From Turicibacter bilis (GTDB lineage: Bacteria; Bacillota_I; Bacilli_A; MOL361; Turicibacteraceae), in assembly GCF_024499055.1 (NCBI RefSeq), contig NZ_CP071249.1, forward strand, positions 2,349,001 through 2,413,000: DNA of 64,000 nt, in the 5' to 3' direction. The notes below the pieces were generated by a model. That model saw only the letters and a list, made by a program, of their open reading frames with translations, made no database searches and was not told the origin of the DNA. Positions 1 to 64,000 of the stretch are shown here, piece by piece. Both the position numbers and the translations under genes were made by a program. Each line of letters opens with the position of its first letter. Positions within the stretch are counted from its first letter, which is position 1.

Positions 1-217
1 TGTGGTAACTTTATTCTATAGCAAAGCTTCTATTTATGATTTTTTTTATGTTTCGAACTTAATAATACAATCTGTCCATTAAAAATACATTTTTTTTACT
101 ATTATTGTTAAACCTATATGTAATTGAAATAATTTATTCATGTAATAAATGTTTCAATAGATATCATATTTACTTCATGAAAAGTATGTCAGTTTAAATT
201 AAGGAGGAAATTAAGTT

Positions 218-1528
218 ATGAGTACACCTAATAACAACAAACAAAATAAATTTTTTTATGGGTGGGTAATTGTTGCAGCGTGTTTACTTATTCAAGCCAT
301 ACCGTTTGGAGTAGCAGCGAATTTACCACCTACCTTTACAAACTATGTTGTAAATGGAGAAGGTTTTAGTTATGCGTCATTTACACTTATATTCACTATA
401 GGTACTATTGTGTCTGCTGTTTGTTCTCCCTTTATTGGGAAAATATTTACTAAGGTAAATGTTAAATTATTATTTATCATTGGTGCAATATTGGTCGGTG
501 GTGGATTCATGTTGTATTCACTAGCAGGGAATAAGTTATTTGCTTATTATATAATTGCTGCCCTTGTTCAAGTAGGGAATGCAATTGTTTCAGCAATAGG
601 AGTGCCGACACTTATAAATGCTTGGTTTAAGTTTAATAAAGGGATAGCTCTAGGTATTGCCTTCTGTGGAGGAGGAATAGGGAATATAATTCTTCAAACG
701 TTAGCTGGTAAATGGTTAACAGATCCTAATATCGGATATAAAGGAGCCTATTTTAGATTTGGTCTAATTGCATTAATTGGAACATTATTAATCGCAATAT
801 TCCTTGTAAGATTACCAAAATCAGCGGATGAGTTAGCAGCAAATAAGCCTAAGAAAAAGTTAGAAGGACAAGAAGATGTAGCTCATCACGTAAGTTGGGG
901 ATATACAATGGGTGAAACAACTAAAATGCCTCAATTTTGGCTAATAGCGGCGTCATTTATATTCATCGGATTCTACGTTAGTGGATTTGCGCTACAGTTT
1001 ATACCATATTTCCAAAGCTTAGAACAACAAAAAATATTATTAATTTCATCAGCAACATTAGCATCAATGTTTGGATTGTTTTCAATCTTTGGTAACGTAT
1101 TTGGTGGAGTTCTTTTCGATAAACTAGGATTATCAAAATCATTTATTCTAGCTGGAATTTTAGTTGTTTTAGCAGGTTTATGTTTATTATTTGTCGGTAA
1201 GATAAATGTACTTGGATATGTATTCACTGTTGCTTTTGGTATCTCAATGTTCTCTTATGTCATGGGGCCATCTTATATGACAGGGGCCCTATTTGGCGAT
1301 AGAGACTATGGAGCAATTCTTGGTTTTATCCAATTATTCTTTGCTGCAGGATTTGCTATCGGGACGCCAATATTCAGTCTTATTTTAGAAAAAGCAGGAT
1401 GGGCAATGGCGTGGACATCTTCGGTAATATTTGCTGTCATTGCTTACGCAGGTTTATTAACTGCTTCTTTATCTATCCTTAAAATGAATAAAGAAAACAA
1501 TGTTCAAGAAACTAAAAGGATTTCTTAA
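218..1528 (+). CDS. MFS transporter, OFA-like
   Basis: Predicted 12-helix major facilitator of 436 residues in the inner membrane. The first helix carries FIQAIPFG, and the loop between helices 2 and 3 carries KVNVKLLFIIG. A charged cytoplasmic loop near residues 205-235 separates the two halves. This fits the oxalate/formate-antiporter-like (OFA) branch. AAGGAGG at 201-207 supports the ATG. It is a clear paralogue of the MFS gene at 24298, which follows a bile salt hydrolase, so an organic-anion or bile-acid substrate is possible; that is inference. The gene stands alone and ends at a hairpin terminator. Confidence 0.85.
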   Translation: MSTPNNNKQNKFFYGWVIVAACLLIQAIPFGVAANLPPTFTNYVVNGEGFSYASFTLIFTIGTIVSAVCSPFIGKIFTKVNVKLLFIIGAILVGGGFMLYSLAGNKLFAYYIIAALVQVGNAIVSAIGVPTLINAWFKFNKGIALGIAFCGGGIGNIILQTLAGKWLTDPNIGYKGAYFRFGLIALIGTLLIAIFLVRLPKSADELAANKPKKKLEGQEDVAHHVSWGYTMGETTKMPQFWLIAASFIFIGFYVSGFALQFIPYFQSLEQQKILLISSATLASMFGLFSIFGNVFGGVLFDKLGLSKSFILAGILVVLAGLCLLFVGKINVLGYVFTVAFGISMFSYVMGPSYMTGALFGDRDYGAILGFIQLFFAAGFAIGTPIFSLILEKAGWAMAWTSSVIFAVIAYAGLLTASLSILKMNKENNVQETKRIS

Positions 1529-1534
1529 TAATAT

Positions 1535-1572
1535 AAAAAATGGGCTGTTATGAATCAATAACCCATTTTTTT
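1535..1572 (+). terminator. Rho-independent terminator of the MFS gene
   Basis: AATGGG and TTA pair with TAA and CCCATT, followed by a T run, seven bases after the stop codon. Confidence 0.8.
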
Positions 1573-1653
1573 AAGTAATTAATCTATTGTGCTATCTGGA
1601 ATAATATTCTAAATAAAGTGAATATTCATTTATTGAATTGAAATATGTAAAAT

Positions 1654-1965
1654 AAGGATTAGATCGTGAGCAATTTATCATTGCTTGTTTGAATACTAAA
1701 AATGAACTGAATAATATCATAGTGGTATCAGTAGGAATACTCAATAAAGCTATCGTACATCCAAGAGAAATCTTTAAAACAGCAATCCTATCAAATGCTT
1801 GCAGTATTATGCCTTTTCATAATCATTCAAGCAGTGATGTTACACCATCTGAACAAGGTAGTCAGTCTATATGAAGCTGGTCAGTCATTAGATATCAAAG
1901 TATTAGATTACCTTATTATTGGGGATGGTTGCCTCGTTTCACTAAAAGAAAAAGGATATTTATAA
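1654..1965 (+). pseudogene. radC-like (JAB/MPN) gene remnant
   Basis: Remnant of a RadC-family JAB-domain protein. It aligns with the longer copy at 16750-17256 from the EQFIIAC segment, through NKAIVHPRE and FHNH, to the C-terminal LIIGDG and LKEKGYL. The N-terminal third is missing, an internal deletion shifts the frame after the TPSEQG segment, and the metal motif has changed (HNHSS instead of HNHPSG). It is not expected to be functional. The 3' end and following terminator are the same as in the other two radC copies, but no SHE hairpin element is present, so it shows the uninterrupted C-terminus. Confidence 0.85.
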
Positions 1966-2003
1966 GGAGCTAAGTATGATTCAAGGTGCTTAGCTCTTTT
2001 TTG
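1966..2003 (+). terminator. Terminator downstream of radC remnant
   Basis: GAGCTAAGT pairs with GCTTAGCTC, followed by a T run. The same terminator follows the radC copies at about 6484 and 17248. Confidence 0.75.
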
Positions 2004-2074
2004 CTAATTTTATAGTAGGCGAATATATAAATGAAATATTTTATAAAAATGCTTGAAACCATTGATAATAAACA

Positions 2075-2130
2075 AACATATCTAAACTCAGAATTAATTT
2101 CTGCCCTTAGATATGTCTGTTCTTTTTAAA
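2075..2130 (+). terminator. Hairpin terminator, uninterrupted copy
   Basis: ACATATCTAA pairs with TTAGATATGT, followed by CTGTTCTTTTT. A paralogous copy near 6670-6770 has been split by a SHE element at ATATGG, so this copy shows the original state. Confidence 0.65.
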
Positions 2131-2160
2131 TATTACGTACGAGAATTTTTTGGTTGAGGT

Positions 2161-2205
2161 GGGTTCCCTGCCTTGCGAAGCAATTATCCTCTATTGGTAG
2201 GGTAT
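2161..2205 (+). repeat. SHE hairpin element, 45-bp variant
   Basis: Short hairpin element beginning GGGTTCCCTG, with inner stem TTGC-GAA-GCAA and 3' block TATTGGTAGGGTAT. It directly precedes the tandem array. The inner stem sequence differs from the array units but the fold is conserved. Confidence 0.8.
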
Positions 2206-2632
2206 GGGTCCCCTGCGCTAAGTAGTGAGTTTACGAACTCTTAGCTATCCTCCACTGGTAGGGTATGGGTCCCCTGCGCTAAGTAGTGAGTTTACGAACT
2301 CTTAGCTATCCTCCACTGGTAGGGTATGGGTCCCCTGCGCTAAGTAGTGAGTTTACGAACTCTTAGCTATCCTCCACTGGTAGGGTATGGGTCCCCTGCG
2401 CTAAGTAGTGAGTTTACGAACTCTTAGCTATCCTCCACTGGTAGGGTATGGGTCCCCTGCGCTAAGTAGTGAGTTTACGAACTCTTAGCTATCCTCCACT
2501 GGTAGGGTATGGGTCCCCTGCGCTAAGTAGTGAGTTTACGAACTCTTAGCTATCCTCCACTGGTAGGGTATGGGTCCCCTGCGCTAAGTAGTGAGTTTAC
2601 GAACTCTTAGCTATCCTCCACTGGTAGGGTAT
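2206..2632 (+). repeat. Tandem array of seven identical 61-bp SHE units
   Basis: Units start at 2206, 2267, 2328, 2389, 2450, 2511 and 2572, with no spacers and no visible differences. Each unit starts GGGTCCCCTG, has an inner stem GCTAAG/CTTAGC with GAGTT/AACTC inside it, and ends CACTGGTAGGGTAT. Seven identical copies suggest recent amplification by slippage or unequal recombination. Alternatively, repeated insertion occurred at the ATGG that each unit regenerates. No open reading frame or protein homology is seen. Confidence 0.95.
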
Positions 2633-2860
2633 GGGGCGTTCCTATTAGTATACACGTTAGGGAATAGGTCAAATAGGTTAGTAAATAGCCATTTATCTGA
2701 TAAATAGATAGTCATATTTATGATATAATACTTTTAGTATTACTATTTAAAGTGATTAATGTTAAAAAGGTATGTCACAAAATTGAAATAAATGACTTTA
2801 ACAGTTCATAATAAAATAAAACCATTATCTCAAATCAGATAATAATACTGGAGTGTAAAA

Positions 2861-3163
2861 ATGATAGCATTAGAGAAAAAACTACAACAGGAAGTTATTA
2901 GAAACTGTGAACTAGCCGAAAAAGAGTATGGATGCAAAATGACAAGATTTCTACAAACTATAGAGAGATTTGGAATCGTTAGAACGGCACAAGAAATTTT
3001 TAGAAAAGGTAGAACATCGGATTGTTTTAATAAATTAGCAGAAGCTGGACATCTTGAATTGACGATGGAGGCGACGATTGTTAAAGGTGAATATGCCGAA
3101 TTATTCACTGATGAACAAGTTAATTATTGTTATGAATTATTATGTGAAAAAGGATATTACTAA
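2861..3163 (+). CDS. Conserved hypothetical protein, 100 aa
   Basis: Small soluble protein with no transmembrane segment. A helical N-terminal half (residues 1-55, with RTAQEIFRKGRTSDCF) is followed by a C-terminal LTMEATIV...ELFTDEQVNYCYELL segment. I recognise the general pattern as a conserved hypothetical family that often accompanies DUF3990/DUF3791 genes in gut Firmicutes; this is from memory. A DUF3990 operon does occur 4 kb downstream, so the gene may be a stray member of such a module. ACTGGAG precedes the ATG. It is closed by the terminator palindrome at 3196, inside an island-end context. Confidence 0.65.
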   Translation: MIALEKKLQQEVIRNCELAEKEYGCKMTRFLQTIERFGIVRTAQEIFRKGRTSDCFNKLAEAGHLELTMEATIVKGEYAELFTDEQVNYCYELLCEKGYY

Positions 3164-3195
3164 ACATAATAAATTTCCGTAGTTCCTAATATACA

Positions 3196-3245
3196 AAAAC
3201 CATTATCTCAAATCAGATTTAATCTGAACTCAGATAATGGTTTTT
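3196..3245. terminator. Palindromic terminator, ssrA-downstream type
   Basis: AACCATTATCTCAAATCAGA and its inverted partner TCTGAACTCAGATAATGG, followed by a T run. Near-identical copies at 48784-48835 and 57296-57350 precede ssrA-end sequences, so this is part of a duplicated island-end block. Confidence 0.8.
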
Positions 3246-3299
3246 ATTTTGCCCAATTTCTCTGTAATAGTTGTCGATGCAAGCCTGTGCTTGTTAGGG

Positions 3300-3393
3300 G
3301 ATATTATGGTGGAGATGGCTTCCCTGGCAGATTGTTAAAGGAAATCTAATCATCCTTTGTAGAGTAGGGGGCGTTCTGGTTAGTATCCACGTC
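3300..3393 (+). repeat. ssrA-end-like (att-like) repeat with SHE insertion
   Basis: ATATTATGGTGGAGATGG at about 3301-3318 matches the 3' end and downstream flank of ssrA. After a SHE-like insertion at about 3319-3369 (TTCCCTGGCAGATTG ... GTAGAGTAGGGG), the repeat continues with CGTTCTGGTTAGTATCC and ACGTC. The roughly 130 bases that follow are shared with 6890-7000. From 3394 to 3614 no gene is seen. Confidence 0.65.
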
Positions 3394-3627
3394 TCAAAAT
3401 GAAGCGATTAGAGGTTATAACTGTTGTAGTATCCTTATAATATAGATTGTGAGTAAAAGATAATTTATAATGTAAATAAAGATATTATTTCAAAAGTTCA
3501 TAATAAATTACACAATCGGATTAATGAAATAAAGAAGGAATTAGAATCACATACTGAATTGAATAATTTCAAAAACATAATTATCAGCCATACTATCAAA
3601 ACTATAATTTGGATTGTCAACACTAAA

Positions 3628-4461
3628 CTAAACAACTTTTTTAAGGGTATTTTGACGATATTCAACTGGGGATAAATACCCTAGTGAAGAGTGAATTCGA
3701 TGGTTGTTATACCAGTTCACATAATCAGCTAATTCATAGCCTAATTGTTCGTGTGTTTCAAACCTTTGATTCTTTACAAATTCAGTTTTAATGACTTTAT
3801 AAGTCGCTTCAGCTACTGCGTTATCATAGGGACATCCTTTCATACTTAAAGATCGTTTAATATTGAATGCCTCTAAGATTTCATCAATCACTTGATTCTT
3901 AAATTCGTTCCCACGGTCCGTGTGGAAAATCTTGATTTGACTTAGGTTAGTTTGGACCGTGCTGAATGCCTTCTTAACTAATGCTGCATCCTTATTTGAC
4001 CCTGAACTATAACCAATAATTTCACGATTAAACAGGTCTACAAGGACACAGATATAATGCCATCGATGACCAACTCGTACGTACGTTAAATCACTGACGA
4101 CCACGTTTAAATAGGGCTGTTCATCAAATTTACGATCCACGATATTTTCAATTTTATCTTCGTTACATTTAGCTGTATGTGGCTTAAATTGAGCGACCGT
4201 ATAATTTGATACTAGACCTTCTTGTTTCATGATACGACCAATGCGACGGCGTGAGACTTGTTGCCCCATTTTGTTTAATTCGTGTTTAATTTTTCGAGTT
4301 CCGTAATTGTTTCGGCTTCGACGAAAAATCTCAACGATATCAGTGACTAGTTGAGTCTCATCTTTCTTCGGTTTAGATTCGTAATAATAAGTGCTACGAG
4401 ACACATTAAGGACTTTGCACATCGCTGAAACTGAATATTTGTGGGTATTGTTTTTAATCAC
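3628..4461 (-). CDS. IS3-family transposase OrfB (DDE integrase)
   Basis: Complete 277-residue OrfB. It has an N-terminal HTH_21-type segment (SRSTYYYESKPKKDE), then an rve integrase core. The catalytic residues are visible as D in VVSDLTYV, D in FHTDRGNEF and E in NAVAEATYK, and the C-terminus is NNHRIHSSLGYLSPVEY. OrfB normally needs frameshifting from orfA to make the active OrfAB fusion. orfA is interrupted upstream, so this copy may be unable to transpose on its own, although the catalytic domain is intact. Confidence 0.95.
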   Translation of the reverse strand: MIKNNTHKYSVSAMCKVLNVSRSTYYYESKPKKDETQLVTDIVEIFRRSRNNYGTRKIKHELNKMGQQVSRRRIGRIMKQEGLVSNYTVAQFKPHTAKCNEDKIENIVDRKFDEQPYLNVVVSDLTYVRVGHRWHYICVLVDLFNREIIGYSSGSNKDAALVKKAFSTVQTNLSQIKIFHTDRGNEFKNQVIDEILEAFNIKRSLSMKGCPYDNAVAEATYKVIKTEFVKNQRFETHEQLGYELADYVNWYNNHRIHSSLGYLSPVEYRQNTLKKVV

Positions 4462-4463
4462 AT

Positions 4464-4805
4464 TTATCTTCGTCCTAAGATCAGCGCAGCTTGCTTTAAA
4501 ATATCATTTTCCATTCCCTAGCAGTGGAGGATTTATGCTTCGCATGCTAGGTGACCCATTTCTAATTGCTTAACTTTTTTACGAAGTTGGATTAGCTCCT
4601 GTTCTTCTTCTGAGCGGTTATCTTTCTCCTTAAAAGAACCGGTAGAAGTTGACTGTTTAATCCATTTATCGAGTAAAGACGATGAGAGATCGTATTCACG
4701 AACAATATTACATTTACGTTTACCATTTAAATAAAGTTGGACTAATTGGTTTTTAAATTCATCCGTATATGTACGGCGAGTTCTACGAGTTTTAGTTTGG
4801 GTCAT
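4464..4805 (-). pseudogene. IS3 orfA interrupted by a SHE element
   Basis: The first 84 or so residues encode the usual HTH and leucine zipper (RRTYTDEFKNQLVQLYLNGK, then ELIQLRKKVKQLEM). The reading then enters the SHE insertion, shifts frame and stops after MGHLACEA. Removing the 46-bp insert rejoins KQLEM to ENDILKQAALILGRR, the expected OrfA end, which stops at 4464 just before the orfB start. The gene is therefore a recent casualty of the insertion. Confidence 0.9.
4511..4556 (-). repeat. SHE hairpin element inside IS3 orfA
   Basis: Read on the minus strand, the insert starts GTCACCTAGCATGC, forms an inner stem ATGC-GAA-GCAT and ends ATCCTCCACTGCTAGGG then AATGG. The outer arms CCTAGCA and TGCTAGG are perfect complements. 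It is flanked by CCAT at 4511-4514 and 4557-4560 (ATGG in the gene's direction), consistent with a 4-bp target duplication. Confidence 0.9.
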
Positions 4806-4897
4806 GTTAAAGCTCCTTTAGATTGATATTATTTATAATTCTACATGACCTTAAAAAAACTGTCTAATTAATTGTAACCTATCCAATTTCATGCTTT

Positions 4898-5125
4898 TTG
4901 TGTGTAATGTTAGGAATTGTTCTTTATCACCCTCGAGCATCTTTAGTAATAATAATTTTTTATCGATTTTCATGGTGGAAAATAATTTTAATATTAGTAG
5001 TTATTGTTGGTACAATCAGTTATACATTCAATAATATTAAAGAGTTGATTGATGGAATTAAAGAATATCGAAATTATATAAAAAGAGCAAAGATTGCTAG
5101 AAAGAAATTATTCAGCTACATATGA
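4898..5125 (+). CDS. Small predicted membrane protein, 75 aa
   Basis: One or two hydrophobic stretches (about residues 3-25 and 26-43, rich in Ile and Val) are followed by a basic, charged tail (KEYRNYIKRAKIARKK). It lies immediately beside the IS3 right end, with no strong ribosome binding site, so the start may come from IS-flanking sequence. It could be the truncated end of a larger membrane protein. No family recognised. Confidence 0.4.
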   Translation: MCVMLGIVLYHPRASLVIIIFYRFSWWKIILILVVIVGTISYTFNNIKELIDGIKEYRNYIKRAKIARKKLFSYI

Positions 5126-5377
5126 TGAAAGTTGTAGGGGGATAAGTTTTGATATTTTGATTAATTTAAACTGATTTATATGAAAATCATTTGGATTGAT
5201 CAAAATCATGCTTATAAAGGATTAGGAACAAAATATATGAAACTTATTTGTCACCTTCTGAATGAAAGAGGGTATAAGCGAATAGATTTACATACTGCTC
5301 ATAATAATGATATTGCGCAAATATACTATCAAAAGACTGGATTTTCCAATACAGGATTTACTAGAAGTTATGCTTGA
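5126..5377 (+). pseudogene. GNAT acetyltransferase, C-terminal fragment
   Basis: From about 5180 the frame reads the last 65 residues of a Gcn5-related N-acetyltransferase. GLGTKYMKLICHLLNERGYK is the acetyl-CoA binding loop and helix, followed by AHNNDIAQIYYQKTGFSNTG. The N-terminal two beta strands and the rest of the fold are absent. The fragment ends just before the next gene, and the truncation probably accompanied IS3 insertion. Confidence 0.75.
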
Positions 5378-5398
5378 TTAGGGGGAGGGAAATTAAAG

Positions 5399-6352
5399 GT
5401 GAGAGAGCAATTAAAATCTATTTTATCTCATTGGGGATTTATTGAAAATTTAGATGTTAAAGTAGAAGATATCTCATATGAACCAAATCGTGAGTCTCAT
5501 ATTTGGACAATCAATGAAGATTATCTCTTGAAAATGACGTATACAAAAGAAGAAATGGTAAACAATATTTGTCTTTTAAATTTACTACATAAGGCGAGTA
5601 TACCAGTTCAACAGGTTGTCTATACTTTAGACAAAACAAGTTATGTTCAAATAGATAACAAATATTATGGTTTATTTACAAAGATTAAAGGTGTAGTTTT
5701 AAAAGATTATTACGAAGGTAATTATTTAGATAGAGGCTTTTATTTAGGACAATGCATTGCTAATTTACATGATGGATTGAAAAAAATTACAGAGGAATTA
5801 AAAGAAAACTATAACATTTGGAACAATAATATGATTGAAGAATTATTCGGGTGGGTAGAGGATGAAATTACTAATTACTTACCAAATTGTAATCTAAATC
5901 AGCACGAAATTGAGGATTTCGTACATGTCAAATATGACTTAGAATATCATTTTCCAGTACTTTATGATAAATTACCTAAGCAAGTGATTCATCGAGATGT
6001 CCATGGTGAAAATATGATATTTAATGAGAATAAGCTCGTGGGATATATTGATTTTGATCTAAGCCAAGTTAACGCAAGAATCTTCGATCTATGTTATTTA
6101 GGAACAGGGTCTCTAGCCACTATCTTTAATGAAGTAGGAAAGAGGAAACTTTGGTTACTGTTTTTCAAATCTGTTATTAAAGGATATGATAGTAAAGGTA
6201 TCCTAACATTTGAGGAAAAGCAAAGTCTCAAGTATATGATGTACGCGATAGAAATGATTATGATTGCGTATTTTGCTAGAGAAGGTTATCCAGAAATAGC
6301 GAATACCAATATTAAAATGGTTAATTATATAAACTCTGTTTGGGAAAACTAA
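5399..6352 (+). CDS. Aminoglycoside phosphotransferase-family kinase
   Basis: 317-residue cytoplasmic protein of the APH/choline-kinase-like fold. The catalytic loop is HRDVHGENMIF (about residues 198-208), and the metal-binding motif follows as GYIDFDLSQ. The N-lobe holds the nucleotide-binding strands (SHIWTINEDYLLKMTY). The GTG start is preceded by a strong AGGGGGAGGG site. Such kinases phosphorylate aminoglycosides, other antibiotics or small metabolites; the substrate cannot be told from sequence. It is not one of the well-known named aph alleles by eye. It stands as a single gene in an island. Confidence 0.85.
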   Translation: MREQLKSILSHWGFIENLDVKVEDISYEPNRESHIWTINEDYLLKMTYTKEEMVNNICLLNLLHKASIPVQQVVYTLDKTSYVQIDNKYYGLFTKIKGVVLKDYYEGNYLDRGFYLGQCIANLHDGLKKITEELKENYNIWNNNMIEELFGWVEDEITNYLPNCNLNQHEIEDFVHVKYDLEYHFPVLYDKLPKQVIHRDVHGENMIFNENKLVGYIDFDLSQVNARIFDLCYLGTGSLATIFNEVGKRKLWLLFFKSVIKGYDSKGILTFEEKQSLKYMMYAIEMIMIAYFAREGYPEIANTNIKMVNYINSVWEN

Positions 6353-6371
6353 AAGGTTGATTTTAATTATT

Positions 6372-6443
6372 ACGTACGAGAATTTTATGGTGGATATGGG
6401 ATCCCTGCCTTGCGAAGCAAGTATCTTCCACTGGTAAGGTATG
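6372..6443 (+). repeat. att-like repeat ending in a SHE element
   Basis: ATTACGTACGAGAATTTTAT then GGTGGATATGG resembles the ssrA-end-like repeat. From about 6400 a SHE element follows (ATCCCTGCC, inner stem TTGC-GAA-GCAA, CCACTGGTAAGGTAT). It joins directly to the radC 3' tail. The arrangement indicates recombination between an att-like copy and a SHE-interrupted radC. Confidence 0.7.
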
Positions 6444-6480
6444 ATACATTTACCACATTAAAAGGAAAAGGTTATTTATA
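6443..6480 (+). pseudogene. radC 3' end remnant
   Basis: Only the last dozen codons survive (TFTTLKGKGYL then stop). They are fused to the 3' edge of a SHE element exactly as in the copy at 17212-17247. No upstream radC sequence remains. Confidence 0.75.
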
Positions 6481-6483
6481 AGT

Positions 6484-6523
6484 AGCTAAGTGATTATGAT
6501 TAAAGTCACTTAGCTCTTTTTTT
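6484..6523 (+). terminator. radC-type terminator
   Basis: GTAGCTAAGTGA pairs with TCACTTAGCTC, followed by TTTTTTT. Third copy of the radC terminator in the window. Confidence 0.7.
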
Positions 6524-6532
6524 GCTAATTTT

Positions 6533-6600
6533 AATAATCATTGTGCTCATGGTGGAGGTGACTGCCACCATGGACACCATTCATCATAAGATTACATTTT
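6533..6600. repeat. 68-bp hairpin insertion, not SHE
   Basis: Comparison with the paralogous stretch at about 2003-2090 shows a 68-bp insert between CTAATTTT and ATAGTAGG. Its core is an inverted repeat, CATGGTGG and CCACCATG, extended outward by ATTGTG and CACCATT. ATTTT occurs at both edges. It shares no clear sequence with the SHE family. Confidence 0.6.
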
Positions 6601-6659
6601 ATAGTAGGAGTTTATATCAATCAAATATTTTATAAAAATGCTTGAAACCATTGATAATA

Positions 6660-6770
6660 AACAAAAAAACATATCTAAAATCAGAATCAACTTCTGTAAT
6701 TAGATATGGGTTCCCTGCGCTAAGTAGTGAGGTCACGAACTCTTAGCTATCCTCCACTAGTAGGGTCATT
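6660..6770 (+). terminator. Terminator hairpin split by a SHE element
   Basis: ACATATCTAA and TTAGATATG form the same terminator stem as at 2075-2130. A SHE element (about 6708-6767: TTCCCTGCGCTAAG, inner stem GCTAAG/CTTAGC, ATCCTCCACTAGTAGGG) interrupts it just before the T run. Confidence 0.7.
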
Positions 6771-6782
6771 TTTGAAGTTAAT

Positions 6783-6837
6783 AAAAAAAGAATTATCTCA
6801 ACTCAGTTTTAACTGAACTCAGATAATTCTTTTTTTC
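6783..6837. terminator. Palindromic terminator
   Basis: AGAATTATCTCAACTCAGTT pairs with AACTGAACTCAGATAATTCT, followed by TTTTTT. A variant of the palindromes at 3196, 48784 and 57296, again placed just before an ssrA-end-like repeat. Confidence 0.75.
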
Positions 6838-6839
6838 AT

Positions 6840-6985
6840 AAATATTGCGTAAGAGAATTTTTTGGTGGAGATGGGGCGTACCGGTTAGTATCCACGTCTC
6901 ACAATCAAGCGATTAGAGGATATAACTATTGTATTATCCTTATAATATAGATTGTGAGTGAAAAATAATTTATAATGTAAGTAAA
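6840..6985 (+). repeat. ssrA-end-like (att-like) repeat, uninterrupted
   Basis: TTTTTTGGTGGAGATGGGG then CGTACCGGTTAGTATCC and ACGTC: the same core as at 48875-48914, with no SHE insertion. The following stretch (AAGCGATTAGAGG, then a TATAATATAGATTGTGAGT region) is shared with 3393-3480. It probably holds the promoter of the operon that starts at 7047. Confidence 0.7.
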
Positions 6986-7046
6986 GAGTTTAAAGAGATT
7001 TAGGAGTATAATGATAGATATAAATTGTAATTTGGAGGTGTTTTGT

Positions 7047-7262
7047 TTGAGCCAAAAAGAAATTGAGTTTGCTGTATTTTGTGTGGAAAACATTGCTGAT
7101 TATTTAAAGATGAATGCACAGGATATTTATCAATTACTAGGTGTTAAAAGTAGGTTATTATTTGACTATATTGTGCCGTCTTATGAGCCATTACATACAC
7201 AAAGTAAGGAATATATTATAAATGAGATTGTAGATATGATGAAGCAGAAGGAGTTGATCTAA
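7047..7262 (+). CDS. DUF3791-family protein
   Basis: Small (about 71 aa) helical protein that matches the DUF3791 pattern: SQKEIEFAVFCVENIADYL, then YQLLG, then an LLFDYIVPSYEPLHTQS segment. TTTGGAGGTG ends seven bases before TTG at 7047, which puts the likely start there rather than at the ATG at 7011. It overlaps the next gene at the TAATG junction (7260-7264). Position and size fit an antitoxin-like or adaptor role for the DUF3990 protein; that role is inference. Confidence 0.75.
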   Translation: MSQKEIEFAVFCVENIADYLKMNAQDIYQLLGVKSRLLFDYIVPSYEPLHTQSKEYIINEIVDMMKQKELI

Positions 7263-7741
7263 TGCTAGTTTATCATGGTTCTTATTGTGAAATTGTAAAT
7301 CCAGATATTAAATATTCAAGAAATAAATTAGATTTTGGAAAAGGGTTTTATGTCACGCCAATTGAAGAACAAGCGGTTAGTTGGGTATCCAGATTTAAGA
7401 GATTAGGAAAACCAGGTATTGTTAATGTGTATGAGTTTGATTTTGAGAAAGTAAAGCAAGATTTACGTATCCTGATATTTGAGGAGTATAACACTGAGTG
7501 GTTAGATTTTATTATTAAGTGTCGCAATGGTGAATTGATTTATCAGGATTATGATGTTATAGCAGGCGGTATTGCAGATGATAAAGTGTTTAATACGGTT
7601 GAGCTTTACTTGGATCAGTTAATTAGTAAAGAAGAGGCTCTAGGAAGATTAAAATATTATAAACCAAACTTTCAAATCTGTATCGTTAATCAAGAAGTCA
7701 TTGATAACTATTTGACATATAAAGAAAGTAGAGATGTTTAA
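7262..7741 (+). CDS. DUF3990 protein, ADP-ribosyltransferase-like
   Basis: 159 residues. It opens with LVYHGSYCEIVNPD and continues with DFGKGFYVTPIEEQAVSW. This YHGS plus FGxGFYxT pattern resembles the NAD-binding motifs of ART-fold enzymes. Later comes AGGIADDKVF and a NFQICIVNQEVIDNYL segment, where ART enzymes would carry the catalytic acidic motif; here it reads Gln-Ile-Cys. I assign DUF3990 from the pattern. Start and stop overlap both neighbours by one or a few bases, so the three genes are one transcript and probably one functional unit, perhaps a toxin-antitoxin system. Confidence 0.75.
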   Translation: MLVYHGSYCEIVNPDIKYSRNKLDFGKGFYVTPIEEQAVSWVSRFKRLGKPGIVNVYEFDFEKVKQDLRILIFEEYNTEWLDFIIKCRNGELIYQDYDVIAGGIADDKVFNTVELYLDQLISKEEALGRLKYYKPNFQICIVNQEVIDNYLTYKESRDV

Positions 7742-7968
7742 TGGAAGCTAATAAAATTTTATTACAACGGAAATTTGCAAGAATTATTGAAAGCTTAGCT
7801 AAAGAGGCTCATATAACTGAAGAAGAAGCAATGGGATTGTTCTATACATCAAAAACATATCAACTAATTTCACAAGGAATTAGTGATTTACATTGTTATG
7901 CTGATGGATATTTAGTAGATGAACTTATGTTAGAATATCATCTGAAAAAAGATATTGGTTATTATTAA
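7741..7968 (+). CDS. DUF3791-like small protein
   Basis: 75 residues, helical and acidic. RKFARIIESLAKEAHITEEEAMGLFYTSKTYQLI then a YLVDELMLEYH tail. Genes of this type usually lie directly behind DUF3990 and are related to DUF3791. The ATG overlaps the stop of the DUF3990 gene, indicating translational coupling. It is a second candidate antitoxin; which of the two small genes would neutralise the middle protein cannot be told from sequence. Confidence 0.7.
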   Translation: MEANKILLQRKFARIIESLAKEAHITEEEAMGLFYTSKTYQLISQGISDLHCYADGYLVDELMLEYHLKKDIGYY

Positions 7969-8020
7969 AGATGAAATGGTAAGATTCAATATAATAAAGC
8001 ATTATATTGAATGATGATGA

Positions 8021-8056
8021 AAGAAGCTAGCCATAGATAGTGGCTAGCTTCTTTTT
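8021..8056. terminator. Bidirectional terminator
   Basis: AAGAAGCTAGCCA pairs with TGGCTAGCTTCTT, with A and T runs on both sides. It lies between the convergent DUF3990 operon and the nuclease-like gene. Confidence 0.85.
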
Positions 8057-9086
8057 AATTCCATGTAGCTTGATTTAATTGTTGGGCGATTTCTTCAATT
8101 GACATTTCATCAGTGAAGTTTTCGATGAATTGTGTTAAATCAAAATAACGAGTTCCTTGAGGAGCTCCTTTAGTAATTTTTTTGAATTCACATGGAATGA
8201 ATTGTTTTACAAGGAAGAATCTTTGATCTCCACCCCCTAAGTCCTGTCCTTCAGTTTCTAAAACTTCTTTGATGACATCAATGATATTTTGTTTTTGTTG
8301 TGGTGTTAGATGACCTTGTAAGGTATTGATGATATCAAGTTCTTGTGTATCCTGATTAAAATCGGCATCAATGATACAACTAATTTCACCAATTCCACGA
8401 ATCGCTTTTGCTCCATATAGACCGATATATTTATGCAGTCGGTAGTTACGTGTACGAGGTGCGTAGTATAGATTATATTTAAAGTTTCGTTCTAATGTTT
8501 TACTAGTTAAAAGTGATCGCATCAAACTTTCATGATGTGGAATTAAATTAGCATCGTAACAGAACGCTTCAAAGTCATTAATGAGATCGATCATTTCAAC
8601 TTCATACGGATTAAGAACTTCTTTGAATTTCTTACCAATCTCTTTAAATGTTGTAAAGGCAAACTGAATCGAAGTTTTGTGAGCCCGATTATAAATATTA
8701 ATTTCCTTTTCGATTTCTTCACGATACATCTGACTAATTGGATCAGTATTGATCCAGAGTAAGATTTGTTTATCTTCATCAGAGAATGAAGTAAGATGTC
8801 CCATTAATTGTGGAAGGTTTTGTTGACCATAAAGTTTTGTTTCAATCACGATTTTAAAGCTTTCTTGTTCAACAACAGCATCAGGAATACTACCAGTCGC
8901 TTTTACTTGTTGAGAAAACTTCACTGTTGTATCTAACTCTAAATCTGAATCCTCTAAAATTAGATTAATAAACTGCTTAAATCGATGTGTATGATGTTGA
9001 TAAAGTCGATTAAATAATAGTAACGTATTATTAGTCACCATATTCTCTTTTTGAGAATACCTTGGAAAATAATGAATGTCAGCCAT
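8055..9086 (-). CDS. PD-(D/E)XK nuclease-like protein
   Basis: 343 residues, soluble. Near residue 70 the sequence GSIPDAVVEQESFKIVIETK gives Asp, then about 14 residues on, Glu-Thr-Lys: the spacing of a PD-(D/E)XK active site. The next stretch (LPQLMGHLTSFSDEDKQILLWI) fits the rest of that fold. The C-terminal half has no recognised domain. It is divergent from, and adjacent to, the hsdMSR genes, which suggests an accessory defence or repair role. I know no named family for it; nuclease activity is inferred from the motif only. Confidence 0.7.
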   Translation of the reverse strand: MADIHYFPRYSQKENMVTNNTLLLFNRLYQHHTHRFKQFINLILEDSDLELDTTVKFSQQVKATGSIPDAVVEQESFKIVIETKLYGQQNLPQLMGHLTSFSDEDKQILLWINTDPISQMYREEIEKEINIYNRAHKTSIQFAFTTFKEIGKKFKEVLNPYEVEMIDLINDFEAFCYDANLIPHHESLMRSLLTSKTLERNFKYNLYYAPRTRNYRLHKYIGLYGAKAIRGIGEISCIIDADFNQDTQELDIINTLQGHLTPQQKQNIIDVIKEVLETEGQDLGGGDQRFFLVKQFIPCEFKKITKGAPQGTRYFDLTQFIENFTDEMSIEEIAQQLNQATWN

Positions 9087-9341
9087 ATCTATCCCCCTAA
9101 ATGATTAGATGATTCCATTATATCAGGAGATTGATAGAAGAAGTAGATAACCTGATGTTATAATGTATGAATTTTAGATGGTTAATAGCTATAAATTTAT
9201 ACAGAAGGATATCTTGATACTTAGTCTGTGTCATACAAGAAGTAACTTGTTTCAGTGTATTTTTTTTTGTTTGTCTTTCTATATTAATAAGGCTAAAATA
9301 GAATTATATATTGTAAAAAAGTGTCTTAGGAGGAAATGATG

Positions 9342-10829
9342 ATGAGTAGCATTACGTTACAAGAGTTAGAATCACATTTATGGGAATCAGCTAATATCTT
9401 ACGTGGATCGATTGATTCATCTGATTATAAAAATTATATTTTTGGATTACTTTTCTTAAAGCGTGTCAATGATGTATTTGAAGAGATTTGTCATCATTTA
9501 GTTGATGATGAAGGATGGGATTTAGAAGATGCAGAAGAAGAACGTGATGAGTATCAGTTCTTTGTACCAAAGGAAGCTCGTTGGTCTTATTTACAATCAT
9601 TAACGACTGATATTGGACCTGCTTTAAATCATGCGTTTGAACGTTTAGAAGAAGAGAATGGATCATTAGAAGGTGTATTTAAGCAAATTGATTTTAATGA
9701 TAAAGAAAAGTTACCAGATACATTATTAATTCAATTAATTCAACATTTCTCAAAAATTAATTTAAGTAATAAGTCATTAGAAGAACCTGATATGTTAGGT
9801 CGTGCTTATGAGTATCTGATTAAACAATTTGCCGATGATGCAGGTAAAAAAGGTGGAGAATTCTATACGCCAACGAAAGTCGTTGAATTACTTGTTAAAT
9901 TAATCAAACCAGAAGAAGGCATGCGAATCTGCGACCCAACATCAGGATCAGGTGGGATGCTCATTCAATCGGTCGATTACATTAAATCAAAAGGTGGAAA
10001 TCCGAATAACTTATCACTATATGGACAAGAGAAAAACTTAAATACATGGGCCATTTGTAAGATGAACCTATTGTTACATGGATTAAGTGACCACCGTATT
10101 GAAAAAGGAGATACGATTCGTGATCCAAAGTTAACGGAAAATGGAGAATTAATGTTATTTGATCGAGTGATTGCAAATCCTCCGTATAGTTTAAAAAATT
10201 GGGGACGTGAAGAGGCAAGTGCTGATGAATTTGGACGTTTCTGTTTTGGCTTACCACCTGCGAATGCAGGGGACTATGCGTTTGTTCAACATATGTTAGC
10301 GACGTTAAATCATACAGGGAAAGCAGGAGTTGTCTTACCTCATGGGATTTTGTTCCGTGGTGGAGCAGAAGGAAAGATTCGTCAGGGATTAGTGAAGGAA
10401 GACTTAATTGAAGCTATTATTGGTTTACCTTCTAACTTATTCTATGGAACTGGAATTCCAGCCACGATTATCCTATATAATAAGGATAAAGAAGAAGCAC
10501 GTCAAAATAAGATCTTCTTTATTGATGCCTCACGTGATTTCCAAGAAGGGAAAAACCAAAATGTGTTACGTGATGAAGATGTAGAAAAAATCGTTTCAAC
10601 CTTTGATAATTATGAAGAAATTGAAAAGTATTCACGTATTGTCACATTAGATGAAATTAAAGAAAATGATTATAACTTAAATATCTCACGCTATATTGAT
10701 ACAACTGAAGAGGAAGAGCAAATTGATGTGACACAAGCCATCCAAGAACTAAAACAATTAGAACTTGAACGTAATGAAATCGAAGCCACGATGTACAGCT
10801 TCTTAAAGGAGTTGGGATATTGTGAATAA
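9342..10829 (+). CDS. hsdM: Type I restriction-modification methyltransferase HsdM
   Basis: N6-adenine methyltransferase subunit of a type I restriction enzyme. An N-terminal HsdM_N domain (about 5-130: LWESANILRGSID, FGLLFLKRVNDVF) is followed by an N6_Mtase domain containing GRAYEYLIKQFA, KGGEFYTP, the SAM-binding DPTSGSGGML and the catalytic NPPYSL. Three ATGs are in a row; the third (9342) lies at the best distance from TAGGAGG at 9328-9334. It overlaps hsdS by 8 bases. HsdM with HsdS methylates the site and joins HsdR to cut unmethylated DNA. Confidence 0.95.
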   Translation: MSSITLQELESHLWESANILRGSIDSSDYKNYIFGLLFLKRVNDVFEEICHHLVDDEGWDLEDAEEERDEYQFFVPKEARWSYLQSLTTDIGPALNHAFERLEEENGSLEGVFKQIDFNDKEKLPDTLLIQLIQHFSKINLSNKSLEEPDMLGRAYEYLIKQFADDAGKKGGEFYTPTKVVELLVKLIKPEEGMRICDPTSGSGGMLIQSVDYIKSKGGNPNNLSLYGQEKNLNTWAICKMNLLLHGLSDHRIEKGDTIRDPKLTENGELMLFDRVIANPPYSLKNWGREEASADEFGRFCFGLPPANAGDYAFVQHMLATLNHTGKAGVVLPHGILFRGGAEGKIRQGLVKEDLIEAIIGLPSNLFYGTGIPATIILYNKDKEEARQNKIFFIDASRDFQEGKNQNVLRDEDVEKIVSTFDNYEEIEKYSRIVTLDEIKENDYNLNISRYIDTTEEEEQIDVTQAIQELKQLELERNEIEATMYSFLKELGYCE

Positions 10830-12048
10830 TTTTAAAAATATTAAAATCTCTGATTTACCTTTGCATATATCAGACGGTAATTACTCTAGTAAATATCCCC
10901 GTGCTGATGAAATGGTATCTCATGGTGTTCCATTTATTAGAGCAAATAATTTAAAAAATGGAACAGTAATTTGGGAAGATATGAAATATATTTCTTCAGA
11001 AAAACATGAAGAACTTCAAAAAGGACATCTGGAAGAAGGGGATGTTTTGATTACTGTTCGAGGGGATATTGGGAAGTTATCGATCGTGCCAAGAGATTTC
11101 ATTGACGCTAATATAAATGCCCAGATTGCTCTATTAAGAGTTTATGATAGGAGTAAGCTAGATAACAAGTTTTTATTTTATAGTCTGAATACTCCCAATG
11201 TTATAAAACAATTTAACGAAAAACAAACGGGGACGGCATTAAAACAATTACCTATTAAATCTCTTAGAGAAGTTAGTGTACTTATTCCTGCTATAAAAGA
11301 ACAGCAAAAAATTGCGGATATTCTTTCATCTGTTGATGCAGTGATTGAAAAGACAGAACAAGTGATTGCTAAAACAGAGGAAGTCAAAAAAGGATTAATG
11401 CAACAACTCCTTACTAAAGGGATTGGTCATACAGAATTTAAACAAACGGAAATAGGAGAAATCCCTATTGCATGGTCTGTTAAACGTATTAAAGATTTAG
11501 TAAGCTTCTCTGGAGGGGCGCAACCACCACGTAAGGAGTTTGTTTTTGAACCTAGAGAGGGATACATACGTTTAATACAAATTCGAGATTATAAAAATGA
11601 TAAGTATGCAACATATATTCCAAAAGAATTAGCAAAAAAATTATGTGACGCAACAGATATTATGATTGGGAGATATGGTCCTCCAATCTTTCAGATTCTA
11701 AGAGGAATTGAGGGAGCTTATAATGTAGCTTTAATTAAAGCTATCCCAGATGAAATATATTTAAATAAAGATTACTTATATTACTTTTTACAACGTCAAG
11801 ATTTATTTAATTTAATTGATCATTTATCTCAGCGCAGTTCTGGCCAAACGGGGATAGATATGGAAGCTTTGAACAATTTTGGTTTCCCTCTTCCACAATT
11901 AGAAGAACAAATGGAAATAGTCAAGATAATTAGGAATATAGAGAATAAGATACATACTGAAAAAATTAAATATTCTAAACTTAATGCTGTGAAAACAGGT
12001 CTTATGCAACACTTATTAACAGGAAAAACACGAGTGAAAGTGGATTAA
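10822..12048 (+). CDS. hsdS: Type I restriction specificity subunit HsdS
   Basis: 408 residues with two target-recognition domains. TRD1 (about 5-165) ends in the conserved IPAIKEQQKIADILSSVDA spacer helix. TRD2 (about 205-375) starts at TEIGEIPIAWSVK and ends in PLPQLEEQMEIVK and a second helix. The GTG start overlaps the end of hsdM, and AAGGAGTTGGG provides the ribosome binding site. The recognised sequence cannot be predicted by eye. Only one hsdS is present in the window and no inverted hsdS copy was seen, so this is not an obvious shufflon. Confidence 0.95.
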   Translation: MNNFKNIKISDLPLHISDGNYSSKYPRADEMVSHGVPFIRANNLKNGTVIWEDMKYISSEKHEELQKGHLEEGDVLITVRGDIGKLSIVPRDFIDANINAQIALLRVYDRSKLDNKFLFYSLNTPNVIKQFNEKQTGTALKQLPIKSLREVSVLIPAIKEQQKIADILSSVDAVIEKTEQVIAKTEEVKKGLMQQLLTKGIGHTEFKQTEIGEIPIAWSVKRIKDLVSFSGGAQPPRKEFVFEPREGYIRLIQIRDYKNDKYATYIPKELAKKLCDATDIMIGRYGPPIFQILRGIEGAYNVALIKAIPDEIYLNKDYLYYFLQRQDLFNLIDHLSQRSSGQTGIDMEALNNFGFPLPQLEEQMEIVKIIRNIENKIHTEKIKYSKLNAVKTGLMQHLLTGKTRVKVD

Positions 12049-12125
12049 ATGGAAATAGTATCTCATTAGGAGATACTATTTTATAAAATGATAAATTTAT
12101 GATTTAGGAGAAATGGGGTGTTTAA

Positions 12126-15056
12126 ATGAGTCATGAGGCTTGGAACGAGAAGGAGTTAGTTGAGAATCGTTTGATTGAGCAATTAGTTGGGTTAGGTTAT
12201 ACCCATGTGATTGGTTCTGATCTTGTAAATGAGCGATTAGAATCTGATGTATTATTAAAACAACGATTAGAATCGGCAATTATTCGACTGAATCCTTGGA
12301 TTAATGAAAGTAATGTTACCCAAGTCATTCGTAAGGTATCACATATTTCTGCAACGTCTTTAATGGAAGCGAACCAAGAGTTTTATAGTTACTTAGTGAA
12401 TATGATTTCAGTTCAACAAGATCTAGGAAAAGGAAAGAAACATCAAACGGTCAAATTAATTGATTTTGAGGATATGGAAGCCAATGAGTTTTTAGTAGTT
12501 GAACAATTAATTATTAAGACGGCTAAAGCAACTATTCGTCCTGATTTAGTTCTTTATGTGAATGGTTTACCACTTGTTGTGATTGAATGTAAAAGTCCGA
12601 TGTTAAACCCAGATGAACAAATGGGGCAAGCGATTCATCAAATGTTACGTTATCAAAAGGATGTTGAGACTTTATTCCACTATAATCAACTTTGTATTGC
12701 AGCCAGTTGGTATCAAGCAAAGGTCGGAACCATTGGAGCACGTCCACAACATTACAGTGCATGGAAAGATCCTTATCCCTATCCATTAGAAGAGGGGATG
12801 GAACCTCAACAAATTTTAACACTTGGAATGTTAAGTCGTTCGAATTTGCTGGATTTAATTCAAACGTTTATTGTCTTTGAAGGTGAAGGACAACGAATCA
12901 TTAAAAAGGTGGCTCGATATCAACAATTTCGTGCCGTTAATAAAGCCATTGATCGAATTAAGAATGCAAAATATGATACCGAACGTGGTGGTGTCATTTG
13001 GGCGACACAAGGTAGTGGTAAGTCCATTTCTATGGTTTTTTTAGCTGTCAAATTAAGACGATTAAAACAATTAGAAAATCCGACGATTGTTGTGGTAACT
13101 GATCGAAAAGATTTAGATGATCAAATTACAGCCACCTTTAGAAGATGTGGCTTCCCTAATCCAAAACAAGCGACATCTGTCTCAGATTTGCGTCAGTTAT
13201 TAAACAATGCCGTCGGTGAAACGGTGATGACCTTAGTTCATAAATTCCAAACAAGTGAAGAAGAAAAATCATTCCCACTTCTTTCAGAAGCATCAAACAT
13301 TATTGTCATGGTCGATGAGGCTCATCGAACACAGTATGGGACTTTGAGTGTGAATATGAGAACGGCTTTACCCAATGCCATTTACTTAGGATTTACTGGA
13401 ACGCCAATTGATAAAGATGATAAACATACGACGAAAACATTCGGGACTTACATTGATACGTATACGATTGAAGAAGCAGTCAAAGATGGAGCAACGGTTC
13501 CAATTTTCTATGAGTCACGTTTACCAGATGTCCAAATTCAAGGAGGATCACTTGAAGAAATGTTCAATATGGTGACACGTGAACTTGATGATGAAGCAAG
13601 AGAACGTGCGAAGAAGAAGTATGTCAATGATCAACTTATTGTTGCCACTCCAAAACGAATTCAACATATTGCGATGGATATCGTGAAGCATTATGAAGAA
13701 TATATTAAACCCAATGGATTTAAAGCACAGGTCGTTGCGATTAATCGTCGTGCTGCTGTGATGTATAAAGAATACATTGACCAATTTACGGATTTAGAAT
13801 CTGCGGTTGTCTTTTCAACCTCAGCCAAAGATAAAGATAATGAACTGATTTGGAAGTATCGTTTAGAGGAAGAACAGGAAAAAGAAATCATTAAACGATT
13901 TAAAGATCCAAATGATCCATTAAGCTTCATTATCGTCGTGGATAAATTACTAACAGGGTTTGATGCTCCCATTGAACAGGTCATGTATTTAGATAAACCA
14001 ATTAAGGAACATAACTTACTTCAAGCGATTGCTCGTACGAATCGTACCTATGATAAGAAGACTTATGGTTTATTAGTGGACTATTTTGGAGTATCTCGTT
14101 TCTTAGATGAAGCGTTAGAAAAGTTCAGTAATACCGATGTTGAAGGAGCATTAAGTGATATTGATTCGGTGATTCCAAGACTTCAAATGCATCATCAAGC
14201 CGTTTTAAATGTTTTTCATACCGTTAGTTTAGATGATTTTGATGCCTGTGTGAAAGTTTTAGAGCCAGAAGATACTCGACAAATCTTTGAAGAAAAGTTT
14301 AAACGATTTGTGAAAGACATGGATATGGTGATGCCGAATCCAAAAGCGAATCCTTACATCTCAGATTTGAAGAAGTTTGGAAAGATTAGACAAGCTGCCA
14401 AAAATCTATATCGTGATCCTGGAATGGATATCTCCGATTACGGGGAGAAAGTCCGAAAAGTCGTCGAAGATTTCTTAGTAGTTAATCATATTGAAGTCTT
14501 ACATGAACCGATTAACTTAATGTCGGATTATTTCAATGAACGATTAGAGGCAGCTAAGACACCAGAAACGAAAGCGGCCGAAATGGAACATGCTCTAAAA
14601 CATGAAATTCGTGTCAAATTAGGAAGTGATCCCATTTATCAAACGTTAATGGAACGATTAGAAGAGTTAATCCGAAGACGACGTGAACATCAATTGCAAA
14701 TTGCTGAATATATGGAAGAGCTAGGTTCTTTAATTAAACAAGCCAGTCAAGTTGGAAAGCAAACGAAAGGAAGCTTAGATGCAAAACAAATGCCATTCTA
14801 TCGTTTCTTAGAACAAGATGAAGCCATCGAAGCGTTAATTGAAGATAAGAAACTCATTGAGCAATTAACCATCAATGTCACAAAAGTCATTGAAGAGTAT
14901 GCACAGATTGTCGAGTGGACGAAAAAGGAAGATACGAAACGAGAGATGCGACTAGCCATTCGACGTGAAATCAATGACACACTTAATGCACGTGGTCCAT
15001 TCAAGAAAACCGTCCAAGGATTAGCGGAACTAGCAGAAGTTCATTATGGGAATTAG
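12126..15056 (+). CDS. hsdR: Type I restriction endonuclease HsdR
   Basis: 976-residue translocase/endonuclease. The N-terminal nuclease domain carries RPDLVLYVNGLPLVVIECK (the Asp and Glu-x-Lys of PD-(D/E)XK, about residues 138-157). Walker A is ATQGSGKS (about 297-304), and the DEAH box is VMVDEAHRTQYG. Helicase motif III follows as LGFTGTPI and motif VI as QAIARTNR. A long helical C-terminus binds the methylase. It follows hsdS after a 77-base gap with its own AGGAG. The protein appears full length and intact, so the system is probably active. Confidence 0.95.
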   Translation: MSHEAWNEKELVENRLIEQLVGLGYTHVIGSDLVNERLESDVLLKQRLESAIIRLNPWINESNVTQVIRKVSHISATSLMEANQEFYSYLVNMISVQQDLGKGKKHQTVKLIDFEDMEANEFLVVEQLIIKTAKATIRPDLVLYVNGLPLVVIECKSPMLNPDEQMGQAIHQMLRYQKDVETLFHYNQLCIAASWYQAKVGTIGARPQHYSAWKDPYPYPLEEGMEPQQILTLGMLSRSNLLDLIQTFIVFEGEGQRIIKKVARYQQFRAVNKAIDRIKNAKYDTERGGVIWATQGSGKSISMVFLAVKLRRLKQLENPTIVVVTDRKDLDDQITATFRRCGFPNPKQATSVSDLRQLLNNAVGETVMTLVHKFQTSEEEKSFPLLSEASNIIVMVDEAHRTQYGTLSVNMRTALPNAIYLGFTGTPIDKDDKHTTKTFGTYIDTYTIEEAVKDGATVPIFYESRLPDVQIQGGSLEEMFNMVTRELDDEARERAKKKYVNDQLIVATPKRIQHIAMDIVKHYEEYIKPNGFKAQVVAINRRAAVMYKEYIDQFTDLESAVVFSTSAKDKDNELIWKYRLEEEQEKEIIKRFKDPNDPLSFIIVVDKLLTGFDAPIEQVMYLDKPIKEHNLLQAIARTNRTYDKKTYGLLVDYFGVSRFLDEALEKFSNTDVEGALSDIDSVIPRLQMHHQAVLNVFHTVSLDDFDACVKVLEPEDTRQIFEEKFKRFVKDMDMVMPNPKANPYISDLKKFGKIRQAAKNLYRDPGMDISDYGEKVRKVVEDFLVVNHIEVLHEPINLMSDYFNERLEAAKTPETKAAEMEHALKHEIRVKLGSDPIYQTLMERLEELIRRRREHQLQIAEYMEELGSLIKQASQVGKQTKGSLDAKQMPFYRFLEQDEAIEALIEDKKLIEQLTINVTKVIEEYAQIVEWTKKEDTKREMRLAIRREINDTLNARGPFKKTVQGLAELAEVHYGN

Positions 15057-15116
15057 AGAATCAGAGTTACAGAGATGATTCAATTTAGAGCATAATCAAA
15101 ACTAGGGGGGATATTT

Positions 15117-15839
15117 ATGGACATGGAATTGTTAACATTTATCGGAAAAGAAGTGCCGAATACAGCAAGTGATATTAAAGAATCATTAGATTTATTATCC
15201 AGTTCAATTCATATGTGTTTAGAGCAGCTAGGAGAACAAATACTAAAGGCACATAACAATGCAGATTTTGAGCGTTCCATCGAAATTAGTCAACAAAGTA
15301 AAAAAATAAAAGAAATTGACACACAGATTCAAATGATGGTGACACAATTAGATGAAGTCTTAGATCATTGCGAAAACATTGAGATGATGGAAAGTGATGC
15401 TGAAGTTGAAAAAATAGAGCGAGAAGTTCCTAATTATCGAGATTATTACGTAGATCAAAATATTGAGTATTCATTATATGACGATTTTACACATAAGCGT
15501 CCAGCAGCTTTCAAGCTAAATAATGAAAAAGAGTTAGCAAAAGATTGGAAAGAAGTCTTACTTAAAACATTAGCTGTTGTTGCTAAAAAAGATATTAAAA
15601 CTTTAGATATGTTTACAACGTTACCTGAAATGCAGGGGAAGAAAGTCCCATACTTCTCTAAACATCAGAATTCCAAAATGAGAAAGCCAATGAAAATTGA
15701 AGGTACAGATATTTACGTGGAAACAAACTTAAGTGCAAATGGAATTCGAAACCTACTTATAAAAGTCTTAAAACAATATAAAATTCCAATGAACAGTTAT
15801 AAAATTTATTTAAGAGCAGATTATTCAGAATTACATTAA
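15117..15839 (+). CDS. Coiled-coil protein linked to hsd locus
   Basis: 240 residues, soluble and acidic. Residues 1-110 are predicted helical or coiled-coil (SIEISQQSKKIKEIDTQIQ). The C-terminal 70 residues (VPYFSKHQNSKMRKPMKI, then VETNLSANGIRNLLIKVL, then KIYLRADYSELH) look like a compact alpha/beta DNA-binding-like module seen at the ends of many Firmicutes hypothetical proteins. GGGGGG at 15103-15109 serves as the ribosome binding site. Same strand as hsdR and 60 bases behind it, so probably co-transcribed. No function assigned. Confidence 0.7.
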   Translation: MDMELLTFIGKEVPNTASDIKESLDLLSSSIHMCLEQLGEQILKAHNNADFERSIEISQQSKKIKEIDTQIQMMVTQLDEVLDHCENIEMMESDAEVEKIEREVPNYRDYYVDQNIEYSLYDDFTHKRPAAFKLNNEKELAKDWKEVLLKTLAVVAKKDIKTLDMFTTLPEMQGKKVPYFSKHQNSKMRKPMKIEGTDIYVETNLSANGIRNLLIKVLKQYKIPMNSYKIYLRADYSELH

Positions 15840-15876
15840 TGATGAAAATAAAGATGAAAAGTATTAGAGAAATGAA

Positions 15877-15903
15877 AAGGAGCTTATCAAAGCTCCTTTT
15901 GTT
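15877..15903. terminator. Bidirectional terminator
   Basis: AAAAGGAGCTTATCAAAGCTCCTTTT lies between two convergent genes. Confidence 0.85.
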
Positions 15904-16630
15904 ATAGTTTTAAATTTGGACCATGAATTCGTAACCACTCTTTACGATCTTCATAGTCGGGGAGTAAGCTGCTGATGAGATTCCAAAAGTCATCACTATG
16001 ATCCATGTATTTCAAATGACAGAGTTCGTGAACAAGGATATAGTCCACATATCGCATAGGAGCAGTGAAGATACGCCAATTAATATGAATATTTCCTGAT
16101 GGCGTACATGTCCCCCATGATTTTTCTTGTTCTTTGACGGTTAATTGACTAGGTGATAGATTAAGTTTGTTCTCATAAAGTTTAAGACGTTGTTTTAATT
16201 TTTTAGACCCCATTTCAATATACCATTTCTTAAATAAATGATTGAGAGATTGTATACGCTCAGTGTCATTGAAATGAGTAGGTACTTTGGCTGTAAATTT
16301 ACCTTGATGGAATTGAATCTGACAATCTGTTAAAGAGTCATCTTTGATGACTTTTAAACGATACTGACGACCTAAGTATGGAATCTTTTCTCCACTCTTA
16401 AATTGACGTGAACTTTCTTCTGATTTAATTTCAGCTAACTTTCTAAGTTGCTTGTGGATAGCAGGAGCTTTCTTTTTTATAATAGCAGCAATTTGTTCAT
16501 CGTTTGTATGAGGTGGTGCTACAACAGTTACACCTATTTGATATTCGATTAAGATTGAAATATCTTTCTTACCTTCTTTGTAAGTAATTTGGTAATCAAT
16601 CACCGTTGTTCCATATTGAATACTTGGCAT
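15902..16630 (-). CDS. YgjP-family (M48-like) metallopeptidase
   Basis: SprT/YgjP-like protein (DUF45), 242 residues from the Met at 16630. The zinc site is HELCHLKYMDHSDDFW near the C-terminus. KSWGTCTPSGNIHINWRIF, just before it, is also diagnostic. An in-frame upstream ATG at 16681 would add 17 hydrophobic residues, but GGCGG before 16630 and family alignment at MPSIQYG favour the shorter start. These genes frequently sit beside type I restriction loci, as here. The substrate is unknown. Confidence 0.85.
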   Translation of the reverse strand: MPSIQYGTTVIDYQITYKEGKKDISILIEYQIGVTVVAPPHTNDEQIAAIIKKKAPAIHKQLRKLAEIKSEESSRQFKSGEKIPYLGRQYRLKVIKDDSLTDCQIQFHQGKFTAKVPTHFNDTERIQSLNHLFKKWYIEMGSKKLKQRLKLYENKLNLSPSQLTVKEQEKSWGTCTPSGNIHINWRIFTAPMRYVDYILVHELCHLKYMDHSDDFWNLISSLLPDYEDRKEWLRIHGPNLKL

Positions 16631-16749
16631 CTTTAATACCGCCTTTATAAATGAATTGAATATAACCATTATAACAAACATATGATCGTTTTAAAGTAAA
16701 TTATAAACATATATTATTTCCTTGAATAGTTACTCAGGAGGTAATATAC

Positions 16750-17256
16750 ATGTCGAATGTCGCAAAACGTATTAATATTGTATCGATTAAAATGATAAAG
16801 GAAGCTAGCTTCCTTTATCAAACACGTACGATTTCATCACCTAAGGATGCCTATGAAATGATTAAAGAACAACTAGAAGGATTGGATCGGGAGCAATTCA
16901 TTATTGCTTGTTTGAATACAAAGAATGAACCAACTAATATCACAGTGGTATCAGTTGGTTCATTAAATAAGGCTATCGTTCATCCAAGGGAAGTCTTTAA
17001 AACAGCAATCCTATCGAATGCAGCGAGTATTATGGCATTTCATAATCATCCATCAGGAGAAATAATGCCATCACAACAAGATATTCAATTAACCAACCGC
17101 TTATATGAAGCGGGCGAGTTACTCGGTATCAAGTTGTTAGATCATCTCATTATCGGAGATGGGTCCCCTGGCAGTGAGCAAAGCGAACAATCCTCCGCTG
17201 CTAGGGTATGGAACATTTACATCATTAAAAGAAAAAGGTTATTTATAAGGAGCTAA
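16750..17256 (+). CDS. RadC-family JAB-domain protein with altered C-terminus
   Basis: 168 residues. The JAB/MPN domain runs from about residue 35, with the metal ligands in SIMAFHNHPSGEIMPSQQD and an upstream glutamate. The native C-terminus (LIIGDG then TFTSLKEKGYL) is interrupted by a 49-bp SHE element. Translation therefore runs through the element and ends about 30 residues later in foreign sequence. The core and metal ligands remain, so the product could still fold. It lacks the N-terminal HhH region of long RadC proteins, as usual for mobile-element copies. GGAGG at 16738-16742 fits the start. Confidence 0.8.
   Translation: MSNVAKRINIVSIKMIKEASFLYQTRTISSPKDAYEMIKEQLEGLDREQFIIACLNTKNEPTNITVVSVGSLNKAIVHPREVFKTAILSNAASIMAFHNHPSGEIMPSQQDIQLTNRLYEAGELLGIKLLDHLIIGDGSPGSEQSEQSSAARVWNIYIIKRKRLFIRS
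17163..17211 (+). repeat. SHE hairpin element inside radC
   Basis: 49-bp insert. The outer arms CCCTGGCAG and CTGCTAGGG pair with one G-T wobble, and the middle is GTGAGCAAAGCGAAC. It follows GGAGATGG and ends TATGG, so ATGG is present on both sides. Removing it restores GDG-TFTSLKEKGYL, in line with the uninterrupted copy at 1920-1965. The length of 49 shifts the frame. Confidence 0.9.
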
Positions 17257-17287
17257 GTGAGCATTAAAGTCGCTTAGCTCTTTTTAT
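17248..17287 (+). terminator. radC terminator
   Basis: GGAGCTAAGTGA pairs with CGCTTAGCTC, followed by TTTTT. Confidence 0.8.
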
Positions 17288-17318
17288 TATGTCGTAATTT
17301 AATAAGGAGGATAAATTT

Positions 17319-17492
17319 ATGAGCCATAAATTAACGATTTGTATTACTGAAACATTGGAACGTCTGATTGAAGTAGAGGGTGATGACATTAATTATGATC
17401 CGATTGAATATATCAGACAACAATATCTTGATGAAGAAATCATCTTAGATTCATCAGATTTGGTTGATACTGAATTTAGAATACGTGAATGA
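17319..17492 (+). CDS. DpnD/PcfM-like small protein
   Basis: 57 residues. LTICITETLERLIEVEGDD, then YIRQQYLDEEIILDSSDLVD and EFRI, match the DpnD/PcfM family: a short KxxITETLxxxVEVEA strand-loop followed by a W/Q-Q helix and a DSxD end. AAGGAGG at 17304-17310 is well placed. The family is common on plasmids, conjugative elements and SCC-like islands; its biochemical role is unknown. Single small gene upstream of the DUF1643/DUF960 cluster. Confidence 0.7.
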   Translation: MSHKLTICITETLERLIEVEGDDINYDPIEYIRQQYLDEEIILDSSDLVDTEFRIRE

Positions 17493-17560
17493 TTTAGTTG
17501 ACATCAACCGACAATATATTCCATAATTAAGTGGCAACAAGAATTATGGAGGTATATACA

Positions 17561-17596
17561 ATGTTTGATGTTTATTATGAAGAAGATGATGAGTGA
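17561..17596 (+). other. Possible 11-codon leader peptide
   Basis: ATG to TGA encodes MFDVYYEEDDE after an ATGGAGGT site and before the hairpin at 17634. It might be a leader or a decayed gene start. Too short to defend as a gene. Confidence 0.2.
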
Positions 17597-17633
17597 CGTA
17601 GTTACTCGATGATAAAATTGAATTAAGTAGATA

Positions 17634-17672
17634 GAAGAACCAAGTGAACATAGAGTTTGCTTGGTTCTTTTT
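17634..17672 (+). terminator. Terminator or attenuator hairpin
   Basis: AGAACCAAG pairs with CTTGGTTCT, followed by TTTTA. It lies upstream of the 17702 gene. Confidence 0.7.
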
Positions 17673-17701
17673 ATTTACCTTGTTAATAGGAGGAATTTGA
17701 A

Positions 17702-18067
17702 ATGTTAAAGTGTATTAATGTGAAGGAACTTAAGAGATTGCATTTAGATGAATCAAAGTCATTAGGAATTATGAGATTAGATTGGTCAGGATCAAGGATA
17801 GATGAAGTTTGTAATCAGTGGTATCCATCACAACAGTTTGATGAAGTTATCACAAAATATGATATCTCTATTCAATCGTTACAAGAAGGGTTAAATGAAT
17901 TAATCTTTAATCAATTAAATGTATTTAATCAAGTCATCGAACAATGTGGAGGTGAAGGATATAGTTATGAACAGACATTCAAAGTTGAAACAAGTGATTT
18001 CAATTTCTTCATTCGCTTAAAACCTGTAAGAGGTGAATATAGTCATATCTTTGTTTATTATCGTTAA
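17702..18067 (+). CDS. Hypothetical protein, 121 aa
   Basis: Soluble protein of mixed alpha/beta composition, beginning LKCINVKELKRLHLDESK. It has no signal peptide, membrane segment or recognised motif. AGGAGG at 17689-17694 supports the start. It is 21 bases upstream of the DUF1643 gene and clearly in the same operon. Membership of an SCC-like gene set suggests a mobile-element accessory role. Confidence 0.65.
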   Translation: MLKCINVKELKRLHLDESKSLGIMRLDWSGSRIDEVCNQWYPSQQFDEVITKYDISIQSLQEGLNELIFNQLNVFNQVIEQCGGEGYSYEQTFKVETSDFNFFIRLKPVRGEYSHIFVYYR

Positions 18068-18088
18068 ACAAATGAAGGAGGTTTAAAG

Positions 18089-18613
18089 ATGGCAATTGTA
18101 AATAGAATGAGTCTAAGAACAGAGGTGGTATATAGTGATGATATGAAACATCGCTATATAATAAGGAAAGAGTGGGATAAAAATAAACCTAAAGCTACCA
18201 TTATCATGATTAATCCATCAAGTGCTAATGAAGTAGAAATTGATCATACCACTATGAATGTGATTAATAATCTGAATCGATTAGAGTATGGAGCTGTAGA
18301 TATTACTAACTTATTCTCATTGATTTGCCCTAAGATAAGTTACAGAAAATCAATTGGTGAATTAGTTGAGGAGGAAAATGATGTCTATATAGAGAAGTCA
18401 TGTTTAAAGTCAGATATAGTTATCATTGCTTGGGGTTCTATAGGAGAAGGAAGTAAGAAAATTACAGGCCGACAAGAAGAGTTACTGGAGAAACTAAAAC
18501 CATTTAGAAATAAGATGTATGTTATCTGTGATCCTTATCGGAGTATTCCGATGCATCCCTTATGTCCACGAATTAAGAATCAGTGGCGTTTAGTTAAGAT
18601 GTATAAGGAGTAA
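18089..18613 (+). CDS. DUF1643 protein
   Basis: 174 residues. The family pattern is seen in HRYIIRKEWD, then TIIMINPSSANEVEIDHTT, then GAVDITNLFSLICPK, a mid-protein VIIAWGS, and the PMHPLCPR end. DUF1643 proteins are cytoplasmic and of unknown chemistry. They are recurrent passengers of staphylococcal SCC elements and other islands. AAGGAGG at 18074-18080 is well spaced. Operon with the 17702 gene. Confidence 0.9.
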   Translation: MAIVNRMSLRTEVVYSDDMKHRYIIRKEWDKNKPKATIIMINPSSANEVEIDHTTMNVINNLNRLEYGAVDITNLFSLICPKISYRKSIGELVEEENDVYIEKSCLKSDIVIIAWGSIGEGSKKITGRQEELLEKLKPFRNKMYVICDPYRSIPMHPLCPRIKNQWRLVKMYKE

Positions 18614-18678
18614 TCATTAATTATTCAAAATTAAATTCAATTAGTATTAATTATGATTTAATACTTAAACCAATCCAT

Positions 18679-18713
18679 TAGAAGACCTAGCCAACAAGGC
18701 TAGGTCTTTTACA
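18679..18713 (+). terminator. Rho-independent terminator
   Basis: AGACCTAGCC pairs with GGCTAGGTCT, followed by TTTA. Confidence 0.75.
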
Positions 18714-18741
18714 TAGGAACAAAGAAAGGATGAAATAAGCA

Positions 18742-19104
18742 ATGAAAATTTGGAAATTAGAACAATTAAAGCAACAACCGAAGGTAGATGAAATGGTCTT
18801 AGCGAAGGCAGAAGAGATTCTCAAAGTTTTAAATGTTCATTATGGGGATGACAGATTAGTGACCGATTTAGGTGGCTATATCTTGTTGGATATAGAAGAA
18901 ATTCATACATTCATTAATCAACATTCAACATTAATTCCTGAATACATTGAATCCTTTGAAGGTCGAGATTCAAATCAATATGTGGAAGTCCTGTTTATGT
19001 TATCAAGTGATGATCATGTCGTACTTTACTTGTTAAAAGAAACATTGGATCAAGATTATCCCGCATTAGTTAAACAGTATGAAGCATTAGAAGGAGGTGA
19101 GTAG
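18742..19104 (+). CDS. Hypothetical protein, 120 aa
   Basis: Acidic soluble protein: WKLEQLKQQPKVDEMVLAKA, then DLGGYILLDIEEIHTFINQH, a DSNQYVEVLFMLSSDDHVVL strand region, and a helical end. No recognised family. It is the first gene of a three-gene run (18742, 19106, 19255) ending at the large hairpin at 19549. The end of this gene, AAGGAGGTGAGTAGG, supplies the ribosome binding site for the next. Confidence 0.65.
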   Translation: MKIWKLEQLKQQPKVDEMVLAKAEEILKVLNVHYGDDRLVTDLGGYILLDIEEIHTFINQHSTLIPEYIESFEGRDSNQYVEVLFMLSSDDHVVLYLLKETLDQDYPALVKQYEALEGGE

Positions 19105-19105
19105 G

Positions 19106-19237
19106 ATGTTGTATTGGTTAAAAGTCATTGCATTAGTTCTAGAACTTATCATGGAAGGTTTGAGTCAAGGAGAAGTTATCCATCGAGTGGCTGAACGATT
19201 AGGACTAGATCCAGAAGAAATCAAACGTTGGATGTAA
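19106..19237 (+). CDS. Small protein, 43 aa
   Basis: Encodes MLYWLKVIALVLELIMEGL then SQGEVIHRVAERLGLDPEEI and KRWM. The second half looks like a single short helix-turn-helix. The start is one base after the upstream stop, with AAGGAGGTGAG in front, and the stop lies 17 bases before the next start. Tight packing between two genes supports it as real. Function unknown. Confidence 0.6.
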   Translation: MLYWLKVIALVLELIMEGLSQGEVIHRVAERLGLDPEEIKRWM

Positions 19238-19254
19238 TAAAGGAGGAGGAAACA

Positions 19255-19539
19255 ATGCAACGATACATAACAAGTGGAGTCAATGAACAAATCTCAATAG
19301 ACATACAACTGTTTTGCTGGTACTGCTATGAGGTAGTTAAAGCGACAGGTAAATACGACTACCTACAAGTGTTTGAATTGAAAACGGTTGGAGAAGATAC
19401 ACAACAAATTGAACATAGACAAGAAGTACCAGAATACAATCAAGTTTATCAACTAAAGTCAATTAATCCAATCGAGCAGAAGATCTTCATCATTGATGAA
19501 GGAGAATATGCCACGATGTTGTTAGCAGAAGAATATTAA
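19255..19539 (+). CDS. DUF960 protein
   Basis: About 94 residues from the Met at 19255: RYITSGVNEQISIDIQLFCW, then DYLQVFELKTV, IEHRQEVPEY and EQKIFIIDEGEYATMLLAEEY, the DUF960 signature. AAAGGAGGAGGAAACA before 19255 picks this start over an earlier in-frame ATG at 19228. DUF960 genes accompany cassette recombinases in SCC elements; function unknown. Confidence 0.88.
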   Translation: MQRYITSGVNEQISIDIQLFCWYCYEVVKATGKYDYLQVFELKTVGEDTQQIEHRQEVPEYNQVYQLKSINPIEQKIFIIDEGEYATMLLAEEY

Positions 19540-19548
19540 TCAAAAAAG

Positions 19549-19645
19549 ACATAGCCTATCTTATTTAATTTAGAATTTCATTAATGAATTTAAATCATTT
19601 ATTCATTAATAAAATTCCATTAAAACAATAGGTCTATGTCTTTTT
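19549..19645 (+). terminator. Long hairpin terminator
   Basis: AGACATAGCCTAT pairs with ATAGGTCTATGTCT across about 60 AT-rich bases that also contain self-complementary ATTTCATTAATGAA-type repeats. A run of eight T follows. Confidence 0.75.
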
Positions 19646-19649
19646 TTTC

Positions 19650-19918
19650 CCTCTTTCCCTATATGAATAAAAACGGAGGGAGATAAAAAGGGAGTGTAGA
19701 AACTAAGTGAAATCAATAAAAAATAAATAAATTCCCTGTTTCCCTTTAGAAATAAAAAATAAATAAAAGATCTAATCAAATCTAATGAATAAAAATAAGA
19801 TTGACGTTTAAAAAAATGAGGGAAATAGGGAAAGTAGCTCTCAAAGTAAGTAAGACCAAGAAAAAAAGTCTCCCTAATCCAAAGGGAGACTCAAAAGATG
19901 TAAAGGGAAGAGGGAATT
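19650..19918. repeat. TTCCCT/AGGGAA-rich repeat region, possible origin
   Basis: No gene. Short motifs built on TTTCCCT and AGGGAA recur on both strands in about 260 AT-rich bases: TCTTTCCCTAT, GAGGGAGAT, AAGGGAGT, TTCCCTGTTTCCCTTT, GAGGGAAATAGGGAAAG, TCTCCCTAA, AAGGGAGAC, AAGGGAAGAGGGAATT. Spaced motifs of this kind next to replication genes resemble iterons or operator clusters; that reading is inference. Confidence 0.45.
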
Positions 19919-20570
19919 CTATTCCGGGAGGATATGAAATAGCTTAACACGTTTATGCGATTTAGTTGGATCACATTCACTAATTGTAGTCAGTAGCTCA
20001 TAGAATAGATTCAAAGAATTATTCTTATTGATTAAGAAACAAAGTGTTTGATTAGATTCGGTAACATCGAAGAAATAACGTTCTAATGGATAGTTTTGAG
20101 TCTCCTCCATATATAAATTATTCACCTGATTTAAGTATTCTTGAAGTAACTCTTTGAATTGTAATATTCTTTCAGATTCAACATCTGGTTTTAGTCGTAA
20201 ATATATATGAACTAAAGATAAAGGTATAAAGTTTTTTTTTTTTTACTTTTCGGTAACAAACTGGTTCAAAAATATCGAAATCTTTTATTAGCTTAGATAG
20301 CTGTAAAGAGGTTTGTTGAGGAGCTTTCATTCCTTTTAATACATAGTGATGGCCATTATATTCAATACCAGCTAATTCTAGATCACGTCGGATAGATGCA
20401 TCTGATAAATGATTTAGACCAAATTCATCAAAGACAGATTTGATATCTGCAAATACGATACCATCATCTTCACCAATTGAATCTAGTATCAGATTGATAA
20501 GTGTCTGACGAACTTTCTTCATAGTATCTTTTTGTCTTCTTGGACGTTTAGTTTGGTGTTCATTAATCAT
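19919..20570 (-). pseudogene. HTH protein split by frameshift at an A13 tract
   Basis: The 5' part (20570 down to about 20245) encodes KKVRQTLINLILDSIGEDDG, then SVFDEFGLNHLSDASIRRDL and GIEYNGHHYVLKG, a winged-helix-like DNA-binding domain. At plus-strand T13 (20232-20244) the frame is lost. In another frame the protein continues FIPLSLVHIYLRLKPDVESE, then the segment ending in SHKRVKLFHILPE at 19919. Together about 216 residues. One-base slippage at the tract would join them, so this is either a frameshifted gene, phase variation, transcriptional slippage or a sequencing error. Confidence 0.75.
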
Positions 20571-20599
20571 AAAATAACCTCATTTCTCACAAAGAATAA

Positions 20600-20829
20600 A
20601 TTACCATAATATCCATTTTATAGGTTTTAAGTGGATAAAAAAACAGGTATAAATTTGAACCGTAGCCTGCCGGCCCGCTAACTTAAGTTATGTCAATAAA
20701 ATACAATAAAATAGATATTAAAGTCAATAAAATTAGTTAATTTAATGAATTTTGATGTTTTGACATCAATAAATTGCCGTGCTAAACTTCTAATTGTTCC
20801 GGAACGAGATTAGTTTAGAGGTGATTTAA
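20600..20829. other. AT-rich divergent intergenic region
   Basis: Holds repeated TCAATAAAAT motifs (about 20693, 20702 and 20733) and a GCCGGCCC patch in an otherwise AT-rich stretch. It is the shared promoter region for the divergent HTH gene and the 20830 operon and may contain operator sites. No RNA gene recognised. Confidence 0.35.
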
Positions 20830-21423
20830 ATGTGTGTGAATTATCTGAATGAAGTTTTAAATGAAGAGATGATTAATGAATTAATAAATGCTGGTCCTTG
20901 TTACTATAATGAAACTCCAAGCCGTTATACAGGGGTTGTCAATCAAATTGATTTTTATATCGATTATTCAAAAATGATACCAATAAGTATTATTCGAATT
21001 GAATGCGAAGACTTCCTTAATGAAAAGACAAGTCATCCACTTGTACTTTATTTAGACCAATCTAATCAATACACTAAGAAGTTATTAAAAAATCTTGAGA
21101 TGACATTTAATGATCCACTTGTTCCACAATTTGAACGTTTAGTAGGTTGTGAATTAAGTTTTGAAGTAACGTGGCTTGATGAAAATCAAAGTTTTATTAT
21201 GGATGCCTGGTTAATTAGACACAATTCTAGTTTAAATGATAAAGTAGTCACTCATTTAGGAAAGTTAGATGAACCTGCTATATTAGACAAAGCAGATTGC
21301 GATTTACTAGATCCTAATTCTAAGGTTAATCAATTAGAAGCAATTAGATTAGAGGATTACGTTGATGATTGGGATGAGTTAGATGAATCTTATTATGCTA
21401 AAGTAGTGAATCAATTGTTTTAG
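20830..21423 (+). CDS. Hypothetical protein upstream of DUF927 gene
   Basis: 197 residues, acidic, soluble. It opens CVNYLNEVLNEEMINELINA; a beta-rich middle (QIDFYIDYSKMIPISIIRIE) is followed by LEMTFNDPLVPQFERLVGCE and an acidic C-terminus with DYVDDWDELDES. No recognised domain. The start follows TTTAGAGGTGATTT. It ends 12 bases before the DUF927 ATPase start, so the two are co-transcribed. A single-strand-binding or loader role would fit the context but is a guess. Confidence 0.65.
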   Translation: MCVNYLNEVLNEEMINELINAGPCYYNETPSRYTGVVNQIDFYIDYSKMIPISIIRIECEDFLNEKTSHPLVLYLDQSNQYTKKLLKNLEMTFNDPLVPQFERLVGCELSFEVTWLDENQSFIMDAWLIRHNSSLNDKVVTHLGKLDEPAILDKADCDLLDPNSKVNQLEAIRLEDYVDDWDELDESYYAKVVNQLF

Positions 21424-21435
21424 GAGTGAGACATA

Positions 21436-22632
21436 ATGAAAAATGTAATAAAAAGGCCACAAATGGAGAAAGAAAAGAAGAAAACGTACTTGCCATATCC
21501 AAATATTTATCTGACTAGCAGGGGTGTTTTCAGAAAAGAAGAGCTTAAAGATGAAGAACCTAAACATCATTGGATATCAAATTATATCAATTTAAAGGAA
21601 CATTCATTAAATCTTGAAACAAATCAGCATGAAGTCACAATTGAGTACCTACCCCAAGGTTGTAACACTCTTAAGGAGATAAGTGTTTCAGGGGATGAAA
21701 TTGCAACTTTGAATAAAATTGAACGTTTGTCTTTATATGGTGTTGATATTAATAGCTATAACAAGGGTGACATATTAAAGCATTTACGAAATTGTAAAGC
21801 ATCAATACCATGTATTAACAATCATTCCGATTTAGGATTTGTTTTAGTTGATAATGAGATGGTGTTTAAGCACCATCAACTCATCAGTTTAGGTAAAAAG
21901 CAGACTTCTAACTATAATGGTGAATTAAAAATTGAGCCTAAAGGTTCTCATCAAGAGTGGTATAGATTAATTAAGGAAGAAGTTCAAGGGTATACGCCTC
22001 TTGAACTTGCAGTAATCATGGGATTAGCCTCTGCAACCATTGGCTTTATCTCAAAAGAATTATCTGTTGAAAACTTAATTGTTAATCTAGTAAATGATAG
22101 TTCTACTGGAAAGACGACGGCTTGCCAATTAGCTGCCTCAGTCTTTGGTTCACCCATCTTGAAAGATAATGGTTTGGTCATGAGTTGGAATTCTACATTT
22201 AATGCCTTACAAAACAAAGTAGCAGGAAATACAGGGGTTGTCGTTGTCTTTGATGAAGCAAGTATGGCTAGAAATGATGATTTTACTAAGGCTATTTATT
22301 CTTTAGCAGAAGGAAAAGAAACTGCCCGTATGCAGAAGGATGGAGTAGTCAAGCAATCAAAGGTGTGGAATACGCTTATTATTTCTACCGGGGAAAAATC
22401 TTTATTTGAGGCTTCAAACAATAATTCCGGTTTAAAAGTAAGATTGATTGAGTTGAGTCATATTGTCTGGACCAAATCAGCAGAGAATTCTGAAAAAATA
22501 AAGCAAATTATATCTAATCATTATGGTTTTGCGGGCTACATGTATGCTGAAGAGCTTTTGAGACGTGGTAAAAATCATATTGTAGAAGGAATATTACATT
22601 GGAGAAGTGAAATTCGATATAAAACGATTTAA
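21436..22632 (+). CDS. DUF927-family ATPase, C-terminally truncated
   Basis: 398 residues. The DUF927 ATPase core is seen in ENLIVNLVNDSSTGKTTACQ (Walker A region, around residue 225), VVVVFDEASMARND (Walker B) and WNTLIISTGEKSLFEASNNN (sensor region). DUF927 proteins are helicase-like ATPases of mobile elements, including staphylococcal cassette-associated Cch-type proteins. Relatives are usually longer. This one stops abruptly after LHWRSEIRYKTI in an AT-rich junction, so the C-terminal domain seems lost by recombination. ATP binding may survive; activity is doubtful. Confidence 0.8.
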   Translation: MKNVIKRPQMEKEKKKTYLPYPNIYLTSRGVFRKEELKDEEPKHHWISNYINLKEHSLNLETNQHEVTIEYLPQGCNTLKEISVSGDEIATLNKIERLSLYGVDINSYNKGDILKHLRNCKASIPCINNHSDLGFVLVDNEMVFKHHQLISLGKKQTSNYNGELKIEPKGSHQEWYRLIKEEVQGYTPLELAVIMGLASATIGFISKELSVENLIVNLVNDSSTGKTTACQLAASVFGSPILKDNGLVMSWNSTFNALQNKVAGNTGVVVVFDEASMARNDDFTKAIYSLAEGKETARMQKDGVVKQSKVWNTLIISTGEKSLFEASNNNSGLKVRLIELSHIVWTKSAENSEKIKQIISNHYGFAGYMYAEELLRRGKNHIVEGILHWRSEIRYKTI

Positions 22633-23229
22633 ATTAAAATTTTTTTTGATTATTAAGTTATCTTTTAGGATTGAAAAATATTGATTGTTTTTTTTGTCTA
22701 ATGCAAGAGATTTAATATTTTGTTATAAGTATATATTATAGATTTTATAATAATAATTTATTTTACTTATGGTTGCGATGGGATTAAACTATAAGTGTGA
22801 AATTCATTAGGAGGTTTTGACATAATGAATAAAAAGAGACTGATTGAAAAATATAATCCATAACAGTAAAAATAAGAGCGACTTAGGCTTAATCAATTTA
22901 TATGTTTATTTCATGGTGATTAAACATTTTAAATAATCTAATTTTTTAGCTAATAATGACATGAGTTTTTGAGATATAAGTTACTTGAGTCAATAGATAC
23001 TAAAGATACAAAGTAGATTATAGGGTTAAGTCGTGAAAAAATAGACATCATAAGAATAGACCGTTACTTTGAAACTTAGAGCGGTTGAAATAAAGATTTT
23101 TAATAACTAGTTAGTTAGTATAATTTATTTCAATGTTAGTTTTATTATCTATCAACATTTCTAAAAAAATTATCAAAAATAAAAGGAGATCAAATTACTT
23201 TGTAAGGTGATCGAAAGGAGACTTAACAT
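22633..23229 (+). other. Gene-free junction between island and bile salt hydrolase
   Basis: AT-rich and without a credible gene. At 22825-22863 a strong AGGAGGTTTTGACATA site precedes a 12-codon ORF (MNKKRLIEKYNP) that looks like the stump of a deleted gene. The promoter of the hydrolase must lie in the last 200 bases; AAGGAG at 23215-23220 is its ribosome binding site. Confidence 0.5.
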
Positions 23230-24219
23230 ATGTGTACAGCATTATCATTAACAGCAAAAGATGGTTCACATTTATTCGGTAGAAATATGGATATTGAATA
23301 TTCATTTAATCAGTCAATTTTATTAACACCACGTCGCTTTGACTATAAAAATCGTGCAACAGGTGAAATGAATCAAACAAAGTATGCAGTCATTGGAATG
23401 GGAACCATTATTGATGAACATCCATGTTACGCAGAGCTTTTTAATGAAAAAGGATTAGCAGCAGCGGGATTAAACTTCCCTAACTACGCACACTGGGATG
23501 AAAAAGCGATCGAAGGAAAAACAAATATTCCTCCTTATGATTTAGTTTTATGGGTGACTGCAAACTTTGAAACTGTTCAAGAGGTAAAAGAAGCTTTAAA
23601 AGATGTTGTTTTAGTTGATGTTCCTGTCAATGAGCAAACTCCAATTGCTCCTTTACACTGGATGATTTGTGATAAAACAGGTGAAAGTATCGTTGTAGAA
23701 AAAACAGTTAATGGTTTAAGTGTTATGGATAATAAAGTAGGAGTTTTAACGAATGCGCCAACTTTTGATTGGCATTTAACAAACTTAACTCAATACATGG
23801 GATTAACGTCGACACAACCAAAAGATACAACACTCGGAGAACAAGAATTACATCCATTAGGACAAGGGCTTGGTGCTTTCTCATTACCAGGAGATTATTC
23901 ATCACCATCACGCTTTGTTAAAGCTGCTTTCTTACGTAATAATATCGATTATGCAAATGTTAATTACTCTGGAATCAGTGAATTCTTCCACATCTTAAAT
24001 GGAGTGGCAATGGTTCGAGGAGCAGTCGTTACTCCTCAACATTTAAATGACATTACGTTATATACATCTTGTATGGATCAAGAACGTGGAATTTATTATT
24101 ATAATACTTATACAAATCATACGATTTCAGCTATTAATATGCATAATGAAGATTTAGACGCAAAAGAAATTAAATCATTTAAATTTAATGATGAATTTGC
24201 TGTGACTTTACAAAATTAA
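23230..24219 (+). CDS. bsh: Bile salt hydrolase (choloylglycine hydrolase)
   Basis: 329-residue Ntn-hydrolase that cleaves the glycine or taurine amide of conjugated bile acids. After Met removal, Cys2 becomes the nucleophile (MCTALSLTAKDG). Other active-site positions are visible: Arg18 and Asp21 in FGRNMDIE, Asn in AAAGLNFPNY, Asn in VLTNAPTFDW, and Arg in SSPSRFVKAA. Length and motifs match true BSH; penicillin V acylases share the fold, so substrate preference needs assay. GAAAGGAGAC precedes the ATG. The next gene is an MFS transporter. Confidence 0.93.
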   Translation: MCTALSLTAKDGSHLFGRNMDIEYSFNQSILLTPRRFDYKNRATGEMNQTKYAVIGMGTIIDEHPCYAELFNEKGLAAAGLNFPNYAHWDEKAIEGKTNIPPYDLVLWVTANFETVQEVKEALKDVVLVDVPVNEQTPIAPLHWMICDKTGESIVVEKTVNGLSVMDNKVGVLTNAPTFDWHLTNLTQYMGLTSTQPKDTTLGEQELHPLGQGLGAFSLPGDYSSPSRFVKAAFLRNNIDYANVNYSGISEFFHILNGVAMVRGAVVTPQHLNDITLYTSCMDQERGIYYYNTYTNHTISAINMHNEDLDAKEIKSFKFNDEFAVTLQN

Positions 24220-24240
24220 TAAAAACTTGTTTATCAAAAA

Positions 24241-24268
24241 TATGCTCCTTAAGTTTAAGGAGCATCTC
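24241..24268 (+). other. Hairpin between bsh and transporter
   Basis: ATGCTCCTTAAG pairs with CTTAAGGAGCAT almost perfectly but lacks a long T run. It may be a weak terminator or mRNA-processing hairpin that sets the bsh to transporter ratio. Confidence 0.45.
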
Positions 24269-24297
24269 TAATTAGTCATGTAGAAAGGTCGATTTTT

Positions 24298-25542
24298 ATG
24301 GAACAAACAATCAGTAACTCATCAATAGATAGAAAAAAATATTTTATTATTTTTGTCTGTATGTTTATTCAAGCGATTCCTTTTGGAATTGCTCAAAATA
24401 TTCAACCACTTTTTATTCCATATGTGGTTGAAAAATTTAATTTTTCATTAGCTTCTTTTAGTTTAATTTTTACATTTGGTGCAGTGGCAGCTGCCATTTT
24501 CTCACCATTTTTAGGGAAACTATTTGGAAAAGTTAATATTAAATTATTATTTATTATCGGGACAGCTTTATCAAGCTTAGCCTTTGTTGGTTTTGGTTTT
24601 GCAAAAACTCTACCTGAGTTTTATTTATATTCTGGAATTCAACAAGTAGGATGTGTCCTATTTTCAGGGTTAGGAGTTCCTTATGTTATTAATAACTGGT
24701 TTCCAAATAAAGGACGCGGGAAAGCATTAGGAATTGCCTTCTCTGGTGGATCAATCGGTAATATCTTTTTACAACAATTAACCTCACAATCATTAGCGAC
24801 TAAAGGTCCTTCAGCGTCATATATCATGTTCGGACTTCTTTCTTTAATTGTTAGCTTACCTGTTATTTTATTCTTTATCCGCTTACCTAAAGAAGTAGAA
24901 GAATCTAAAAATGAAACAGAAGCAGTTAATCCTTTAGTTGAAGATGAAGGATTAAGTGCAGCAGAAGTAAGAAAAAGTAAATATTTTTGGATTTTTGTTG
25001 TGGGATATGCCATTATGGCGATTGCTATTTCAGCATTAAGTACACAATATGCGACTTACTTTACAGGAGAACTACATTTTAGCCCAACATTAGTTGGAAC
25101 ACTTGGTTCTGTCTTTGCGGCTTGTTGTTTAATCGGAAATATTGGTGGTGGAGTTTTATTTGATAGATTTGCAACTTTCAAAACAATGTTTATTGCCATG
25201 CTTTTACAAATTATTGCTATTCTCGCGATGTTATTAGCAGAATATATCCCAATGGCAGCTTTCTTATTTTCAATCGGTTATGGATTAAATGTTTACTCAT
25301 ATATGTCTGCCCCTGCTTTTATGGCAAGTGATGTCTTTGGTAAAAAAGAAGCTAGCGTTAAGCTTGGAATTATTAGTTTAGCATTTGCGGTTGGATTTGC
25401 TGCAGGATCAAGTTTATTTGGAATGATTGTAGATCGATCAGGTTTTACTGCTGCATGGATTACTTTACTCGGATGTACAATTGTTGGATATTCTTTACTA
25501 TTAACTGGAATTAAAGGATATAAAAATAAATCTTTATCATAG
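24298..25542 (+). CDS. MFS transporter linked to bile salt hydrolase
   Basis: 414 residues, 12 predicted helices, OFA-like, with FIQAIPFGIAQNIQPLFIPY in helix 1 and GKVNIKLLFIIG before helix 3. It lies 78 bases behind bsh on the same strand. In Lactobacillus johnsonii, MFS transporters next to a bile salt hydrolase (CbsT1/CbsT2) carry conjugated bile acids, so bile-acid uptake or exchange of conjugated for free bile acid is the likely role here. That is inference from context. Paralogue of the gene at 218. Confidence 0.85.
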   Translation: MEQTISNSSIDRKKYFIIFVCMFIQAIPFGIAQNIQPLFIPYVVEKFNFSLASFSLIFTFGAVAAAIFSPFLGKLFGKVNIKLLFIIGTALSSLAFVGFGFAKTLPEFYLYSGIQQVGCVLFSGLGVPYVINNWFPNKGRGKALGIAFSGGSIGNIFLQQLTSQSLATKGPSASYIMFGLLSLIVSLPVILFFIRLPKEVEESKNETEAVNPLVEDEGLSAAEVRKSKYFWIFVVGYAIMAIAISALSTQYATYFTGELHFSPTLVGTLGSVFAACCLIGNIGGGVLFDRFATFKTMFIAMLLQIIAILAMLLAEYIPMAAFLFSIGYGLNVYSYMSAPAFMASDVFGKKEASVKLGIISLAFAVGFAAGSSLFGMIVDRSGFTAAWITLLGCTIVGYSLLLTGIKGYKNKSLS

Positions 25543-25571
25543 TATAATAAAACTGAATTATTCATGATCAT

Positions 25572-25623
25572 TCAAAAAAGCTGTGGTTTAGACTAAGATT
25601 TAGTCTAAACCACAGCTTTTTAT
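25572..25623. terminator. Strong terminator after bsh-MFS pair
   Basis: AAAAGCTGTGGTTTAGACTA pairs with TAGTCTAAACCACAGCTTTT, a near-perfect 20-bp stem, with flanking A and T runs. Confidence 0.9.
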
Positions 25624-25741
25624 CGTTTTTATCTTAAATTTGAGTCAATCGATGCTTCAACTCCCTAAAAAAGGGTAGACTCTCCCTCGGTGATGTGTTA
25701 CTCTAAAAGACATCTTATTTTCAAAGAACGAATCGAGTCAC

Positions 25742-27048
25742 TTACACTAACTGAATCAACTGAATCCTTTTTAAACAGTGATGGAAAATTTCTTTGTAGG
25801 GATAGTGACTACAGAGTTTGAACATGATTCTTCGTGAGTGTTTCACTTGCTTAGCAGCGATTTTAATGAGTTTTGTCCGTAAGGTTTCAATCTGCATCTT
25901 AGAAAACTCATGAGCTAATGTTAATCGTCTGAATCCATTGAAGAGATTGTAGGCTAACACGACCAGTTGAATTCGGTTAACATTTGTCATCAAGTGCTTA
26001 TGATTGACTTTATCCATTCTGAATCTATTTTTACAGTCTTTGATATCGTTTTTCATCGTCCCACGTTTAGCGTATAGACTGATAACCATCTCTAGTCTTG
26101 TTTCCATGTTCATCACTAAAAATAAATAGTTAGGAATAAGTTCACCTGCTTTTCGTCTCACTTGAACGATGACACGTCTGGGTTGATTCCAACTCTTTGC
26201 TTGATAGGTAAACTCCCCATAGAATTGTTGAGAATATTGAAGCGAATAATCTTCTAAAAACTCATCCGTTACTGTTTTAGCTAAACGATAGAGAGTGGAA
26301 TTTGCCTTTAAACGAATCACATAGTTTGTGTTTAACGTTTCGCATAACTAATAAAGTTCCTTATGAGCAAATCCAACCTCCGTGAACGAGTCGATAGCTC
26401 GATGTAAACTCCTTTTGATACCATGATAATAAGGGACCGATAAAAGAAACGATATTCCTTGAAGTATATACATTCCCCGCACGAAGCTCAACTTTTAAAC
26501 CGTCTCCAGTTATTCCATAAAAAAACCATGAGAGGGTGAAAGCCTTGTGCTTGATAGTGGGTGTTAAAGGCATTCCCATATTGATGACCATATGTCTGAA
26601 AATGAGTGGAATCCATATCAAAAATAAAATGATTAGGAGCTTCGACTTGATAAAATTGCGACAGTAGTTTTTGATGGATGAGTTCAAATTGCTTGCTTGT
26701 TTCCTTCGTTAATCGATGAGTAAAACGAGATAAAGTCGGTTGAGAAGCTAACGAGGGCTTATCAAGCAAAGTTGTTAATAAAGGTTCAACTCGTCATTCA
26801 TCCACATCATCAGCACAGTGATAACCAGCAATGGTTTGTTAAATTTGTTGGAGACAAAGGTCGTGATTCGTATGAGTTCGAATCGCTTGATCAGTTTCTA
26901 AATGAAAATGTTGTTGCAATAGTTCTGGAAACTTCACGTGATGCATAAATTCTTGAATTAATAAAAGTCCTGCATCAGATGTTAAATCTCCACCCTCGAA
27001 ATTAAATTTAATCTTTTTATGGAAATGAAGTCGCTCTTGATGTATCAT
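25742..27048 (-). pseudogene. IS1380-family transposase, multiply frameshifted
   Basis: The N-terminal part (from 27048: HKKIKFNFEGGDLTSDAGLL) and the middle (FTHRLTKETSKQFELIHQKL, then FIFDMDSTHFQTYGHQYG, the catalytic DMDST region) are both present. So is the C-terminal piece at 25742-26320 (IVQVRRKAGELIPNYLFLVM). They lie in different frames, with stops near 26839 and 26488-26350. All parts of one IS1380 transposase are therefore there, but the gene cannot be translated whole. It sits between two strong hairpins. Confidence 0.88.
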
Positions 27049-27154
27049 AAAAATGTAATCTCTCCTTAGTTTTGGTTTGGCGATTAAAACGATATCAAAT
27101 GAGAGGTTATTTTCATAGCAAAATGCTTCACTTAAAAGGTGAAATAAAAAATAG

Positions 27155-27197
27155 AGAAAAAGCGTTGATTCCACTAAGGACTCAACGCTTTTTACAT
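27155..27197. terminator. Bidirectional hairpin
   Basis: AAAAAGCGTTGA pairs with TCAACGCTTTTT across a short loop. It lies at the upstream edge of the IS1380 wreck. Confidence 0.7.
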
Positions 27198-27377
27198 TTT
27201 TATGGTGAATAATTCAGGTTAAATTAAATTTTACTTGAATTTGTGTATAAGATAGTATTGTTAGGCAGATATTTAGAGGTGTACAGTGATTTTCAATAAC
27301 TTCTCATTAATGTTGAATTTATTATAGTATTAGTCATTAATACAAACTAGTAAAAACGATAGGCAGGAATTATTAAA

Positions 27378-28325
27378 ATGAAAATACTTTTAGATAAGAT
27401 TGGAAGATTACCAGTGGGGATAATTGCAACAGCTATTGGGTTAGTTACACTTTCTAATATTTATTTTGGATTGGGATATACTTGGGTTAAGTATCTTTCA
27501 ATTGTGATGGCAACACTAGTATGGTTAGCAGCACTTTTAAAGTTAATTTTACATTTTGAGAAAGTAAAGTTAGAATATAAACAAGTGATTCCTGCTAGTT
27601 TATATGCCACATTTGCGATGTTAACGATGATTTTAGGAAGTTTTATTGCTGATTACTTCTATGGTATTGGAAAAACAATTTGGTTAATAGCGATTGGTAT
27701 ACATCTTATTCATACTGTTATTTTTACTTATACACATGTTATTAAAAGATTTGATAAAGAATCATTTATTCCAACTTGGTTTGTTACCTATGATGGATTA
27801 CTCGTTTCAACAGTTGTGGGATCACATATGCACGAACCATTAATTTCAAAAATTATTGTTATCTATGGATTAATTATGTTTATTTTGATTATGCCATTTA
27901 TGATTTTCCGTATTTTCAAGCGTCCGCTAGCTGAACAAGTGTATCATACGGCAGCTATTTTAATGGCACCTGGATGTTTAATATTAGTCAGTTTGTTAAA
28001 TGTATACCAGGAGCCAAATCCTTGGATTTTATATGTACTATACATTATTATTTTTAGTGCTTTTATTTATATTATCTATCATATTCCTCAATTCTTTCGC
28101 TTCTCTTTTCATCCAGGATTTGCAGGACTAACTTTTCCAATGGCGATTGGGACAGTAGCTACTCAACGTTTTAGTACTTATTTAATAGAACATCAACATC
28201 TCATAATAGGAGAGTTTTTACACCAATTAACGGGAATTCAACTTTATTTAACTACAGCAACAGTTGCTTTCGTTGTTTATAACTTTATTCGTATGATTGT
28301 TCAATCTTATCGAAAGTGTATATAA
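27378..28325 (+). CDS. TDT/SLAC1-family transporter (TehA-like)
   Basis: 315 residues with about ten predicted transmembrane helices. It begins with LPVGIIATAIGLVTLSNIYF, the family's first helix, and repeats a similar motif near residue 240 (FSFHPGFAGLTFPMAIGTVA). These features mark the tellurite-resistance/dicarboxylate transporter family, which includes TehA, Mae1 and anion channels of the SLAC1 type. Probable role: export or channel conductance of a small anion. Single gene in a region bounded by two wrecked insertion sequences. Confidence 0.8.
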   Translation: MKILLDKIGRLPVGIIATAIGLVTLSNIYFGLGYTWVKYLSIVMATLVWLAALLKLILHFEKVKLEYKQVIPASLYATFAMLTMILGSFIADYFYGIGKTIWLIAIGIHLIHTVIFTYTHVIKRFDKESFIPTWFVTYDGLLVSTVVGSHMHEPLISKIIVIYGLIMFILIMPFMIFRIFKRPLAEQVYHTAAILMAPGCLILVSLLNVYQEPNPWILYVLYIIIFSAFIYIIYHIPQFFRFSFHPGFAGLTFPMAIGTVATQRFSTYLIEHQHLIIGEFLHQLTGIQLYLTTATVAFVVYNFIRMIVQSYRKCI

Positions 28326-28445
28326 CAAAATATAAAATATAATGTTGAATTTAAATCGATGATTGTTGAACTTTATAAAACTGGACGGAAAGTCTTAGAA
28401 CTTAGTCGTGAATATGGTGTATCAGAAGTAACGATTTATAAATGG

Positions 28446-28490
28446 GCCCCTGCCCTGCGTTAGCAGGTATCCACCATTAGTAGGGAATAG
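28446..28490 (+). repeat. SHE hairpin element inside IS3 orfA
   Basis: 45-bp insert after AAATGG: GCCCCTG, inner stem CCTGC-GTTA-GCAGG, then ATCCACCATTAGTAGGG and AATAG. Deleting it restores TAT AAA TGG ATT AAA CAG (YKWIKQ). The right ATGG has become ATAG. Confidence 0.9.
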
Positions 28491-28664
28491 ATTAAACAGA
28501 TTTCTCCTATTACCTCAATAGATGATACTGATATCACACTTGAGGAAATTAAGCGCATGAAACAAGAGATGTTACGTTTACAAGAGGAAAATGAAATCTT
28601 ATTAGAAAACTTGACTTTGTAAAAAGTCATAGTTGCACTTATCCTTTAGGAAAAAAGGCTATGA

Positions 28665-28716
28665 CCACTTTCCCTAGCAGTTGGGGATAGATTGCCGTTA
28701 GCAATCGCCAGGTGAC
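28665..28716 (-). repeat. SHE hairpin element inside IS3 orfB
   Basis: 52-bp insert in minus orientation. Read on that strand it is GTCACCTGGC, inner stem GATTGC-TAACG-GCAATC, then TATCCCCAACTGCTAGGG. Flanks are CCAC at 28665 and CCAT at 28717. Removing it restores GCT ATG ACC ATT CAC GAG (AMTIHE). Confidence 0.9.
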
Positions 28717-29612
28717 CCATTCACGAGAAAGTAACTCAATCTGAATTATGTCAGTTTATTGATCAACATCATCAAGAACATGATATTAAGCAACTTTGTG
28801 AGGTCTTAAGTGTCCCAAGAAGCACTTATTATCAATCGAAGCATCAAACTGAATCTAAGTGGAAACGTGAAAATCACCAACTGCTTGAACGAATTAAGAA
28901 GATTTATTTTGAAAGTAGCCGTCGATATGGTGCTATTAAGGTACACCGTCAATTGATTAAAGAAGGATTCTCTGTTAGCTTGAAACGTGTTCAGCGACTA
29001 ATGAAATCAGGCGGTTTAGCTTCGATTATTCAAAAGAAATATACCCCGTATAAACAATCTAAGGAACTTGTTTTAGAACGTGATAAAATTCTAGAACAGG
29101 ATTTTTCGACGACTTCAATTAATCAAAAATGGGTATCCGATATGACTTATATTTACGTTCAAAAAGAAGGTTGGTGCTACTTAACTTCAGTGATGGATTT
29201 ACATTCAAAGAAAATGATTGGTTATCATTTTTCTAAGCAAATGACAACAGACATTATTGTTCAAGCTTTAAAGAATGCTTATGTTTCTCAAAGACCCAAA
29301 GACAAGGTTATACTTCATACTGATTTAGGGACACAGTATACCAGCGAAGATTTTAAAAACTTAACCTCAGAACTTAATGTCGTTCAATCTTTTAGCCGTA
29401 AGGGATGCCCTTACGATAATGCTTGTATTGAATCATTCCATGCCACCTTAAAGAAAGAAGAAGTGTATCAAACCACATACGTGACGTTTGAACAGGCTAG
29501 AATGGCCTTATTTCAATATATTGAAGGCTGGTATAATCGCAAAAGAATTCATGGTTCCATTAATTATTTAACACCAGAAGAATGTGAGCAACTTGCACGA
29601 CAAATTGCTTAA

Positions 29613-29817
29613 AAACTTAACTTTTTTGTGTCCAAAATATTGACCTAGATCCATAACTTAATTCTTTTAGTGTTTAAAACTTCATAGGAAGTTTTAAAAG
29701 ATATATGATATATGTTAGGAAATTGAGGTATGGTATAATTAACAAAAAATATTAAAAAAGAAATTAAGATTATGAAATTTAGGGGGAGGGGGATTGATAA
29801 AATTAAATATTTCTTTT
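29613..29817. other. IS3 right-end remnant and junction
   Basis: TTTTTTGTGTCCAAAATATT at about 29624-29643 looks like the IS3 right end. The rest is AT-rich, with AGGGGGAGGGGG at 29781-29792 resembling an orphan ribosome binding site whose gene was replaced by the next insertion sequence. Confidence 0.4.
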
Positions 29818-31465
29818 GTAACTATTCAGCCTAGTAGAAAAGAGTATCACAAAAAGGAGTGCTCATTTAGTGAAGTACTCCTTGTGAATGTTATGAAAAT
29901 TGAATCGTATTTCCCATTAAAATGGTTTCAATACTTTCGATAATATTTAATCCTTGCTTTTGACAAGTAGAGATGAAACCTCTGATTCGGGCGAAACAAT
30001 GAGCACCTTTTTCTGTTCGGAAACATCCGGATATTTTTTGTTTAGTTTTAGTCATTCGGACATCACGCTCAGCTAAATTATTATCAAACGGAACTTCAAC
30101 TTGATACAGAAATTCTAATACTTCTTCTTGTCGTTTCGATAAACGATTGAGTAATCGAACGGAATCCGTATTCTTTTCATGCAGTTTTAAAGGATTCTCA
30201 CGGTAACCCTCTTCGATGATTTGTTGGTATCGTTTCTCAAACTCCTGTATTTTAGATAAGGGTAAAGGATATTCCGTCTCTTCTGAATAAGTTTTAGCTT
30301 CAAGTAATAATTTCGTCATGTTTTTTGCCCACTGTTGGTTCTCAAAATCGATGATTCCTTTAAACTCTCTTAAATGATGAACGTTACATAAAGCATGCGT
30401 ACAATCATCATATTTAAAATACGGGGTCCAATGGTCATGGATGACGGTTCCTTTGAAAGAGGGAAGAATGCCATTGGCTTCAATTGCTTGAGAGCCACGC
30501 TTTTCATGAACAAAGTAATGCGTGAATTTTTGATTTGAAGTCACGTGAAGCCAGTGTCTCTTTCCATTGACATAACAGCCTGTTTCATCTAAATGAAGAT
30601 GATTTGATGCCAAAAGATTTTCTTTGATTGAAGCTTCAGTCGTTTCTAATAACTCATCACATCGTTTCGTCATATTCACCAGTGTTCCTTGGCTGATGGT
30701 CGCTTTGAAAATATCTTGAGTCAATTGTTTCAGACGGTTGAAAGGAATCAATTGATAGTGACTGAAATAAGTTAATACACTTGTTAAATGTGGCCCATAT
30801 TGTGTCGGTTGTGTGACATGTTTCGGAAATAGTCCTTCATTTTTAAAGTGACAGTTAGGACATACTTTAATTTGAGATTGATGCTCAGTGACTTGAAGCC
30901 TTAATCTCGGTAAATCAAAAACTTGACGTCGAATCGTTTTTTGAGGTTCAACGTTTTCTAAACAACACCCACACCCTCGGCAAATTTTCGGATGATGTGT
31001 GACGACATGATCCGGATCTTTTATCATTTTTAAGGTTGAACCTTGATGTCCGACTTGACCACCCGGTTTTTTATTTGAAGGTTGACGCAAACTTTTTGTC
31101 TTTTTAAAACCATCGGTTGAGGGAGGCAAACTACTGTTTTGACTTGTTTTATTTGATTGTTTTTCAAGTTTTTTAAGGCGAGCATCTAAATCTGAAATGA
31201 TTTTATTTTGTTTCTCAATCGTTTGAGATAAATCAGAGATTTGAGTGGAAAGTCCTTGAACTAAAGTAATGACGGATTGAATTCCTTCATGATAAACTTT
31301 GATGATTTCAGATTCTGACATAAGATGACACCTTCTTCTAAAGTTGGAATAGTAAGGATATTATAACGTAAATCTTATAAATAGGTAAGTTATTCACGAG
31401 AGCTACATATCATTAACAAAACCACCAATAAACGGAATTCGTTTACTTGGTGGCTGAATAGTTAC
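29818..31465 (-). mobile_element. IS66-family element, ISBst12-type, copy 1
   Basis: 1648 bp bounded by perfect inverted repeats GTAACTATTCAGCC and GGCTGAATAGTTAC. Single transposase gene, without tnpA or tnpB of its own. It has landed in the tnpC of another IS66-type element. A copy of the same length and encoding the same protein lies at 40134-41781 in inverse orientation. No clean target duplication is evident. Confidence 0.92.
29891..31321 (-). CDS. IS66-family transposase TnpC (ISBst12 type)
   Basis: 476 residues. A coiled-coil start (QTIEKQNKIISDLDARLKKL) leads to KKPGGQVGHQGSTL and a zinc-finger-like segment (CRGCGCCLENV ... CPNCHFKNEG). The DDE transposase core follows: HLHLDETGCYVNGKRHWLHV, then GTVIHDHWTPYF, HALCNVHHLREF and NNLAERDVRMTK. 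The C-terminal tail is intact. Nothing is broken, and the identical second copy suggests recent activity. Confidence 0.95.
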   Translation of the reverse strand: MSESEIIKVYHEGIQSVITLVQGLSTQISDLSQTIEKQNKIISDLDARLKKLEKQSNKTSQNSSLPPSTDGFKKTKSLRQPSNKKPGGQVGHQGSTLKMIKDPDHVVTHHPKICRGCGCCLENVEPQKTIRRQVFDLPRLRLQVTEHQSQIKVCPNCHFKNEGLFPKHVTQPTQYGPHLTSVLTYFSHYQLIPFNRLKQLTQDIFKATISQGTLVNMTKRCDELLETTEASIKENLLASNHLHLDETGCYVNGKRHWLHVTSNQKFTHYFVHEKRGSQAIEANGILPSFKGTVIHDHWTPYFKYDDCTHALCNVHHLREFKGIIDFENQQWAKNMTKLLLEAKTYSEETEYPLPLSKIQEFEKRYQQIIEEGYRENPLKLHEKNTDSVRLLNRLSKRQEEVLEFLYQVEVPFDNNLAERDVRMTKTKQKISGCFRTEKGAHCFARIRGFISTCQKQGLNIIESIETILMGNTIQFS

Positions 31466-31706
31466 CTTCCTTTTTGTTTTTTACGTCGATACGTGATCTC
31501 TTCGACGGTTTGGTCTTCAGTTGTCTCTGAGTCTTCAAAAAATGATCCTGATCAAATAATGAAATTTGACCTTCAGCTACTCTAGTCTTCTCACTTGAAG
31601 ATCCAAATAGCTTTTTATTTAGATACTGAATTTGTTCAGTTAATTGGCGAACTTGTTCTAGAAGTGCCTTATTTTGTTCCATTAAGTGTTGTTCAAGTTC
31701 TGTCAT
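31443..31706 (-). pseudogene. IS66 tnpC, N-terminal fragment
   Basis: Encodes LEQHLMEQNKALLEQVRQLT then NKKLFGSSSEKTRV and SLFDQ, the coiled-coil start of a standard IS66 TnpC. The reading ends within the inverted repeat of the inserted IS66-like element (tail NYSATK). The rest of this tnpC is not found on the far side, so insertion was followed by deletion. Confidence 0.85.
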
Positions 31707-31764
31707 CCAAGTCGCCTACTTTCAAAATGTCTATGTCTTAACCCTAGTATACCTAATCTCACAA

Positions 31765-31812
31765 CAGATGAAAATAGAAATAAGGGATTTTGTCGAAAAT
31801 CCCTTATTTCTA
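31765..31812. terminator. Hairpin between tnpB and tnpC fragment
   Basis: GAAATAAGGGATTTTGTCGA then AAATCCCTTATTTC: an 11-13 bp perfect stem just downstream of tnpB. Confidence 0.7.
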
Positions 31813-32169
31813 TTAATATAGGTCACCAGTTTTAGCTGGTTTGATGGCTTTAGGTTGTTGAATAGAGAGACCTTCTAATAACCAGCGTAATTCCTGGGAC
31901 GTTAATTTCTTAACCTCATCTTGATCTTTTGGCCATTGTAGATGACCGTTCTCAATTCGTTTATAAAATAACATAAATCCGTCATGATCCCAGTATAAAG
32001 CTTTGTAGCGATCTTTTTTTCTTCCACAAAACAAGAAGATGGCATCACTAAATAAATCTAAGTTGTATTGATCTGAGATGACACTAGCTAATCCATCAAT
32101 TCCACAACGCATATCGGTGTGACCACAGACAATAAAGATGTTTTGAACTTCCGTAAAATTAATGTGCAT
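31813..32169 (-). CDS. tnpB: IS66 accessory protein TnpB
   Basis: 118 residues. The IS66 Orf2 signature is present: NIFIVCGHTDMRCGIDGLAS, then FLFCGRKKDRYKALYWDHDG and LFYKRIENGHLQWP. The start overlaps the end of tnpA by 11 bases, as in complete IS66 elements. It is required with TnpA and TnpC for transposition of standard IS66 elements; its own tnpC is destroyed. Confidence 0.93.
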   Translation of the reverse strand: MHINFTEVQNIFIVCGHTDMRCGIDGLASVISDQYNLDLFSDAIFLFCGRKKDRYKALYWDHDGFMLFYKRIENGHLQWPKDQDEVKKLTSQELRWLLEGLSIQQPKAIKPAKTGDLY

Positions 32170-32353
32170 ATTTAGACATCTCCGCTAAAACGGCATGTAA
32201 AATATACTTATTCACACCATTGTAAAACGTGACTTCAGCATCCTTAATTTTAAAGTGACAGACAGGTTTATCCTTACTGGTCGCAGATCCTGAGTGAGAC
32301 TTTAAATCAGAGTCACTCAATGCGACTGGAACGATTATCGGATTTTCTTTCAT
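32159..32353 (-). CDS. tnpA: IS66 accessory protein TnpA
   Basis: About 64 residues from the Met at 32353, which is preceded by GGAGGTCAATTTTTT; an upstream in-frame ATG at 32410 lacks such a site. VCHFKIKDAEVTFYNGVNKY and LHAVLAEM match the short IS66 TnpA/Orf1 type. The outer end of the element is probably near 32440, where GTAAGCAC appears on the minus strand. Confidence 0.8.
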   Translation of the reverse strand: MKENPIIVPVALSDSDLKSHSGSATSKDKPVCHFKIKDAEVTFYNGVNKYILHAVLAEMSKYAH

Positions 32354-32444
32354 AAAAAATTGACCTCCTAATCTTTGATAGCTACAGTATAGCCTAAAGT
32401 TGGAGGTCAAAATAGACGTATTTATATTACGTGCTTACAATTGA

Positions 32445-33203
32445 TAAGTGCTGCAAAGTAAAAAATATTGAAGTTTTAATGAAAAAATCATTTATTATAT
32501 AGATCATAACGCCCTAGCGGCACTCGTATAAACGAAACTAAACGGCTTCTTGAATGTTAGATTCTAATTTTACCCTAATAGATTAAAAAGGAGACAAGAT
32601 GAGTCTTTCATTTGTATGCCTTTATTCCTCATTTTAAAGATTTACATCAGGGAGGTTTTTTCAAAGCTGCCTTCGCACAGGGGGTTTGCATTGATTTTCA
32701 TAGTAGAAACAGATAAGTATTCTACATCTAAGATAGTCTATAAAAAGCAATGATGACTTGACGTACCAAGACATTCTATCGTTCAGAACTCACATTTTAT
32801 TCTCGAAGAAAATGGATCTACCGCTAGTAGGGTTTAAAAAAATTGTTTGAAGAAAATTTATTTGGACTTATATATTTTCCTTCCCCAACGAAAGAGTGAT
32901 GAACTCATACACTGTCTTAAGGTCATTGTTTCATCTTGGGTAATCCTCTGGTACTTATTGTATGTTTTGCCATAGTAAAAAAATCATCACGTAAATAGTT
33001 GTGATGATTTTTTTATTTTATGTTTTACGTTTAAGGAAAATTGGATTTCATTGCTAACATGGATTTTATGACTTTATGTGGTAATTCAAAATCTCCTTCT
33101 TCATATTTAAATCAATAATTAACCATTTTTTAACAGTTTGTTAACAAAAAATGGTGATGATAGTGATAAAGTAGAGCTATAAACGATTAAGGAGGATATT
33201 GAG
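32445..33203. other. Gene-free region upstream of the ECF operon
   Basis: No credible gene in about 760 bases. At 32808-32833 ATGGATCTACCGCTAGTAGGG is a decayed SHE-like 3' block. A T-run hairpin lies at 32977-33015. TAACAGTTTGTTAACAAAAA near 33128-33147 and a TGATAAAGTAG stretch just before 33180 probably belong to the promoter of the ECF operon. Confidence 0.45.
32977..33017. terminator. Terminator hairpin
   Basis: AAAAAAATCATCAC pairs with GTGATGATTTTTTT. No intact gene precedes it, so it may terminate transcription from a lost gene. Confidence 0.75.
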
Positions 33204-34052
33204 ATGAGTTTAAAGAAAAAGTATGAGTTGAATCAATCGCAAAAATTGATGGTTTTTGTTTTATCAATGTCATTGTATGGACTATCGATGTTATTTACGG
33301 AGTTAATTCCTAAGTTTCAAATTGGGTTTGTTGAACTTTCGGTGGAGTATTTTGCATTTATTCCTTTAACCCTTTGTATATTATTTGATCCTTTTTCAGC
33401 CGCTATTGGAGCGGCAACAGGAGAAATCATTTTTAGTGAAATTATGTTAGGGCAATTTGGTGGGTTTGGAGAAGTTGAAAAGTTTATCTTATTCTCACTT
33501 GGGATGTATGTGGCAGGATTAATGGTGAAAGATCCAAAAAATCGTCGTCAAATTGCAGTGGCTTCAATTATAGGGGTTGCGATTCATCAATTATTAGCAT
33601 GTGGCGTTGATATTTTAAAAGTTCAATTTGCCATTGAAGAGTTTGAAGCGGTCGCTGGATTACCTGAGAGTGTTTACTTTACGGAAGGGTTTGCTTGTTT
33701 AAATGATATCTTATTCTCAGGGATTTTATTCTGTATGATTCCAACGATGTATTTAGTGCCACGTCTTTATGGAAAAATCGAGCCATTATTAGGGATTCAA
33801 CCACGTAGCAAAGAATATACCGTTTCATTAACAGAATTGTTTAATGCCAAAATGATGTTAACGATTGTTGGATGTTTCGTGGCTGCTGTTGGTTTTGAGT
33901 TCATGGCTGACTTAGGAATTAATTTTATTGATTGGGAAGCAGAATGGGCAGAAAGTACACCGGCATTAATTATGGCGATGGCGTTAGCACTTATTGTCGC
34001 ATTAGGTGTCTTTTTTAAAGTCATGAAAAAACAAGAAAAGGTGAGTGTATGA
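33204..34052 (+). CDS. ECF transporter S component-like membrane protein
   Basis: 282 residues with six or more membrane helices (FVLSMSLYGLSMLFTELIPK, then EYFAFIPLTLCILFDPFSAA with GAATGEII, and others). The PFSAAIGAATGE pattern is typical of substrate-binding S components, though 282 residues is longer than the usual 180-200. The extension is an extra C-terminal helix pair. AAGGAGG at 33190-33196 is well placed. The last four bases overlap the ATPase gene. The substrate is unknown; a vitamin-like ligand is expected for this transporter class. Confidence 0.8.
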   Translation: MSLKKKYELNQSQKLMVFVLSMSLYGLSMLFTELIPKFQIGFVELSVEYFAFIPLTLCILFDPFSAAIGAATGEIIFSEIMLGQFGGFGEVEKFILFSLGMYVAGLMVKDPKNRRQIAVASIIGVAIHQLLACGVDILKVQFAIEEFEAVAGLPESVYFTEGFACLNDILFSGILFCMIPTMYLVPRLYGKIEPLLGIQPRSKEYTVSLTELFNAKMMLTIVGCFVAAVGFEFMADLGINFIDWEAEWAESTPALIMAMALALIVALGVFFKVMKKQEKVSV

Positions 34053-35731
34053 TAAAAATTGAGAATTTGTGTTTTACTTACCCTGGTGCCGATCAACCTC
34101 AATTAAATGAGGTTGATCTTGAGATTAAACAAGGGGACTTCGTTGCGATTGTTGGGAATAATGGGTGTGGGAAATCAACACTTTGTAAGACGTTGAATGG
34201 ATTGATTCCGCACTATTTTTCTGGGGATTTTTCGGGTCATGTCTGGATTAATGAAAAAAATACGCAAGATTATAGTATTGGAGAATTAGCTCAAGAAATT
34301 GGCTACGTTTATCAAGATTTTGAAAATCAAATTGTTCGTCCAACAGTCTTAGATGAAGCTTCGTTTGCTTGTTTGAATTATGCCATGAAAGATTACATTG
34401 ATCGCGGTCGTGAAGCGCTTCAATTAACAGGACTTTATCATAAGGAAGAAGCCTATATTTGGCAATTAAGTGGAGGACAAAAACATTTATTAGCGTTAGC
34501 GGGAGCGATCGCACTTTCGCCTGGGATTGTTATTTTAGATGAACCGATTGCTCAATTAGATCCTCAACATGCCACGATGATTTATGAGTTATTAAAAAGA
34601 TTAAATGAAGAACAGAAGATGACGATCATCGTCATTGAGCATCACACGGAATTTATTGCTGATTATTGTCACGAAGTGATGATGATGAAGGATGGGCGTA
34701 TTGCTTGGAAATTACCAACAAAAGAGGCTTTAAATCGAATTGAAGAATTGCAAGGCATTCATGTCTTTCCGCCACAAGTTACATTAGCCTCTAAACAGGC
34801 GCATGAGTGTCAAAAAATTGAAGTTAATGGCCTTTATCCCATCAAAATAGAAGAGGCTGCACACTTATTTCAATCGAAACGTCTACAAAGAAGTTCAATC
34901 AAAAAATATGTTCGTCCAAGTGATGAATGTGTCATCGAGTTTTCAGATGTTCGCCACGAATATCGAGCGGTTAAAGGTGACAATAAGGTTGCGTTAAATC
35001 AGTTTAATTTGAATGTTTATAAAGGTGATAAAATTGCATTGATTGGAAACAATGGGGCAGGTAAATCAACGATTTTAAAATTAATGACTGGATTAATGAA
35101 ACCAAAAGAAGGTTCTGTTACTGTTTGTGATCACGATACAAGAGCCTTTAGTGCGGAACAGTTATCTTCGTATGTTTCATTAGTTTATCAAAATCCAGAG
35201 CAGATGTTTATTAAAGATAATATTTTTGATGATATTGCTTTTTCTATGAAACTAAGAGCTTATGAAGATTATGAACAACGAACTCAAGAACTTTTAAAAA
35301 TGTTTCGATTAGAAAACTTGCGTGACCGTGATGGGCGCTTGTTAAGTGGAGGCCAGATGCGTCGTGCCTCTTTAGCCATTGGGGTTGCTTTAGGACCAGA
35401 GGTCATTTTACTTGATGAGCCGACTGCTAATTTAGATATCGCCACACGACAAGAGATTATGAAAATTTTAAATGCCACAAAAGATGTCATGCAAACCGCG
35501 ATTATTGCGACACATGATATGCAACTGGTGGCTGAGTGGGCTGATCGAATTATTGTGTTAAATAATGGCTATATTATTGCAGATGGTAGCCGAGATGAGA
35601 TTTTTGGTAATCAACGAATTTGTAGACAAGCCGGAATTAGACCACCTGATATTTATTCATTAGCTAAGTTAGTCGATGATCGAATGAATTGTTATCATAT
35701 TGAACAATTTGTAGAGGCTTTGGAGGGGTAA
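34049..35731 (+). CDS. ECF-type double ABC ATPase
   Basis: 560 residues with two complete ABC domains in one chain. Domain 1 has Walker A GNNGCGKS, signature LSGGQ and Walker B IVILDEP. Domain 2 (from about residue 295) has GNNGAGKS, LSGGQMRRAS and VILLDEP, each followed by a switch His (IEHHTE and ATHDMQ). A and A' subunits are thus fused, as in YkoD-type energy-coupling modules. It energises transport with the adjacent EcfT-like and S subunits. The start overlaps the preceding stop (ATGATAA). Confidence 0.93.
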   Translation: MIKIENLCFTYPGADQPQLNEVDLEIKQGDFVAIVGNNGCGKSTLCKTLNGLIPHYFSGDFSGHVWINEKNTQDYSIGELAQEIGYVYQDFENQIVRPTVLDEASFACLNYAMKDYIDRGREALQLTGLYHKEEAYIWQLSGGQKHLLALAGAIALSPGIVILDEPIAQLDPQHATMIYELLKRLNEEQKMTIIVIEHHTEFIADYCHEVMMMKDGRIAWKLPTKEALNRIEELQGIHVFPPQVTLASKQAHECQKIEVNGLYPIKIEEAAHLFQSKRLQRSSIKKYVRPSDECVIEFSDVRHEYRAVKGDNKVALNQFNLNVYKGDKIALIGNNGAGKSTILKLMTGLMKPKEGSVTVCDHDTRAFSAEQLSSYVSLVYQNPEQMFIKDNIFDDIAFSMKLRAYEDYEQRTQELLKMFRLENLRDRDGRLLSGGQMRRASLAIGVALGPEVILLDEPTANLDIATRQEIMKILNATKDVMQTAIIATHDMQLVAEWADRIIVLNNGYIIADGSRDEIFGNQRICRQAGIRPPDIYSLAKLVDDRMNCYHIEQFVEALEG

Positions 35732-35732
35732 A

Positions 35733-36548
35733 ATGAAAGCAACTGAGAATATATTAGACAAGTTTTCGATTGATTATATTCGTAATCAAGTCTTAAAAAA
35801 TGCGTATGGAAATGATGATACATTTATTGCGAGTTTAGATCCTCGAACTTTATTATTATGGTATTTATTTTTTGGGGTCGTGCCTTGGTTTGTTGATGAT
35901 GTCAAGGTTTTACTAGCGTTATTTGCCTTTGTTATCATCACAACGAAGCTGGCCAAAACAGTTCCATTATTAATGTTTGTCTTTTGTTTAGGGATTTTAT
36001 CTCAAACGGGTTATTTGTTTATTATTTCTATTTTCTTTGGGGGAAATTTGGAAACTATTTTAGCTTTATTAGTTTTAAGTTTAAAAGTCGCCGTCGTCTC
36101 TTTAGCCTCAATTACTGTCTTTTCAGGAATGGATCCTGATAAATTAGCGAATGGGCTATTAGCCTTTGGGTGCCCCGATCAATTTTCATTTAGTATTTCT
36201 TTTGGATACCGAATTTTACCGTTAATTATGGAAGAATTTCAAAATATTATGTTATCATTTCGTTTACGTGGGACAACACCAGATTCAAAAGGGATTATTG
36301 GAAAGTTTCGTTTTTTAGCTTATCAAATTAAGGTTGCCATTTTATCCTTTTATCCTTTAATGCTAAATATGGCTAAGCGTTCAAGAACAACCGTTGAGGC
36401 ACTTGAGATGAAAGGTTATAAATATGCAATGAGTAACAAGGCGGTACGTCAAATGAAGTTATCACACCTGCAATTTACAAGTCGTGATTATTACTTTGCA
36501 TCAGCGTCGATTTTATATGTCGCCGTTGTATTTGCGATGACATTATAG
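35733..36548 (+). CDS. ECF transporter T component (EcfT-like)
   Basis: 271 residues. Helices at about 45-65, 68-90, 95-135 and near the C-terminus. The cytoplasmic coupling motif MEEFQNIMLSFRLRGTTPDS and a second one (MAKRSRTTVEALEMKG) correspond to the two Ala-Arg-Gly-type coupling helices of EcfT. The start is two bases after the ATPase stop, with GAGGGG in front. It transmits ATPase motion to the S component. Confidence 0.88.
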   Translation: MKATENILDKFSIDYIRNQVLKNAYGNDDTFIASLDPRTLLLWYLFFGVVPWFVDDVKVLLALFAFVIITTKLAKTVPLLMFVFCLGILSQTGYLFIISIFFGGNLETILALLVLSLKVAVVSLASITVFSGMDPDKLANGLLAFGCPDQFSFSISFGYRILPLIMEEFQNIMLSFRLRGTTPDSKGIIGKFRFLAYQIKVAILSFYPLMLNMAKRSRTTVEALEMKGYKYAMSNKAVRQMKLSHLQFTSRDYYFASASILYVAVVFAMTL

Positions 36549-36560
36549 GAGGATAAAAAC

Positions 36561-37376
36561 ATGAAAATTGATTTTCATACACATGGGAAATTAGCAAAGG
36601 GATTACCTTTTTCAACTTCATATACCATCAATTTATTTAAAGAGGCACGTGAGTTTGGATTAGATGCGATTTGTTTAACTGAACATTTTAATAGTCGAGG
36701 ATATCGTGATTTACTACAGTTTATTGTCAATCATTATCCATGTCTTGGAGATTGCTATGACGTCGAAGGATTGAAAGTTTTTATTGGCATGGAAGTTGAT
36801 ATCGAAGAATCAGGTCATGTATTAGTGATTGGAAATGTTAATGATATTTTAGCTATTCATGAACAGTTAGAAGATTATATGAGTGGCCCTAAGCAGTTAG
36901 ATTATGAAAGTTATATGCGAGGAGATTCATTTATTAAAGCCAGTGACTTAATGACACTTTGTAAAAAATATCCTGTCTTAGTAGGAGCTGCTCATGCAGT
37001 TCGAGAAGGAAGTAATATCAAGACATTAAGTGATGACGTGTTATCACAGTTTGATTTCTTTGATCTAAATGGAAAAGACTGCAGCAAAGATTTAGAAATG
37101 GAAGAAAAAATCAAGAAATTAGCAGCTCGTTTCAATAAGCCGGTCGTTGCTGGAAGTGATACGCACCAATGCTTGCAATATGGATGTATTTATAACGTAT
37201 TTGAGCGAGAATGTACGACAATTACAGAGATTCATGAAGAATTAAACGCCGGACGTTATGAGATTGAAATGCTTGACTATATTGCGTTTAAAGTGAAGTC
37301 GGCAAATTTATTAAAGAAATCATTAAAAATGATGTACGCGAAATGTGGAGAATATGTCTTAGAAGACATCGGATAG
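36561..37376 (+). CDS. PHP-domain phosphoesterase
   Basis: 271 residues. The metal-binding PHP motifs are DFHTHGKL (N-terminus), CLTEHFNSRGYR, VFIGMEVDIEESGHVLVIGN, and GAAHAVREGS with AGSDTHQ. The family includes histidinol phosphatases and other metal-dependent hydrolases. AGGAGG 12 bases before the ATG and tight spacing behind EcfT put it in the transporter operon. It might act on the transported compound or its phosphate; that link is inference. The C-terminal KSANLLKKSLKMMY tail is basic. Confidence 0.85.
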   Translation: MKIDFHTHGKLAKGLPFSTSYTINLFKEAREFGLDAICLTEHFNSRGYRDLLQFIVNHYPCLGDCYDVEGLKVFIGMEVDIEESGHVLVIGNVNDILAIHEQLEDYMSGPKQLDYESYMRGDSFIKASDLMTLCKKYPVLVGAAHAVREGSNIKTLSDDVLSQFDFFDLNGKDCSKDLEMEEKIKKLAARFNKPVVAGSDTHQCLQYGCIYNVFERECTTITEIHEELNAGRYEIEMLDYIAFKVKSANLLKKSLKMMYAKCGEYVLEDIG

Positions 37377-37448
37377 TTGCTCAATTAAATACCTTTCATC
37401 TATGCTAGATAAGTTTTTAACATTGCAAAAGGCTTTATCATAACTAGA

Positions 37449-37493
37449 CTTTAAAAATACCCTACCGAGAGTGGCTCGCTAGGGTATTTTTTA
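37449..37493 (+). terminator. Terminator of the ECF-PHP operon
   Basis: AAATACCCTA-CGAG pairs with CTCG-TAGGGTATTT, then TTT. The arms resemble the outer arms of SHE elements, but here both arms are fully complementary and no ATGG flank is seen. Confidence 0.85.
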
Positions 37494-37572
37494 TGAGTTC
37501 TTCCACTTTATGGTTATAAATGGAATATGTTTTGGTATAATGAAAAGATGTTTAAAGGAGGGACGATGAGTC

Positions 37573-37743
37573 ATGAATAAACCATTAATTCTAATGACCA
37601 TGCTCTGTTCATTGTTCGCCTTATTTTCTTATCGTGAAGAATACAAACAAGATGTAACGAAGAAAACAAGATTTCAATTGATTTTAGCATGTACCGTCGC
37701 CTTAATTCTCATTAATAGCTTTCTTTTGATCAGTCACGGATAA
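37573..37743 (+). CDS. Small membrane protein, 56 aa
   Basis: Two hydrophobic segments (LILMTMLCSLFALFSY and LILACTVALILINSFLLI) flank a charged loop, EEYKQDVTKKTR. AAAGGAGGGACGATGAG precedes it. It lies 15 bases upstream of another small membrane protein gene, so the two probably form an operon. No family recognised. Confidence 0.6.
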   Translation: MNKPLILMTMLCSLFALFSYREEYKQDVTKKTRFQLILACTVALILINSFLLISHG

Positions 37744-37758
37744 AAAGGAGAGAATGAA

Positions 37759-38031
37759 ATGAAAAATATCGTGATTTTTTTACTTTTAAGCATTGGCCTT
37801 ATCTTATTGCAAATTTATTTATCTAAAAAAATCTCTCGATTTTATGGACTTATTTTACCAAGCCTTACATTTATCCTATCTATCTTTACGGTATTAAACC
37901 TGATGTTGGTTGAGGGTGAAACTCTATTTCAATTCATCATTCAAGTGATTTATACACTGTTATTATGCAATTTACCAACATTTCTTTTTCTAGTGATTTA
38001 TTATCACTTTCATCAAAAAAATAAACGTTAA
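37759..38031 (+). CDS. Small membrane protein, 90 aa
   Basis: Three predicted helices (IVIFLLLSIGLILLQIYLSK, then GLILPSLTFILSIFTVLNLM, then FIIQVIYTLLLCNLPTFLFL) with a basic end HFHQKNKR. AAGGAGAGAATGA precedes the ATG. Hypothetical; paired with the 37573 gene. Confidence 0.65.
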   Translation: MKNIVIFLLLSIGLILLQIYLSKKISRFYGLILPSLTFILSIFTVLNLMLVEGETLFQFIIQVIYTLLLCNLPTFLFLVIYYHFHQKNKR

Positions 38032-38117
38032 CATGAAATTATGGTATTAAATGACTGAATCGTCGTATGTTAATGAAGTAGGATACATTAATTTTAAATA
38101 ATGAAAGAAGGTTAACG

Positions 38118-38936
38118 ATGGCAATTCAATTGATTTGTATTGATATGGATGGAACATTACTCATGAATCAGCACGACATTGCTTTAGTGGATCAAGAAGC
38201 GATTGAGTATGCACTTAATCAAGGCGTGCATGTGGCAATTACGACGGGACGTGTCTATAATTGTGCTCGATTATATGCTAAAAGAATTGGCTTACAAACG
38301 CCAATCATCGCATCAAATGGAGCCTTTATTGGTGGGGTAGAGGACGAGGTGATTTATCACAATCCACTGGATCTTCAAGATGTTCATGATTTCATGACAC
38401 TCACCCAAGAAGCAGGCGTTCTCTCGTATTTAACGGCTAATTTTGGCATTATCTCAACAGTGGAATTACCTGAAACAAATATTTATAAAGTTTTAAATCA
38501 AACGTTACCTGAAAGCGAAAAGATTAGTTTAAAGGTCATCTCATCATTAGAGGAACTGAGTCAGTATGAGCAGGACATTTTAAAAGGAGTTTGTATTGGT
38601 GAGGATCACTCACTTCTTGTTGAGTTAAAAGAAAAGCTAAAGAAAACTCATCCTCATTTAGAAGTCGTCTCTTCATGGAATGATAATTTTGAAATCATGA
38701 AAAAAGGAAGTTCTAAAGGAGAAGCCGTGCAACACTTAGCCAATTATTTAAATATTTCTTATGATGATGTGATGTGTATTGGTGATAGTGAAAATGACTT
38801 ATCGATGCTAAAAGTTGCTGGAGTGAGTGTCGCTATGGGAAATGCGACGCCTGAAGTCAAAGAACAGGCTGATTACATCACAGCTGATAATCAACACGGT
38901 GGAGTGGCACAAGCCATTTATCATTTTATCCAATAG
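38118..38936 (+). CDS. HAD-family Cof-type phosphatase
   Basis: 272 residues. HAD motif I is IDMDGTLL (nucleophile Asp9), motif II is TTGR, motif III Lys lies in KKGSSKGEAV, and motif IV is CIGDSENDLSML. The cap is of the Cof/IIB type. Acts on sugar phosphates or flavin/nucleotide phosphates in the cytoplasm; exact substrate unknown. AAAGAAGG precedes the ATG. Single gene with its own terminator. Confidence 0.93.
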   Translation: MAIQLICIDMDGTLLMNQHDIALVDQEAIEYALNQGVHVAITTGRVYNCARLYAKRIGLQTPIIASNGAFIGGVEDEVIYHNPLDLQDVHDFMTLTQEAGVLSYLTANFGIISTVELPETNIYKVLNQTLPESEKISLKVISSLEELSQYEQDILKGVCIGEDHSLLVELKEKLKKTHPHLEVVSSWNDNFEIMKKGSSKGEAVQHLANYLNISYDDVMCIGDSENDLSMLKVAGVSVAMGNATPEVKEQADYITADNQHGGVAQAIYHFIQ

Positions 38937-38938
38937 AA

Positions 38939-38992
38939 CTAAAAAAGATTAATCATAATGGAGATATCTCCATTCGATTAATCTTTTTTATG
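38939..38992. terminator. Bidirectional terminator
   Basis: AAAAAAGATTAATC and GATTAATCTTTTTT surround an inner palindrome AATGGAGATATCTCCATT. Confidence 0.9.
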
Positions 38993-39020
38993 AGTTGAAT
39001 TTATTCAGTGTAGGCGGTGT

Positions 39021-39797
39021 TTAAATCGGTTCTTCATTCTCTTTAGGCACAACTAAACGATCTCTAATAAATTTATTAATTGCGTCACAAATTTTTTCTT
39101 TTTCCTCAAAAAACGCCGCATGACCACTTTGATGTAATTTGAGTAGCTTAGAATCTTTAATGTGTTCGTTTAAGTAAGTCGCAAAATAATACGGACAAAT
39201 GACGTCATGAACGCCATGCATAATGAGTGTTGGCACTTGAATTTGATCCAAATCATCAAACAGTCGTTCTTCATCGAGTGCCAATAATGATTTAGCAGTT
39301 GCCCATCCAGAGGCTTCTAAACACATTGTATCGAACCAGTTGTCAGTCGAAGGATCGGCATAGCGATAAAACATCAGATTTCGGATGATGACAATGGCGC
39401 TCGGGCGATCGTTGTAAATCATCTCAATCCAATCACCTACTTGATCTCGCGAAAAACCGTAAAGCCAATCATCTGTTTGGACAAACGATGGCGCTGCACT
39501 TGATAATAAGCAAAGTTTTGAGACTCCATACCCTTGATATTTAGCCATGTAGCGAATGGCAATGGCAGCCCCCATCGAATGACCGACGAGTGTAATATCT
39601 TTTAAGTTCAACGCTTCAATGACCGCTTTAATATCAGAAGCCATTGTGTCATAATCATATCCATCAAATGGACGATCAGAGCGGCCGTATCCACGTAAAT
39701 CAACCGTTATACAACGATAACCAAATTCCATGAGATATTCCACTTCATATTCCCACATCTGATGATCTAAAGGCCATCCATGAATAAACAAGATCAC
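39021..39797 (-). CDS. Alpha/beta hydrolase
   Basis: 258 residues with the classic fold. The oxyanion-hole region is ILFIHGWPLDHQMW, the nucleophile elbow GHSMGAA (Ser about 74), the acid in MHGVHDVICP, and the catalytic His in KLHQSGHAAFFEE. The GTG start leaves almost no sequence before the first strand; relatives usually have about 20 more residues, but an upstream in-frame stop rules out extension beyond eight codons. Single gene facing the HAD gene. Substrate unknown. Confidence 0.88.
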   Translation of the reverse strand: MILFIHGWPLDHQMWEYEVEYLMEFGYRCITVDLRGYGRSDRPFDGYDYDTMASDIKAVIEALNLKDITLVGHSMGAAIAIRYMAKYQGYGVSKLCLLSSAAPSFVQTDDWLYGFSRDQVGDWIEMIYNDRPSAIVIIRNLMFYRYADPSTDNWFDTMCLEASGWATAKSLLALDEERLFDDLDQIQVPTLIMHGVHDVICPYYFATYLNEHIKDSKLLKLHQSGHAAFFEEKEKICDAINKFIRDRLVVPKENEEPI

Positions 39798-40066
39798 CTT
39801 CTCAACGTATTTGTTTCTTTACATTTTATGAAAAGACATGATTCGATATGAATCTTTTTTTAACATCCTTTATCAATTATGGATAAAAATAAAAGGACTT
39901 GCGTTTTGTTGCTTATTGTGACAAATGAATAAAGATCATTAAGGTATAATGTAAATAAAAGTAACACTTCATTTAACGTTTTGATAGGATCGCTTTTGAG
40001 CGTCTTGAATGAAAGAAGAAGTTGTGATACTGTTTATGATTAAGAAGCGAGCGAGGAGGTGATGAC

Positions 40067-40156
40067 ATGATAAATTGGATCGGATGGTTAACCTTATCAT
40101 TGATCTTAACATTAATTTTAGAAATGATTAAATGTAACTATTCAGCCACCAAGTAA
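40067..40156 (+). pseudogene. Small hydrophobic peptide gene cut by an insertion sequence
   Basis: After a strong GAGGAGGTGATGAC site the frame reads MINWIGWLTLSLILTLILEM then IK, and then enters the inverted repeat of the IS66-like element (CNYSATK) and stops. The native C-terminus is lost. One amphipathic or transmembrane helix remains, as in small type I toxin or holin-like peptides. Identity uncertain. Confidence 0.5.
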
Positions 40157-41781
40157 ACGAATTCCGTTTATTGGTGGTTTTGTTAATGATATGTAGCTCT
40201 CGTGAATAACTTACCTATTTATAAGATTTACGTTATAATATCCTTACTATTCCAACTTTAGAAGAAGGTGTCATCTTATGTCAGAATCTGAAATCATCAA
40301 AGTTTATCATGAAGGAATTCAATCCGTCATTACTTTAGTTCAAGGACTTTCCACTCAAATCTCTGATTTATCTCAAACGATTGAGAAACAAAATAAAATC
40401 ATTTCAGATTTAGATGCTCGCCTTAAAAAACTTGAAAAACAATCAAATAAAACAAGTCAAAACAGTAGTTTGCCTCCCTCAACCGATGGTTTTAAAAAGA
40501 CAAAAAGTTTGCGTCAACCTTCAAATAAAAAACCGGGTGGTCAAGTCGGACATCAAGGTTCAACCTTAAAAATGATAAAAGATCCGGATCATGTCGTCAC
40601 ACATCATCCGAAAATTTGCCGAGGGTGTGGGTGTTGTTTAGAAAACGTTGAACCTCAAAAAACGATTCGACGTCAAGTTTTTGATTTACCGAGATTAAGG
40701 CTTCAAGTCACTGAGCATCAATCTCAAATTAAAGTATGTCCTAACTGTCACTTTAAAAATGAAGGACTATTTCCGAAACATGTCACACAACCGACACAAT
40801 ATGGGCCACATTTAACAAGTGTATTAACTTATTTCAGTCACTATCAATTGATTCCTTTCAACCGTCTGAAACAATTGACTCAAGATATTTTCAAAGCGAC
40901 CATCAGCCAAGGAACACTGGTGAATATGACGAAACGATGTGATGAGTTATTAGAAACGACTGAAGCTTCAATCAAAGAAAATCTTTTGGCATCAAATCAT
41001 CTTCATTTAGATGAAACAGGCTGTTATGTCAATGGAAAGAGACACTGGCTTCACGTGACTTCAAATCAAAAATTCACGCATTACTTTGTTCATGAAAAGC
41101 GTGGCTCTCAAGCAATTGAAGCCAATGGCATTCTTCCCTCTTTCAAAGGAACCGTCATCCATGACCATTGGACCCCGTATTTTAAATATGATGATTGTAC
41201 GCATGCTTTATGTAACGTTCATCATTTAAGAGAGTTTAAAGGAATCATCGATTTTGAGAACCAACAGTGGGCAAAAAACATGACGAAATTATTACTTGAA
41301 GCTAAAACTTATTCAGAAGAGACGGAATATCCTTTACCCTTATCTAAAATACAGGAGTTTGAGAAACGATACCAACAAATCATCGAAGAGGGTTACCGTG
41401 AGAATCCTTTAAAACTGCATGAAAAGAATACGGATTCCGTTCGATTACTCAATCGTTTATCGAAACGACAAGAAGAAGTATTAGAATTTCTGTATCAAGT
41501 TGAAGTTCCGTTTGATAATAATTTAGCTGAGCGTGATGTCCGAATGACTAAAACTAAACAAAAAATATCCGGATGTTTCCGAACAGAAAAAGGTGCTCAT
41601 TGTTTCGCCCGAATCAGAGGTTTCATCTCTACTTGTCAAAAGCAAGGATTAAATATTATCGAAAGTATTGAAACCATTTTAATGGGAAATACGATTCAAT
41701 TTTCATAACATTCACAAGGAGTACTTCACTAAATGAGCACTCCTTTTTGTGATACTCTTTTCTACTAGGCTGAATAGTTAC
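40134..41781 (+). mobile_element. IS66-family element, ISBst12-type, copy 2
   Basis: Same 1648-bp length, same inverted repeats and same encoded protein as 29818-31465, in the opposite orientation. Together they enclose 8.7 kb holding the ECF operon, HAD and hydrolase genes. Confidence 0.93.
40278..41708 (+). CDS. IS66-family transposase TnpC (ISBst12 type)
   Basis: Protein identical over its 476 residues to the product of 29891-31321: coiled-coil start, KKPGGQVGHQG, zinc-finger-like cysteines and DDE core (HLDETGCYVNGK, TVIHDHWTPYF, NNLAERDVR). Intact. Identity between copies means very recent transposition or gene conversion. Confidence 0.95.
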   Translation: MSESEIIKVYHEGIQSVITLVQGLSTQISDLSQTIEKQNKIISDLDARLKKLEKQSNKTSQNSSLPPSTDGFKKTKSLRQPSNKKPGGQVGHQGSTLKMIKDPDHVVTHHPKICRGCGCCLENVEPQKTIRRQVFDLPRLRLQVTEHQSQIKVCPNCHFKNEGLFPKHVTQPTQYGPHLTSVLTYFSHYQLIPFNRLKQLTQDIFKATISQGTLVNMTKRCDELLETTEASIKENLLASNHLHLDETGCYVNGKRHWLHVTSNQKFTHYFVHEKRGSQAIEANGILPSFKGTVIHDHWTPYFKYDDCTHALCNVHHLREFKGIIDFENQQWAKNMTKLLLEAKTYSEETEYPLPLSKIQEFEKRYQQIIEEGYRENPLKLHEKNTDSVRLLNRLSKRQEEVLEFLYQVEVPFDNNLAERDVRMTKTKQKISGCFRTEKGAHCFARIRGFISTCQKQGLNIIESIETILMGNTIQFS

Positions 41782-41818
41782 AAAATATAATTATATTTGT
41801 CAATTAGGAGGTATTCAT

Positions 41819-42628
41819 ATGAAACAAACTAGAAGAGCAAGAATGGTAAATGAGACAAATGTAAATGTTAGTAAGGATTACTATAGTATTGGAAAGTTGA
41901 CTTCTGATATTACAGGTTTAAGTGAAGATAATTTATCGCATAGTTCGGAATCAAAAAATATTAGAAAGATGATTAATATAGTAGGATTATTCCTAAATAA
42001 TAGTAAAGAGGATTTAGGAATAATAAAGAATAAGTTACAAATTCCAGTAGAAGAATATCCTAAATATTTAGATTTTTATTCACGTCTGTACAATTCAGAA
42101 ATTGAAGGGCAGACAGTAAGCAAGTTGATGGAGAAGTCAAATTTAGGTGAAGAAATTGGGGATATTGAAATGATGAAGATAGGGATAATTTTTCAAGAGT
42201 TGATTAAAAAAGAATTTAAAAATGATCCGATATATCCAATCATTGATAGATGGATGGAAGATAGATTTAAAAACACGTATTTAGATGAAGCTAACAGAGT
42301 ATGGAATGACCTTAGTTCATTAATAGAAAAAAATATTGAAAATATTTCACAGATTTATAGTAGTGAAAGAAGGTTACAGGCCCTTAAAAGCTATAAAAAG
42401 GCCATTGTGAAGATTAGTGATATATTTATGAAGAATATTGAAAAAGAGTTGAAAGAAAGTCAAATAGCTCGTGATTTTGATGATATGCTTTTATTCCCGA
42501 AGGAGAAAAGAAGTATAGATGAAATTGAAGAAATGCGAAAGAGAGTATTAGAATTAGTTGCACCTGGAGATGAACAAAGTGCCGAGAGTATTCATAAATT
42601 TTTTAATAATTTAATAAATAACCAATAA
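41819..42628 (+). CDS. Hypothetical protein, 269 aa
   Basis: Mostly helical, highly charged soluble protein (SHSSESKNIRKMINIVGLFL, then LMEKSNLGEEIGDIEMMKIG, and a C-terminal RSIDEIEEMRKRVLELVAP). No membrane segment and no recognised domain. TTAGGAGG at 41805-41812 supports the ATG. It starts directly behind the IS66-like element, so its original promoter may be lost. A separate transcription unit from the replication genes, closed by its own terminator. Confidence 0.65.
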   Translation: MKQTRRARMVNETNVNVSKDYYSIGKLTSDITGLSEDNLSHSSESKNIRKMINIVGLFLNNSKEDLGIIKNKLQIPVEEYPKYLDFYSRLYNSEIEGQTVSKLMEKSNLGEEIGDIEMMKIGIIFQELIKKEFKNDPIYPIIDRWMEDRFKNTYLDEANRVWNDLSSLIEKNIENISQIYSSERRLQALKSYKKAIVKISDIFMKNIEKELKESQIARDFDDMLLFPKEKRSIDEIEEMRKRVLELVAPGDEQSAESIHKFFNNLINNQ

Positions 42629-42660
42629 AAAAACATGGATTATACCATGTTTTTTTTATT
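42626..42660 (+). terminator. Rho-independent terminator
   Basis: AAAAAACATGGATTATACCATGTTTTTTTT: the stop codon lies inside the A run. Confidence 0.9.
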
Positions 42661-42850
42661 ATGTAAAGAAAAAAATATTTATTTAAAGATTCCTCTGCTT
42701 AAGTATTGAGCTATTTTACAATAAATATGTAATCTGAAACAGATAGTGATTACAAAATGTTCTATGACAATTAGATGAATTGTGAAAAGTTTCTTAATTC
42801 TTATAGGACGTTAAATTTGATTTTATCATCATTATAGGAGGAGTTTACTT

Positions 42851-43300
42851 ATGAGTACAACAGATAATTACGTTAATTGGGATCAAGTTGAAGATGCATT
42901 TTATGAAAATTATACACTTGCTGATGGAACATATGAAGGAGTCACTAAATCATATTCCATCTTTATGTCAAAAAAAGATAAGACTCCAATGTTTTCACTT
43001 AAAGTATCAGTAGATAGTGAAGGAGGTAACTATGAAGTATCATATGTTACTAAGTTTAATTTTTATAATAAGCATCTAGAGAAGTTACTAGAAGTGTTTA
43101 ATATTGAGCTTATTTTAGGACAAAGACCTAATCTTGATGAATTATGTAACGTTCCTGTTGAGGTTGAAGTCAAAACCAATGGTGAGTTTAAAAATATAGT
43201 TTCAATCAAGAAACTTACAAAAACTTCAAGTAATGATATGTTAGACACAATTCTTGATTCTACAGATTGTGTAGATGTAGAGGATGATTTTTTTCTGTAA
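42851..43300 (+). CDS. DUF669-like phage/element protein, possible ssDNA-binding
   Basis: 149 residues, acidic. The N-terminal half LADGTYEGVTKSYSIFMSKK, then TPMFSLKVSVDSEGG, and a later LEVFNIELILG helix with VPVEVEVKTNGEFKNIVSIK have the order of strands seen in phage DUF669-type, OB-like proteins. The acidic tail (DCVDVEDDFFL) resembles the protein-interaction tail of SSB. AGGAGGAGTTT supports the start. It sits 39 bases before a primase/helicase gene, which fits a replication role. Assignment is by pattern. Confidence 0.6.
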   Translation: MSTTDNYVNWDQVEDAFYENYTLADGTYEGVTKSYSIFMSKKDKTPMFSLKVSVDSEGGNYEVSYVTKFNFYNKHLEKLLEVFNIELILGQRPNLDELCNVPVEVEVKTNGEFKNIVSIKKLTKTSSNDMLDTILDSTDCVDVEDDFFL

Positions 43301-43339
43301 AGTTTAGAATTATGAATTATGTTTAGAAGGGTGAGATGA

Positions 43340-45025
43340 ATGTCAATGCAATCAAAACAACAAACCTTAGATCCTTACTTGAATTTGGAGAAAGCCATCA
43401 GTTTTCAATCAATTAATGATGACTTTATAGTATTGACCTCTTTTGTAAATTGGTTAAAAGGAGATGAGCTAGCAACCACTGAGTTGCTAGCTCATCCTAA
43501 TACAGTAAAATTAGCTCTTGCTTGTCATCAATTGACGAATTTGATGACATCTGAAAAAGAATTAATTTTTTCTAAAATTCTTTCACTACATACTCAAATA
43601 GATTATCAGGATGCTCAATCTGGATATCAAATGTTAGTGACAAAAGCCGCTGATAAAGTTGGTAATCAATTACTTAATGAGCTTCGGATCTATTACAAAA
43701 GTCAAATTAGTCGATTATGTGGTGGCTATAGGTCTCGCTCTGGAAAAGTAAAGATTGATGAGGAGATATTGGGAGATTTTATAAGGTCTATAACGACACT
43801 TTTAGTCATGAAACTAGAAAATGGTGATGAATCTTTATATGTTTACAATAAGAAAACGGGTTCATATATTCATGATAATTATGTCATTGGAAGAATCATT
43901 AGATGGGCTAGTAAAATGATTTCAGATTTTAAGTGGACAACAACTTTTGAAAAAGAAATGATTGCTTTATTGATGAGAGATTCAGTCGTTATACATGCGA
44001 GTGATTTTAACAAAACGCATATTAACTTAATGAATGGTTCATTAAATTTAGAAACATTAGAAGTTGAAAAGTTTTCTTCAAATCATTTATGTACTCAATC
44101 TCTAGGGATTTCATATGATCCTCAAGCACTCTGTCCCAAATTTGATAAATTCTTGTCTGAGACCCTTCAAGATGATTCGGAATTAATTCATTTAATTCAA
44201 GAAATTGCTGGCTATGTTATTAGTAATGAAACAAAAGCTAATAAAGCTTTTTTCTTGTACGGCCCAGGCGGAACGGGAAAATCAGTCATGGCAGATGTTT
44301 TTCAAGCCTTAGTTTCTAAATCTTTAGTTTCTAATGTGTCATTGAAAAACTTAGAAACTCGTTTTGGTATGGAACCATTACTAGATAAGAAATTGAATAT
44401 TGCGAGTGAAAATGAGGCAGACTTTATTCTTTCAAATGAAAATTTTAAGGCTATCACCTCGGGAGATGCAGTTAATATTGACTTGAAAGGACGAACAGCG
44501 ATCAATAGGAGATTAAATACTAAGTTGATTTTTGTGACGAATAATCTTCCTACCTTTTCAGATTCTTCATATGCTTTGATACGTCGTTTGGTTATTGTTC
44601 CTTTTAACCGCCAATTTTCCATTCAAGAACAAAATAAGCATTTAACGGAAGAATTGTTAGTTGAATTACCAGGAATCTTCAATTGGGCTCTAGAAGGATT
44701 AAAACGATTAATCGCTAATGGTTATGTATTTACTGAAAGTAAAAATTCCGAAAAACTTCTTCAAACTTATCAGGATAATATTAACCCGGTAGAGAAATTC
44801 TGCAAAGAGTGTATTATTCAAAGTGAGGATAGTCGAATTATGCGTAAAGATTTGATAGAGGCATATGGAAAATGGTTGGATGATAATGCGATAGCGGATC
44901 ATGGTACAAAATCACCCCAAAAGTTTTGGAAAATATTTTATGCGACAATAAAAAAATTTCAATGGAGTATTTCAGAAACGAGCGTTCGTGGAATGAAACG
45001 TATCTATGGTATAAAAGTCCAATAG
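43340..45025 (+). CDS. P4-type phage/plasmid primase-helicase
   Basis: 561 residues. The N-terminal 200 residues lack an obvious archaeo-eukaryotic primase core. The D5_N-like region (NKTHINLMNGSLNLETLEVE, then CPKFDKFLSETLQDDSELIH) leads to an SF3 helicase with Walker A GPGGTGKS, then KLNIASENEADF and KLIFVTNNLPTFSDSSYALI (motifs B', C and arginine finger RRLVIVPFNRQF). It ends in a winged-helix-like tail. Serves the autonomous replication of a phage satellite or integrative element. The start follows AAGGGTGAGATGA. Confidence 0.9.
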   Translation: MSMQSKQQTLDPYLNLEKAISFQSINDDFIVLTSFVNWLKGDELATTELLAHPNTVKLALACHQLTNLMTSEKELIFSKILSLHTQIDYQDAQSGYQMLVTKAADKVGNQLLNELRIYYKSQISRLCGGYRSRSGKVKIDEEILGDFIRSITTLLVMKLENGDESLYVYNKKTGSYIHDNYVIGRIIRWASKMISDFKWTTTFEKEMIALLMRDSVVIHASDFNKTHINLMNGSLNLETLEVEKFSSNHLCTQSLGISYDPQALCPKFDKFLSETLQDDSELIHLIQEIAGYVISNETKANKAFFLYGPGGTGKSVMADVFQALVSKSLVSNVSLKNLETRFGMEPLLDKKLNIASENEADFILSNENFKAITSGDAVNIDLKGRTAINRRLNTKLIFVTNNLPTFSDSSYALIRRLVIVPFNRQFSIQEQNKHLTEELLVELPGIFNWALEGLKRLIANGYVFTESKNSEKLLQTYQDNINPVEKFCKECIIQSEDSRIMRKDLIEAYGKWLDDNAIADHGTKSPQKFWKIFYATIKKFQWSISETSVRGMKRIYGIKVQ

Positions 45026-45153
45026 TGATGAGGGGTAGAAAGGGTGGAGTGTGTTTAGTTGTATGGAATGAATTTGTTTCTATTATACGATGGTGAAGTT
45101 TCTTTACCCCCTTCACCACCTTTTTTACCCATGATTTATTAAGGAGAATTTTC

Positions 45154-45324
45154 ATGACTCAAAAGAAAATATATACAAAAGAAGAATTGAAAAAAGGTAT
45201 GACAAGTGAATTATCAATCGATTTTGAATTATATGTTGATGATTTAGCTAAATGGCTGACGAATTACTTAATCGAGCATCATTTTAGTCGTCATGTAAAA
45301 AAAGATGCTAGTATGACTAGTTAA
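45154..45324 (+). CDS. Small hypothetical protein, 56 aa
   Basis: Encodes MTQKKIYTKEELKKGMTSEL, then DFELYVDDLAKWLTNYLIEH and a basic end. AAGGAG 10 bases upstream supports the ATG. It lies between the primase gene and the 45374 gene on the same strand. Soluble; no family recognised. Confidence 0.6.
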   Translation: MTQKKIYTKEELKKGMTSELSIDFELYVDDLAKWLTNYLIEHHFSRHVKKDASMTS

Positions 45325-45373
45325 TAAATGAAATCAGAATTTAAATTAACTGATGAGAAAAGGAGCAATTAAT

Positions 45374-46228
45374 ATGAAAAATACAGAAATTAATGTAACA
45401 GTAGAAAACGTGGAAGAAGTAGCAAGTAAGTTAAAAGGTTTAATTGAAAATCATGTTTCTAATGATATGAAGTTAGAAATGTGGATCTGGGAAGTACTTG
45501 AGGATATGAAGGATAGATTCTATTCAGAGGGTGATTATTCTCAGAAATTACGTGCTATTGAGTACGTTAATGAACATAAAGAATTGATGTTAAGTATGGT
45601 ATCAAATAGGCCTACTTATGTACGATTTAGTGCTGAAATCGGGATCAAATCTTTATTAGAATATGGTTCACCATTTGGTCAACAAAATAACTTTGCGAAA
45701 TCATACGATGTCGCACTTCGTCAACTACAACAAACATTTAGAGGTTATGGGTATGAGTTCTCAGAAGTAATTTTTACAAGTGTTGATGATGGTACAGTTA
45801 CACTTATTTGGGAAACAAATAAACCCGTTTTATTTAAGGATGTTTTAGATTATCCAAAATCATTAATGACGTTAGCTGATTTATTGGATCAATTAGATAT
45901 CTTTGGGTTAGAATTTAGTTATTCATATCATTTAATTGGGCCTTTAAGTAATGAAGTTGAAAGCAATTGCTATGTTGGACAAGGATTTAAACAAGGTTAC
46001 TTTAAAACCTATGACGATTCTGATTGCCATTTAGTGCAGGAATGTCCTTTTGATTTTACAGGTTTTATTCACTATTCTTTAGATGGTAGCTATCACTTAT
46101 CTTTAGAAGAGGAAATTAATGAAGAATCATTACAGTTAGTTTTACAATCTGGATATCATTTAGAAGGTCATCAATTAAGAAGTGGTTTGAATGGGGTTAT
46201 CAAATCTGTTGAAACTATCGATTGGTAA
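45374..46228 (+). CDS. Hypothetical protein, 284 aa
   Basis: The start is placed at 45374 because AAAAGGAGCAATTAAT lies just before it; an earlier in-frame ATG at 45353 has no such site. The N-terminus is NTEINVTVENVEEVASKLKG, the middle QTFRGYGYEFSEVIFTSVDD with VTLIWETNKP, and the C-terminus HYSLDGSYHLSLEEEINEES. Mixed alpha/beta, soluble, no recognised domain. Same strand as the primase module, upstream of the recombinase. Confidence 0.65.
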   Translation: MKNTEINVTVENVEEVASKLKGLIENHVSNDMKLEMWIWEVLEDMKDRFYSEGDYSQKLRAIEYVNEHKELMLSMVSNRPTYVRFSAEIGIKSLLEYGSPFGQQNNFAKSYDVALRQLQQTFRGYGYEFSEVIFTSVDDGTVTLIWETNKPVLFKDVLDYPKSLMTLADLLDQLDIFGLEFSYSYHLIGPLSNEVESNCYVGQGFKQGYFKTYDDSDCHLVQECPFDFTGFIHYSLDGSYHLSLEEEINEESLQLVLQSGYHLEGHQLRSGLNGVIKSVETIDW

Positions 46229-46315
46229 TTTGATGTGTGATGAGAGATGGGAGATTAAAAAGTATATTAAATGGGAAAATCAAATTCATTGAGTTTATTA
46301 GATAATGGATTTTAT

Positions 46316-46358
46316 TTAAAATGCGATAAATGTAATTGGCATTTATCGCATTTATTAC
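46316..46358. terminator. Perfect hairpin before the recombinase
   Basis: AAATGCGATAAATG pairs perfectly with CATTTATCGCATTT across a 7-base loop; a weak T-rich tail follows. Confidence 0.65.
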
Positions 46359-46471
46359 AATAATAGTTGCTCCATACAATTTTAGTAAGGGAAGTAATGA
46401 ATAGCTTTTAAAGCAGATATTATATTATTGATTTATTTAAAAGTTACATGAATCAATGGAGGTTATTAGCA

Positions 46472-48088
46472 ATGATTAGGAAGAGTTCGAAAGTGAGGGC
46501 GGTCGCATATTGTCGATTCAGTAGTAGTAATCAACGAGAAGAATCGATTGATGCACAATTAAGAGCCATCTACAAATTTATGGGTGAACATGATTATACA
46601 CCTGTTGGTGATTATATTGATATGGCATTGACAGGGACAAATACCGATCGACCAAACTTCCAACGAATGATAGAAGATGCTAAGAAAGGTTTATTTGATG
46701 TAGTAATCGTTCATAAAATGGATCGTTTCTCTCGTAATGTTCGTGATACGTTAAATATTGAAAGTGAATTAGCTCAATATGGAGTAAAGGTGATTAGTGT
46801 TATTGAACAATTTGCAGATACACCTGAAGGACAATTACAACAAATCATCCAATTAGGTGTCGGTCAATATTACAGCCAAAATTTGGCAAGAGAAGTGATG
46901 AAAGGACTGAGAGAAAACGCTTACAAGTGTTTGCATAACGGAGGCTTACCACCGTTAGGATATGATGTTGATCCTATAACGAAGCAGTACATCATTAATG
47001 AAAAAGAAGCAGAATCTATTCGTATTATCTTTAAAAAGTTCTTAGAAGGATGGAGTTATCGAGAATTAGCAGAATATCTGAATGTATTAGGGTATCGTAC
47101 TAAAATAGGTAATAAATTTTCTGCTAATTCATCTTTCTATGATATCCTCGTGAATTCAAAATACAAAGGTGAATATGTCTTTGGACGTAGCTTGTCTAAA
47201 CCTAAACAACCAGGAATGAAACGATCGCATCGTAAAAACAAAGATGAATCAGAAATCATTCGTGTGCCAAATGGATTACCTGCTATTGTAGACGAAGGAA
47301 CATTTGAACAAGTCCAAAAACTATTAGCTAGTCGTCAACGTTCTAAAGGGGCTTCAAAGGCAAAAGAAGTTTACTTAGTTTCAGGGCTTATAGAGTGTGG
47401 TGAATGTGGAAGTCCTTATCATGGAAGTGCACGAATTGGAGGTAGAAATAAACAAAAATACGTTTCTTATCGATGCTCAAAACGTAAGAAAATCGAGAAT
47501 CCATGTAAGTGTAAAGAGATTAATAGAACGCTATTAGATGAGTTCATTGTCAATCAACTATTTACAACTATTTTGAATCCTCAACATTTAGAACTGTTAC
47601 ATCAGAAGGTGAATGAAAAGCTTAAACAAAAGTTTTCAGAGATGGATCATGATTTACCAAAGTTAGAAAAACAGTTAAAAGAAGTGAATCAAAAAGCATC
47701 CAATTTAGTTCAAGCGATTGCAGTTGGAGGATTAGGAAGTATTGATACGATTACTGCTGAATTACAACGATTAGAACAACAAAAGATTGTCTTAACAAAT
47801 GAGATACAAAATCATCAAGTGAAACAATCAGAAGTTAATCTTACATTAGATCAAATGAAAGAAGTATTAGAAGAAGCTAAGGAGTATGTTTTAAAAAATA
47901 ATGATGACATGATGAAATATATCTTATCACGATTCATTCATAAAATTATCGTAAACAATGAAGCCATCGAGGTTGAATACAATCTCGGTGGCTTTTTTAT
48001 TGAATTCAAACAGGTGGTATTGATAGAAATGAAGAGTTATTCAAAGAAAGAGATCTATGCTTATTCACCTTTAAAGGAGGTGAGTTAA
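46472..48088 (+). CDS. Large serine recombinase (site-specific integrase)
   Basis: About 538 residues from the Met at 46472, which has ATGGAGG in front; an upstream ATG at 46448 lacks a site. Resolvase domain: AVAYCRFSSSNQREESIDAQ with catalytic Ser, then MALTGTNTDRPNFQRMIEDA and VHKMDRFSRN. Recombinase domain from about 165 (GGLPPLGYDVD). Zinc ribbon: GLIECGECGSPYHG, then SYRCSKR and CKCKEI. Long coiled coil (KLEKQLKEVNQKASNLV) near the C-terminus. Integrates or excises a mobile element; the class includes Ccr of SCC elements and phiC31-type integrases. Its att sites cannot be fixed from one window. Confidence 0.95.
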   Translation: MIRKSSKVRAVAYCRFSSSNQREESIDAQLRAIYKFMGEHDYTPVGDYIDMALTGTNTDRPNFQRMIEDAKKGLFDVVIVHKMDRFSRNVRDTLNIESELAQYGVKVISVIEQFADTPEGQLQQIIQLGVGQYYSQNLAREVMKGLRENAYKCLHNGGLPPLGYDVDPITKQYIINEKEAESIRIIFKKFLEGWSYRELAEYLNVLGYRTKIGNKFSANSSFYDILVNSKYKGEYVFGRSLSKPKQPGMKRSHRKNKDESEIIRVPNGLPAIVDEGTFEQVQKLLASRQRSKGASKAKEVYLVSGLIECGECGSPYHGSARIGGRNKQKYVSYRCSKRKKIENPCKCKEINRTLLDEFIVNQLFTTILNPQHLELLHQKVNEKLKQKFSEMDHDLPKLEKQLKEVNQKASNLVQAIAVGGLGSIDTITAELQRLEQQKIVLTNEIQNHQVKQSEVNLTLDQMKEVLEEAKEYVLKNNDDMMKYILSRFIHKIIVNNEAIEVEYNLGGFFIEFKQVVLIEMKSYSKKEIYAYSPLKEVS

Positions 48089-48178
48089 TAAGGAAGTATT
48101 CATGGAATTTTACATGGAAAAACGGATGAGATAATGTTTTGAAGAAACGTTATGATTAAAGAGGTGAGGAGGTGATGG

Positions 48179-48433
48179 ATGGTGTGTCAATCAACAGACT
48201 ATAATGGAATCTATGCAGATATTTTTGAGATTTTTGGAGATGAGATTACCAGACAATTTCATCATCATTTCAAAGGACATCAAATTTGTTGTCCAATGAG
48301 ACTACATTCAAAGGAATACATTAGAAAGTATTTAGCTCAATATTATGATGGTAAAAATATTAGAGAGATAGCCACCTATCTTGGGTATTCAGAAAGATGG
48401 ATTAAACAACTTTTAATAGATGAATTCAAGTAA
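48179..48433 (+). CDS. Mor-like HTH regulator
   Basis: 84 residues. An N-terminal helix pair (YNGIYADIFEIFGDEITRQF) precedes a helix-turn-helix, GKNIREIATYLGYSERWIKQ. The architecture matches the Mor/Mga DNA-binding domain of Mu-like middle-operon regulators. GAGGAGGTGATGG lies upstream. The stop overlaps the upstream part of the next frame. It probably regulates the recombinase module. Confidence 0.7.
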   Translation: MVCQSTDYNGIYADIFEIFGDEITRQFHHHFKGHQICCPMRLHSKEYIRKYLAQYYDGKNIREIATYLGYSERWIKQLLIDEFK

Positions 48434-48467
48434 GTATTTTCATTTATCAATGATTGGAGAGAGAGAA

Positions 48468-48644
48468 ATGATTTATAAAGAAATATGTTCAGAATGTTTA
48501 GGATCTGGAACAGTAGCCTGTGATTGTACGGGAGGTTGTGGACCAAGTTTTGCGGATGAAGATTGTTTTGGATGTGGAGGAACAGGAACGCATATATGCC
48601 CAGCTTGTGATGGAAGTGGTGAACAAGCAGATGTAGACTATTAG
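48468..48644 (+). CDS. DnaJ-type zinc-ribbon small protein
   Basis: 58 residues, start at 48468 after GGAGAGAGAGAA. It is almost entirely two CxxCxGxG-type motifs: CSECLGSGTVACDCTGGC and CFGCGGTGTHICPACDGSG. These would bind one or two zinc ions. Free-standing proteins of this type accompany tryptophan-RNA or chaperone-like regulators; here no partner is recognised. Part of the small-gene tail of the recombinase module. Confidence 0.7.
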   Translation: MIYKEICSECLGSGTVACDCTGGCGPSFADEDCFGCGGTGTHICPACDGSGEQADVDY

Positions 48645-48676
48645 CCCGTCATATGAATTGAAAGGAGGTGATTGAT

Positions 48677-48778
48677 ATGAATCCAAAATTGCTTGATGGA
48701 CTAGGAAAAGTATTGGTGACAGTGGTTACTGTAGCTATCGGTATTGGCTTAGATCATCTGAAAGAAAAGAATAAATAG
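48677..48778 (+). CDS. Small hydrophobic peptide, 33 aa
   Basis: Encodes MNPKLLDGLGKVLVTVVTVA then IGIGLDHLKEKNK: one membrane helix with a charged tail. AAAGGAGGTGATTGAT is a near-consensus ribosome binding site and the palindromic terminator starts six bases after the stop, so expression as a unit is likely. Resembles small toxin or holin-like peptides in shape only. Confidence 0.6.
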   Translation: MNPKLLDGLGKVLVTVVTVAIGIGLDHLKEKNK

Positions 48779-48783
48779 AAACT

Positions 48784-48836
48784 AAAAAACCATTATCTCA
48801 AATCAGATTTAATCTGAACTCAGATAATGGTTTTTG
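48784..48836. terminator. Palindromic terminator, ssrA-downstream type
   Basis: The palindrome is essentially the same as at 3196 and 57296 (CATTATCTCAAATCAGATTT paired with its inverted partner). It closes the recombinase module. Confidence 0.85.
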
Positions 48837-48849
48837 TTTTGTTCATTTT

Positions 48850-48916
48850 TCTGTAACAGTTGCGGACGTGGATATTATGGTGGAGATGGGGCGTTCCGGT
48901 TAGTATCCACGTCCCA
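48850..48916 (+). repeat. ssrA-3'-end copy forming a hairpin, candidate attachment site
   Basis: CTGTAACAGTTG, GGACGTGGATATTATGG and TGGAGATGGGG match the true ssrA 3' end and its downstream flank (57367-57406). Instead of the rest of ssrA, the right side is CGTTCCGGTTAG and TATCCACGTCC. GGACGTGGATA (48864-48874) and TATCCACGTCC (48904-48914) are perfect inverted repeats. It lies 0.8 kb behind the serine recombinase. Confidence 0.75.
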
Positions 48917-49004
48917 ATATTTCAACGTGTTTGTTTGTATTTAGCTTTATTTCTATTAATTAAAATAGTATTAAATTTATTGTATACAAAGTCTAAAAAA
49001 ACTG

Positions 49005-49165
49005 GATAGTCAACAGTAAATTGGACAAATTCCTTAAGGTGTTTGATTTTTGTACTCTATTGGGCTGAGATAACCCAAGGTAGAATGAATTCTTTTATAA
49101 TTGAACCACCAGACAAAAAGAAACCATTCGTTTTGAAATTCATTTCCACGATCCGGTTATTAAGT
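49005..49165 (-). pseudogene. IS3 orfB C-terminal fragment
   Basis: On the minus strand the frame reads YKRIHSTLGYLSPIEYKNQT, the end of an IS3 OrfB. It is followed by an end-like CTTAAGGAATTTGTCCAATT sequence. Nothing of the catalytic core remains. From 49165 to 49244 no gene is seen. Confidence 0.75.
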
Positions 49166-49244
49166 CTATTGTAATGACTTAACTTAAGTGTGTTCATAAA
49201 ACTATACTAGAATCAAAGCTAAAAGAAAAAGAGTGATATTTTTA

Positions 49245-49952
49245 TCACTCTTTATAAGAAAATGAAGCTGAAATAACTTCAATATAACCCTCTCTATTTT
49301 CCTGTTTAATTAATGGATTTGAGTCAATTAATAGTTCAATACGAGTAACTTTTTCAATGTTTGAGTTTTCTTTTTTATAATTAAACTCTATTTGGTAAAT
49401 TCCATTTGTTAATTTAGATAAATCATAAGTGTTTGTTGCTGTATTATTATTTTCATCGATAATATTTAACGTAATATTTTCAACAGAACCAATATTACCC
49501 AAATCAATATTTAGTGTGTTATATAAATGATTATAATTATAAACATCTGCATAAATATTTTCAAAGTCTGTTAAATTGTCGTACTTTATAAATGATTTTC
49601 CATTATTAATAGTGATATTATAGCTTCCTTTTGTTTTAAATGTGTCAATATAGTTAGAGGAGTAATTTAACTCTGTTTCAATTATTTCAGAATCAAGCGG
49701 CTCGTTTATAAGCTGTTCATCCGTGACTTCTTCTTCAATTGCGGTATCTGTTTGTTGTTCAAATTTATCTTCAGGAGTTGATTGAGATTCTTTTTTATCA
49801 TTATTTTTCTCTAATACTTCTTCATTCATATGGGTAATTAATGATTCTTCGTTTTCAGATAATTCAATTAAAGCCATTCCACCAGTTAATATGCTGCCAA
49901 CAACTGCTATTGTCCAGATTTTTGTATTTAAATCTACTCGTTGATTTCCCAT
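49245..49952 (-). CDS. Membrane-anchored protein partner of the glycosyltransferase
   Basis: 235 residues. A short cytoplasmic start, then one transmembrane helix (KIWTIAVVGSILTGGMALIE, about 10-26). An acidic linker (NDKKESQSTPEDKFEQQTDT) is followed by an extracellular beta-rich domain (NYIDTFKTKGSYNITINNGK, DLGNIGSVENITLNIIDENN) of carbohydrate-binding-module-like composition. It overlaps the glycosyltransferase by 19 bases, indicating translational coupling. It probably guides or modifies the polysaccharide; the domain identity is not proven. Confidence 0.7.
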   Translation of the reverse strand: MGNQRVDLNTKIWTIAVVGSILTGGMALIELSENEESLITHMNEEVLEKNNDKKESQSTPEDKFEQQTDTAIEEEVTDEQLINEPLDSEIIETELNYSSNYIDTFKTKGSYNITINNGKSFIKYDNLTDFENIYADVYNYNHLYNTLNIDLGNIGSVENITLNIIDENNNTATNTYDLSKLTNGIYQIEFNYKKENSNIEKVTRIELLIDSNPLIKQENREGYIEVISASFSYKE

Positions 49953-51844
49953 TCAATATCCCCCTTACTATTAATTTTTAAATCATAATCTGATTTAATA
50001 TCAGTTTCAATATTATAATATGGAGTTAAATTATCAATAAAAGCTGAAGCAAACCGACAAAATGTTTGTAAGCTATCATTGTCAACTTCAATGGTTGCTT
50101 TTCCTTTTAATGCATCAGTTACAATTCCTTCATACATATCATAATTTGCATTGGTAGACTCGATGATGACCTTATCATTTTTTAATAAAATGTTATCTGG
50201 TTTTTGATAGACTACTAACTTATTGTAGGATACTGAATAAACCCGTGTTTCTATATCATTAATTGTAACCCGATAATCTTTATCTAATATAACTACTTCA
50301 TTAGTGACTTCATCCTCTCGTTCCTTACCTAATTTGATGGCTAAAACCATAGGAAGTAAATTGTATAGTAACCAAACAATATTAACTATAAATACAGTAG
50401 GCGTTACTGTTCCATCTAATAGTTTTAGGGTACCTAAAATCGATGCTAATAGCGTTAAAGTGATTAAAATTAAATGAGGCATAATTTCTTTTAAATAGAA
50501 TTTATTCTCAGCATTCTTGTCTTTATTTGTTACTTTGAAAACTAAATCGTTAGAAAAAAATAATTGTTTTAAACAACTGTAAGCTAAATACGGGCACATA
50601 ATCATTTCATAAATATTAGCCCATAACATTGATCTCGTCTTACTGTAAGCTGTTGTAAATACAATATATTGACTAACATAATAAGGAATAAAAAATATAA
50701 CTAAACTCTCTATAGGTGCATCGATAAAGAATGTACCGGTGATTAAGAATAACATGGGAGCAATGACGAATAATAATTTGATTAATGAAGTATACCAAAA
50801 AAATACCCCGTCAAAATAAACAAGCTTTTGTTTCCAATTTAATCCTTTTTGAAATAGAGGGTTTTTGTATTTTAATAATTGTAAATTACCCCGACACCAT
50901 CTATCTCGTTGTCCTAAGAAATCTCTGAGGTTCGTAGGGTGTAGACCTAAAACTAAACACTCGTTAACATACACCATGTCATAACCAAGTGCTTGAATCA
51001 TCATACCAACTGCGATATCTTCAGTGATTGAAAAAGTTGGATAACCTCCAATTTCATCAATACATTTGCGCCTGAACATCGCATTTGTACCGACATGAAT
51101 TGCTGAATTTAAACCTGATCGTCGTGGTTGTACATCACGCATAAAAAAATCTTGTTCTGATGGAATATTTTTTCCGAATGCTTTTTGAAAAATATCTGCA
51201 TTATAGAATGTTTGTGGTGCTTGAACAAATCCAACTTTTTCATCAAAGAAATAAGGAACTAATTTTAGTAAGAAGTTGGATTTCGGCATCATATCAGCAT
51301 CAAATACTACCATTAATTCTCCTTTGGCAACCTTTAAACAGTTGTTAATATTACCGGATTTAGAATGTGAGTTATCGTATCTTACAACATAGTGCACATT
51401 AAATTTATCACATAATTCTTTAACTTCTTTTCTTTTACCGTCATCACAGAGATAAATTTCTTTTTTACCTTTTTCATACTTTAGCGATAATACTGTAGCT
51501 AATGTTTTTCTTAATAATTCAACGGGTTCACCATATGTTGGGATAATAATATCAATTGTTGGAAGGGATGTTCTGGATATATCAAATGTTGTTTTTTGGG
51601 GTTCGTTACTAGATACTAAGCAAAAAATTAAGAATTGAATAAATCCTAAGGTTTCTGCAATTAATAATAAAATCCCAAGAGCTGTCGAAATTATGTTGTT
51701 AAAAGGAATTGTTGTGAATCGCCATCCGATATAAACAACCGAAGTAATTACGCTAATCAAAATCAATAATTTACTAGTTGTTTTTCTTAGTAAAATAAAA
51801 ATAATCAACATACTTAAAACAGAAATAAGCATATAGTTCATCAT
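49934..51844 (-). CDS. Cellulose-synthase-like family 2 glycosyltransferase
   Basis: 636 residues. Two N-terminal helices, then a GT2 domain: PTIDIIIPTYGEPVELLRKT, CDDGKRKEV, VFDADMMPK, SITEDIAVGMM and the processivity motif GQRDRWCRGN (Q-x-x-R-W). Several more helices form the export channel. After them a C-terminal beta domain (about 515-636, IESTNANYDMYEGIVTDALK) occupies the position of the PilZ domain of BcsA, but the c-di-GMP RxxxR motif is not obvious. AAGGAGGG lies 8-9 bases ahead of two consecutive ATGs. Makes and secretes a beta-glucan-like polymer; which sugar is unknown. Confidence 0.88.
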   Translation of the reverse strand: MMNYMLISVLSMLIIFILLRKTTSKLLILISVITSVVYIGWRFTTIPFNNIISTALGILLLIAETLGFIQFLIFCLVSSNEPQKTTFDISRTSLPTIDIIIPTYGEPVELLRKTLATVLSLKYEKGKKEIYLCDDGKRKEVKELCDKFNVHYVVRYDNSHSKSGNINNCLKVAKGELMVVFDADMMPKSNFLLKLVPYFFDEKVGFVQAPQTFYNADIFQKAFGKNIPSEQDFFMRDVQPRRSGLNSAIHVGTNAMFRRKCIDEIGGYPTFSITEDIAVGMMIQALGYDMVYVNECLVLGLHPTNLRDFLGQRDRWCRGNLQLLKYKNPLFQKGLNWKQKLVYFDGVFFWYTSLIKLLFVIAPMLFLITGTFFIDAPIESLVIFFIPYYVSQYIVFTTAYSKTRSMLWANIYEMIMCPYLAYSCLKQLFFSNDLVFKVTNKDKNAENKFYLKEIMPHLILITLTLLASILGTLKLLDGTVTPTVFIVNIVWLLYNLLPMVLAIKLGKEREDEVTNEVVILDKDYRVTINDIETRVYSVSYNKLVVYQKPDNILLKNDKVIIESTNANYDMYEGIVTDALKGKATIEVDNDSLQTFCRFASAFIDNLTPYYNIETDIKSDYDLKINSKGDIEWEINE

Positions 51845-51930
51845 ACCTTAACCCTCCTTATTTTATTAAAAAGTACATGACAGTATATTATTTATGGCTT
51901 AGATAGATTACAATAAATTAGACAATTTTT

Positions 51931-53270
51931 GAGGTTGTAAGATAAAGTGTGTAAACTCTTAAAACAGTTACCATAATAAGTTAACTAATTTAAAGGAGTT
52001 TATTGTTTATGACAAGAAAAGCTGCAATGAAGCAATTATTTAACCTCATGCAAGATGAATACGAAATTAAGTCTGCTAATGATATCGAAGCTGCCTTATT
52101 AAACATGTTTGGAAACTTTATTGAACAGGCATTAGAAGCTGAATTAGATCAACATTTAGGATATAGCCGATATGATTTTCGTAATAAATCAACTTCAAAT
52201 ACACGAAATGGACGTCAATCTAAAACCATTCAAACGCGTCTTGGTGAAACAATGATTCAGGCTCCCAGAGATCGGGAAGGTTCATTTGAACCCCAAATCG
52301 TCCCTAAACGTCAAACAAATGTCATCGGAATTGAAGAAAAGATTCTATCGCTTTATGCTAAAGGATTATCAACACGTGATATTTCTAAAACGTTAGAAGA
52401 GATTTATGGCTTTGAAACGTCACATGAAACAATCTCTGCTGTAACTGATAAAGTGATTCCACTTATTAAAGAATGGCAACAAAGACCCCTTGAAGCTGTT
52501 TATCCTATCGTTTACTTAGATGCACTTCATGTTAAAGTGCGAGATGGAATGAGTGCTTCAACTAAAGCTGTTTATTGTATCATAGGAGTATCATTGGATG
52601 GCCGTAAAGATGTTTTAAGTCTCTCTATCGGAGAAGCCGAAAGTGCTTCTTATTGGATGAGTTTATTAGATGAATTAAAGGCTCGTGGAGTGCAAGATAT
52701 TTGTATTGCCTGTGTTGATGGTTTAAGTGGCTTTGAACAGGCCATTCAAGCTGTTTTTCCTCATGCCCTCGTTCAACGTTGTTTAGTTCATTTAATCCGA
52801 CAATCAACAAAATTTGTTTCTTATCAAGATAGAAAATCATTCTGTTATGATTTAAAACAAATCTATCAAGCGGTTAACCGATCGGCAGCAGAACAAGCCT
52901 TTGAAATCTTTAAGAATAAATGGAGTCCCATAGTGCCTTTAGCCGTTAGGGTTTGGGAAAATAACATCGAAGAGGTTTATCAACTGTTTCAGTTCCCTAA
53001 AGAAATTCGAAAAATGATTTATACGACGAACGCCATTGAAAGCTACAATAGCCAATTAAGAAAAGTGCTAAAGGGAAAAGGAACTTTTCCAAATGAAACA
53101 TCTGTTATGAAATTAATCTATCTTCAAACCATGGAAGTTACTAAGAAGTGGCGACGTCAACTTTCAAATTGGAGTCAAATTTTAAATCAACTATTAATCT
53201 TATATCCAGATCGTTTAACACCTTATCTATAATTTTAAAAATTAGTTTACACACTTAACTTGACAAGGTC
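51931..53270 (+). mobile_element. IS256-family insertion sequence
   Basis: 1.34 kb bounded by imperfect inverted repeats sharing GTGTGTAAACT (51948 region) with AGTTTACACAC (53243 region), and outer GAGGTTGT and ACAAGGTC. It contains one intact transposase. It lies upstream of the glycosyltransferase, in opposite orientation, and may affect its promoter. Confidence 0.9.
52009..53232 (+). CDS. IS256-family transposase
   Basis: 407 residues from the ATG at 52009 (AAAGGAG upstream). Mutator-type transposase: LDQHLGYSRYDFRNKSTSNT, QAPRDREGSFEPQIVPKRQT, and the DDE residues in YLDALHVKVRDG, CVDGLSGFEQAI and TTNAIESYNSQLRK. The H-x-x-x-K and C-terminal regions are intact, so it is likely active. 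Confidence 0.95.
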   Translation: MTRKAAMKQLFNLMQDEYEIKSANDIEAALLNMFGNFIEQALEAELDQHLGYSRYDFRNKSTSNTRNGRQSKTIQTRLGETMIQAPRDREGSFEPQIVPKRQTNVIGIEEKILSLYAKGLSTRDISKTLEEIYGFETSHETISAVTDKVIPLIKEWQQRPLEAVYPIVYLDALHVKVRDGMSASTKAVYCIIGVSLDGRKDVLSLSIGEAESASYWMSLLDELKARGVQDICIACVDGLSGFEQAIQAVFPHALVQRCLVHLIRQSTKFVSYQDRKSFCYDLKQIYQAVNRSAAEQAFEIFKNKWSPIVPLAVRVWENNIEEVYQLFQFPKEIRKMIYTTNAIESYNSQLRKVLKGKGTFPNETSVMKLIYLQTMEVTKKWRRQLSNWSQILNQLLILYPDRLTPYL

Positions 53271-53822
53271 TTAGAAAATATGTATAAAAATTATATTTTA
53301 ATTACTATAGGGAATTTTAATGAAAGGCTCTGTTAGATGAACATGTTGAAATAAGTAATCTATCGACTTGAAGTTAATAGAGTACTTAAAAAGGTTGTTT
53401 AGTTTTGTGTGGGCAATCCAAGTCAGTCCTTATCAGCAAAATTGTCTAATAGCGCTTAATGAAAAGAAGTGATACATTATTTATCATAAGAATTTTTTTG
53501 AATTTATATGGAATAATAAAATCATCTAATTATTTAAATTTAGCACTATAAAATTACCTATAAAAAGATAGATGACCTAGTGAAACATTTGTATAGCTTA
53601 TTTTACTTACAAGAACATTTTGTTACATTTTCAACTGTAAAAAAATTCTATCTAAAGTAGTATAAATGCATCTAAGAAGTAGTAAAAAGAGTAATTTTTT
53701 ATCAATAGAGATGACTATTGTCATAACGAAGGTGTCTTTGTCACAATATGAGAGGTGTGAATTTTTTATAAAAACAGCTATAGTATATTGCGTTATATAA
53801 TATCCCTTGTATAATAAATGTT
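53271..53822. other. Gene-free region upstream of the TetR operon
   Basis: About 550 AT-rich bases without a credible gene. At about 53380-53430 AAAAAGGTTGTTTAGTTTTG and TGGGCAATCC are the end of an IS3-type element (compare 3611-3640 reversed). The final 100 bases hold the TetR operon promoter. Confidence 0.45.
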
Positions 53823-53840
53823 ATATAATAGATATTATAT
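53823..53840. promoter_or_regulatory. Candidate TetR operator
   Basis: TATAATA-GA-TATTATA is a perfect 7-bp inverted repeat with one more pair outside, 19 bases before the regulator start. A related TTATATAATAT half occurs at about 53792-53803. Position suits autoregulation. Confidence 0.5.
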
Positions 53841-53858
53841 TATTAAGAGGAGAAAAGA

Positions 53859-54425
53859 ATGCCACCAAAAGCAAGAATTAGTAAAGAACAAATTATAGAT
53901 AAAGCGGTTGATTTGATTAGAAAGGAGAAAACATTAACAGCCTCTACATTGAGTAAAGAGCTTAAATGTTCAACACAACCTATATTTTGGTATTTCAATA
54001 ATATGGAAGAAGTTAAGAGTGAAACTTTAAAGCAAGCGCATAAAAATTTTAGCGATTTTTTGCGTGTACCAATTGAAGGTATTTCATCATATAAATCTAC
54101 TGGAATTAGGTATATTCAGTTTGCACGTAATGAAAAGGGATTATTTAAGCTCCTTTTTATGAGTGAACGTTCAAAAGATGAAAATATTTTTGTAGATGAT
54201 TCGAACATACATTTTTTAACTAACCTAATATGTAAAACAGAGTTTGTAGACAAATCTAAAGCCGATGAAATATATAAGATTATGTGGTTATTTTGTCATG
54301 GGATTGCAACTATGATTGCAACAAAAACTGTAGAAATAAATGATTCTGAAGTAGAGTATATGCTTGAAACTGTGTGTAAAGGTATTATAGGAGGAAATAG
54401 AAATGAAACTATTATTAAGCGATAA
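53859..54425 (+). CDS. TetR-family transcriptional regulator
   Basis: 188 residues. The N-terminal HTH spans about 8-55 (SKEQIIDKAVDLIRKEKTLT, then LSKELKCSTQPIFWYFNNME), with the usual F-W-Y-F-N recognition helix end. The C-terminal ligand domain is TetR_C-like (WLFCHGIATMIATKTVEIND). It overlaps the next gene by 23 bases and leads an operon with two flavodoxin-like genes, so it likely senses a quinone, nitro compound or other redox-active molecule and controls their expression. Confidence 0.9.
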   Translation: MPPKARISKEQIIDKAVDLIRKEKTLTASTLSKELKCSTQPIFWYFNNMEEVKSETLKQAHKNFSDFLRVPIEGISSYKSTGIRYIQFARNEKGLFKLLFMSERSKDENIFVDDSNIHFLTNLICKTEFVDKSKADEIYKIMWLFCHGIATMIATKTVEINDSEVEYMLETVCKGIIGGNRNETIIKR

Positions 54426-54915
54426 ACATGTGCATATTAACTTTATAGAAAGTGATGAAAATAAGTATATTAACCTCTCTAATCTTAAAATTTCCAACTG
54501 TGTGGGGTGCTTTGGCTGTTGGACTAGAACACCAGGTAAGTGTGTTATTCGTGATGATGCAGTGAAGGTTTATCCTATTATTGCGAAGAGTGATGAGATT
54601 ATTTATGTAAGTAAAATAAAATATGGTTGCTATGACACAGTGATGAAAACTATGCTTGAGCGTGCTATTCCAATTCAACAAGCTTTTATTCGCCTTTTAG
54701 ATGGAGAAGCACATCATGTGCAACGTGATGTTGCTATGAAAAATGCAGTTATTATTGCATACGGCAATATAGAGCAGGGAGAACAAGAAATATTTAAACG
54801 TTTAATAGAGCGCAATGCTCACAATATGAATTTTAAGAGTTTCAAGATTCTTTTTGTAGATGAAGAAAATTTGGAAAAAGTAGTGATGGAGGAGGTTGAA
54901 AAATGGGAAAAGTAA
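54403..54915 (+). CDS. NAD(P)H-dependent FMN reductase-like protein
   Basis: 170 residues, flavodoxin-like fold. SNCVGCFGCWTRTPGKCVIR is the cysteine-containing segment of iron-sulfur flavoprotein/multimeric flavodoxins. Then DEIIYVSKIKYGCYDTVMKT gives the loop that contacts FMN. The usual G-S-x-R phosphate loop at the N-terminus is replaced by LLSDKHVHINF, so FMN binding may be altered or this subunit may pair with the next one. Translationally coupled on both sides. Confidence 0.75.
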   Translation: MKLLLSDKHVHINFIESDENKYINLSNLKISNCVGCFGCWTRTPGKCVIRDDAVKVYPIIAKSDEIIYVSKIKYGCYDTVMKTMLERAIPIQQAFIRLLDGEAHHVQRDVAMKNAVIIAYGNIEQGEQEIFKRLIERNAHNMNFKSFKILFVDEENLEKVVMEEVEKWEK

Positions 54916-55505
54916 TTATTATAAACGGTAGTCCTAGGGCGACAAAATCAAATTCTAAACGTTATGGAGATATTTTTAGATGTTTTTATAAAGGCGATAC
55001 AGATACTTTTAATATTACGAAGAATAATCATAACGATATTTGTAGCAAAATAGAAGAATATAGCGATATTTTATTTATTTTTCCATTATATGCAGATGGG
55101 ATTCCTGTGACATTACTTAATTTTTTAAAGTTTTTGGAACAGAATCCTCCTAAAAATAAACCTAATATAAATATAATGATAAATTGTGGTTTTATAGAGC
55201 CTTCACAAAATGAAGTTTGTATTGATATGATTAGATTATTTTGTAAACAAAATAGATATACTTTTGGATCGGTATTATCAATAGGTAGTGGGGAAGCAAT
55301 TTTAGATACACCATTTAGATTTCTTGTTAGATGGAAAATAAAAAGGTTATCAAAATCTATTTATAATAATAGATTTGAAAGTTTAAATATTACTATGCCA
55401 ATATCAAAGAAGTTGTTTATTAAGGCATCTACAAATTATTGGGTTGATTATGGAAAGCGAAATGGTATTACAAAATCGGAGATGGAAACCATGAAGATAG
55501 AGTAG
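54903..55505 (+). CDS. Flavodoxin-like NAD(P)H oxidoreductase
   Basis: 200 residues. The start VIIINGSPRATKSNSKRYGD is the FMN phosphate-binding loop of the NADPH-dependent FMN reductase family. FIFPLYADGIPVTLLNFLKF is the isoalloxazine-contact strand and helix. A long basic C-terminal part (FRFLVRWKIKRLSKSIY) follows. It overlaps the previous gene by 13 bases. The two may form one enzyme, one protein bringing the phosphate loop and the other the cysteine segment. Confidence 0.82.
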   Translation: MGKVIIINGSPRATKSNSKRYGDIFRCFYKGDTDTFNITKNNHNDICSKIEEYSDILFIFPLYADGIPVTLLNFLKFLEQNPPKNKPNINIMINCGFIEPSQNEVCIDMIRLFCKQNRYTFGSVLSIGSGEAILDTPFRFLVRWKIKRLSKSIYNNRFESLNITMPISKKLFIKASTNYWVDYGKRNGITKSEMETMKIE

Positions 55506-56310
55506 CGGTGATTATTATTATAACTGGATTCTAAATGAAACGAATGGAGCGGTTACAGTAGTACGTGGATAGCCGACACTAGCAAAATTATCATATTGAA
55601 TAATCTTCTAGTGTCGTATTAATCATTGGTTGAGCGACTGTTACTGGGAACAAGTGTCTATGTGAATGGAAAGTCAACTGTAGTAACTAAAATTAATCAG
55701 GCATATACTGTATACGAATCTAAGATTAATTCTTATAGGCTAAGCGGAGCTGGGACTAGTATCGTTATTTTACCATTCTAACTGTTTATAACGATATGGT
55801 ATATCTATGGGAGTAGTTAATCAATGAATACAGCTCTACGATCTCAATGATTTCCTTTCATTAGACATTGTATTTGGTGTTGAATTCCTGTTTAATATGT
55901 TGATAACAATTCGTTTATAATATCATTATCTATCTCTTTATTTTTTTATTGACTACGAATATCTAAAATAGAGCATGAATAAATCTATATTCTGATATGT
56001 AACGAAAAAAAGTTTTATTGGAATGGCAACACTAAACTAAACAACTTTTTAAGGGGGGGGCACGATGCTCAACCAGAGATAAGTATCCTATTGAAGAATG
56101 GATTTTATGGTTATGATACTAGTTAACGTAGTCTGCAATTTCATAGCCTAATTGTTCTTGTGTTTGAAATACATGTTGATTGACAATTCACTTAAAGCGT
56201 TAGAAAATTCAAATTTTGATTATTTAGAGGTATAACAAAAAACAACAGATGGAGAGAATATGATGAACTATTACTCACTATCTGTTGTTTAAATTTTTGT
56301 CAGGGTTTAT
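55506..56310. other. Gene-poor region with remnants
   Basis: At 55626-55781 an open frame starting with TTG reads LLLGTSVYVNGKSTVVTKIN and a SGAGTSIVILPF end. It looks like the tail of a lost structural or surface protein and has no ribosome binding site. ACACTAG/CTAGTGT pairs near 55579-55617 form a loose hairpin. An IS3 fragment lies at 56025-56190. Nothing else is supported. Confidence 0.45.
56025..56190 (-). pseudogene. IS3 orfB 3' fragment
   Basis: CAACACTAAACTAAACAACT then TTTTTAAGG matches the left end of the IS3 at 3615. The following stretch is a decayed version of that element's orfB end (Leu-Gly-Tyr-Glu-x-Ala-Asp-Tyr region recognisable on the minus strand). A G8 run at 56055-56062 marks damage. 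Confidence 0.7.
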
Positions 56311-56535
56311 TTAAAATGTCTCACAAACTAAGTCACTGATTTCTTTTTGAAATTCGTTATTCCCATACCATTCTAATTGATTGTAAAGGTACATTACATC
56401 TGTGGTACAATTAATCAGTAAATAAAGCTCTGTGATTTCCAGTACTTCTCCTGAGGAGACGTTGTGTTTAACTGCTAATTTTTGTAGCGGGAGTCGGTGT
56501 GTTTCTAGCCATTTGTTAATAACATCGTTATTCAT
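56311..56535 (-). CDS. Small hypothetical protein, 74 aa
   Basis: Helical and soluble: NNDVINKWLETHRLPLQKLA, then VSSGEVLEITELYLLINCTT, and an acidic end. The KLAVKHNVSSGEV part could be a short HTH. AATGGAGAGATAAAATT lies in front of the ATG. No recognised family; it lies alone in a remnant-rich stretch. Confidence 0.5.
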   Translation of the reverse strand: MNNDVINKWLETHRLPLQKLAVKHNVSSGEVLEITELYLLINCTTDVMYLYNQLEWYGNNEFQKEISDLVCETF

Positions 56536-56730
56536 AATTTTATCTCTCCATTTTCTTTACTTGCCACCATCTTGCCACTAATATATAAAACAGAGTATGA
56601 TTAAGCTTATATTCCGATATGTAATGAAAAAAATAAGTTTTACTTATGGATATCGTAATATCAAAGGTTTAGAATGATTTTTTATAAACTTTCATAGGTT
56701 TATTTTATTTTCATAGTTAGATTTAACAAG

Positions 56731-57255
56731 TTGGTTACAAAGTACTGTAGTGACAGAGAATTGAAGAGTCTAGATTTCTGGTGGGTATATAAACCTTCTT
56801 GTACTTATGAATTTGAAGAGTATGTGGTGTATCGAATAGAGGCTCAACATAAAAAGTATGTCAAGTTAGAACAACATCAATTTAAAATGGATACTGAAAA
56901 AGGTATACATGAATTCGTAATTGTAGAACTTACGAGTGATGCAGTTGTAAGAATGATACAAGAAGAAGGGTATGAATTAACAGAAATCGATATTGAAGAA
57001 ATTAAACTTGGGCTAGATAATAGTTATTGTGAAATGTGTTACTATATGATTGAATATTATTTCAATAGTGGTGATTACTTAGATTTAGATAATGGGTATT
57101 ATCATGGTGAAACTTTGTGGTTAAATGATGTTTGGATTAATCATCAGTATATTGAAACTAAATGGAATATATTTACTGATAAAAAAGAAGCTATTAATTG
57201 GATTTATGAGAATTATCTCGAAGATGAATGGGTAGTAGAGGAAATCATATCTTAA
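56731..57255 (+). CDS. Hypothetical protein next to ssrA
   Basis: 174 residues, very acidic and rich in Tyr and Trp (LKSLDFWWVYKPSCTYEFEE, DLDNGYYHGETLWLNDVWIN, NWIYENYLEDEWVVEEIIS). No signal peptide, membrane segment or recognised domain. The ATG lacks a good Shine-Dalgarno, so the true start may be lost or different. It is the last gene of the island side before ssrA and ends at the palindromic terminator. Confidence 0.55.
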   Translation: MVTKYCSDRELKSLDFWWVYKPSCTYEFEEYVVYRIEAQHKKYVKLEQHQFKMDTEKGIHEFVIVELTSDAVVRMIQEEGYELTEIDIEEIKLGLDNSYCEMCYYMIEYYFNSGDYLDLDNGYYHGETLWLNDVWINHQYIETKWNIFTDKKEAINWIYENYLEDEWVVEEIIS

Positions 57256-57295
57256 AGAATATATATTATCTTAATATTGTTAGTATTAGAAAAAA

Positions 57296-57350
57296 ATAAA
57301 AAAACCATTATCTCAAATCAGATTTAATCTGAACTCAGATAATGGTTTTT
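57296..57350. terminator. Palindromic terminator next to ssrA
   Basis: Same palindrome as at 3196 and 48784 (ACCATTATCTCAAATCAGAT with inverted partner). It could serve both ssrA (minus strand) and the 56731 gene. This is probably the original from which the island-end copies derive. Confidence 0.85.
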
Positions 57351-57393
57351 ATTTGGATTAATTTTCCTGTAACAGTTGTGGACGTGGATATTA

Positions 57394-57739
57394 TGGTGGA
57401 GATGGGGGGAGTCGAACCCCCGTCCTAAAACACCGACCACTTAACTTTCTACAAGTTTAGTCTCCTATTAAATTTAACGGGTGACTGGTTAGGCGACACA
57501 CCTGTCAGACCGCGAGTTTGATCATCTCTTCTAGGCTATTCAAACGGCACAGACTAGCGTATCCCACTACAGTGAGCCTAGTCATTCAACATGGGCGATT
57601 GAATGGTAGGCAGCTACGTTATATTAAGCAGCTAATTGTAAGTTTGTTTTTCCGGTTATTAAAACCTCGACCTTTTAACGTGGGTTAACACGACTTGCTT
57701 ATTAAGCTCAAATGCCCCAGTCGAATCCGTAACATCCCC
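57394..57739 (-). ncRNA. ssrA: Transfer-messenger RNA (tmRNA, SsrA)
   Basis: One-piece tmRNA of about 346 nt that rescues stalled ribosomes. The 5' end on the minus strand is GGGGATGTTACGGATTCGAC then TGGGG. The 3' end has the T-arm GGGGGTTCGACTCCCCC followed by CATCTCCACCA, with CCA encoded; GGGGATG and CATCTCC form the acceptor stem. The tag reading frame at 57624-57653 encodes GKTNLQLAA and a stop, ending in the usual Leu-Ala-Ala degradation signal. Its 3' end is a common integration target, and copies of it occur elsewhere in this window. Confidence 0.96.
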
Positions 57740-57954
57740 AGGTTAATTTGATTACATAAAACATTATACTTTATTTTATCTGATTTGACAAGTTCTCATA
57801 ACTGTCAATCCAAGTCAACACTCCCAATAGTATGTGAATTTAAACAATTCTTATGTTTCAAATTACTAAAAAAAGTGAAAACGTGTTTAATATCTCAGAT
57901 TTGGTTCATAATAAAAACGTGATTTCTGTTAAACAGTCCAAACTGAGGTGAATT

Positions 57955-58827
57955 ATGCTAAATATTATAACGAACATACTATTAACGGTGATGTCTATCT
58001 TGTCATCATCAAACGTATTAGTTACTAATCTCGAGCAAAACCAAATTGAATCACAACAATTAATGAATGTATTAATTTCTACCGAGGAAAATGAAACACA
58101 AATTAGTTTTTTAAATAAAGAATCTAATGATGATACACCATCAAATCAAAAACAGGAGTCACAAGAACTTCACAAAGTGAACTCATCTTCTGAAGTAAGT
58201 GATATTCCTAGAATAGAGGAAGATGAAGCAAAGAAAAAGGTAGCTTTAGCTAACCTACAGGCAGCTTTAAGTGAAAGTCAAAATGAAGACTTAGAAGAGA
58301 ACCCACAACAAGAAGTTTCAAATCAAGCATTCAAGCTTAGTAGTTCAGGTGATGAAATTGTAAAAGTGATACCACTATCAACGATCTCAAATTCTGATAG
58401 TAAAGTAGATGAAACGGAGACTGTTTTTAAAGATTATCGTCAGACATTTTATAGTGTAACAGGTGGTGAGGTTAAAGTCGGGTATGGTCTTACTTATCAA
58501 GATGATAGCGTTAAGGTGATTGATAACGTGATGCACTATTATGATGCTCAATATGAATGGCTTCCTATTGTTGCGATAAACATTGATGAAGTATTAGAAG
58601 TGGGACTAAATGAACGTGGCATTCCTAATTACTATGGAACAGTTTTAGAAATTACTTATCCAGAAGGAGATACACAAAAAGCTATTGTTTTAGATGCATG
58701 TGGTGCTTGTAGTTGGGACAACCGTATTGATTTATGGGTGTATGATCATGATTATCAGCATGATATTAAAGGAATTGAATATCGTATCGTTAGGGAAGGA
58801 TTTAAAGATGATAAAGAACAATCATGA
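57955..58827 (+). CDS. Secreted 3D/RlpA-like domain protein
   Basis: 290 residues. The N-terminus is hydrophobic (LNIITNILLTVMSILSSSNV), acting as signal peptide or anchor. A long acidic, Gln/Ser/Glu-rich linker spans about 35-155. The C-terminal domain (VTGGEVKVGYGLTYQDD, VVLDACGACSWDNRIDLWVY in part) has the GxxYGTxLEI and DACGAC...DxW features of double-psi beta-barrel 3D domains, found in cell-wall lytic or resuscitation proteins. Probable peptidoglycan-acting or wall-binding protein. Overlaps a small gene at its end. Confidence 0.75.
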   Translation: MLNIITNILLTVMSILSSSNVLVTNLEQNQIESQQLMNVLISTEENETQISFLNKESNDDTPSNQKQESQELHKVNSSSEVSDIPRIEEDEAKKKVALANLQAALSESQNEDLEENPQQEVSNQAFKLSSSGDEIVKVIPLSTISNSDSKVDETETVFKDYRQTFYSVTGGEVKVGYGLTYQDDSVKVIDNVMHYYDAQYEWLPIVAINIDEVLEVGLNERGIPNYYGTVLEITYPEGDTQKAIVLDACGACSWDNRIDLWVYDHDYQHDIKGIEYRIVREGFKDDKEQS

Positions 58828-58948
58828 TATTGAGTCACTACAAGTAATGCTTATTAAAATGATAGAAGATCGTATGTTAAGTGAAGATGATTATAATTTA
58901 ATAACGAAATACTTAGATAAGTTAAAAAATGATTTAAATAAAAAGTAG
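58808..58948 (+). CDS. Small SHOCT-like protein, 46 aa
   Basis: Encodes MIKNNHDIESLQVMLIKMIE, then DRMLSEDDYNLITKYLDKL and a Lys-rich end. The SEDDY segment resembles the short C-terminal SHOCT-type helix pair. It overlaps the previous gene by 20 bases in another frame, with TTTAAAG as a weak ribosome site, so coupled translation is plausible. Confidence 0.5.
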   Translation: MIKNNHDIESLQVMLIKMIEDRMLSEDDYNLITKYLDKLKNDLNKK

Positions 58949-58972
58949 GTTTCGCTCGACCTACTTTTTTGT
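58940..58972. terminator. Bidirectional terminator
   Basis: AAAAAGTAGGT and ACCTACTTTTTT around a TTCGCTCG loop, between convergent genes. Confidence 0.9.
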
Positions 58973-59866
58973 ATTTTCTAACAACGTTTGACTATGACTT
59001 AAAAGAAAATCTTTAAATGCTGTAATGGATGGGGTGACATATTGGTTTCGAACTGATGCCAGATAAATGTAACGTTCATGTTTAGGGTTTGTAATCGGTA
59101 AAATCTTGACGTTGAATTGTTCTAAAAATGGAATTCGAGGAATAATTGCAATACCATAATTCACAGAGACTAAACCTGCTACTGCAGTATCTTCTTCAAC
59201 TTCACAACGAATGGTTGGATGGATATTTGCTGCATTAAACAAAGAATCAATGATCTTACGGACTCCGCTTTCTTTATTGAAGGAGATAAATGGATAATCA
59301 ATGGTCTCGTTTAAATCAATCGTTTCTTTTTGTGCTAAAGGATGCTGAGGCGGTACAATCATCACCAATTCTTGCTGAGTAATTGGAATAAATTCGATGT
59401 CTGGTTCATTTTCAACATAGGAGCAGAGAGCTAAGTCGTATTTTTCGGATTTTAAATCTTGAATCAGTTGTTTTGTGTTACCTTGCCCAAATGAGAAGCG
59501 AATATTTTGATGAGTCTCATGCTTTGAAAATTCCGTGATAAGATGAGGAATAAAGCTCGCACCTAACGTATAAATGAACCCCAACTCAATTGAACCATTT
59601 GTTTGATTAGTTAATTCACGTAATTTTTTTTCGCCTAACGCCAATTCATCTAAGGCATTTTCGACGTAAGTTAGGAAAAAACGTCCGTGTTTTGTTAAAC
59701 GAATATTTCGTCCGTGTTTTTCAAAAAGAGATGTTCCAAGATCTTTTTCAAGTGAAGCAATGGCATGACTTAAACTCGGTTGAGTAATAGAGAGTTGTTC
59801 AGCAGCTTGTGTATAATGTTCTAACTTAGCTAAAACTCGAAAGTATTGAAGATGGTTTAAGTTCAT
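58961..59866 (-). CDS. LysR-family transcriptional regulator
   Basis: 301 residues. Winged HTH at 1-60 (LNHLQYFRVLAKLEHYTQAA, SITQPSLSHAIASLEKDLGT). Substrate-binding domain from about 90 with two Rossmann-like lobes (IELGFIYTLGASFIPHLITE, DLALCSYVENEPDIEFIPIT, VNYGIAIIPRIPF). Resembles CysL/CynR-type regulators. It stands alone, and the 290-base upstream region probably contains its own operator; no neighbouring target gene is obvious. Confidence 0.93.
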   Translation of the reverse strand: MNLNHLQYFRVLAKLEHYTQAAEQLSITQPSLSHAIASLEKDLGTSLFEKHGRNIRLTKHGRFFLTYVENALDELALGEKKLRELTNQTNGSIELGFIYTLGASFIPHLITEFSKHETHQNIRFSFGQGNTKQLIQDLKSEKYDLALCSYVENEPDIEFIPITQQELVMIVPPQHPLAQKETIDLNETIDYPFISFNKESGVRKIIDSLFNAANIHPTIRCEVEEDTAVAGLVSVNYGIAIIPRIPFLEQFNVKILPITNPKHERYIYLASVRNQYVTPSITAFKDFLLSHSQTLLENTKK

Positions 59867-60156
59867 ATTGGGTCACCTGCCACTATTAAAAGTTTTATTA
59901 TTTGATAATAGTATATCACACCTATAGATAAAATGAATGAATTTAATAATAGGAAGCGATTAGCAATCATTAAAATAAGAATTGATGATTATTGATTTAA
60001 TGTGTCTTTCAATACCCTAAAAATTTTAACGTCTATTGGATGACAGTAACCTTGATTAGTTTTAAAGACATTGAAAAAATTTATCAGTAAATAAATCAGT
60101 TCCCATTTCTAGGCTCTTTCATATTTTATAGTAAAGAGATCGGAGGGGATGGTGTT

Positions 60157-60522
60157 GTGATTAGAAAAGAAATTGGTTATTTAAAGTTAACAACTGTGCT
60201 TATTCAGTTGCTTATTATTTTAATGTTAGCACCTGTGACTAAAAATTTTGTTGACCAACTATTTGGGGGACTTCTGATTAACGAACTAACGTTATTCATT
60301 CTATTTTTATTACATGGCTACACTTATCGAGAATGTAGCCGAAGTCGTATGTTAAAAAGTGGACACCTATTCGGAATCACAGCTGTCATGTTCCAAGTTA
60401 GTATCCCACTATATGTCTTATCAACACTCATACTTGGGGTTGAAACCTATCTACTACTAGCTAACCGTTGGCCCTTCAAAGGAAACTCAGTTAACCAAAT
60501 CAAAAAAATTAAACATAAATAA
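60157..60522 (+). CDS. Small membrane protein, 121 aa
   Basis: Four predicted membrane segments (LTTVLIQLLIILMLAPVTKN, ELTLFILFLLHGYTY, LFGITAVMFQVSIPLYVLST, LGVETYLLLANRW). The GTG start follows CGGAGGGG at a good distance. No family recognised. Own terminator behind it. Confidence 0.65.
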   Translation: MIRKEIGYLKLTTVLIQLLIILMLAPVTKNFVDQLFGGLLINELTLFILFLLHGYTYRECSRSRMLKSGHLFGITAVMFQVSIPLYVLSTLILGVETYLLLANRWPFKGNSVNQIKKIKHK

Positions 60523-60555
60523 AAAGAGCAAACAGCAATGTTTGCTCCTTTTTGT
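60520..60555. terminator. Terminator hairpin
   Basis: AAAAAGAGCAAACA pairs with TGTTTGCTCCTTTTT between convergent genes. Confidence 0.85.
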
Positions 60556-60580
60556 TGCCTTTTGCTTTTAAATGAAGTTA

Positions 60581-61651
60581 TTATTCTGATAAAGAATGCC
60601 TAAATGCAATTTCAACGATATTATTAAATTGATCATAAAAGGTTATATTAAGGTTAGGAGCTGAAAGAGTATAAATATCTAATATTGGTGGATTAATAAC
60701 TAAGTCAGGATATCCTACAGCAAATAATCCAGAATTTAATTCACTACTATAAGTAGTATCTTTATAGGTAATATCAACTCTAGTTGCATCCTTATTCCAT
60801 CCAACAATCAAAATGCCATACATAATATCACTTTGGGGTTTATAAGGTTCATTTAATGTATATACTCCATATACAGGTTCACTTGTTAATGGTAATTTGG
60901 CAGAGAAAAGTTGACTCAGTCTATTAAAGTTGGTTTTATAGTAAACATTAATGTTAATATGAGATATTTTTTCTTCTAATGTAATTTCAAATGATTCAAT
61001 ATTTATCACATTACTATTATCTAATATAGAGAGAGGTTGAGTTTGGATAAACAGTACGAAATATACACTACAAATATAACTAATAATTAATAAACTTGTT
61101 GTTTTCCAACTTACCATTACAGGAGTTATGTTTGTTTTTTCTATTTGTTCTATTAATTGACTTTTATTGATAAAATTTAATATTTTCGATAAAATATAAA
61201 AACATAATCCACCGATTAAGATACCGATAACGTTAAATATGATATCGTTAATATCGAAATAATCAGTGGTTTTGAATAATTGTAATAATTCAATGATAAA
61301 TGAGATAATGAATCCATATCTTATAAGTTTTGGAGCTGTTCGGGAACCTGAAAAGAAGAGAGAAATAAAGAATCCGAAGGGAATAGCGATTATAATTGAC
61401 TTTAATCCTTGATTCAGACCATAATCAAGGGTGAATAAAGGAATTAAGTTTATTTGTTTAATAGTACTACTTAGGCTAAGTGTAAATTGTGTATCTGCTA
61501 ATAGATTTAATTTAATAAATACTATAAGATATATGAGAAATAAAAAGATGAAAATTTCTCCAATATTTAATTTGCACTTTCTCTTTTTAATACGATAAAT
61601 CTGGCATAAGATGAGGATAGCGATTAATATGCCTAAAATGAAGTATTCCAT
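60581..61651 (-). CDS. VanZ-family membrane protein
   Basis: About 356 residues from the Met at 61651, which has AGGTGG upstream. The VanZ-like domain (about 20-165) has five helices, with INLIPLFTLDYGLNQGLKSI, AIPFGFFISLFFSG, IISFIIELLQLF and DINDIIFNVIGILIGGL, the typical FDIDDIIxNxxGxxxGY ending. After a sixth helix (SLLIISYICSVYFVLFIQTQ) an extracytoplasmic C-terminal domain follows. VanZ proteins influence resistance to cell-envelope drugs in some species; here the role is unknown. Confidence 0.85.
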   Translation of the reverse strand: MEYFILGILIAILILCQIYRIKKRKCKLNIGEIFIFLFLIYLIVFIKLNLLADTQFTLSLSSTIKQINLIPLFTLDYGLNQGLKSIIIAIPFGFFISLFFSGSRTAPKLIRYGFIISFIIELLQLFKTTDYFDINDIIFNVIGILIGGLCFYILSKILNFINKSQLIEQIEKTNITPVMVSWKTTSLLIISYICSVYFVLFIQTQPLSILDNSNVINIESFEITLEEKISHININVYYKTNFNRLSQLFSAKLPLTSEPVYGVYTLNEPYKPQSDIMYGILIVGWNKDATRVDITYKDTTYSSELNSGLFAVGYPDLVINPPILDIYTLSAPNLNITFYDQFNNIVEIAFRHSLSE

Positions 61652-61744
61652 ATTTACCACCTTTTCTATTTTAAATAAATTATATCAATAATTTGTATAA
61701 AATGGTATAATTTTGGTGATGATCTTAGAAAGAGGGGGAAGAAA

Positions 61745-62269
61745 ATGAAAAAAATATTAACAGGTATGTTTTTGTTTATTATCTTAATGACAACTGGTAA
61801 GACATCATTTGCAAGTGAAGTTATCATTAATGATCCAAAAGTTGAAGTAGTTATTACGAAAAATGATCTAGCATTAGCGAGATTTTGGGATAAAGTTGAT
61901 CATTATAATCAATTATATCTACCTGCAACATGTGGGTTATCAAGACCAGGATCAGCATTGAGTCTGTCATCGCCATACTATTTCCAAGTGAATGCATCCG
62001 TATCTGATATTTATTCAAACTATTATTTTACAAATCATAATGGGCGTATGAATATTCTTTTAGAAGAGTACTATGGACAACGCTTATTCCAGAAAACATA
62101 TAAGTTCTACTTATATGAGCAAGGAACAAATAAACAAATATTAAAAATTACTCTTGATAAAGGTGATGAAGTTATTGTTCACGCATTAAATTTATCAACA
62201 AGTAAAGGGTACTATTTTAAAATAGTTCCAAATGGACAAACAAGCATTAACGGTAAAGTATATCGATAA
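61745..62269 (+). CDS. Secreted hypothetical protein
   Basis: 174 residues with a signal peptide: KKILTGMFLFIILMTTGKTS then FAS-EV as a likely cleavage site. The mature part (NDLALARFWDKVDHYNQLYL, RPGSALSLSSPYYFQVNASV, EVIVHALNLSTSKGYYFKIV) is beta-rich, like an extracellular jelly-roll or pilin-like domain. AGAGGGGGAAGAAA precedes the ATG. No recognised family. Confidence 0.75.
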   Translation: MKKILTGMFLFIILMTTGKTSFASEVIINDPKVEVVITKNDLALARFWDKVDHYNQLYLPATCGLSRPGSALSLSSPYYFQVNASVSDIYSNYYFTNHNGRMNILLEEYYGQRLFQKTYKFYLYEQGTNKQILKITLDKGDEVIVHALNLSTSKGYYFKIVPNGQTSINGKVYR

Positions 62270-62309
62270 GCTTTAGTGAAAAAAAACATCAAAGTTGATG
62301 AAGTAAAGA

Positions 62310-62352
62310 GAAAGGAGTAAGTTGTTCTAAGAACAACTTACTCCTTTTTTGT
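62310..62352. terminator. Strong terminator
   Basis: AAAGGAGTAAGTTGTTC pairs with GAACAACTTACTCCTTT, with T run. Confidence 0.9.
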
Positions 62353-62357
62353 ATAAA

Positions 62358-63140
62358 TGAAAACCACCTGCTATGCAGGTGGTTCTAAAAAGCTTTTAGC
62401 GTGGTAATAAGATGATACTTGGAGGAAAAAGTCATCTAATATTAAGGGAAGTTATTCATAGGATAACAAGTAATAGTAAAAAAGAGTTTATTTTGTTTTG
62501 AAAGTAAAGCTAAAGGTTAGATGATTATTTATGTGGAGATGAAAAAAAGTAGGTCCTAAAGAGACAAAGAAGATGTAACTAATAAGCGTAGGTGTAAATA
62601 GGGAATTGAAAAAAATGAAATTAAGAGAGTAGCCTAGAAATCCTTTGAGGATTAAGAGGGAATGTGGTGCAGAAGTTAAGAAATTCAGAAGGCCTTTCAG
62701 GCCTAGGCCGGTAAAATAGGCTTTTAGCCGCAGAGAAAACCACCTGCTATGCAGGTGGTTCCGGAAAGCTTTTAGCGTGGTAATCAAAAGGTACTTAGAG
62801 TAAAAAGTAGACGAATATTAAGAGAAGTGAGACAAGAGGTAGAATGTAATTATAAAAGAAGATTTCACTTTATTTAGAAAGTAAGGCTAAAGGTGACAAG
62901 ATAATTCGTGTAAAAATTCGATAAGCTGGTAGTCAAGAGATAGAAAAGAGGTAACTGGTCTGATGACGCTTGAATGAGTGGTTGCTGAAAAACAAGATGA
63001 AGAGAGTAAGCAAGAAATCCTTTGAGGATTAATAAGTGAATGTGGTGCAGAAGTTAAGGACTTCAGGAGGCCTTTCAGGCCTAGGCCGGCAATAGAGGCT
63101 TTCAGCCGCAGAGAAAACCACCAGTTCACACTGGTGGTTA
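62358..63140. repeat. Two tandem ~377-bp repeats bounded by hairpins
   Basis: Hairpins AACCACCTG-CTATG-CAGGTGGTT lie at about 62362 and 62738. A diverged one (AACCACCAG-CACT-CTGGTGGTT) lies at about 63116, giving spacings of about 376 and 378. Between them each unit has AAGCTTTTAGCGTGGTAAT after the hairpin, a GAATGTGGTGCAGAAGTTAA stretch, GGCCT-TTC-AGGCC and a TTTAGCCGCAGAGAAAACCA-type end. Reading frames on the minus strand in these units look incidental. The last hairpin is 14 bases downstream of the Rpn gene's stop. Confidence 0.8.
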
Positions 63141-63153
63141 TATTCTAGTATAC

Positions 63154-64000
63154 TTATAAATTACCTTTATTTTTTCTTAAATCTTCCACTTCTTCACCTG
63201 TTAATCCCGTTTTCTTTGCAATCATCTCATTATCTAGTACATCTAATAGATTTTTTGCAATTTGTATCGCCATATTTCGTTCGCCTTCAGCACGACCTTG
63301 GCTAATTCCTTTTTCTATTCCTTTTCTCTCTGCTTCATTTAAGGCACTAATTTTATCTTTTAAAATTTTTGCACGCATTTCATAGATTTGTCGCTGCTCA
63401 CTATCGTTACTCATCTTAACAAGTTCATCTTTTGCTTCACGGATTTCCTCGATATTCATCTCTAAGCTTCTAACAATTTCGCTTTCTGGATTAATTAGAA
63501 ACTCCGTCCATGCAACAAGCATATCGGTGGCATCAAGATTTTTCGGTAGCTTAGGTATTTCAATGAAGTGAACCTCTAGTACGTCCGTTAATTCTTCATG
63601 TGTGTCAATCTCTTTAAAACGATACCCGGTATGATAGTTTTTAGACTTTAAGTATTTAAAATTCAAAATATTAATACAAACTGTACGGTTTAATTGTGAA
63701 TAGTCCTCACCTGATGTTAACTGTTCTTCATACATTTTACTTAAATAGTATAAGCTTCGTTTAATCATATTATATTCGTTTTTTAACTGGATTTCGATAT
63801 TAATTATTTCATCATTACTTGTTTTTGCCTTAACGTCCAACCTTGAATATTTATCCTCTATAAACTGCTTACCAATCTCAGTTCCTTGAAGTTCCACACT
63901 TGTGATTTTATTGAGTGGTTTTAAAACGGCATTTAAAAATGAAATTAAAACTTTTGGATGTTTTGGTGAACCAAAAATATTTTTAAAGACGAAATCTACC
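63154..64000 (-). CDS. Rpn-family PD-(D/E)XK nuclease/transposase, partial
   Basis: The frame runs off the window: on the minus strand it enters as VDFVFKNIFGSPKHPKVLIS, so the start lies beyond 64000. About 281 residues are visible. Nuclease core: LDVKAKTSNDEIINIEIQLK gives Asp and Glu-x-Gln, the Rpn form of the active site. Then YHTGYRFKEIDTHEELTDVL and FIEIPKLPKNL. The C-terminus is helical (GISQGRAEGERNMAIQIAKN, then GEEVEDLRKNKG), as in the PD-(D/E)XK transposase family. Rpn proteins nick DNA and are often mobile or defence-related. Confidence 0.9.
   Translation of the reverse strand, partial: VDFVFKNIFGSPKHPKVLISFLNAVLKPLNKITSVELQGTEIGKQFIEDKYSRLDVKAKTSNDEIINIEIQLKNEYNMIKRSLYYLSKMYEEQLTSGEDYSQLNRTVCINILNFKYLKSKNYHTGYRFKEIDTHEELTDVLEVHFIEIPKLPKNLDATDMLVAWTEFLINPESEIVRSLEMNIEEIREAKDELVKMSNDSEQRQIYEMRAKILKDKISALNEAERKGIEKGISQGRAEGERNMAIQIAKNLLDVLDNEMIAKKTGLTGEEVEDLRKNKGNL

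Follow-up and report, generated by a model that had tools for sequence, protein, structure and literature searches.

How did seven identical copies of a 61-bp unit come to lie in tandem in the Turicibacter bilis chromosome? The question is raised by positions 2206-2632 of the stretch of DNA analysed here, which is 64,000 nucleotides long (the window) and comes from a genome in a single contig of 2,786,784 bases (2.79 Mb) with 99.98% completeness. A first-pass annotation had named the unit SHE and offered serial insertion or slippage as the origin of the array. The name is not established in the literature searched, and no Turicibacter repeats of such a kind were found there.

The array interrupts an ssrA att-site remnant

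The single array that TRF reported in the window spans 2185-2635, with a period of 61, 7.4 copies, 99% matches and a score of 888. Letter-by-letter comparison by script resolved it into seven 61-bp units with zero differences across 427 bp, exactly the run that the first-pass annotation had described. The units and their surroundings are arranged as follows, where ↓ marks an insertion point.

2148-2160, forward strand: left half of an att-site remnant of the ssrA (tmRNA) 3′ end, where insertion took place; the empty site reads TTTTGGTGGAGAT↓GGGGCG, as shown by aligning it to the empty sites at 6861 and 48876, to other loci and to other species
2161-2205, forward strand: 45-bp hairpin element, GGGTTCCC...GGTAGGGTAT, probably the first to insert; a solo unit of its size class lies at the sister site 6398-6442
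2206-2632, forward strand: tandem run of seven 61-bp hairpin elements without differences, GGGTCCCCTGCG...GGTAGGGTAT, from TRF and script
2633-2655, forward strand: right half of the att remnant, GGGGCGTTCCTATTAGTATACAC, from alignment with the empty copies

The 45-bp unit directly precedes the seven 61-bp units. It had been taken for a diverged unit of the same kind, a view that does not hold: it represents a distinct size class, found solo at 6398-6442, and is not a decayed 61-bp unit. Leaving out 472 bp (45 + 7 × 61) rejoins the flanks GAGGT and GGGGCG into the empty form with one base off (GAGGT versus GAGAT), and because of this we read the array as an insertion rather than as ancestral sequence. 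The zero differences in 427 bp suggest that the amplification to seven units was recent.

The first 49 kb hold four ssrA att remnants besides the array site, two of them empty, one with a 45-bp unit and one with a decayed 49-type unit. Together with the intact gene, they were located by alignment.

3299-3377, forward strand: second att remnant, TATGGTGGAGATGG, occupied by a degenerate (decayed) 49-type element at about 3317-3367
6398-6442, forward strand: third att remnant, TATGGTGGATAT, with a solo 45-bp element
6848-6893, forward strand: empty att remnant, ...GAGAATTTTTTGGTGGAGATGGGGCGTACCGGTTAGTATCC
48866-48912, forward strand: empty att remnant, ...TATGGTGGAGATGGGGCGTTCCGGTTAGTATCCACG
57394-57739, reverse strand: intact ssrA (tmRNA) gene (also an Rfam tmRNA match), its 3′ end matching the att remnants, with no element inserted

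The empty sites at 6861 and 48876 read TGGTGGAGAT↓GGGGCG. The att site of the array is also empty at 1.535 Mb of the source genome and in the species G003 and G004, and a single 50-type element occupies the matching site in G001. An Rfam search of the window gave no family above the gathering score except tmRNA, and the hairpin elements matched none. Remnants of the ssrA 3′ end recur in the window at 2148, 3305, 6386, 6861, 48876 and 57392. They are presumably what integrating islands leave behind, and their repetition suggests that several islands integrated successively at the tmRNA gene. A terminator-like palindrome, AAACCATTATCTCA...TGAGATAATGGTTT, is repeated near the remnants (2803-2840, 3181-3277, 48785-48862 and 57293-57382) and has matches in all genus genomes.

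The units belong to a family of small hairpin elements

The extent of the family was assessed with several searches. A 16-base core, allowing up to 3 mismatches, gave 154 matches in the genome compared with 9 in a reversed control. The custom scanner on which the unit counts depend gave 145 matches, against 7 in a shuffled and 9 in a reversed control. With a covariance model built from an alignment of 35 units, 146 matches were obtained in the source genome at E≤1, about 140 of which reached E<0.01. The model matched all five genus genomes searched and none of 55 other relatives, three of which are of the same family as Turicibacter. Across 84,980 species, each represented by one genome, the specific composite pattern was matched solely in Turicibacter sp. 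UBA7094. No match was found among the phages, plasmids or viral contigs searched, and a phage or plasmid origin of the family was rejected on this ground. So far, the hairpin family appears to be confined to Turicibacter.

Units are 43-68 bp long, mostly 45, 49, 51, 54, 59-62 or 66 bp. All share a left end GGGTCNCCTRSC and a right end TCCTCNNYTNSTAGGG, usually followed by (A/T)AT, with individual departures. Their layout is GGGTCNCCTRSC, an inner hairpin, (N)TCCTCCACT, GSTAGGG and (A/T)AT. The hairpin thus has two parts, the outer arms CCTRS and STAGG pairing with each other. In 168 unique units, pair 4 of this outer stem is GT in 84, AT in 75, GC in 8 and AC in 1, and pair 5 is CG in 87, GC in 68 and TA in 6. 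Because G.T (or G.U) is accepted at pair 4 while A.C occurs only once, only one of the two strands, whether DNA or RNA, is the folding strand. The inner hairpin varies in sequence by subtype with its complementarity kept, and a GAA triloop is its commonest closure (C(GAA)G in 39 and T(GAA)A in 16). Across 28 ungapped 49-type units, 98.4% of the cells in the two helices were paired, and the covariation score was 0.360 compared with 0.123 after shuffling (0/500 shuffles); slid versions of the two-helix pairing came nowhere near the real score. The single-strand folding energy of the units was unexceptional compared with shuffles. The 45-bp class contains d(GCGAAGC), known as an unusually stable DNA hairpin; this hints at DNA but is no proof. 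GGGTCACCT and TCCTCC presumably resemble the 3′ end of 16S rRNA.

Elements insert behind RT and bring their own target

Element contexts were examined in part of the source genome and in parts of four others. Apart from the att remnants, the window contains the following insertions.

4513-4557, reverse strand: 45-bp element inside an IS3-type orfA (HTH_Tnp_1), sense to orfA; the reading frame ends in the insert
6708-6765, forward strand: solo element of the 61-bp size class, right-end TAT missing
17161-17209, forward strand: 49-bp element near the 3′ end of the radC gene
28443-28488, forward strand: 45-type element inside an IS3-type orfA; the equivalent site is filled in G004
28669-28718, reverse strand: 50-type element lying antisense close to the start of an IS3-type orfB; G001 has it too

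Insertions in IS genes (IS3, IS66, ISL3) occur in both orientations, mostly sense. The first of the IS3 orfA insertions was found in four IS copies (window 4513-4805; G000 at 502k, 1.2476 Mb and 2.3478 Mb), two of them with a full-length orfB frame. The IS3 element thus moved after being hit by the hairpin element. At 439.5 kb of G000, an element lies in a partial SSB-like reading frame whose Pfam SSB match is below the cut-off.

Insertion takes place 3′ of RT, usually at RT↓G, and the element supplies its own (A/T)AT↓G right end. RT stands immediately to the left at 47 of 69 deduplicated sites, compared with a background of 15.8% (p=3e-22, a guide value, since sites common to copies of one IS were only partly collapsed and independence is overstated). 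For many solo copies, the empty site was recovered by BLAST of the joined flanks. The best one is an IS66 copy at 98% identity (CGATG↓ACG), where GTTTCGATGACGC became GTTTCGATG-element-AATGACGC. Another was recovered at 93%, and further ones in IS3, ISL3 and a MITE. In the MITE, GCCGTG↓CAAGG became CCGTG-element-AATG↓CAAGG; a second IS66 site reads AGTG↓GGATG when empty and AGTG...AATG↓GGG when filled; the ISL3 site reads CAG↓GGCC when empty and GAG...AATG↓GG when filled. None of the three shows a duplication. Because the right end stays AATG even at sites whose left triplet differs from ATG, the right-hand AT is carried by the element, and insertion there involves no target-site duplication. 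A few junctions fit poorly: the element at 6708-6765 lacks the right AT, and an insertion in IS3 orfB at 2348741 has an odd base.

The first-pass annotation had proposed that the element ends in ATGG, the sequence into which it inserts. The resemblance of the end to the target stands, and the empty sites demonstrate insertion; the target itself is RT before G, usually ATG or GTG and not strictly ATGG, and the unit is framed as GGG...TAT. Its further proposal, that each insertion creates a fresh target at its own edge, is supported by the empty sites, because the element brings a right end of RT↓G type, and arrays of mixed units fit it.

Hairpin elements also occur within a MITE family of about 130 bp, which is TA-flanked and reads TATATAGAAACAGA...CTGGACTTATATA. 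Dozens of copies are present in the regions read, one of them at about 32690-32880 of the window. Hairpin elements, 0 to 8 per copy, occupy a single internal site and all point the same way. This site, CCAG↓CTAAAAG, is not RT↓G, and because of this the elements there may be built-in fixed modules rather than insertions. An IS110-family element (right end ...TTTTCATAGTAGAA), found at about 32740 of the window and at three other loci, appears to insert in the terminal repeat at the end of the MITE.

Arrays start by insertion and grow by duplication

Joints between units inside arrays are AATG (32), CTTG (20), TATG (17) and rarer forms. Mixed (heterotypic) arrays of differing size classes are common, and these show serial insertion. 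Other arrays carry repeats of a higher order. The array at 1.2294 Mb repeats a 103-bp dimer with one difference (102/103 identical), and the one at 1.1662 Mb repeats a 169-bp trimer at 161/170; in G003, three occurrences of a trimer of about 177 bp precede a run of 54-bp units. In the runs of identical units (6 × 51, 5 × 59 and 7 × 61), variants stand at one edge only, and in the first two the divergent units are at the 3′ end. The higher-order repeats, and the identical runs of units absent elsewhere, demonstrate local tandem duplication.

In genome-wide searches with the core pattern and the covariance model, the exact 61-bp array unit was seen only within the array. The sole other copy of the 61-bp size class that we noted, at 6708, is 93.5% identical to it. 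Because the exact unit is found only in the array, local duplication is favoured for the seven copies, and our conclusion is that a single insertion, behind the 45-bp unit, was multiplied by tandem duplication. Arrays in this family are thus built by both insertion and duplication; for the identical run, which the first-pass annotation had left open between serial insertion and slippage, it is duplication that the array-only unit indicates.

We propose the following order of events. The 45-bp element would have inserted first, into the ssrA att-site remnant. Its AT together with the G of the target would recreate the insertion target, at which a second element can land, and the 61-bp element would then have landed at this AT↓G at the right end of the 45-bp element. 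A single unit would have been amplified to seven through tandem duplication, by replication slippage or unequal exchange, which cannot be told apart here; the last six units would owe their presence to this process and not to repeated self-insertion. For the whole account, in which non-autonomous, very small hairpin elements of Turicibacter insert at RT↓G, make their own target and, in this case, were followed by duplication of the 61-bp unit, we estimate a probability of about 0.78.

Two other origins of the run were considered. Serial insertion alone, in which the seven units arrived successively, each on the AT↓G of the last and each copied from its neighbour by the mobilising enzyme, draws on the insertion at unit edges that heterotypic arrays require, on the regeneration of the target by the element end and on a resident IS200 in G003 that likewise stands head-to-tail behind its own right end. 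However, a diverse pool of elements should yield mixed arrays, no second locus with the exact unit was found in the genome, and the dimer and trimer repeats need duplication of whole blocks, so that this origin is rather improbable. That the seven-fold identity is an assembly artefact is more improbable still: the array exceeds short-read length, but the genome is one nearly complete contig, and homotypic arrays with other units are also present in G003 and G004.

With their many empty sites, these loci form a natural record of how an array starts, by insertion behind a self-made target, and of how it grows, by block duplication. The arrays are also possible length markers for strain typing.

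Candidate mobilising activities

No mobilising gene was found. In the regions examined, there was also no larger autonomous relative with matching ends; lone left and right ends were listed, none of them convincingly flanking a gene. Mobility would involve a single-stranded DNA intermediate handled by a trans-acting enzyme. Turicibacter is a common gut genus, and the mobiliser of such tiny elements could be found by genetics.

A possible though doubtful candidate is single-strand transposition of the IS200/IS605 kind, with a Y1 (HUH) transposase that would recognise the hairpin of the top strand and place the element 3′ of its target, as for PATE or REP. It is compatible with the best explanation given above. 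The lack of target duplication, the short left target, the right end resembling the target and the strand-specific hairpin with GAA-type triloops would all suit it; Y1 genes are present in four of the five genus genomes, and the resident IS200 shares the arrangement of inserting behind its own end. On the other hand, the resident IS200 copies target T-rich TTTTTATT sites and have unrelated ends, the complete genome G004 carries the family and lacks a Y1 gene, and the elements show no significant bias relative to replication (44 lagging, 30 leading; origin near 1.87 Mb by GC skew). As the mobiliser, the resident IS200 is disfavoured by its differing ends and targets, and the resident IS110 by its differing ends and its targeting of the MITE end instead. 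At 1512 kb of G003, two IS200 copies stand head-to-tail; the right end of IS200, TTTTTATT, is identical to its target, a parallel self-target logic.

A more speculative reading, to which we give somewhat less credence, is that the family consists of single-stranded DNA hairpins of 43-68 bp moved by an enzyme other than a known Y1 transposase or a reverse transcriptase; the right end being the element's own target, arrays would form automatically by end-to-end insertion. If this is true, the elements are among the smallest mobile elements known and naturally self-stacking. Mobility at the RNA level through reverse transcription, for example by a group II intron reverse transcriptase, is very unlikely. 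The G.U-tolerant and A.C-intolerant structure suits RNA as well as single-stranded DNA, and one array cluster has group II intron domains nearby, but no RVT_1 match was obtained in G001 and G003, complete genomes in which the family is present. Programmed translational bypassing, in which the ribosome would skip the insert as at mitochondrial byps, has a negligible chance of being the general role and is rejected because insertions occur in both orientations: many inserts are sense within reading frames, with codons often matched at both edges, but three are antisense in transposase genes (IS66 tnpB, IS66 transposase and IS3 orfB), not all lengths are multiples of three, and the hosts are mainly IS genes or remnants and the one SSB-like partial frame, not intact core genes.

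Comparison with known systems

The elements differ from classical MITEs in two respects. At the MITE, IS66 and ISL3 sites, GTG or GAG on the left faces AATG on the right, so that there is no target-site duplication. Also, the inverted stem starts only 6 bases in, and with the G.T pair in half of the units and its A.C mirror only once, the terminal repeats are asymmetric. Ends common to the resident IS110, as expected of IS110-mobilised elements, were not found.

Mitochondrial byp elements are short inserts in reading frames with matched edges (PMC5009743). The Turicibacter elements are byp-like in being short in-frame inserts with matched edges, but they lie in both orientations, have mixed lengths and occur mainly in IS genes. 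The BOX element of Streptococcus pneumoniae is built as boxA-boxB(n)-boxC, with a variable number of short tandem hairpin modules in mid-repeat (PMC3049150). The MITE described above resembles it in having tandem modules that vary in number (0 to 8) and are enclosed by two fixed outer modules; this likeness is one of layout. Unlike in BOX, the Turicibacter module is also found solo outside the MITE, in IS genes, att remnants and radC, with insertion proven by empty sites.

Very small mobile repeats are reportedly also found in cyanobacteria, as the small dispersed repeats that Elhai is said to have described in 2008; the likeness is in size and mobility, and the host differs. REP and REPIN elements are mobilised by RAYT (Y1) transposases (PMC3116915, PMC3733652). 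They too are tiny non-autonomous hairpin repeats with single-strand structure that form clusters and tandem arrays. In contrast to them, the Turicibacter elements lack the constant GTAG/CGTC tag, having GGTAGG or GCTAGG as the arm in a ratio of about 87:68, and they lie within genes, at a defined RT↓G site of which they carry their own copy at the right end. A Y1 transposase is also not present in every carrier genome (none in G004), which leaves any tie to RAYT putative. With IS200/IS605 and the miniatures derived from it, the elements share the absence of target duplication, insertion 3′ of a short target and strand-specific hairpins. They differ in having no transposase, in consisting of one composite hairpin of 43-68 bp and in having no ends in common with the resident Y1 element. 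The Turicibacter elements thus work like IS200/IS605 in their logic, and are putative members of that family at most.

What the first reader, a model, noticed from the sequence alone, without database searches (positions are those of the whole stretch)
7047..7968. Overlapping DUF3791-DUF3990-DUF3791-like operon: possible ADP-ribosylating toxin-antitoxin system
Three genes overlap by one to a few bases. The middle protein has YHGS and FGKGFYVT motifs resembling ADP-ribosyltransferase NAD-binding sites; the partners are small and helical. The operon follows att-like repeats in an island, the usual setting of addiction or defence modules. I know of no experimental description of this trio.
Basis: inference. 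Interest (0 to 1): 0.72.

Follow-up and report, generated by a model that had tools for sequence, protein, structure and literature searches.

The report
ADP-ribosyltransferase toxin with paired antitoxin-like proteins
Three tiny overlapping genes on a mobile island most likely form a toxin-antitoxin unit: the middle gene has the fold of NAD-using ADP-ribosyltransferase toxins, and the two flanking genes are related to each other and look like two halves of its antitoxin; the trio is already catalogued, without a function, as a widespread phage-defence candidate.

Summary
A (7047-7262, DUF3791), B (7262-7741, DUF3990) and C (7741-7968, remote DUF3791) overlap by one base at each junction (TAATG). 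B has an ADP-ribosyltransferase (ART) fold: high-confidence model (pLDDT 94), a significant match to phage ART-PolyVal, and weak sequence matches to ART-PolyVal and PARP. For a Bacteroides trio modelled as one chain, the best solved-structure matches are the toxins of RES-Xre and ParT-ParS.

The trio is not a new module. PADLOC already lists it as phage-defence candidate PDC-M13, and Pfam already places DUF3990 in the ART clan. No functional study was found in the open-access library.

New here is evidence for how it works. A and C are homologues. C and A are fused into one protein on Bacteroides conjugative plasmids, and A is fused to an Xre DNA-binding domain elsewhere. Where the contig is complete, intact B is never found without A and C, whereas B is broken or missing beside intact A and C.

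Best explanation: a type II-like toxin-antitoxin system with an ART toxin and a two-part paralogous antitoxin. It works like ParST but belongs to neither the RES-Xre nor the DarTG family. Toxicity, binding, target and trigger are inferred. The island is integrated at ssrA.

The parts
7032..7040 (+). Shine-Dalgarno-like TTGGAGGTG upstream of the TTG start of A
   Evidence: sequence read directly
7047..7262 (+). gene A, DUF3791, 71 aa, five predicted helices; proposed antitoxin half (Xre-HTH-fused in variants)
   Evidence: Pfam 67.6 bits; PADLOC PDC-M13A E 7e-33; Xre-DUF3791 fusions in this slot; helices in the L127 model
7262..7741 (+). gene B, DUF3990, 159 aa, ART-fold enzyme; proposed toxin; candidate catalytic residues H5, Y30, Q138
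   Evidence: Pfam 169 bits; PDC-M13B E 9e-65; AF2 pLDDT 94.3; Foldseek to phage ART-PolyVal E 5e-5; invariants
7741..7968 (+). gene C, remote DUF3791 paralogue of A, 75 aa; proposed second antitoxin half
   Evidence: PDC-M13C E 2e-33; hhalign with A E 2.5e-9; 30/40 orthologues hit DUF3791
8019..8055 (.). strong hairpin with T-run, shared terminator between C and the converging ORF 8055-9086
   Evidence: RNA fold -27.2 kcal/mol for 7990-8056, z -7.2; the simple terminator scan did not list it
6863..6876 (+). att core, left end of the island that carries the trio
   Evidence: exact repeat of the ssrA 3'-end core
48878..48891 (+). att core, right end of the trio's island and left end of the next island
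57394..57407 (+). att core inside the 3' end of ssrA (tmRNA)
57394..57739 (-). tmRNA gene ssrA, integration target
   Evidence: ARAGORN; Rfam RF00023
46448..48088 (+). large serine recombinase, likely integrase of the island
   Evidence: Pfam Resolvase, Recombinase, Zn_ribbon_recom

Best explanation
The trio is a mobile type II-like toxin-antitoxin module. B is a small ADP-ribosyltransferase-fold toxin of the PARP-like H-Y-[E/D/Q] type; its candidate catalytic residues are H5, Y30 and, by inference, Q138. When free it would use NAD+ to modify, or simply to consume NAD+ at the expense of, something essential in its own cell. A and C are homologous all-helical proteins that are always made with it from one translationally coupled message, and they most likely bind B together as a two-part (heterodimeric) antitoxin. 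In variants, A carries an Xre DNA-binding domain, the usual arrangement for an autorepressing antitoxin. Loss of the island or plasmid, or shut-down of host expression by a phage, would leave B unneutralised and arrest the cell, giving addiction, abortive phage defence or both. Shown: conserved overlapping trio, ART fold, A-C homology, natural C-A and Xre-A fusions, one-sided loss of B, mobile setting. Inferred: toxicity, neutralisation, stoichiometry, chemistry, target and trigger.
For: ART fold: AF2 model of B pLDDT 94.3, pTM 0.87; Foldseek to phage ART-PolyVal E 5e-5, prob 1.0, plus iridovirus and Megaviridae PARPs and a rifampin ADP-ribosyl transferase; 22 of 89 orthologues match ART-PolyVal weakly (best E 6e-5), 3 match PARP; Pfam ART clan (PMC7955679). 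For the L127 trio chain the top five PDB hits are RES-Xre 6gw6 and ParT-ParS 6d0h/6d0i toxins (prob 0.66-0.96, E 0.045-0.28), followed by PARP14, tankyrase and PARP15. Unit: A up and C down in 74 of 99 loci, mostly -4/-1 overlaps; other orders B-C-A exist. Antitoxin logic: Xre HTH_3 fused to DUF3791 in the A slot of L020, L022, L053; C-type and A-type domains fused in one 149-aa protein on pBF9343; DUF3990 also occurs as an Rhs effector C-terminus with an immunity gene (PMC4524185). Loss asymmetry: B carries a premature stop with A and C open in L040, L065, L071, L072; among L065-L144 no locus with intact B lacks A or C; orphan A+C pairs without B in L176 and L178. Selection: window against G001 Kn/Ks for B 0.05. 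Mobility: a 992-bp, 94% identical cassette in two genomes with different flanks; 36 plasmid records, 30 conjugative, carry a near-identical module.
Against: No toxicity or binding data. Foldseek against PDB for B alone is not significant (best tankyrase TM 0.44); the trio-chain hits have E above 0.04. The third catalytic residue is Q, not E, and its assignment rests on invariance and topology. The L127 trio chain has pTM 0.70 only, and no coordinates were exposed, so the interface could not be inspected. The asymmetric loss counts are small, and loci were found through B, so B-less loci are under-sampled. A itself has no significant HTH match, so how this version is regulated is unknown.
Confidence: 0.74

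Rival explanations
1. A dedicated phage-defence system rather than an addiction module: A and/or C are the sensor of infection and B is the effector, with no role in element stability.
For: PADLOC lists the trio as candidate PDC-M13, and related DUF3990 pairs as PDC-M10 and PDC-M42. In the window it sits beside a complete type I restriction-modification operon. Several of 92 nearest large ORFs in 46 relatives are defence genes such as MTase_I, MTase_III, DolB, AbiLi, PtuB, Cas6 and DRT. PDC-M13 is reported 3324 times in rumen genomes (PMC13356809).
Against: Most nearest neighbours are not defence genes (no control set). The module is also kept on conjugative Bacteroides plasmids beside a zeta toxin and transfer genes, a plasmid-stability setting. 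No phage challenge data were found.
Confidence: 0.35
2. B is an NAD+ glycohydrolase or phosphorylase that depletes NAD+, like MbcT/RES, and not a macromolecule-modifying transferase; A and C are still its antitoxin.
For: The best solved-structure hits of the trio chain are RES and ParT toxins, a family known to include NAD+-degrading members (general knowledge). Q replaces the usual catalytic E.
Against: The motif layout is PARP/PolyVal-like (YHGS...FGxGFYxT), and the sequence-level matches are to ART-PolyVal and PARP, not to RES.
Confidence: 0.3
3. Only one partner is the antitoxin and the other is a chaperone, sensor or regulator, as in the three-gene CmdTAC system.
For: A and C are strongly diverged (17% identity in the window) and have different conserved motifs; the HTH is found fused to A.
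Against: A and C are homologues and are fused into one protein on pBF9343, which favours a shared role. The families matched by C members (DUF3791 plus a few weak ones) include no SecB-like chaperone.
Confidence: 0.3
4. B is a non-toxic regulatory or counter-defence ART (AcrIF11-like) and A and C are adaptors.
For: ART folds also serve as anti-CRISPR and phage enzymes (PMC12421852, listed); divergent DUF3990-like proteins occur in phage contigs (L059-L064).
Against: Intact B is strictly kept with A and C, orphan A and C persist without B, and the Xre-antitoxin architecture is present.
Confidence: 0.08

Closest known systems
PADLOC phage-defence candidate PDC-M13 (DUF3791-DUF3990-DUF3791)
   Same: All three window proteins match its three component models in order.
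   Different: Nothing structural; it is listed without a function. This report adds a proposed mechanism and links it to PDC-M10 and PDC-M42, which share the DUF3990 enzyme.
RES-Xre / ParT-ParS toxin-antitoxin family
   Same: Small ART-fold toxin, Xre-type antitoxin in the variant operons; top solved-structure hits.
   Different: No RES domain hit in any of 89 orthologues; HGS / FGxGFYxT / Q motif layout; two DUF3791 partners instead of one Xre-DUF2384 protein.
DarT-DarG
   Same: ART toxin in a toxin-antitoxin operon, phage-defence context.
   Different: No DarT match and no macrodomain or NADAR antitoxin; partners are small helical proteins, so neutralisation by binding, not by ADP-ribose removal, is expected.
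CmdTAC
   Same: Three-gene ART-based anti-phage module.
   Different: C is a paralogue of A; its Pfam matches include no SecB-like chaperone.
Rhs5-CT / RhsI5 of Serratia marcescens
   Same: DUF3990 as the toxic tip of a secreted effector with a neighbouring immunity gene (PMC4524185).
   Different: Here B is a free-standing intracellular protein with DUF3791 partners, not a delivered effector domain.

Membership tests
DUF3990 (PF13151) | Pfam profile match over the cut-off | tested here: met
   169.3 bits against 32.2
DUF3791 (PF12668) | A matches the profile over the cut-off | tested here: met
   67.6 bits against 25
DUF3791 (PF12668) | C matches the profile over the cut-off | tested here: not met
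   21.7 bits against 25; but 30/40 orthologues hit it and A-C hhalign E 2.5e-9, so C is a remote homologue
ADP-ribosyltransferase superfamily, H-Y-[EDQ] group | ART fold | tested here: met
   Foldseek to viral ARTs E 5e-5, prob 1.0; PDB hits ART-dominated but above E 0.001
ADP-ribosyltransferase superfamily, H-Y-[EDQ] group | conserved H (strand 1) and Y (strand 2) | tested here: met
   H5 and Y30 invariant or nearly so; N-terminal ART-PolyVal HMM alignment
ADP-ribosyltransferase superfamily, H-Y-[EDQ] group | catalytic E/D/Q on a late strand | tested here: inconclusive
   Q138 invariant at the start of strand 136-141; position not verified on a superposition
ADP-ribosyltransferase superfamily, H-Y-[EDQ] group | NAD+-dependent transferase activity | not testable with these tools
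   needs enzymology
PADLOC PDC-M13 | three component models in one operon | tested here: met
   E 7e-33, 9e-65, 2e-33
Type II toxin-antitoxin system | obligate, translationally coupled toxin and antitoxin genes | tested here: met
Type II toxin-antitoxin system | antitoxin fused to a DNA-binding domain for autoregulation | tested here: inconclusive
   met in L020, L022, L053; A of the window has no significant HTH
Type II toxin-antitoxin system | toxin can be lost with antitoxin kept, not the reverse | tested here: met
   4 loci with B broken and A, C intact; 0 complete loci of L065-L144 with B intact and A or C lost; orphan A+C pairs; small numbers
Type II toxin-antitoxin system | toxicity and neutralisation by a protein partner | not testable with these tools
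   needs expression tests
RES-Xre (ParST/MbcTA) | RES domain in the toxin | tested here: not met
   no RES hit among the Pfam families matched by 89 orthologues; similarity by fold only
DarTG | DarT domain and macrodomain antitoxin | tested here: not met
   no DarT, macro or NADAR match in A, B or C
CmdTAC | SecB-like chaperone as third gene | tested here: not met
   no SecB-like family among the Pfam matches of 40 C orthologues

The most novel reading that the evidence does not exclude
A superfamily of ART toxins whose antitoxin is built from two paralogous DUF3791-fold halves that together clamp one toxin. The halves occur as separate genes (PDC-M13), fused head to tail (pBF9343 and probably PDC-M10), or joined to an Xre repressor. 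This would unify three unexplained PADLOC defence candidates (M10, M13, probably M42) under one mechanism.
Probability: 0.5. Interest if true: 0.68.

Novelty: new variant of a known kind. Interest (0 to 1): 0.52.

Why it matters
DUF3990 was found in 50 of 392 sampled genomes of the window's phylum, in close relatives from at least eight phyla, and PDC-M13 is reported 3324 times in rumen genomes. Yet no function has been reported in the open literature searched. A testable mechanism (ART toxin plus two-part antitoxin) would give a large set of gut and rumen mobile elements a function, explain three catalogue entries at once, and point to a new antitoxin design for comparison with DarTG, ParST and CmdTAC.

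Tried and rejected
DarT as closest relative: no DarT-like sequence match and no DarT among the listed structure hits. Sequence search of PDB with B alone or its profile: nothing. NCBIfam: no family for A, B or C. A as an HTH protein: only chance-level hits. First genome-collection search with a wide alignment failed for lack of a conserved stretch; a narrower alignment worked. A first alignment for the trio model put A rows onto C because A and C are homologous; those rows were dropped. A search for ART-PolyVal relatives to align the third catalytic residue gave only one good copy, with a stop codon. The promoter scan was no better than shuffles.

Full report
What is there. Three ORFs on the + strand, A 7047-7262 (71 aa, TTG start behind a GGAGG Shine-Dalgarno), B 7262-7741 (159 aa) and C 7741-7968 (75 aa), are joined by two TAATG junctions, so each overlap is one base. 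A strong hairpin with a T-run closes the unit. A is DUF3791, B is DUF3990, C is a sub-threshold DUF3791. PADLOC matches the three proteins, in order, to the components of its phage-defence candidate PDC-M13. The open-access library holds no functional study of DUF3990 or DUF3791. Pfam already puts DUF3990 in the ART clan (PMC7955679), and a DUF3990 tip is known on an Rhs effector with an adjacent immunity gene (PMC4524185).

The unit is real and widespread. From 80 genome loci and 25 viral-contig loci, 99 with a near-complete B were examined: 74 have an A homologue upstream and a C homologue downstream, most with the 4-base or 1-base overlaps of translational coupling. The 80 genome loci come from Bacillota, Bacteroidota, Spirochaetota, Synergistota, Campylobacterota, Pseudomonadota, Actinomycetota and Myxococcota, by record title. 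Other orders (B-C-A) exist. DUF3990 was found in 50 of 392 genomes sampled from the window's phylum. Between the window and another genome of the genus, a 992-bp stretch that spans just the trio is 94% identical while the flanks differ. Kn/Ks is 0.05 for B and 0.14 for A and C, the latter on few changes.

B is an ART. The AF2 model from 89 sequences has pLDDT 94.3 and pTM 0.87. Foldseek finds a phage ART-PolyVal protein (E 5e-5, prob 1.0), viral PARPs and a rifampin ADP-ribosyl transferase among viral models. Against solved structures the hits of B alone are not significant, but the best TM-scores are PARPs. Modelled within the L127 trio chain, the top five solved structures are the RES-Xre and ParT-ParS toxins, then PARP14, tankyrase 1 and PARP15 (E 0.045 and above). 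Twenty-two of 89 orthologues match ART-PolyVal weakly, best E 6e-5. Invariant residues include H5 in YHGS, Y30 in FGxGFYxT, and Q138 at the start of a late strand. H5 and Y30 fit the H-Y-[E/D/Q] group; Q138 as the third residue is an inference.

A and C are two copies of one thing. Their profiles align at E 2.5e-9 (1.3e-7), most C orthologues hit the DUF3791 model, and both show the same five-helix order in the L127 trio chain. On the conjugative plasmid pBF9343 and its relatives the protein upstream of DUF3990 is a single 149-aa chain with a C-type domain (residues about 15-76) and an A-type domain (82-148). In the PDC-M10 variant the 150-aa partner has an A-type first half (hhalign E 1.8e-6) and a possible C-type second half (E 0.002, weak). 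In L020, L022 and L053 the A slot holds an Xre helix-turn-helix fused to DUF3791. Another variant fuses Xre directly to DUF3990 (L037), and others put an HTH on the partner (L010, L023). These fusions are the strongest reason to read A and C as parts of one antitoxin.

Loss is one-sided. L040, L065, L071 and L072 carry a premature stop in B while A and C are open. Among the 80 genome loci none with intact B lacks A or C; the two exceptions to completeness are a contig edge (L134) and a fully decayed copy (L143). In 392 genomes, 14 of 22 above-threshold DUF3791 genes sit by a DUF3990 hit and 8 do not (counted by hand). Two of those 8 are A+C pairs with no B (L176, L178). Numbers are small and MAG errors are possible, but the direction is that of an antitoxin outliving its toxin.

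Setting. The core TGGTGGAGATGGGG occurs at 6863, 48878 and 57394, the last being the 3' end of ssrA. In four genomes of the genus it occurs only 2-4 times each, always on one strand, within one part of the chromosome. The window thus holds tandem islands integrated at ssrA: one from 6863 to 48891 with a large serine recombinase at its right end, and a second to 57394. The trio lies 184 bp inside the left end of the first, ahead of a type I restriction operon. In G001 it lies beside an att core in another context. Several nearest large ORFs in relatives are defence genes, while on plasmids a zeta toxin gene overlaps the next gene. Both a defence and an addiction role remain open.

How it most likely works. 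A and C, translated with B from one message, bind B and block its NAD+ site; freed B modifies an essential target or drains NAD+ and stops growth. What is shown is the anatomy, fold, homology, fusions and loss pattern; toxicity, binding, target and trigger are inferred. It works like ParST but is not a member of RES-Xre (no RES domain), DarTG (no DarT or macrodomain) or CmdTAC (no SecB-like gene). Novelty is moderate: a known catalogue entry with a new, testable mechanism and a possible unification of PDC-M10, M13 and M42.

Limits. The structure tool gave no coordinates, so interfaces and the position of Q138 could not be inspected. The L127 trio chain joins neighbouring genes by reading their stop codons as glycine and its pTM of 0.70 is only suggestive.

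Noticed in passing
window 2185-2635: 7.4 near-identical tandem copies of a 61-bp unit lie inside an ssrA-att-like site (left half near 2150, right half near 2630); single units occur near 6700-6770 and the unit is dispersed in the genus. Looks like repeated insertion at the attachment site; unexplained.
   Followed up: partly
window 6863-57407: Two islands integrated in tandem at the 3' end of ssrA; the same 14-bp core marks such arrays in four genomes of the genus.
   Followed up: partly
window 23230-25542: A choloylglycine (bile salt) hydrolase-like gene followed by an MFS transporter sits inside the ssrA island, judged from the translation only.
   Followed up: no
window 29891-31321 and 40278-41708: Two identical 476-aa transposase-like ORFs in opposite orientation flank an ECF-transporter-like region, a possible invertible or composite segment.
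   Followed up: no
window 8055-9086: Converging ORF between the trio and the type I restriction operon with a PD-(D/E)XK-like stretch (IPDAVVEQ...IETK) and only a weak DUF7809 match; possible defence nuclease.
   Followed up: no
L166:5555-7612: On Bacteroides conjugative plasmids the DUF3791-DUF3990 module is followed by a small ORF that overlaps a zeta-toxin gene, possibly a composite addiction cassette.
   Followed up: partly
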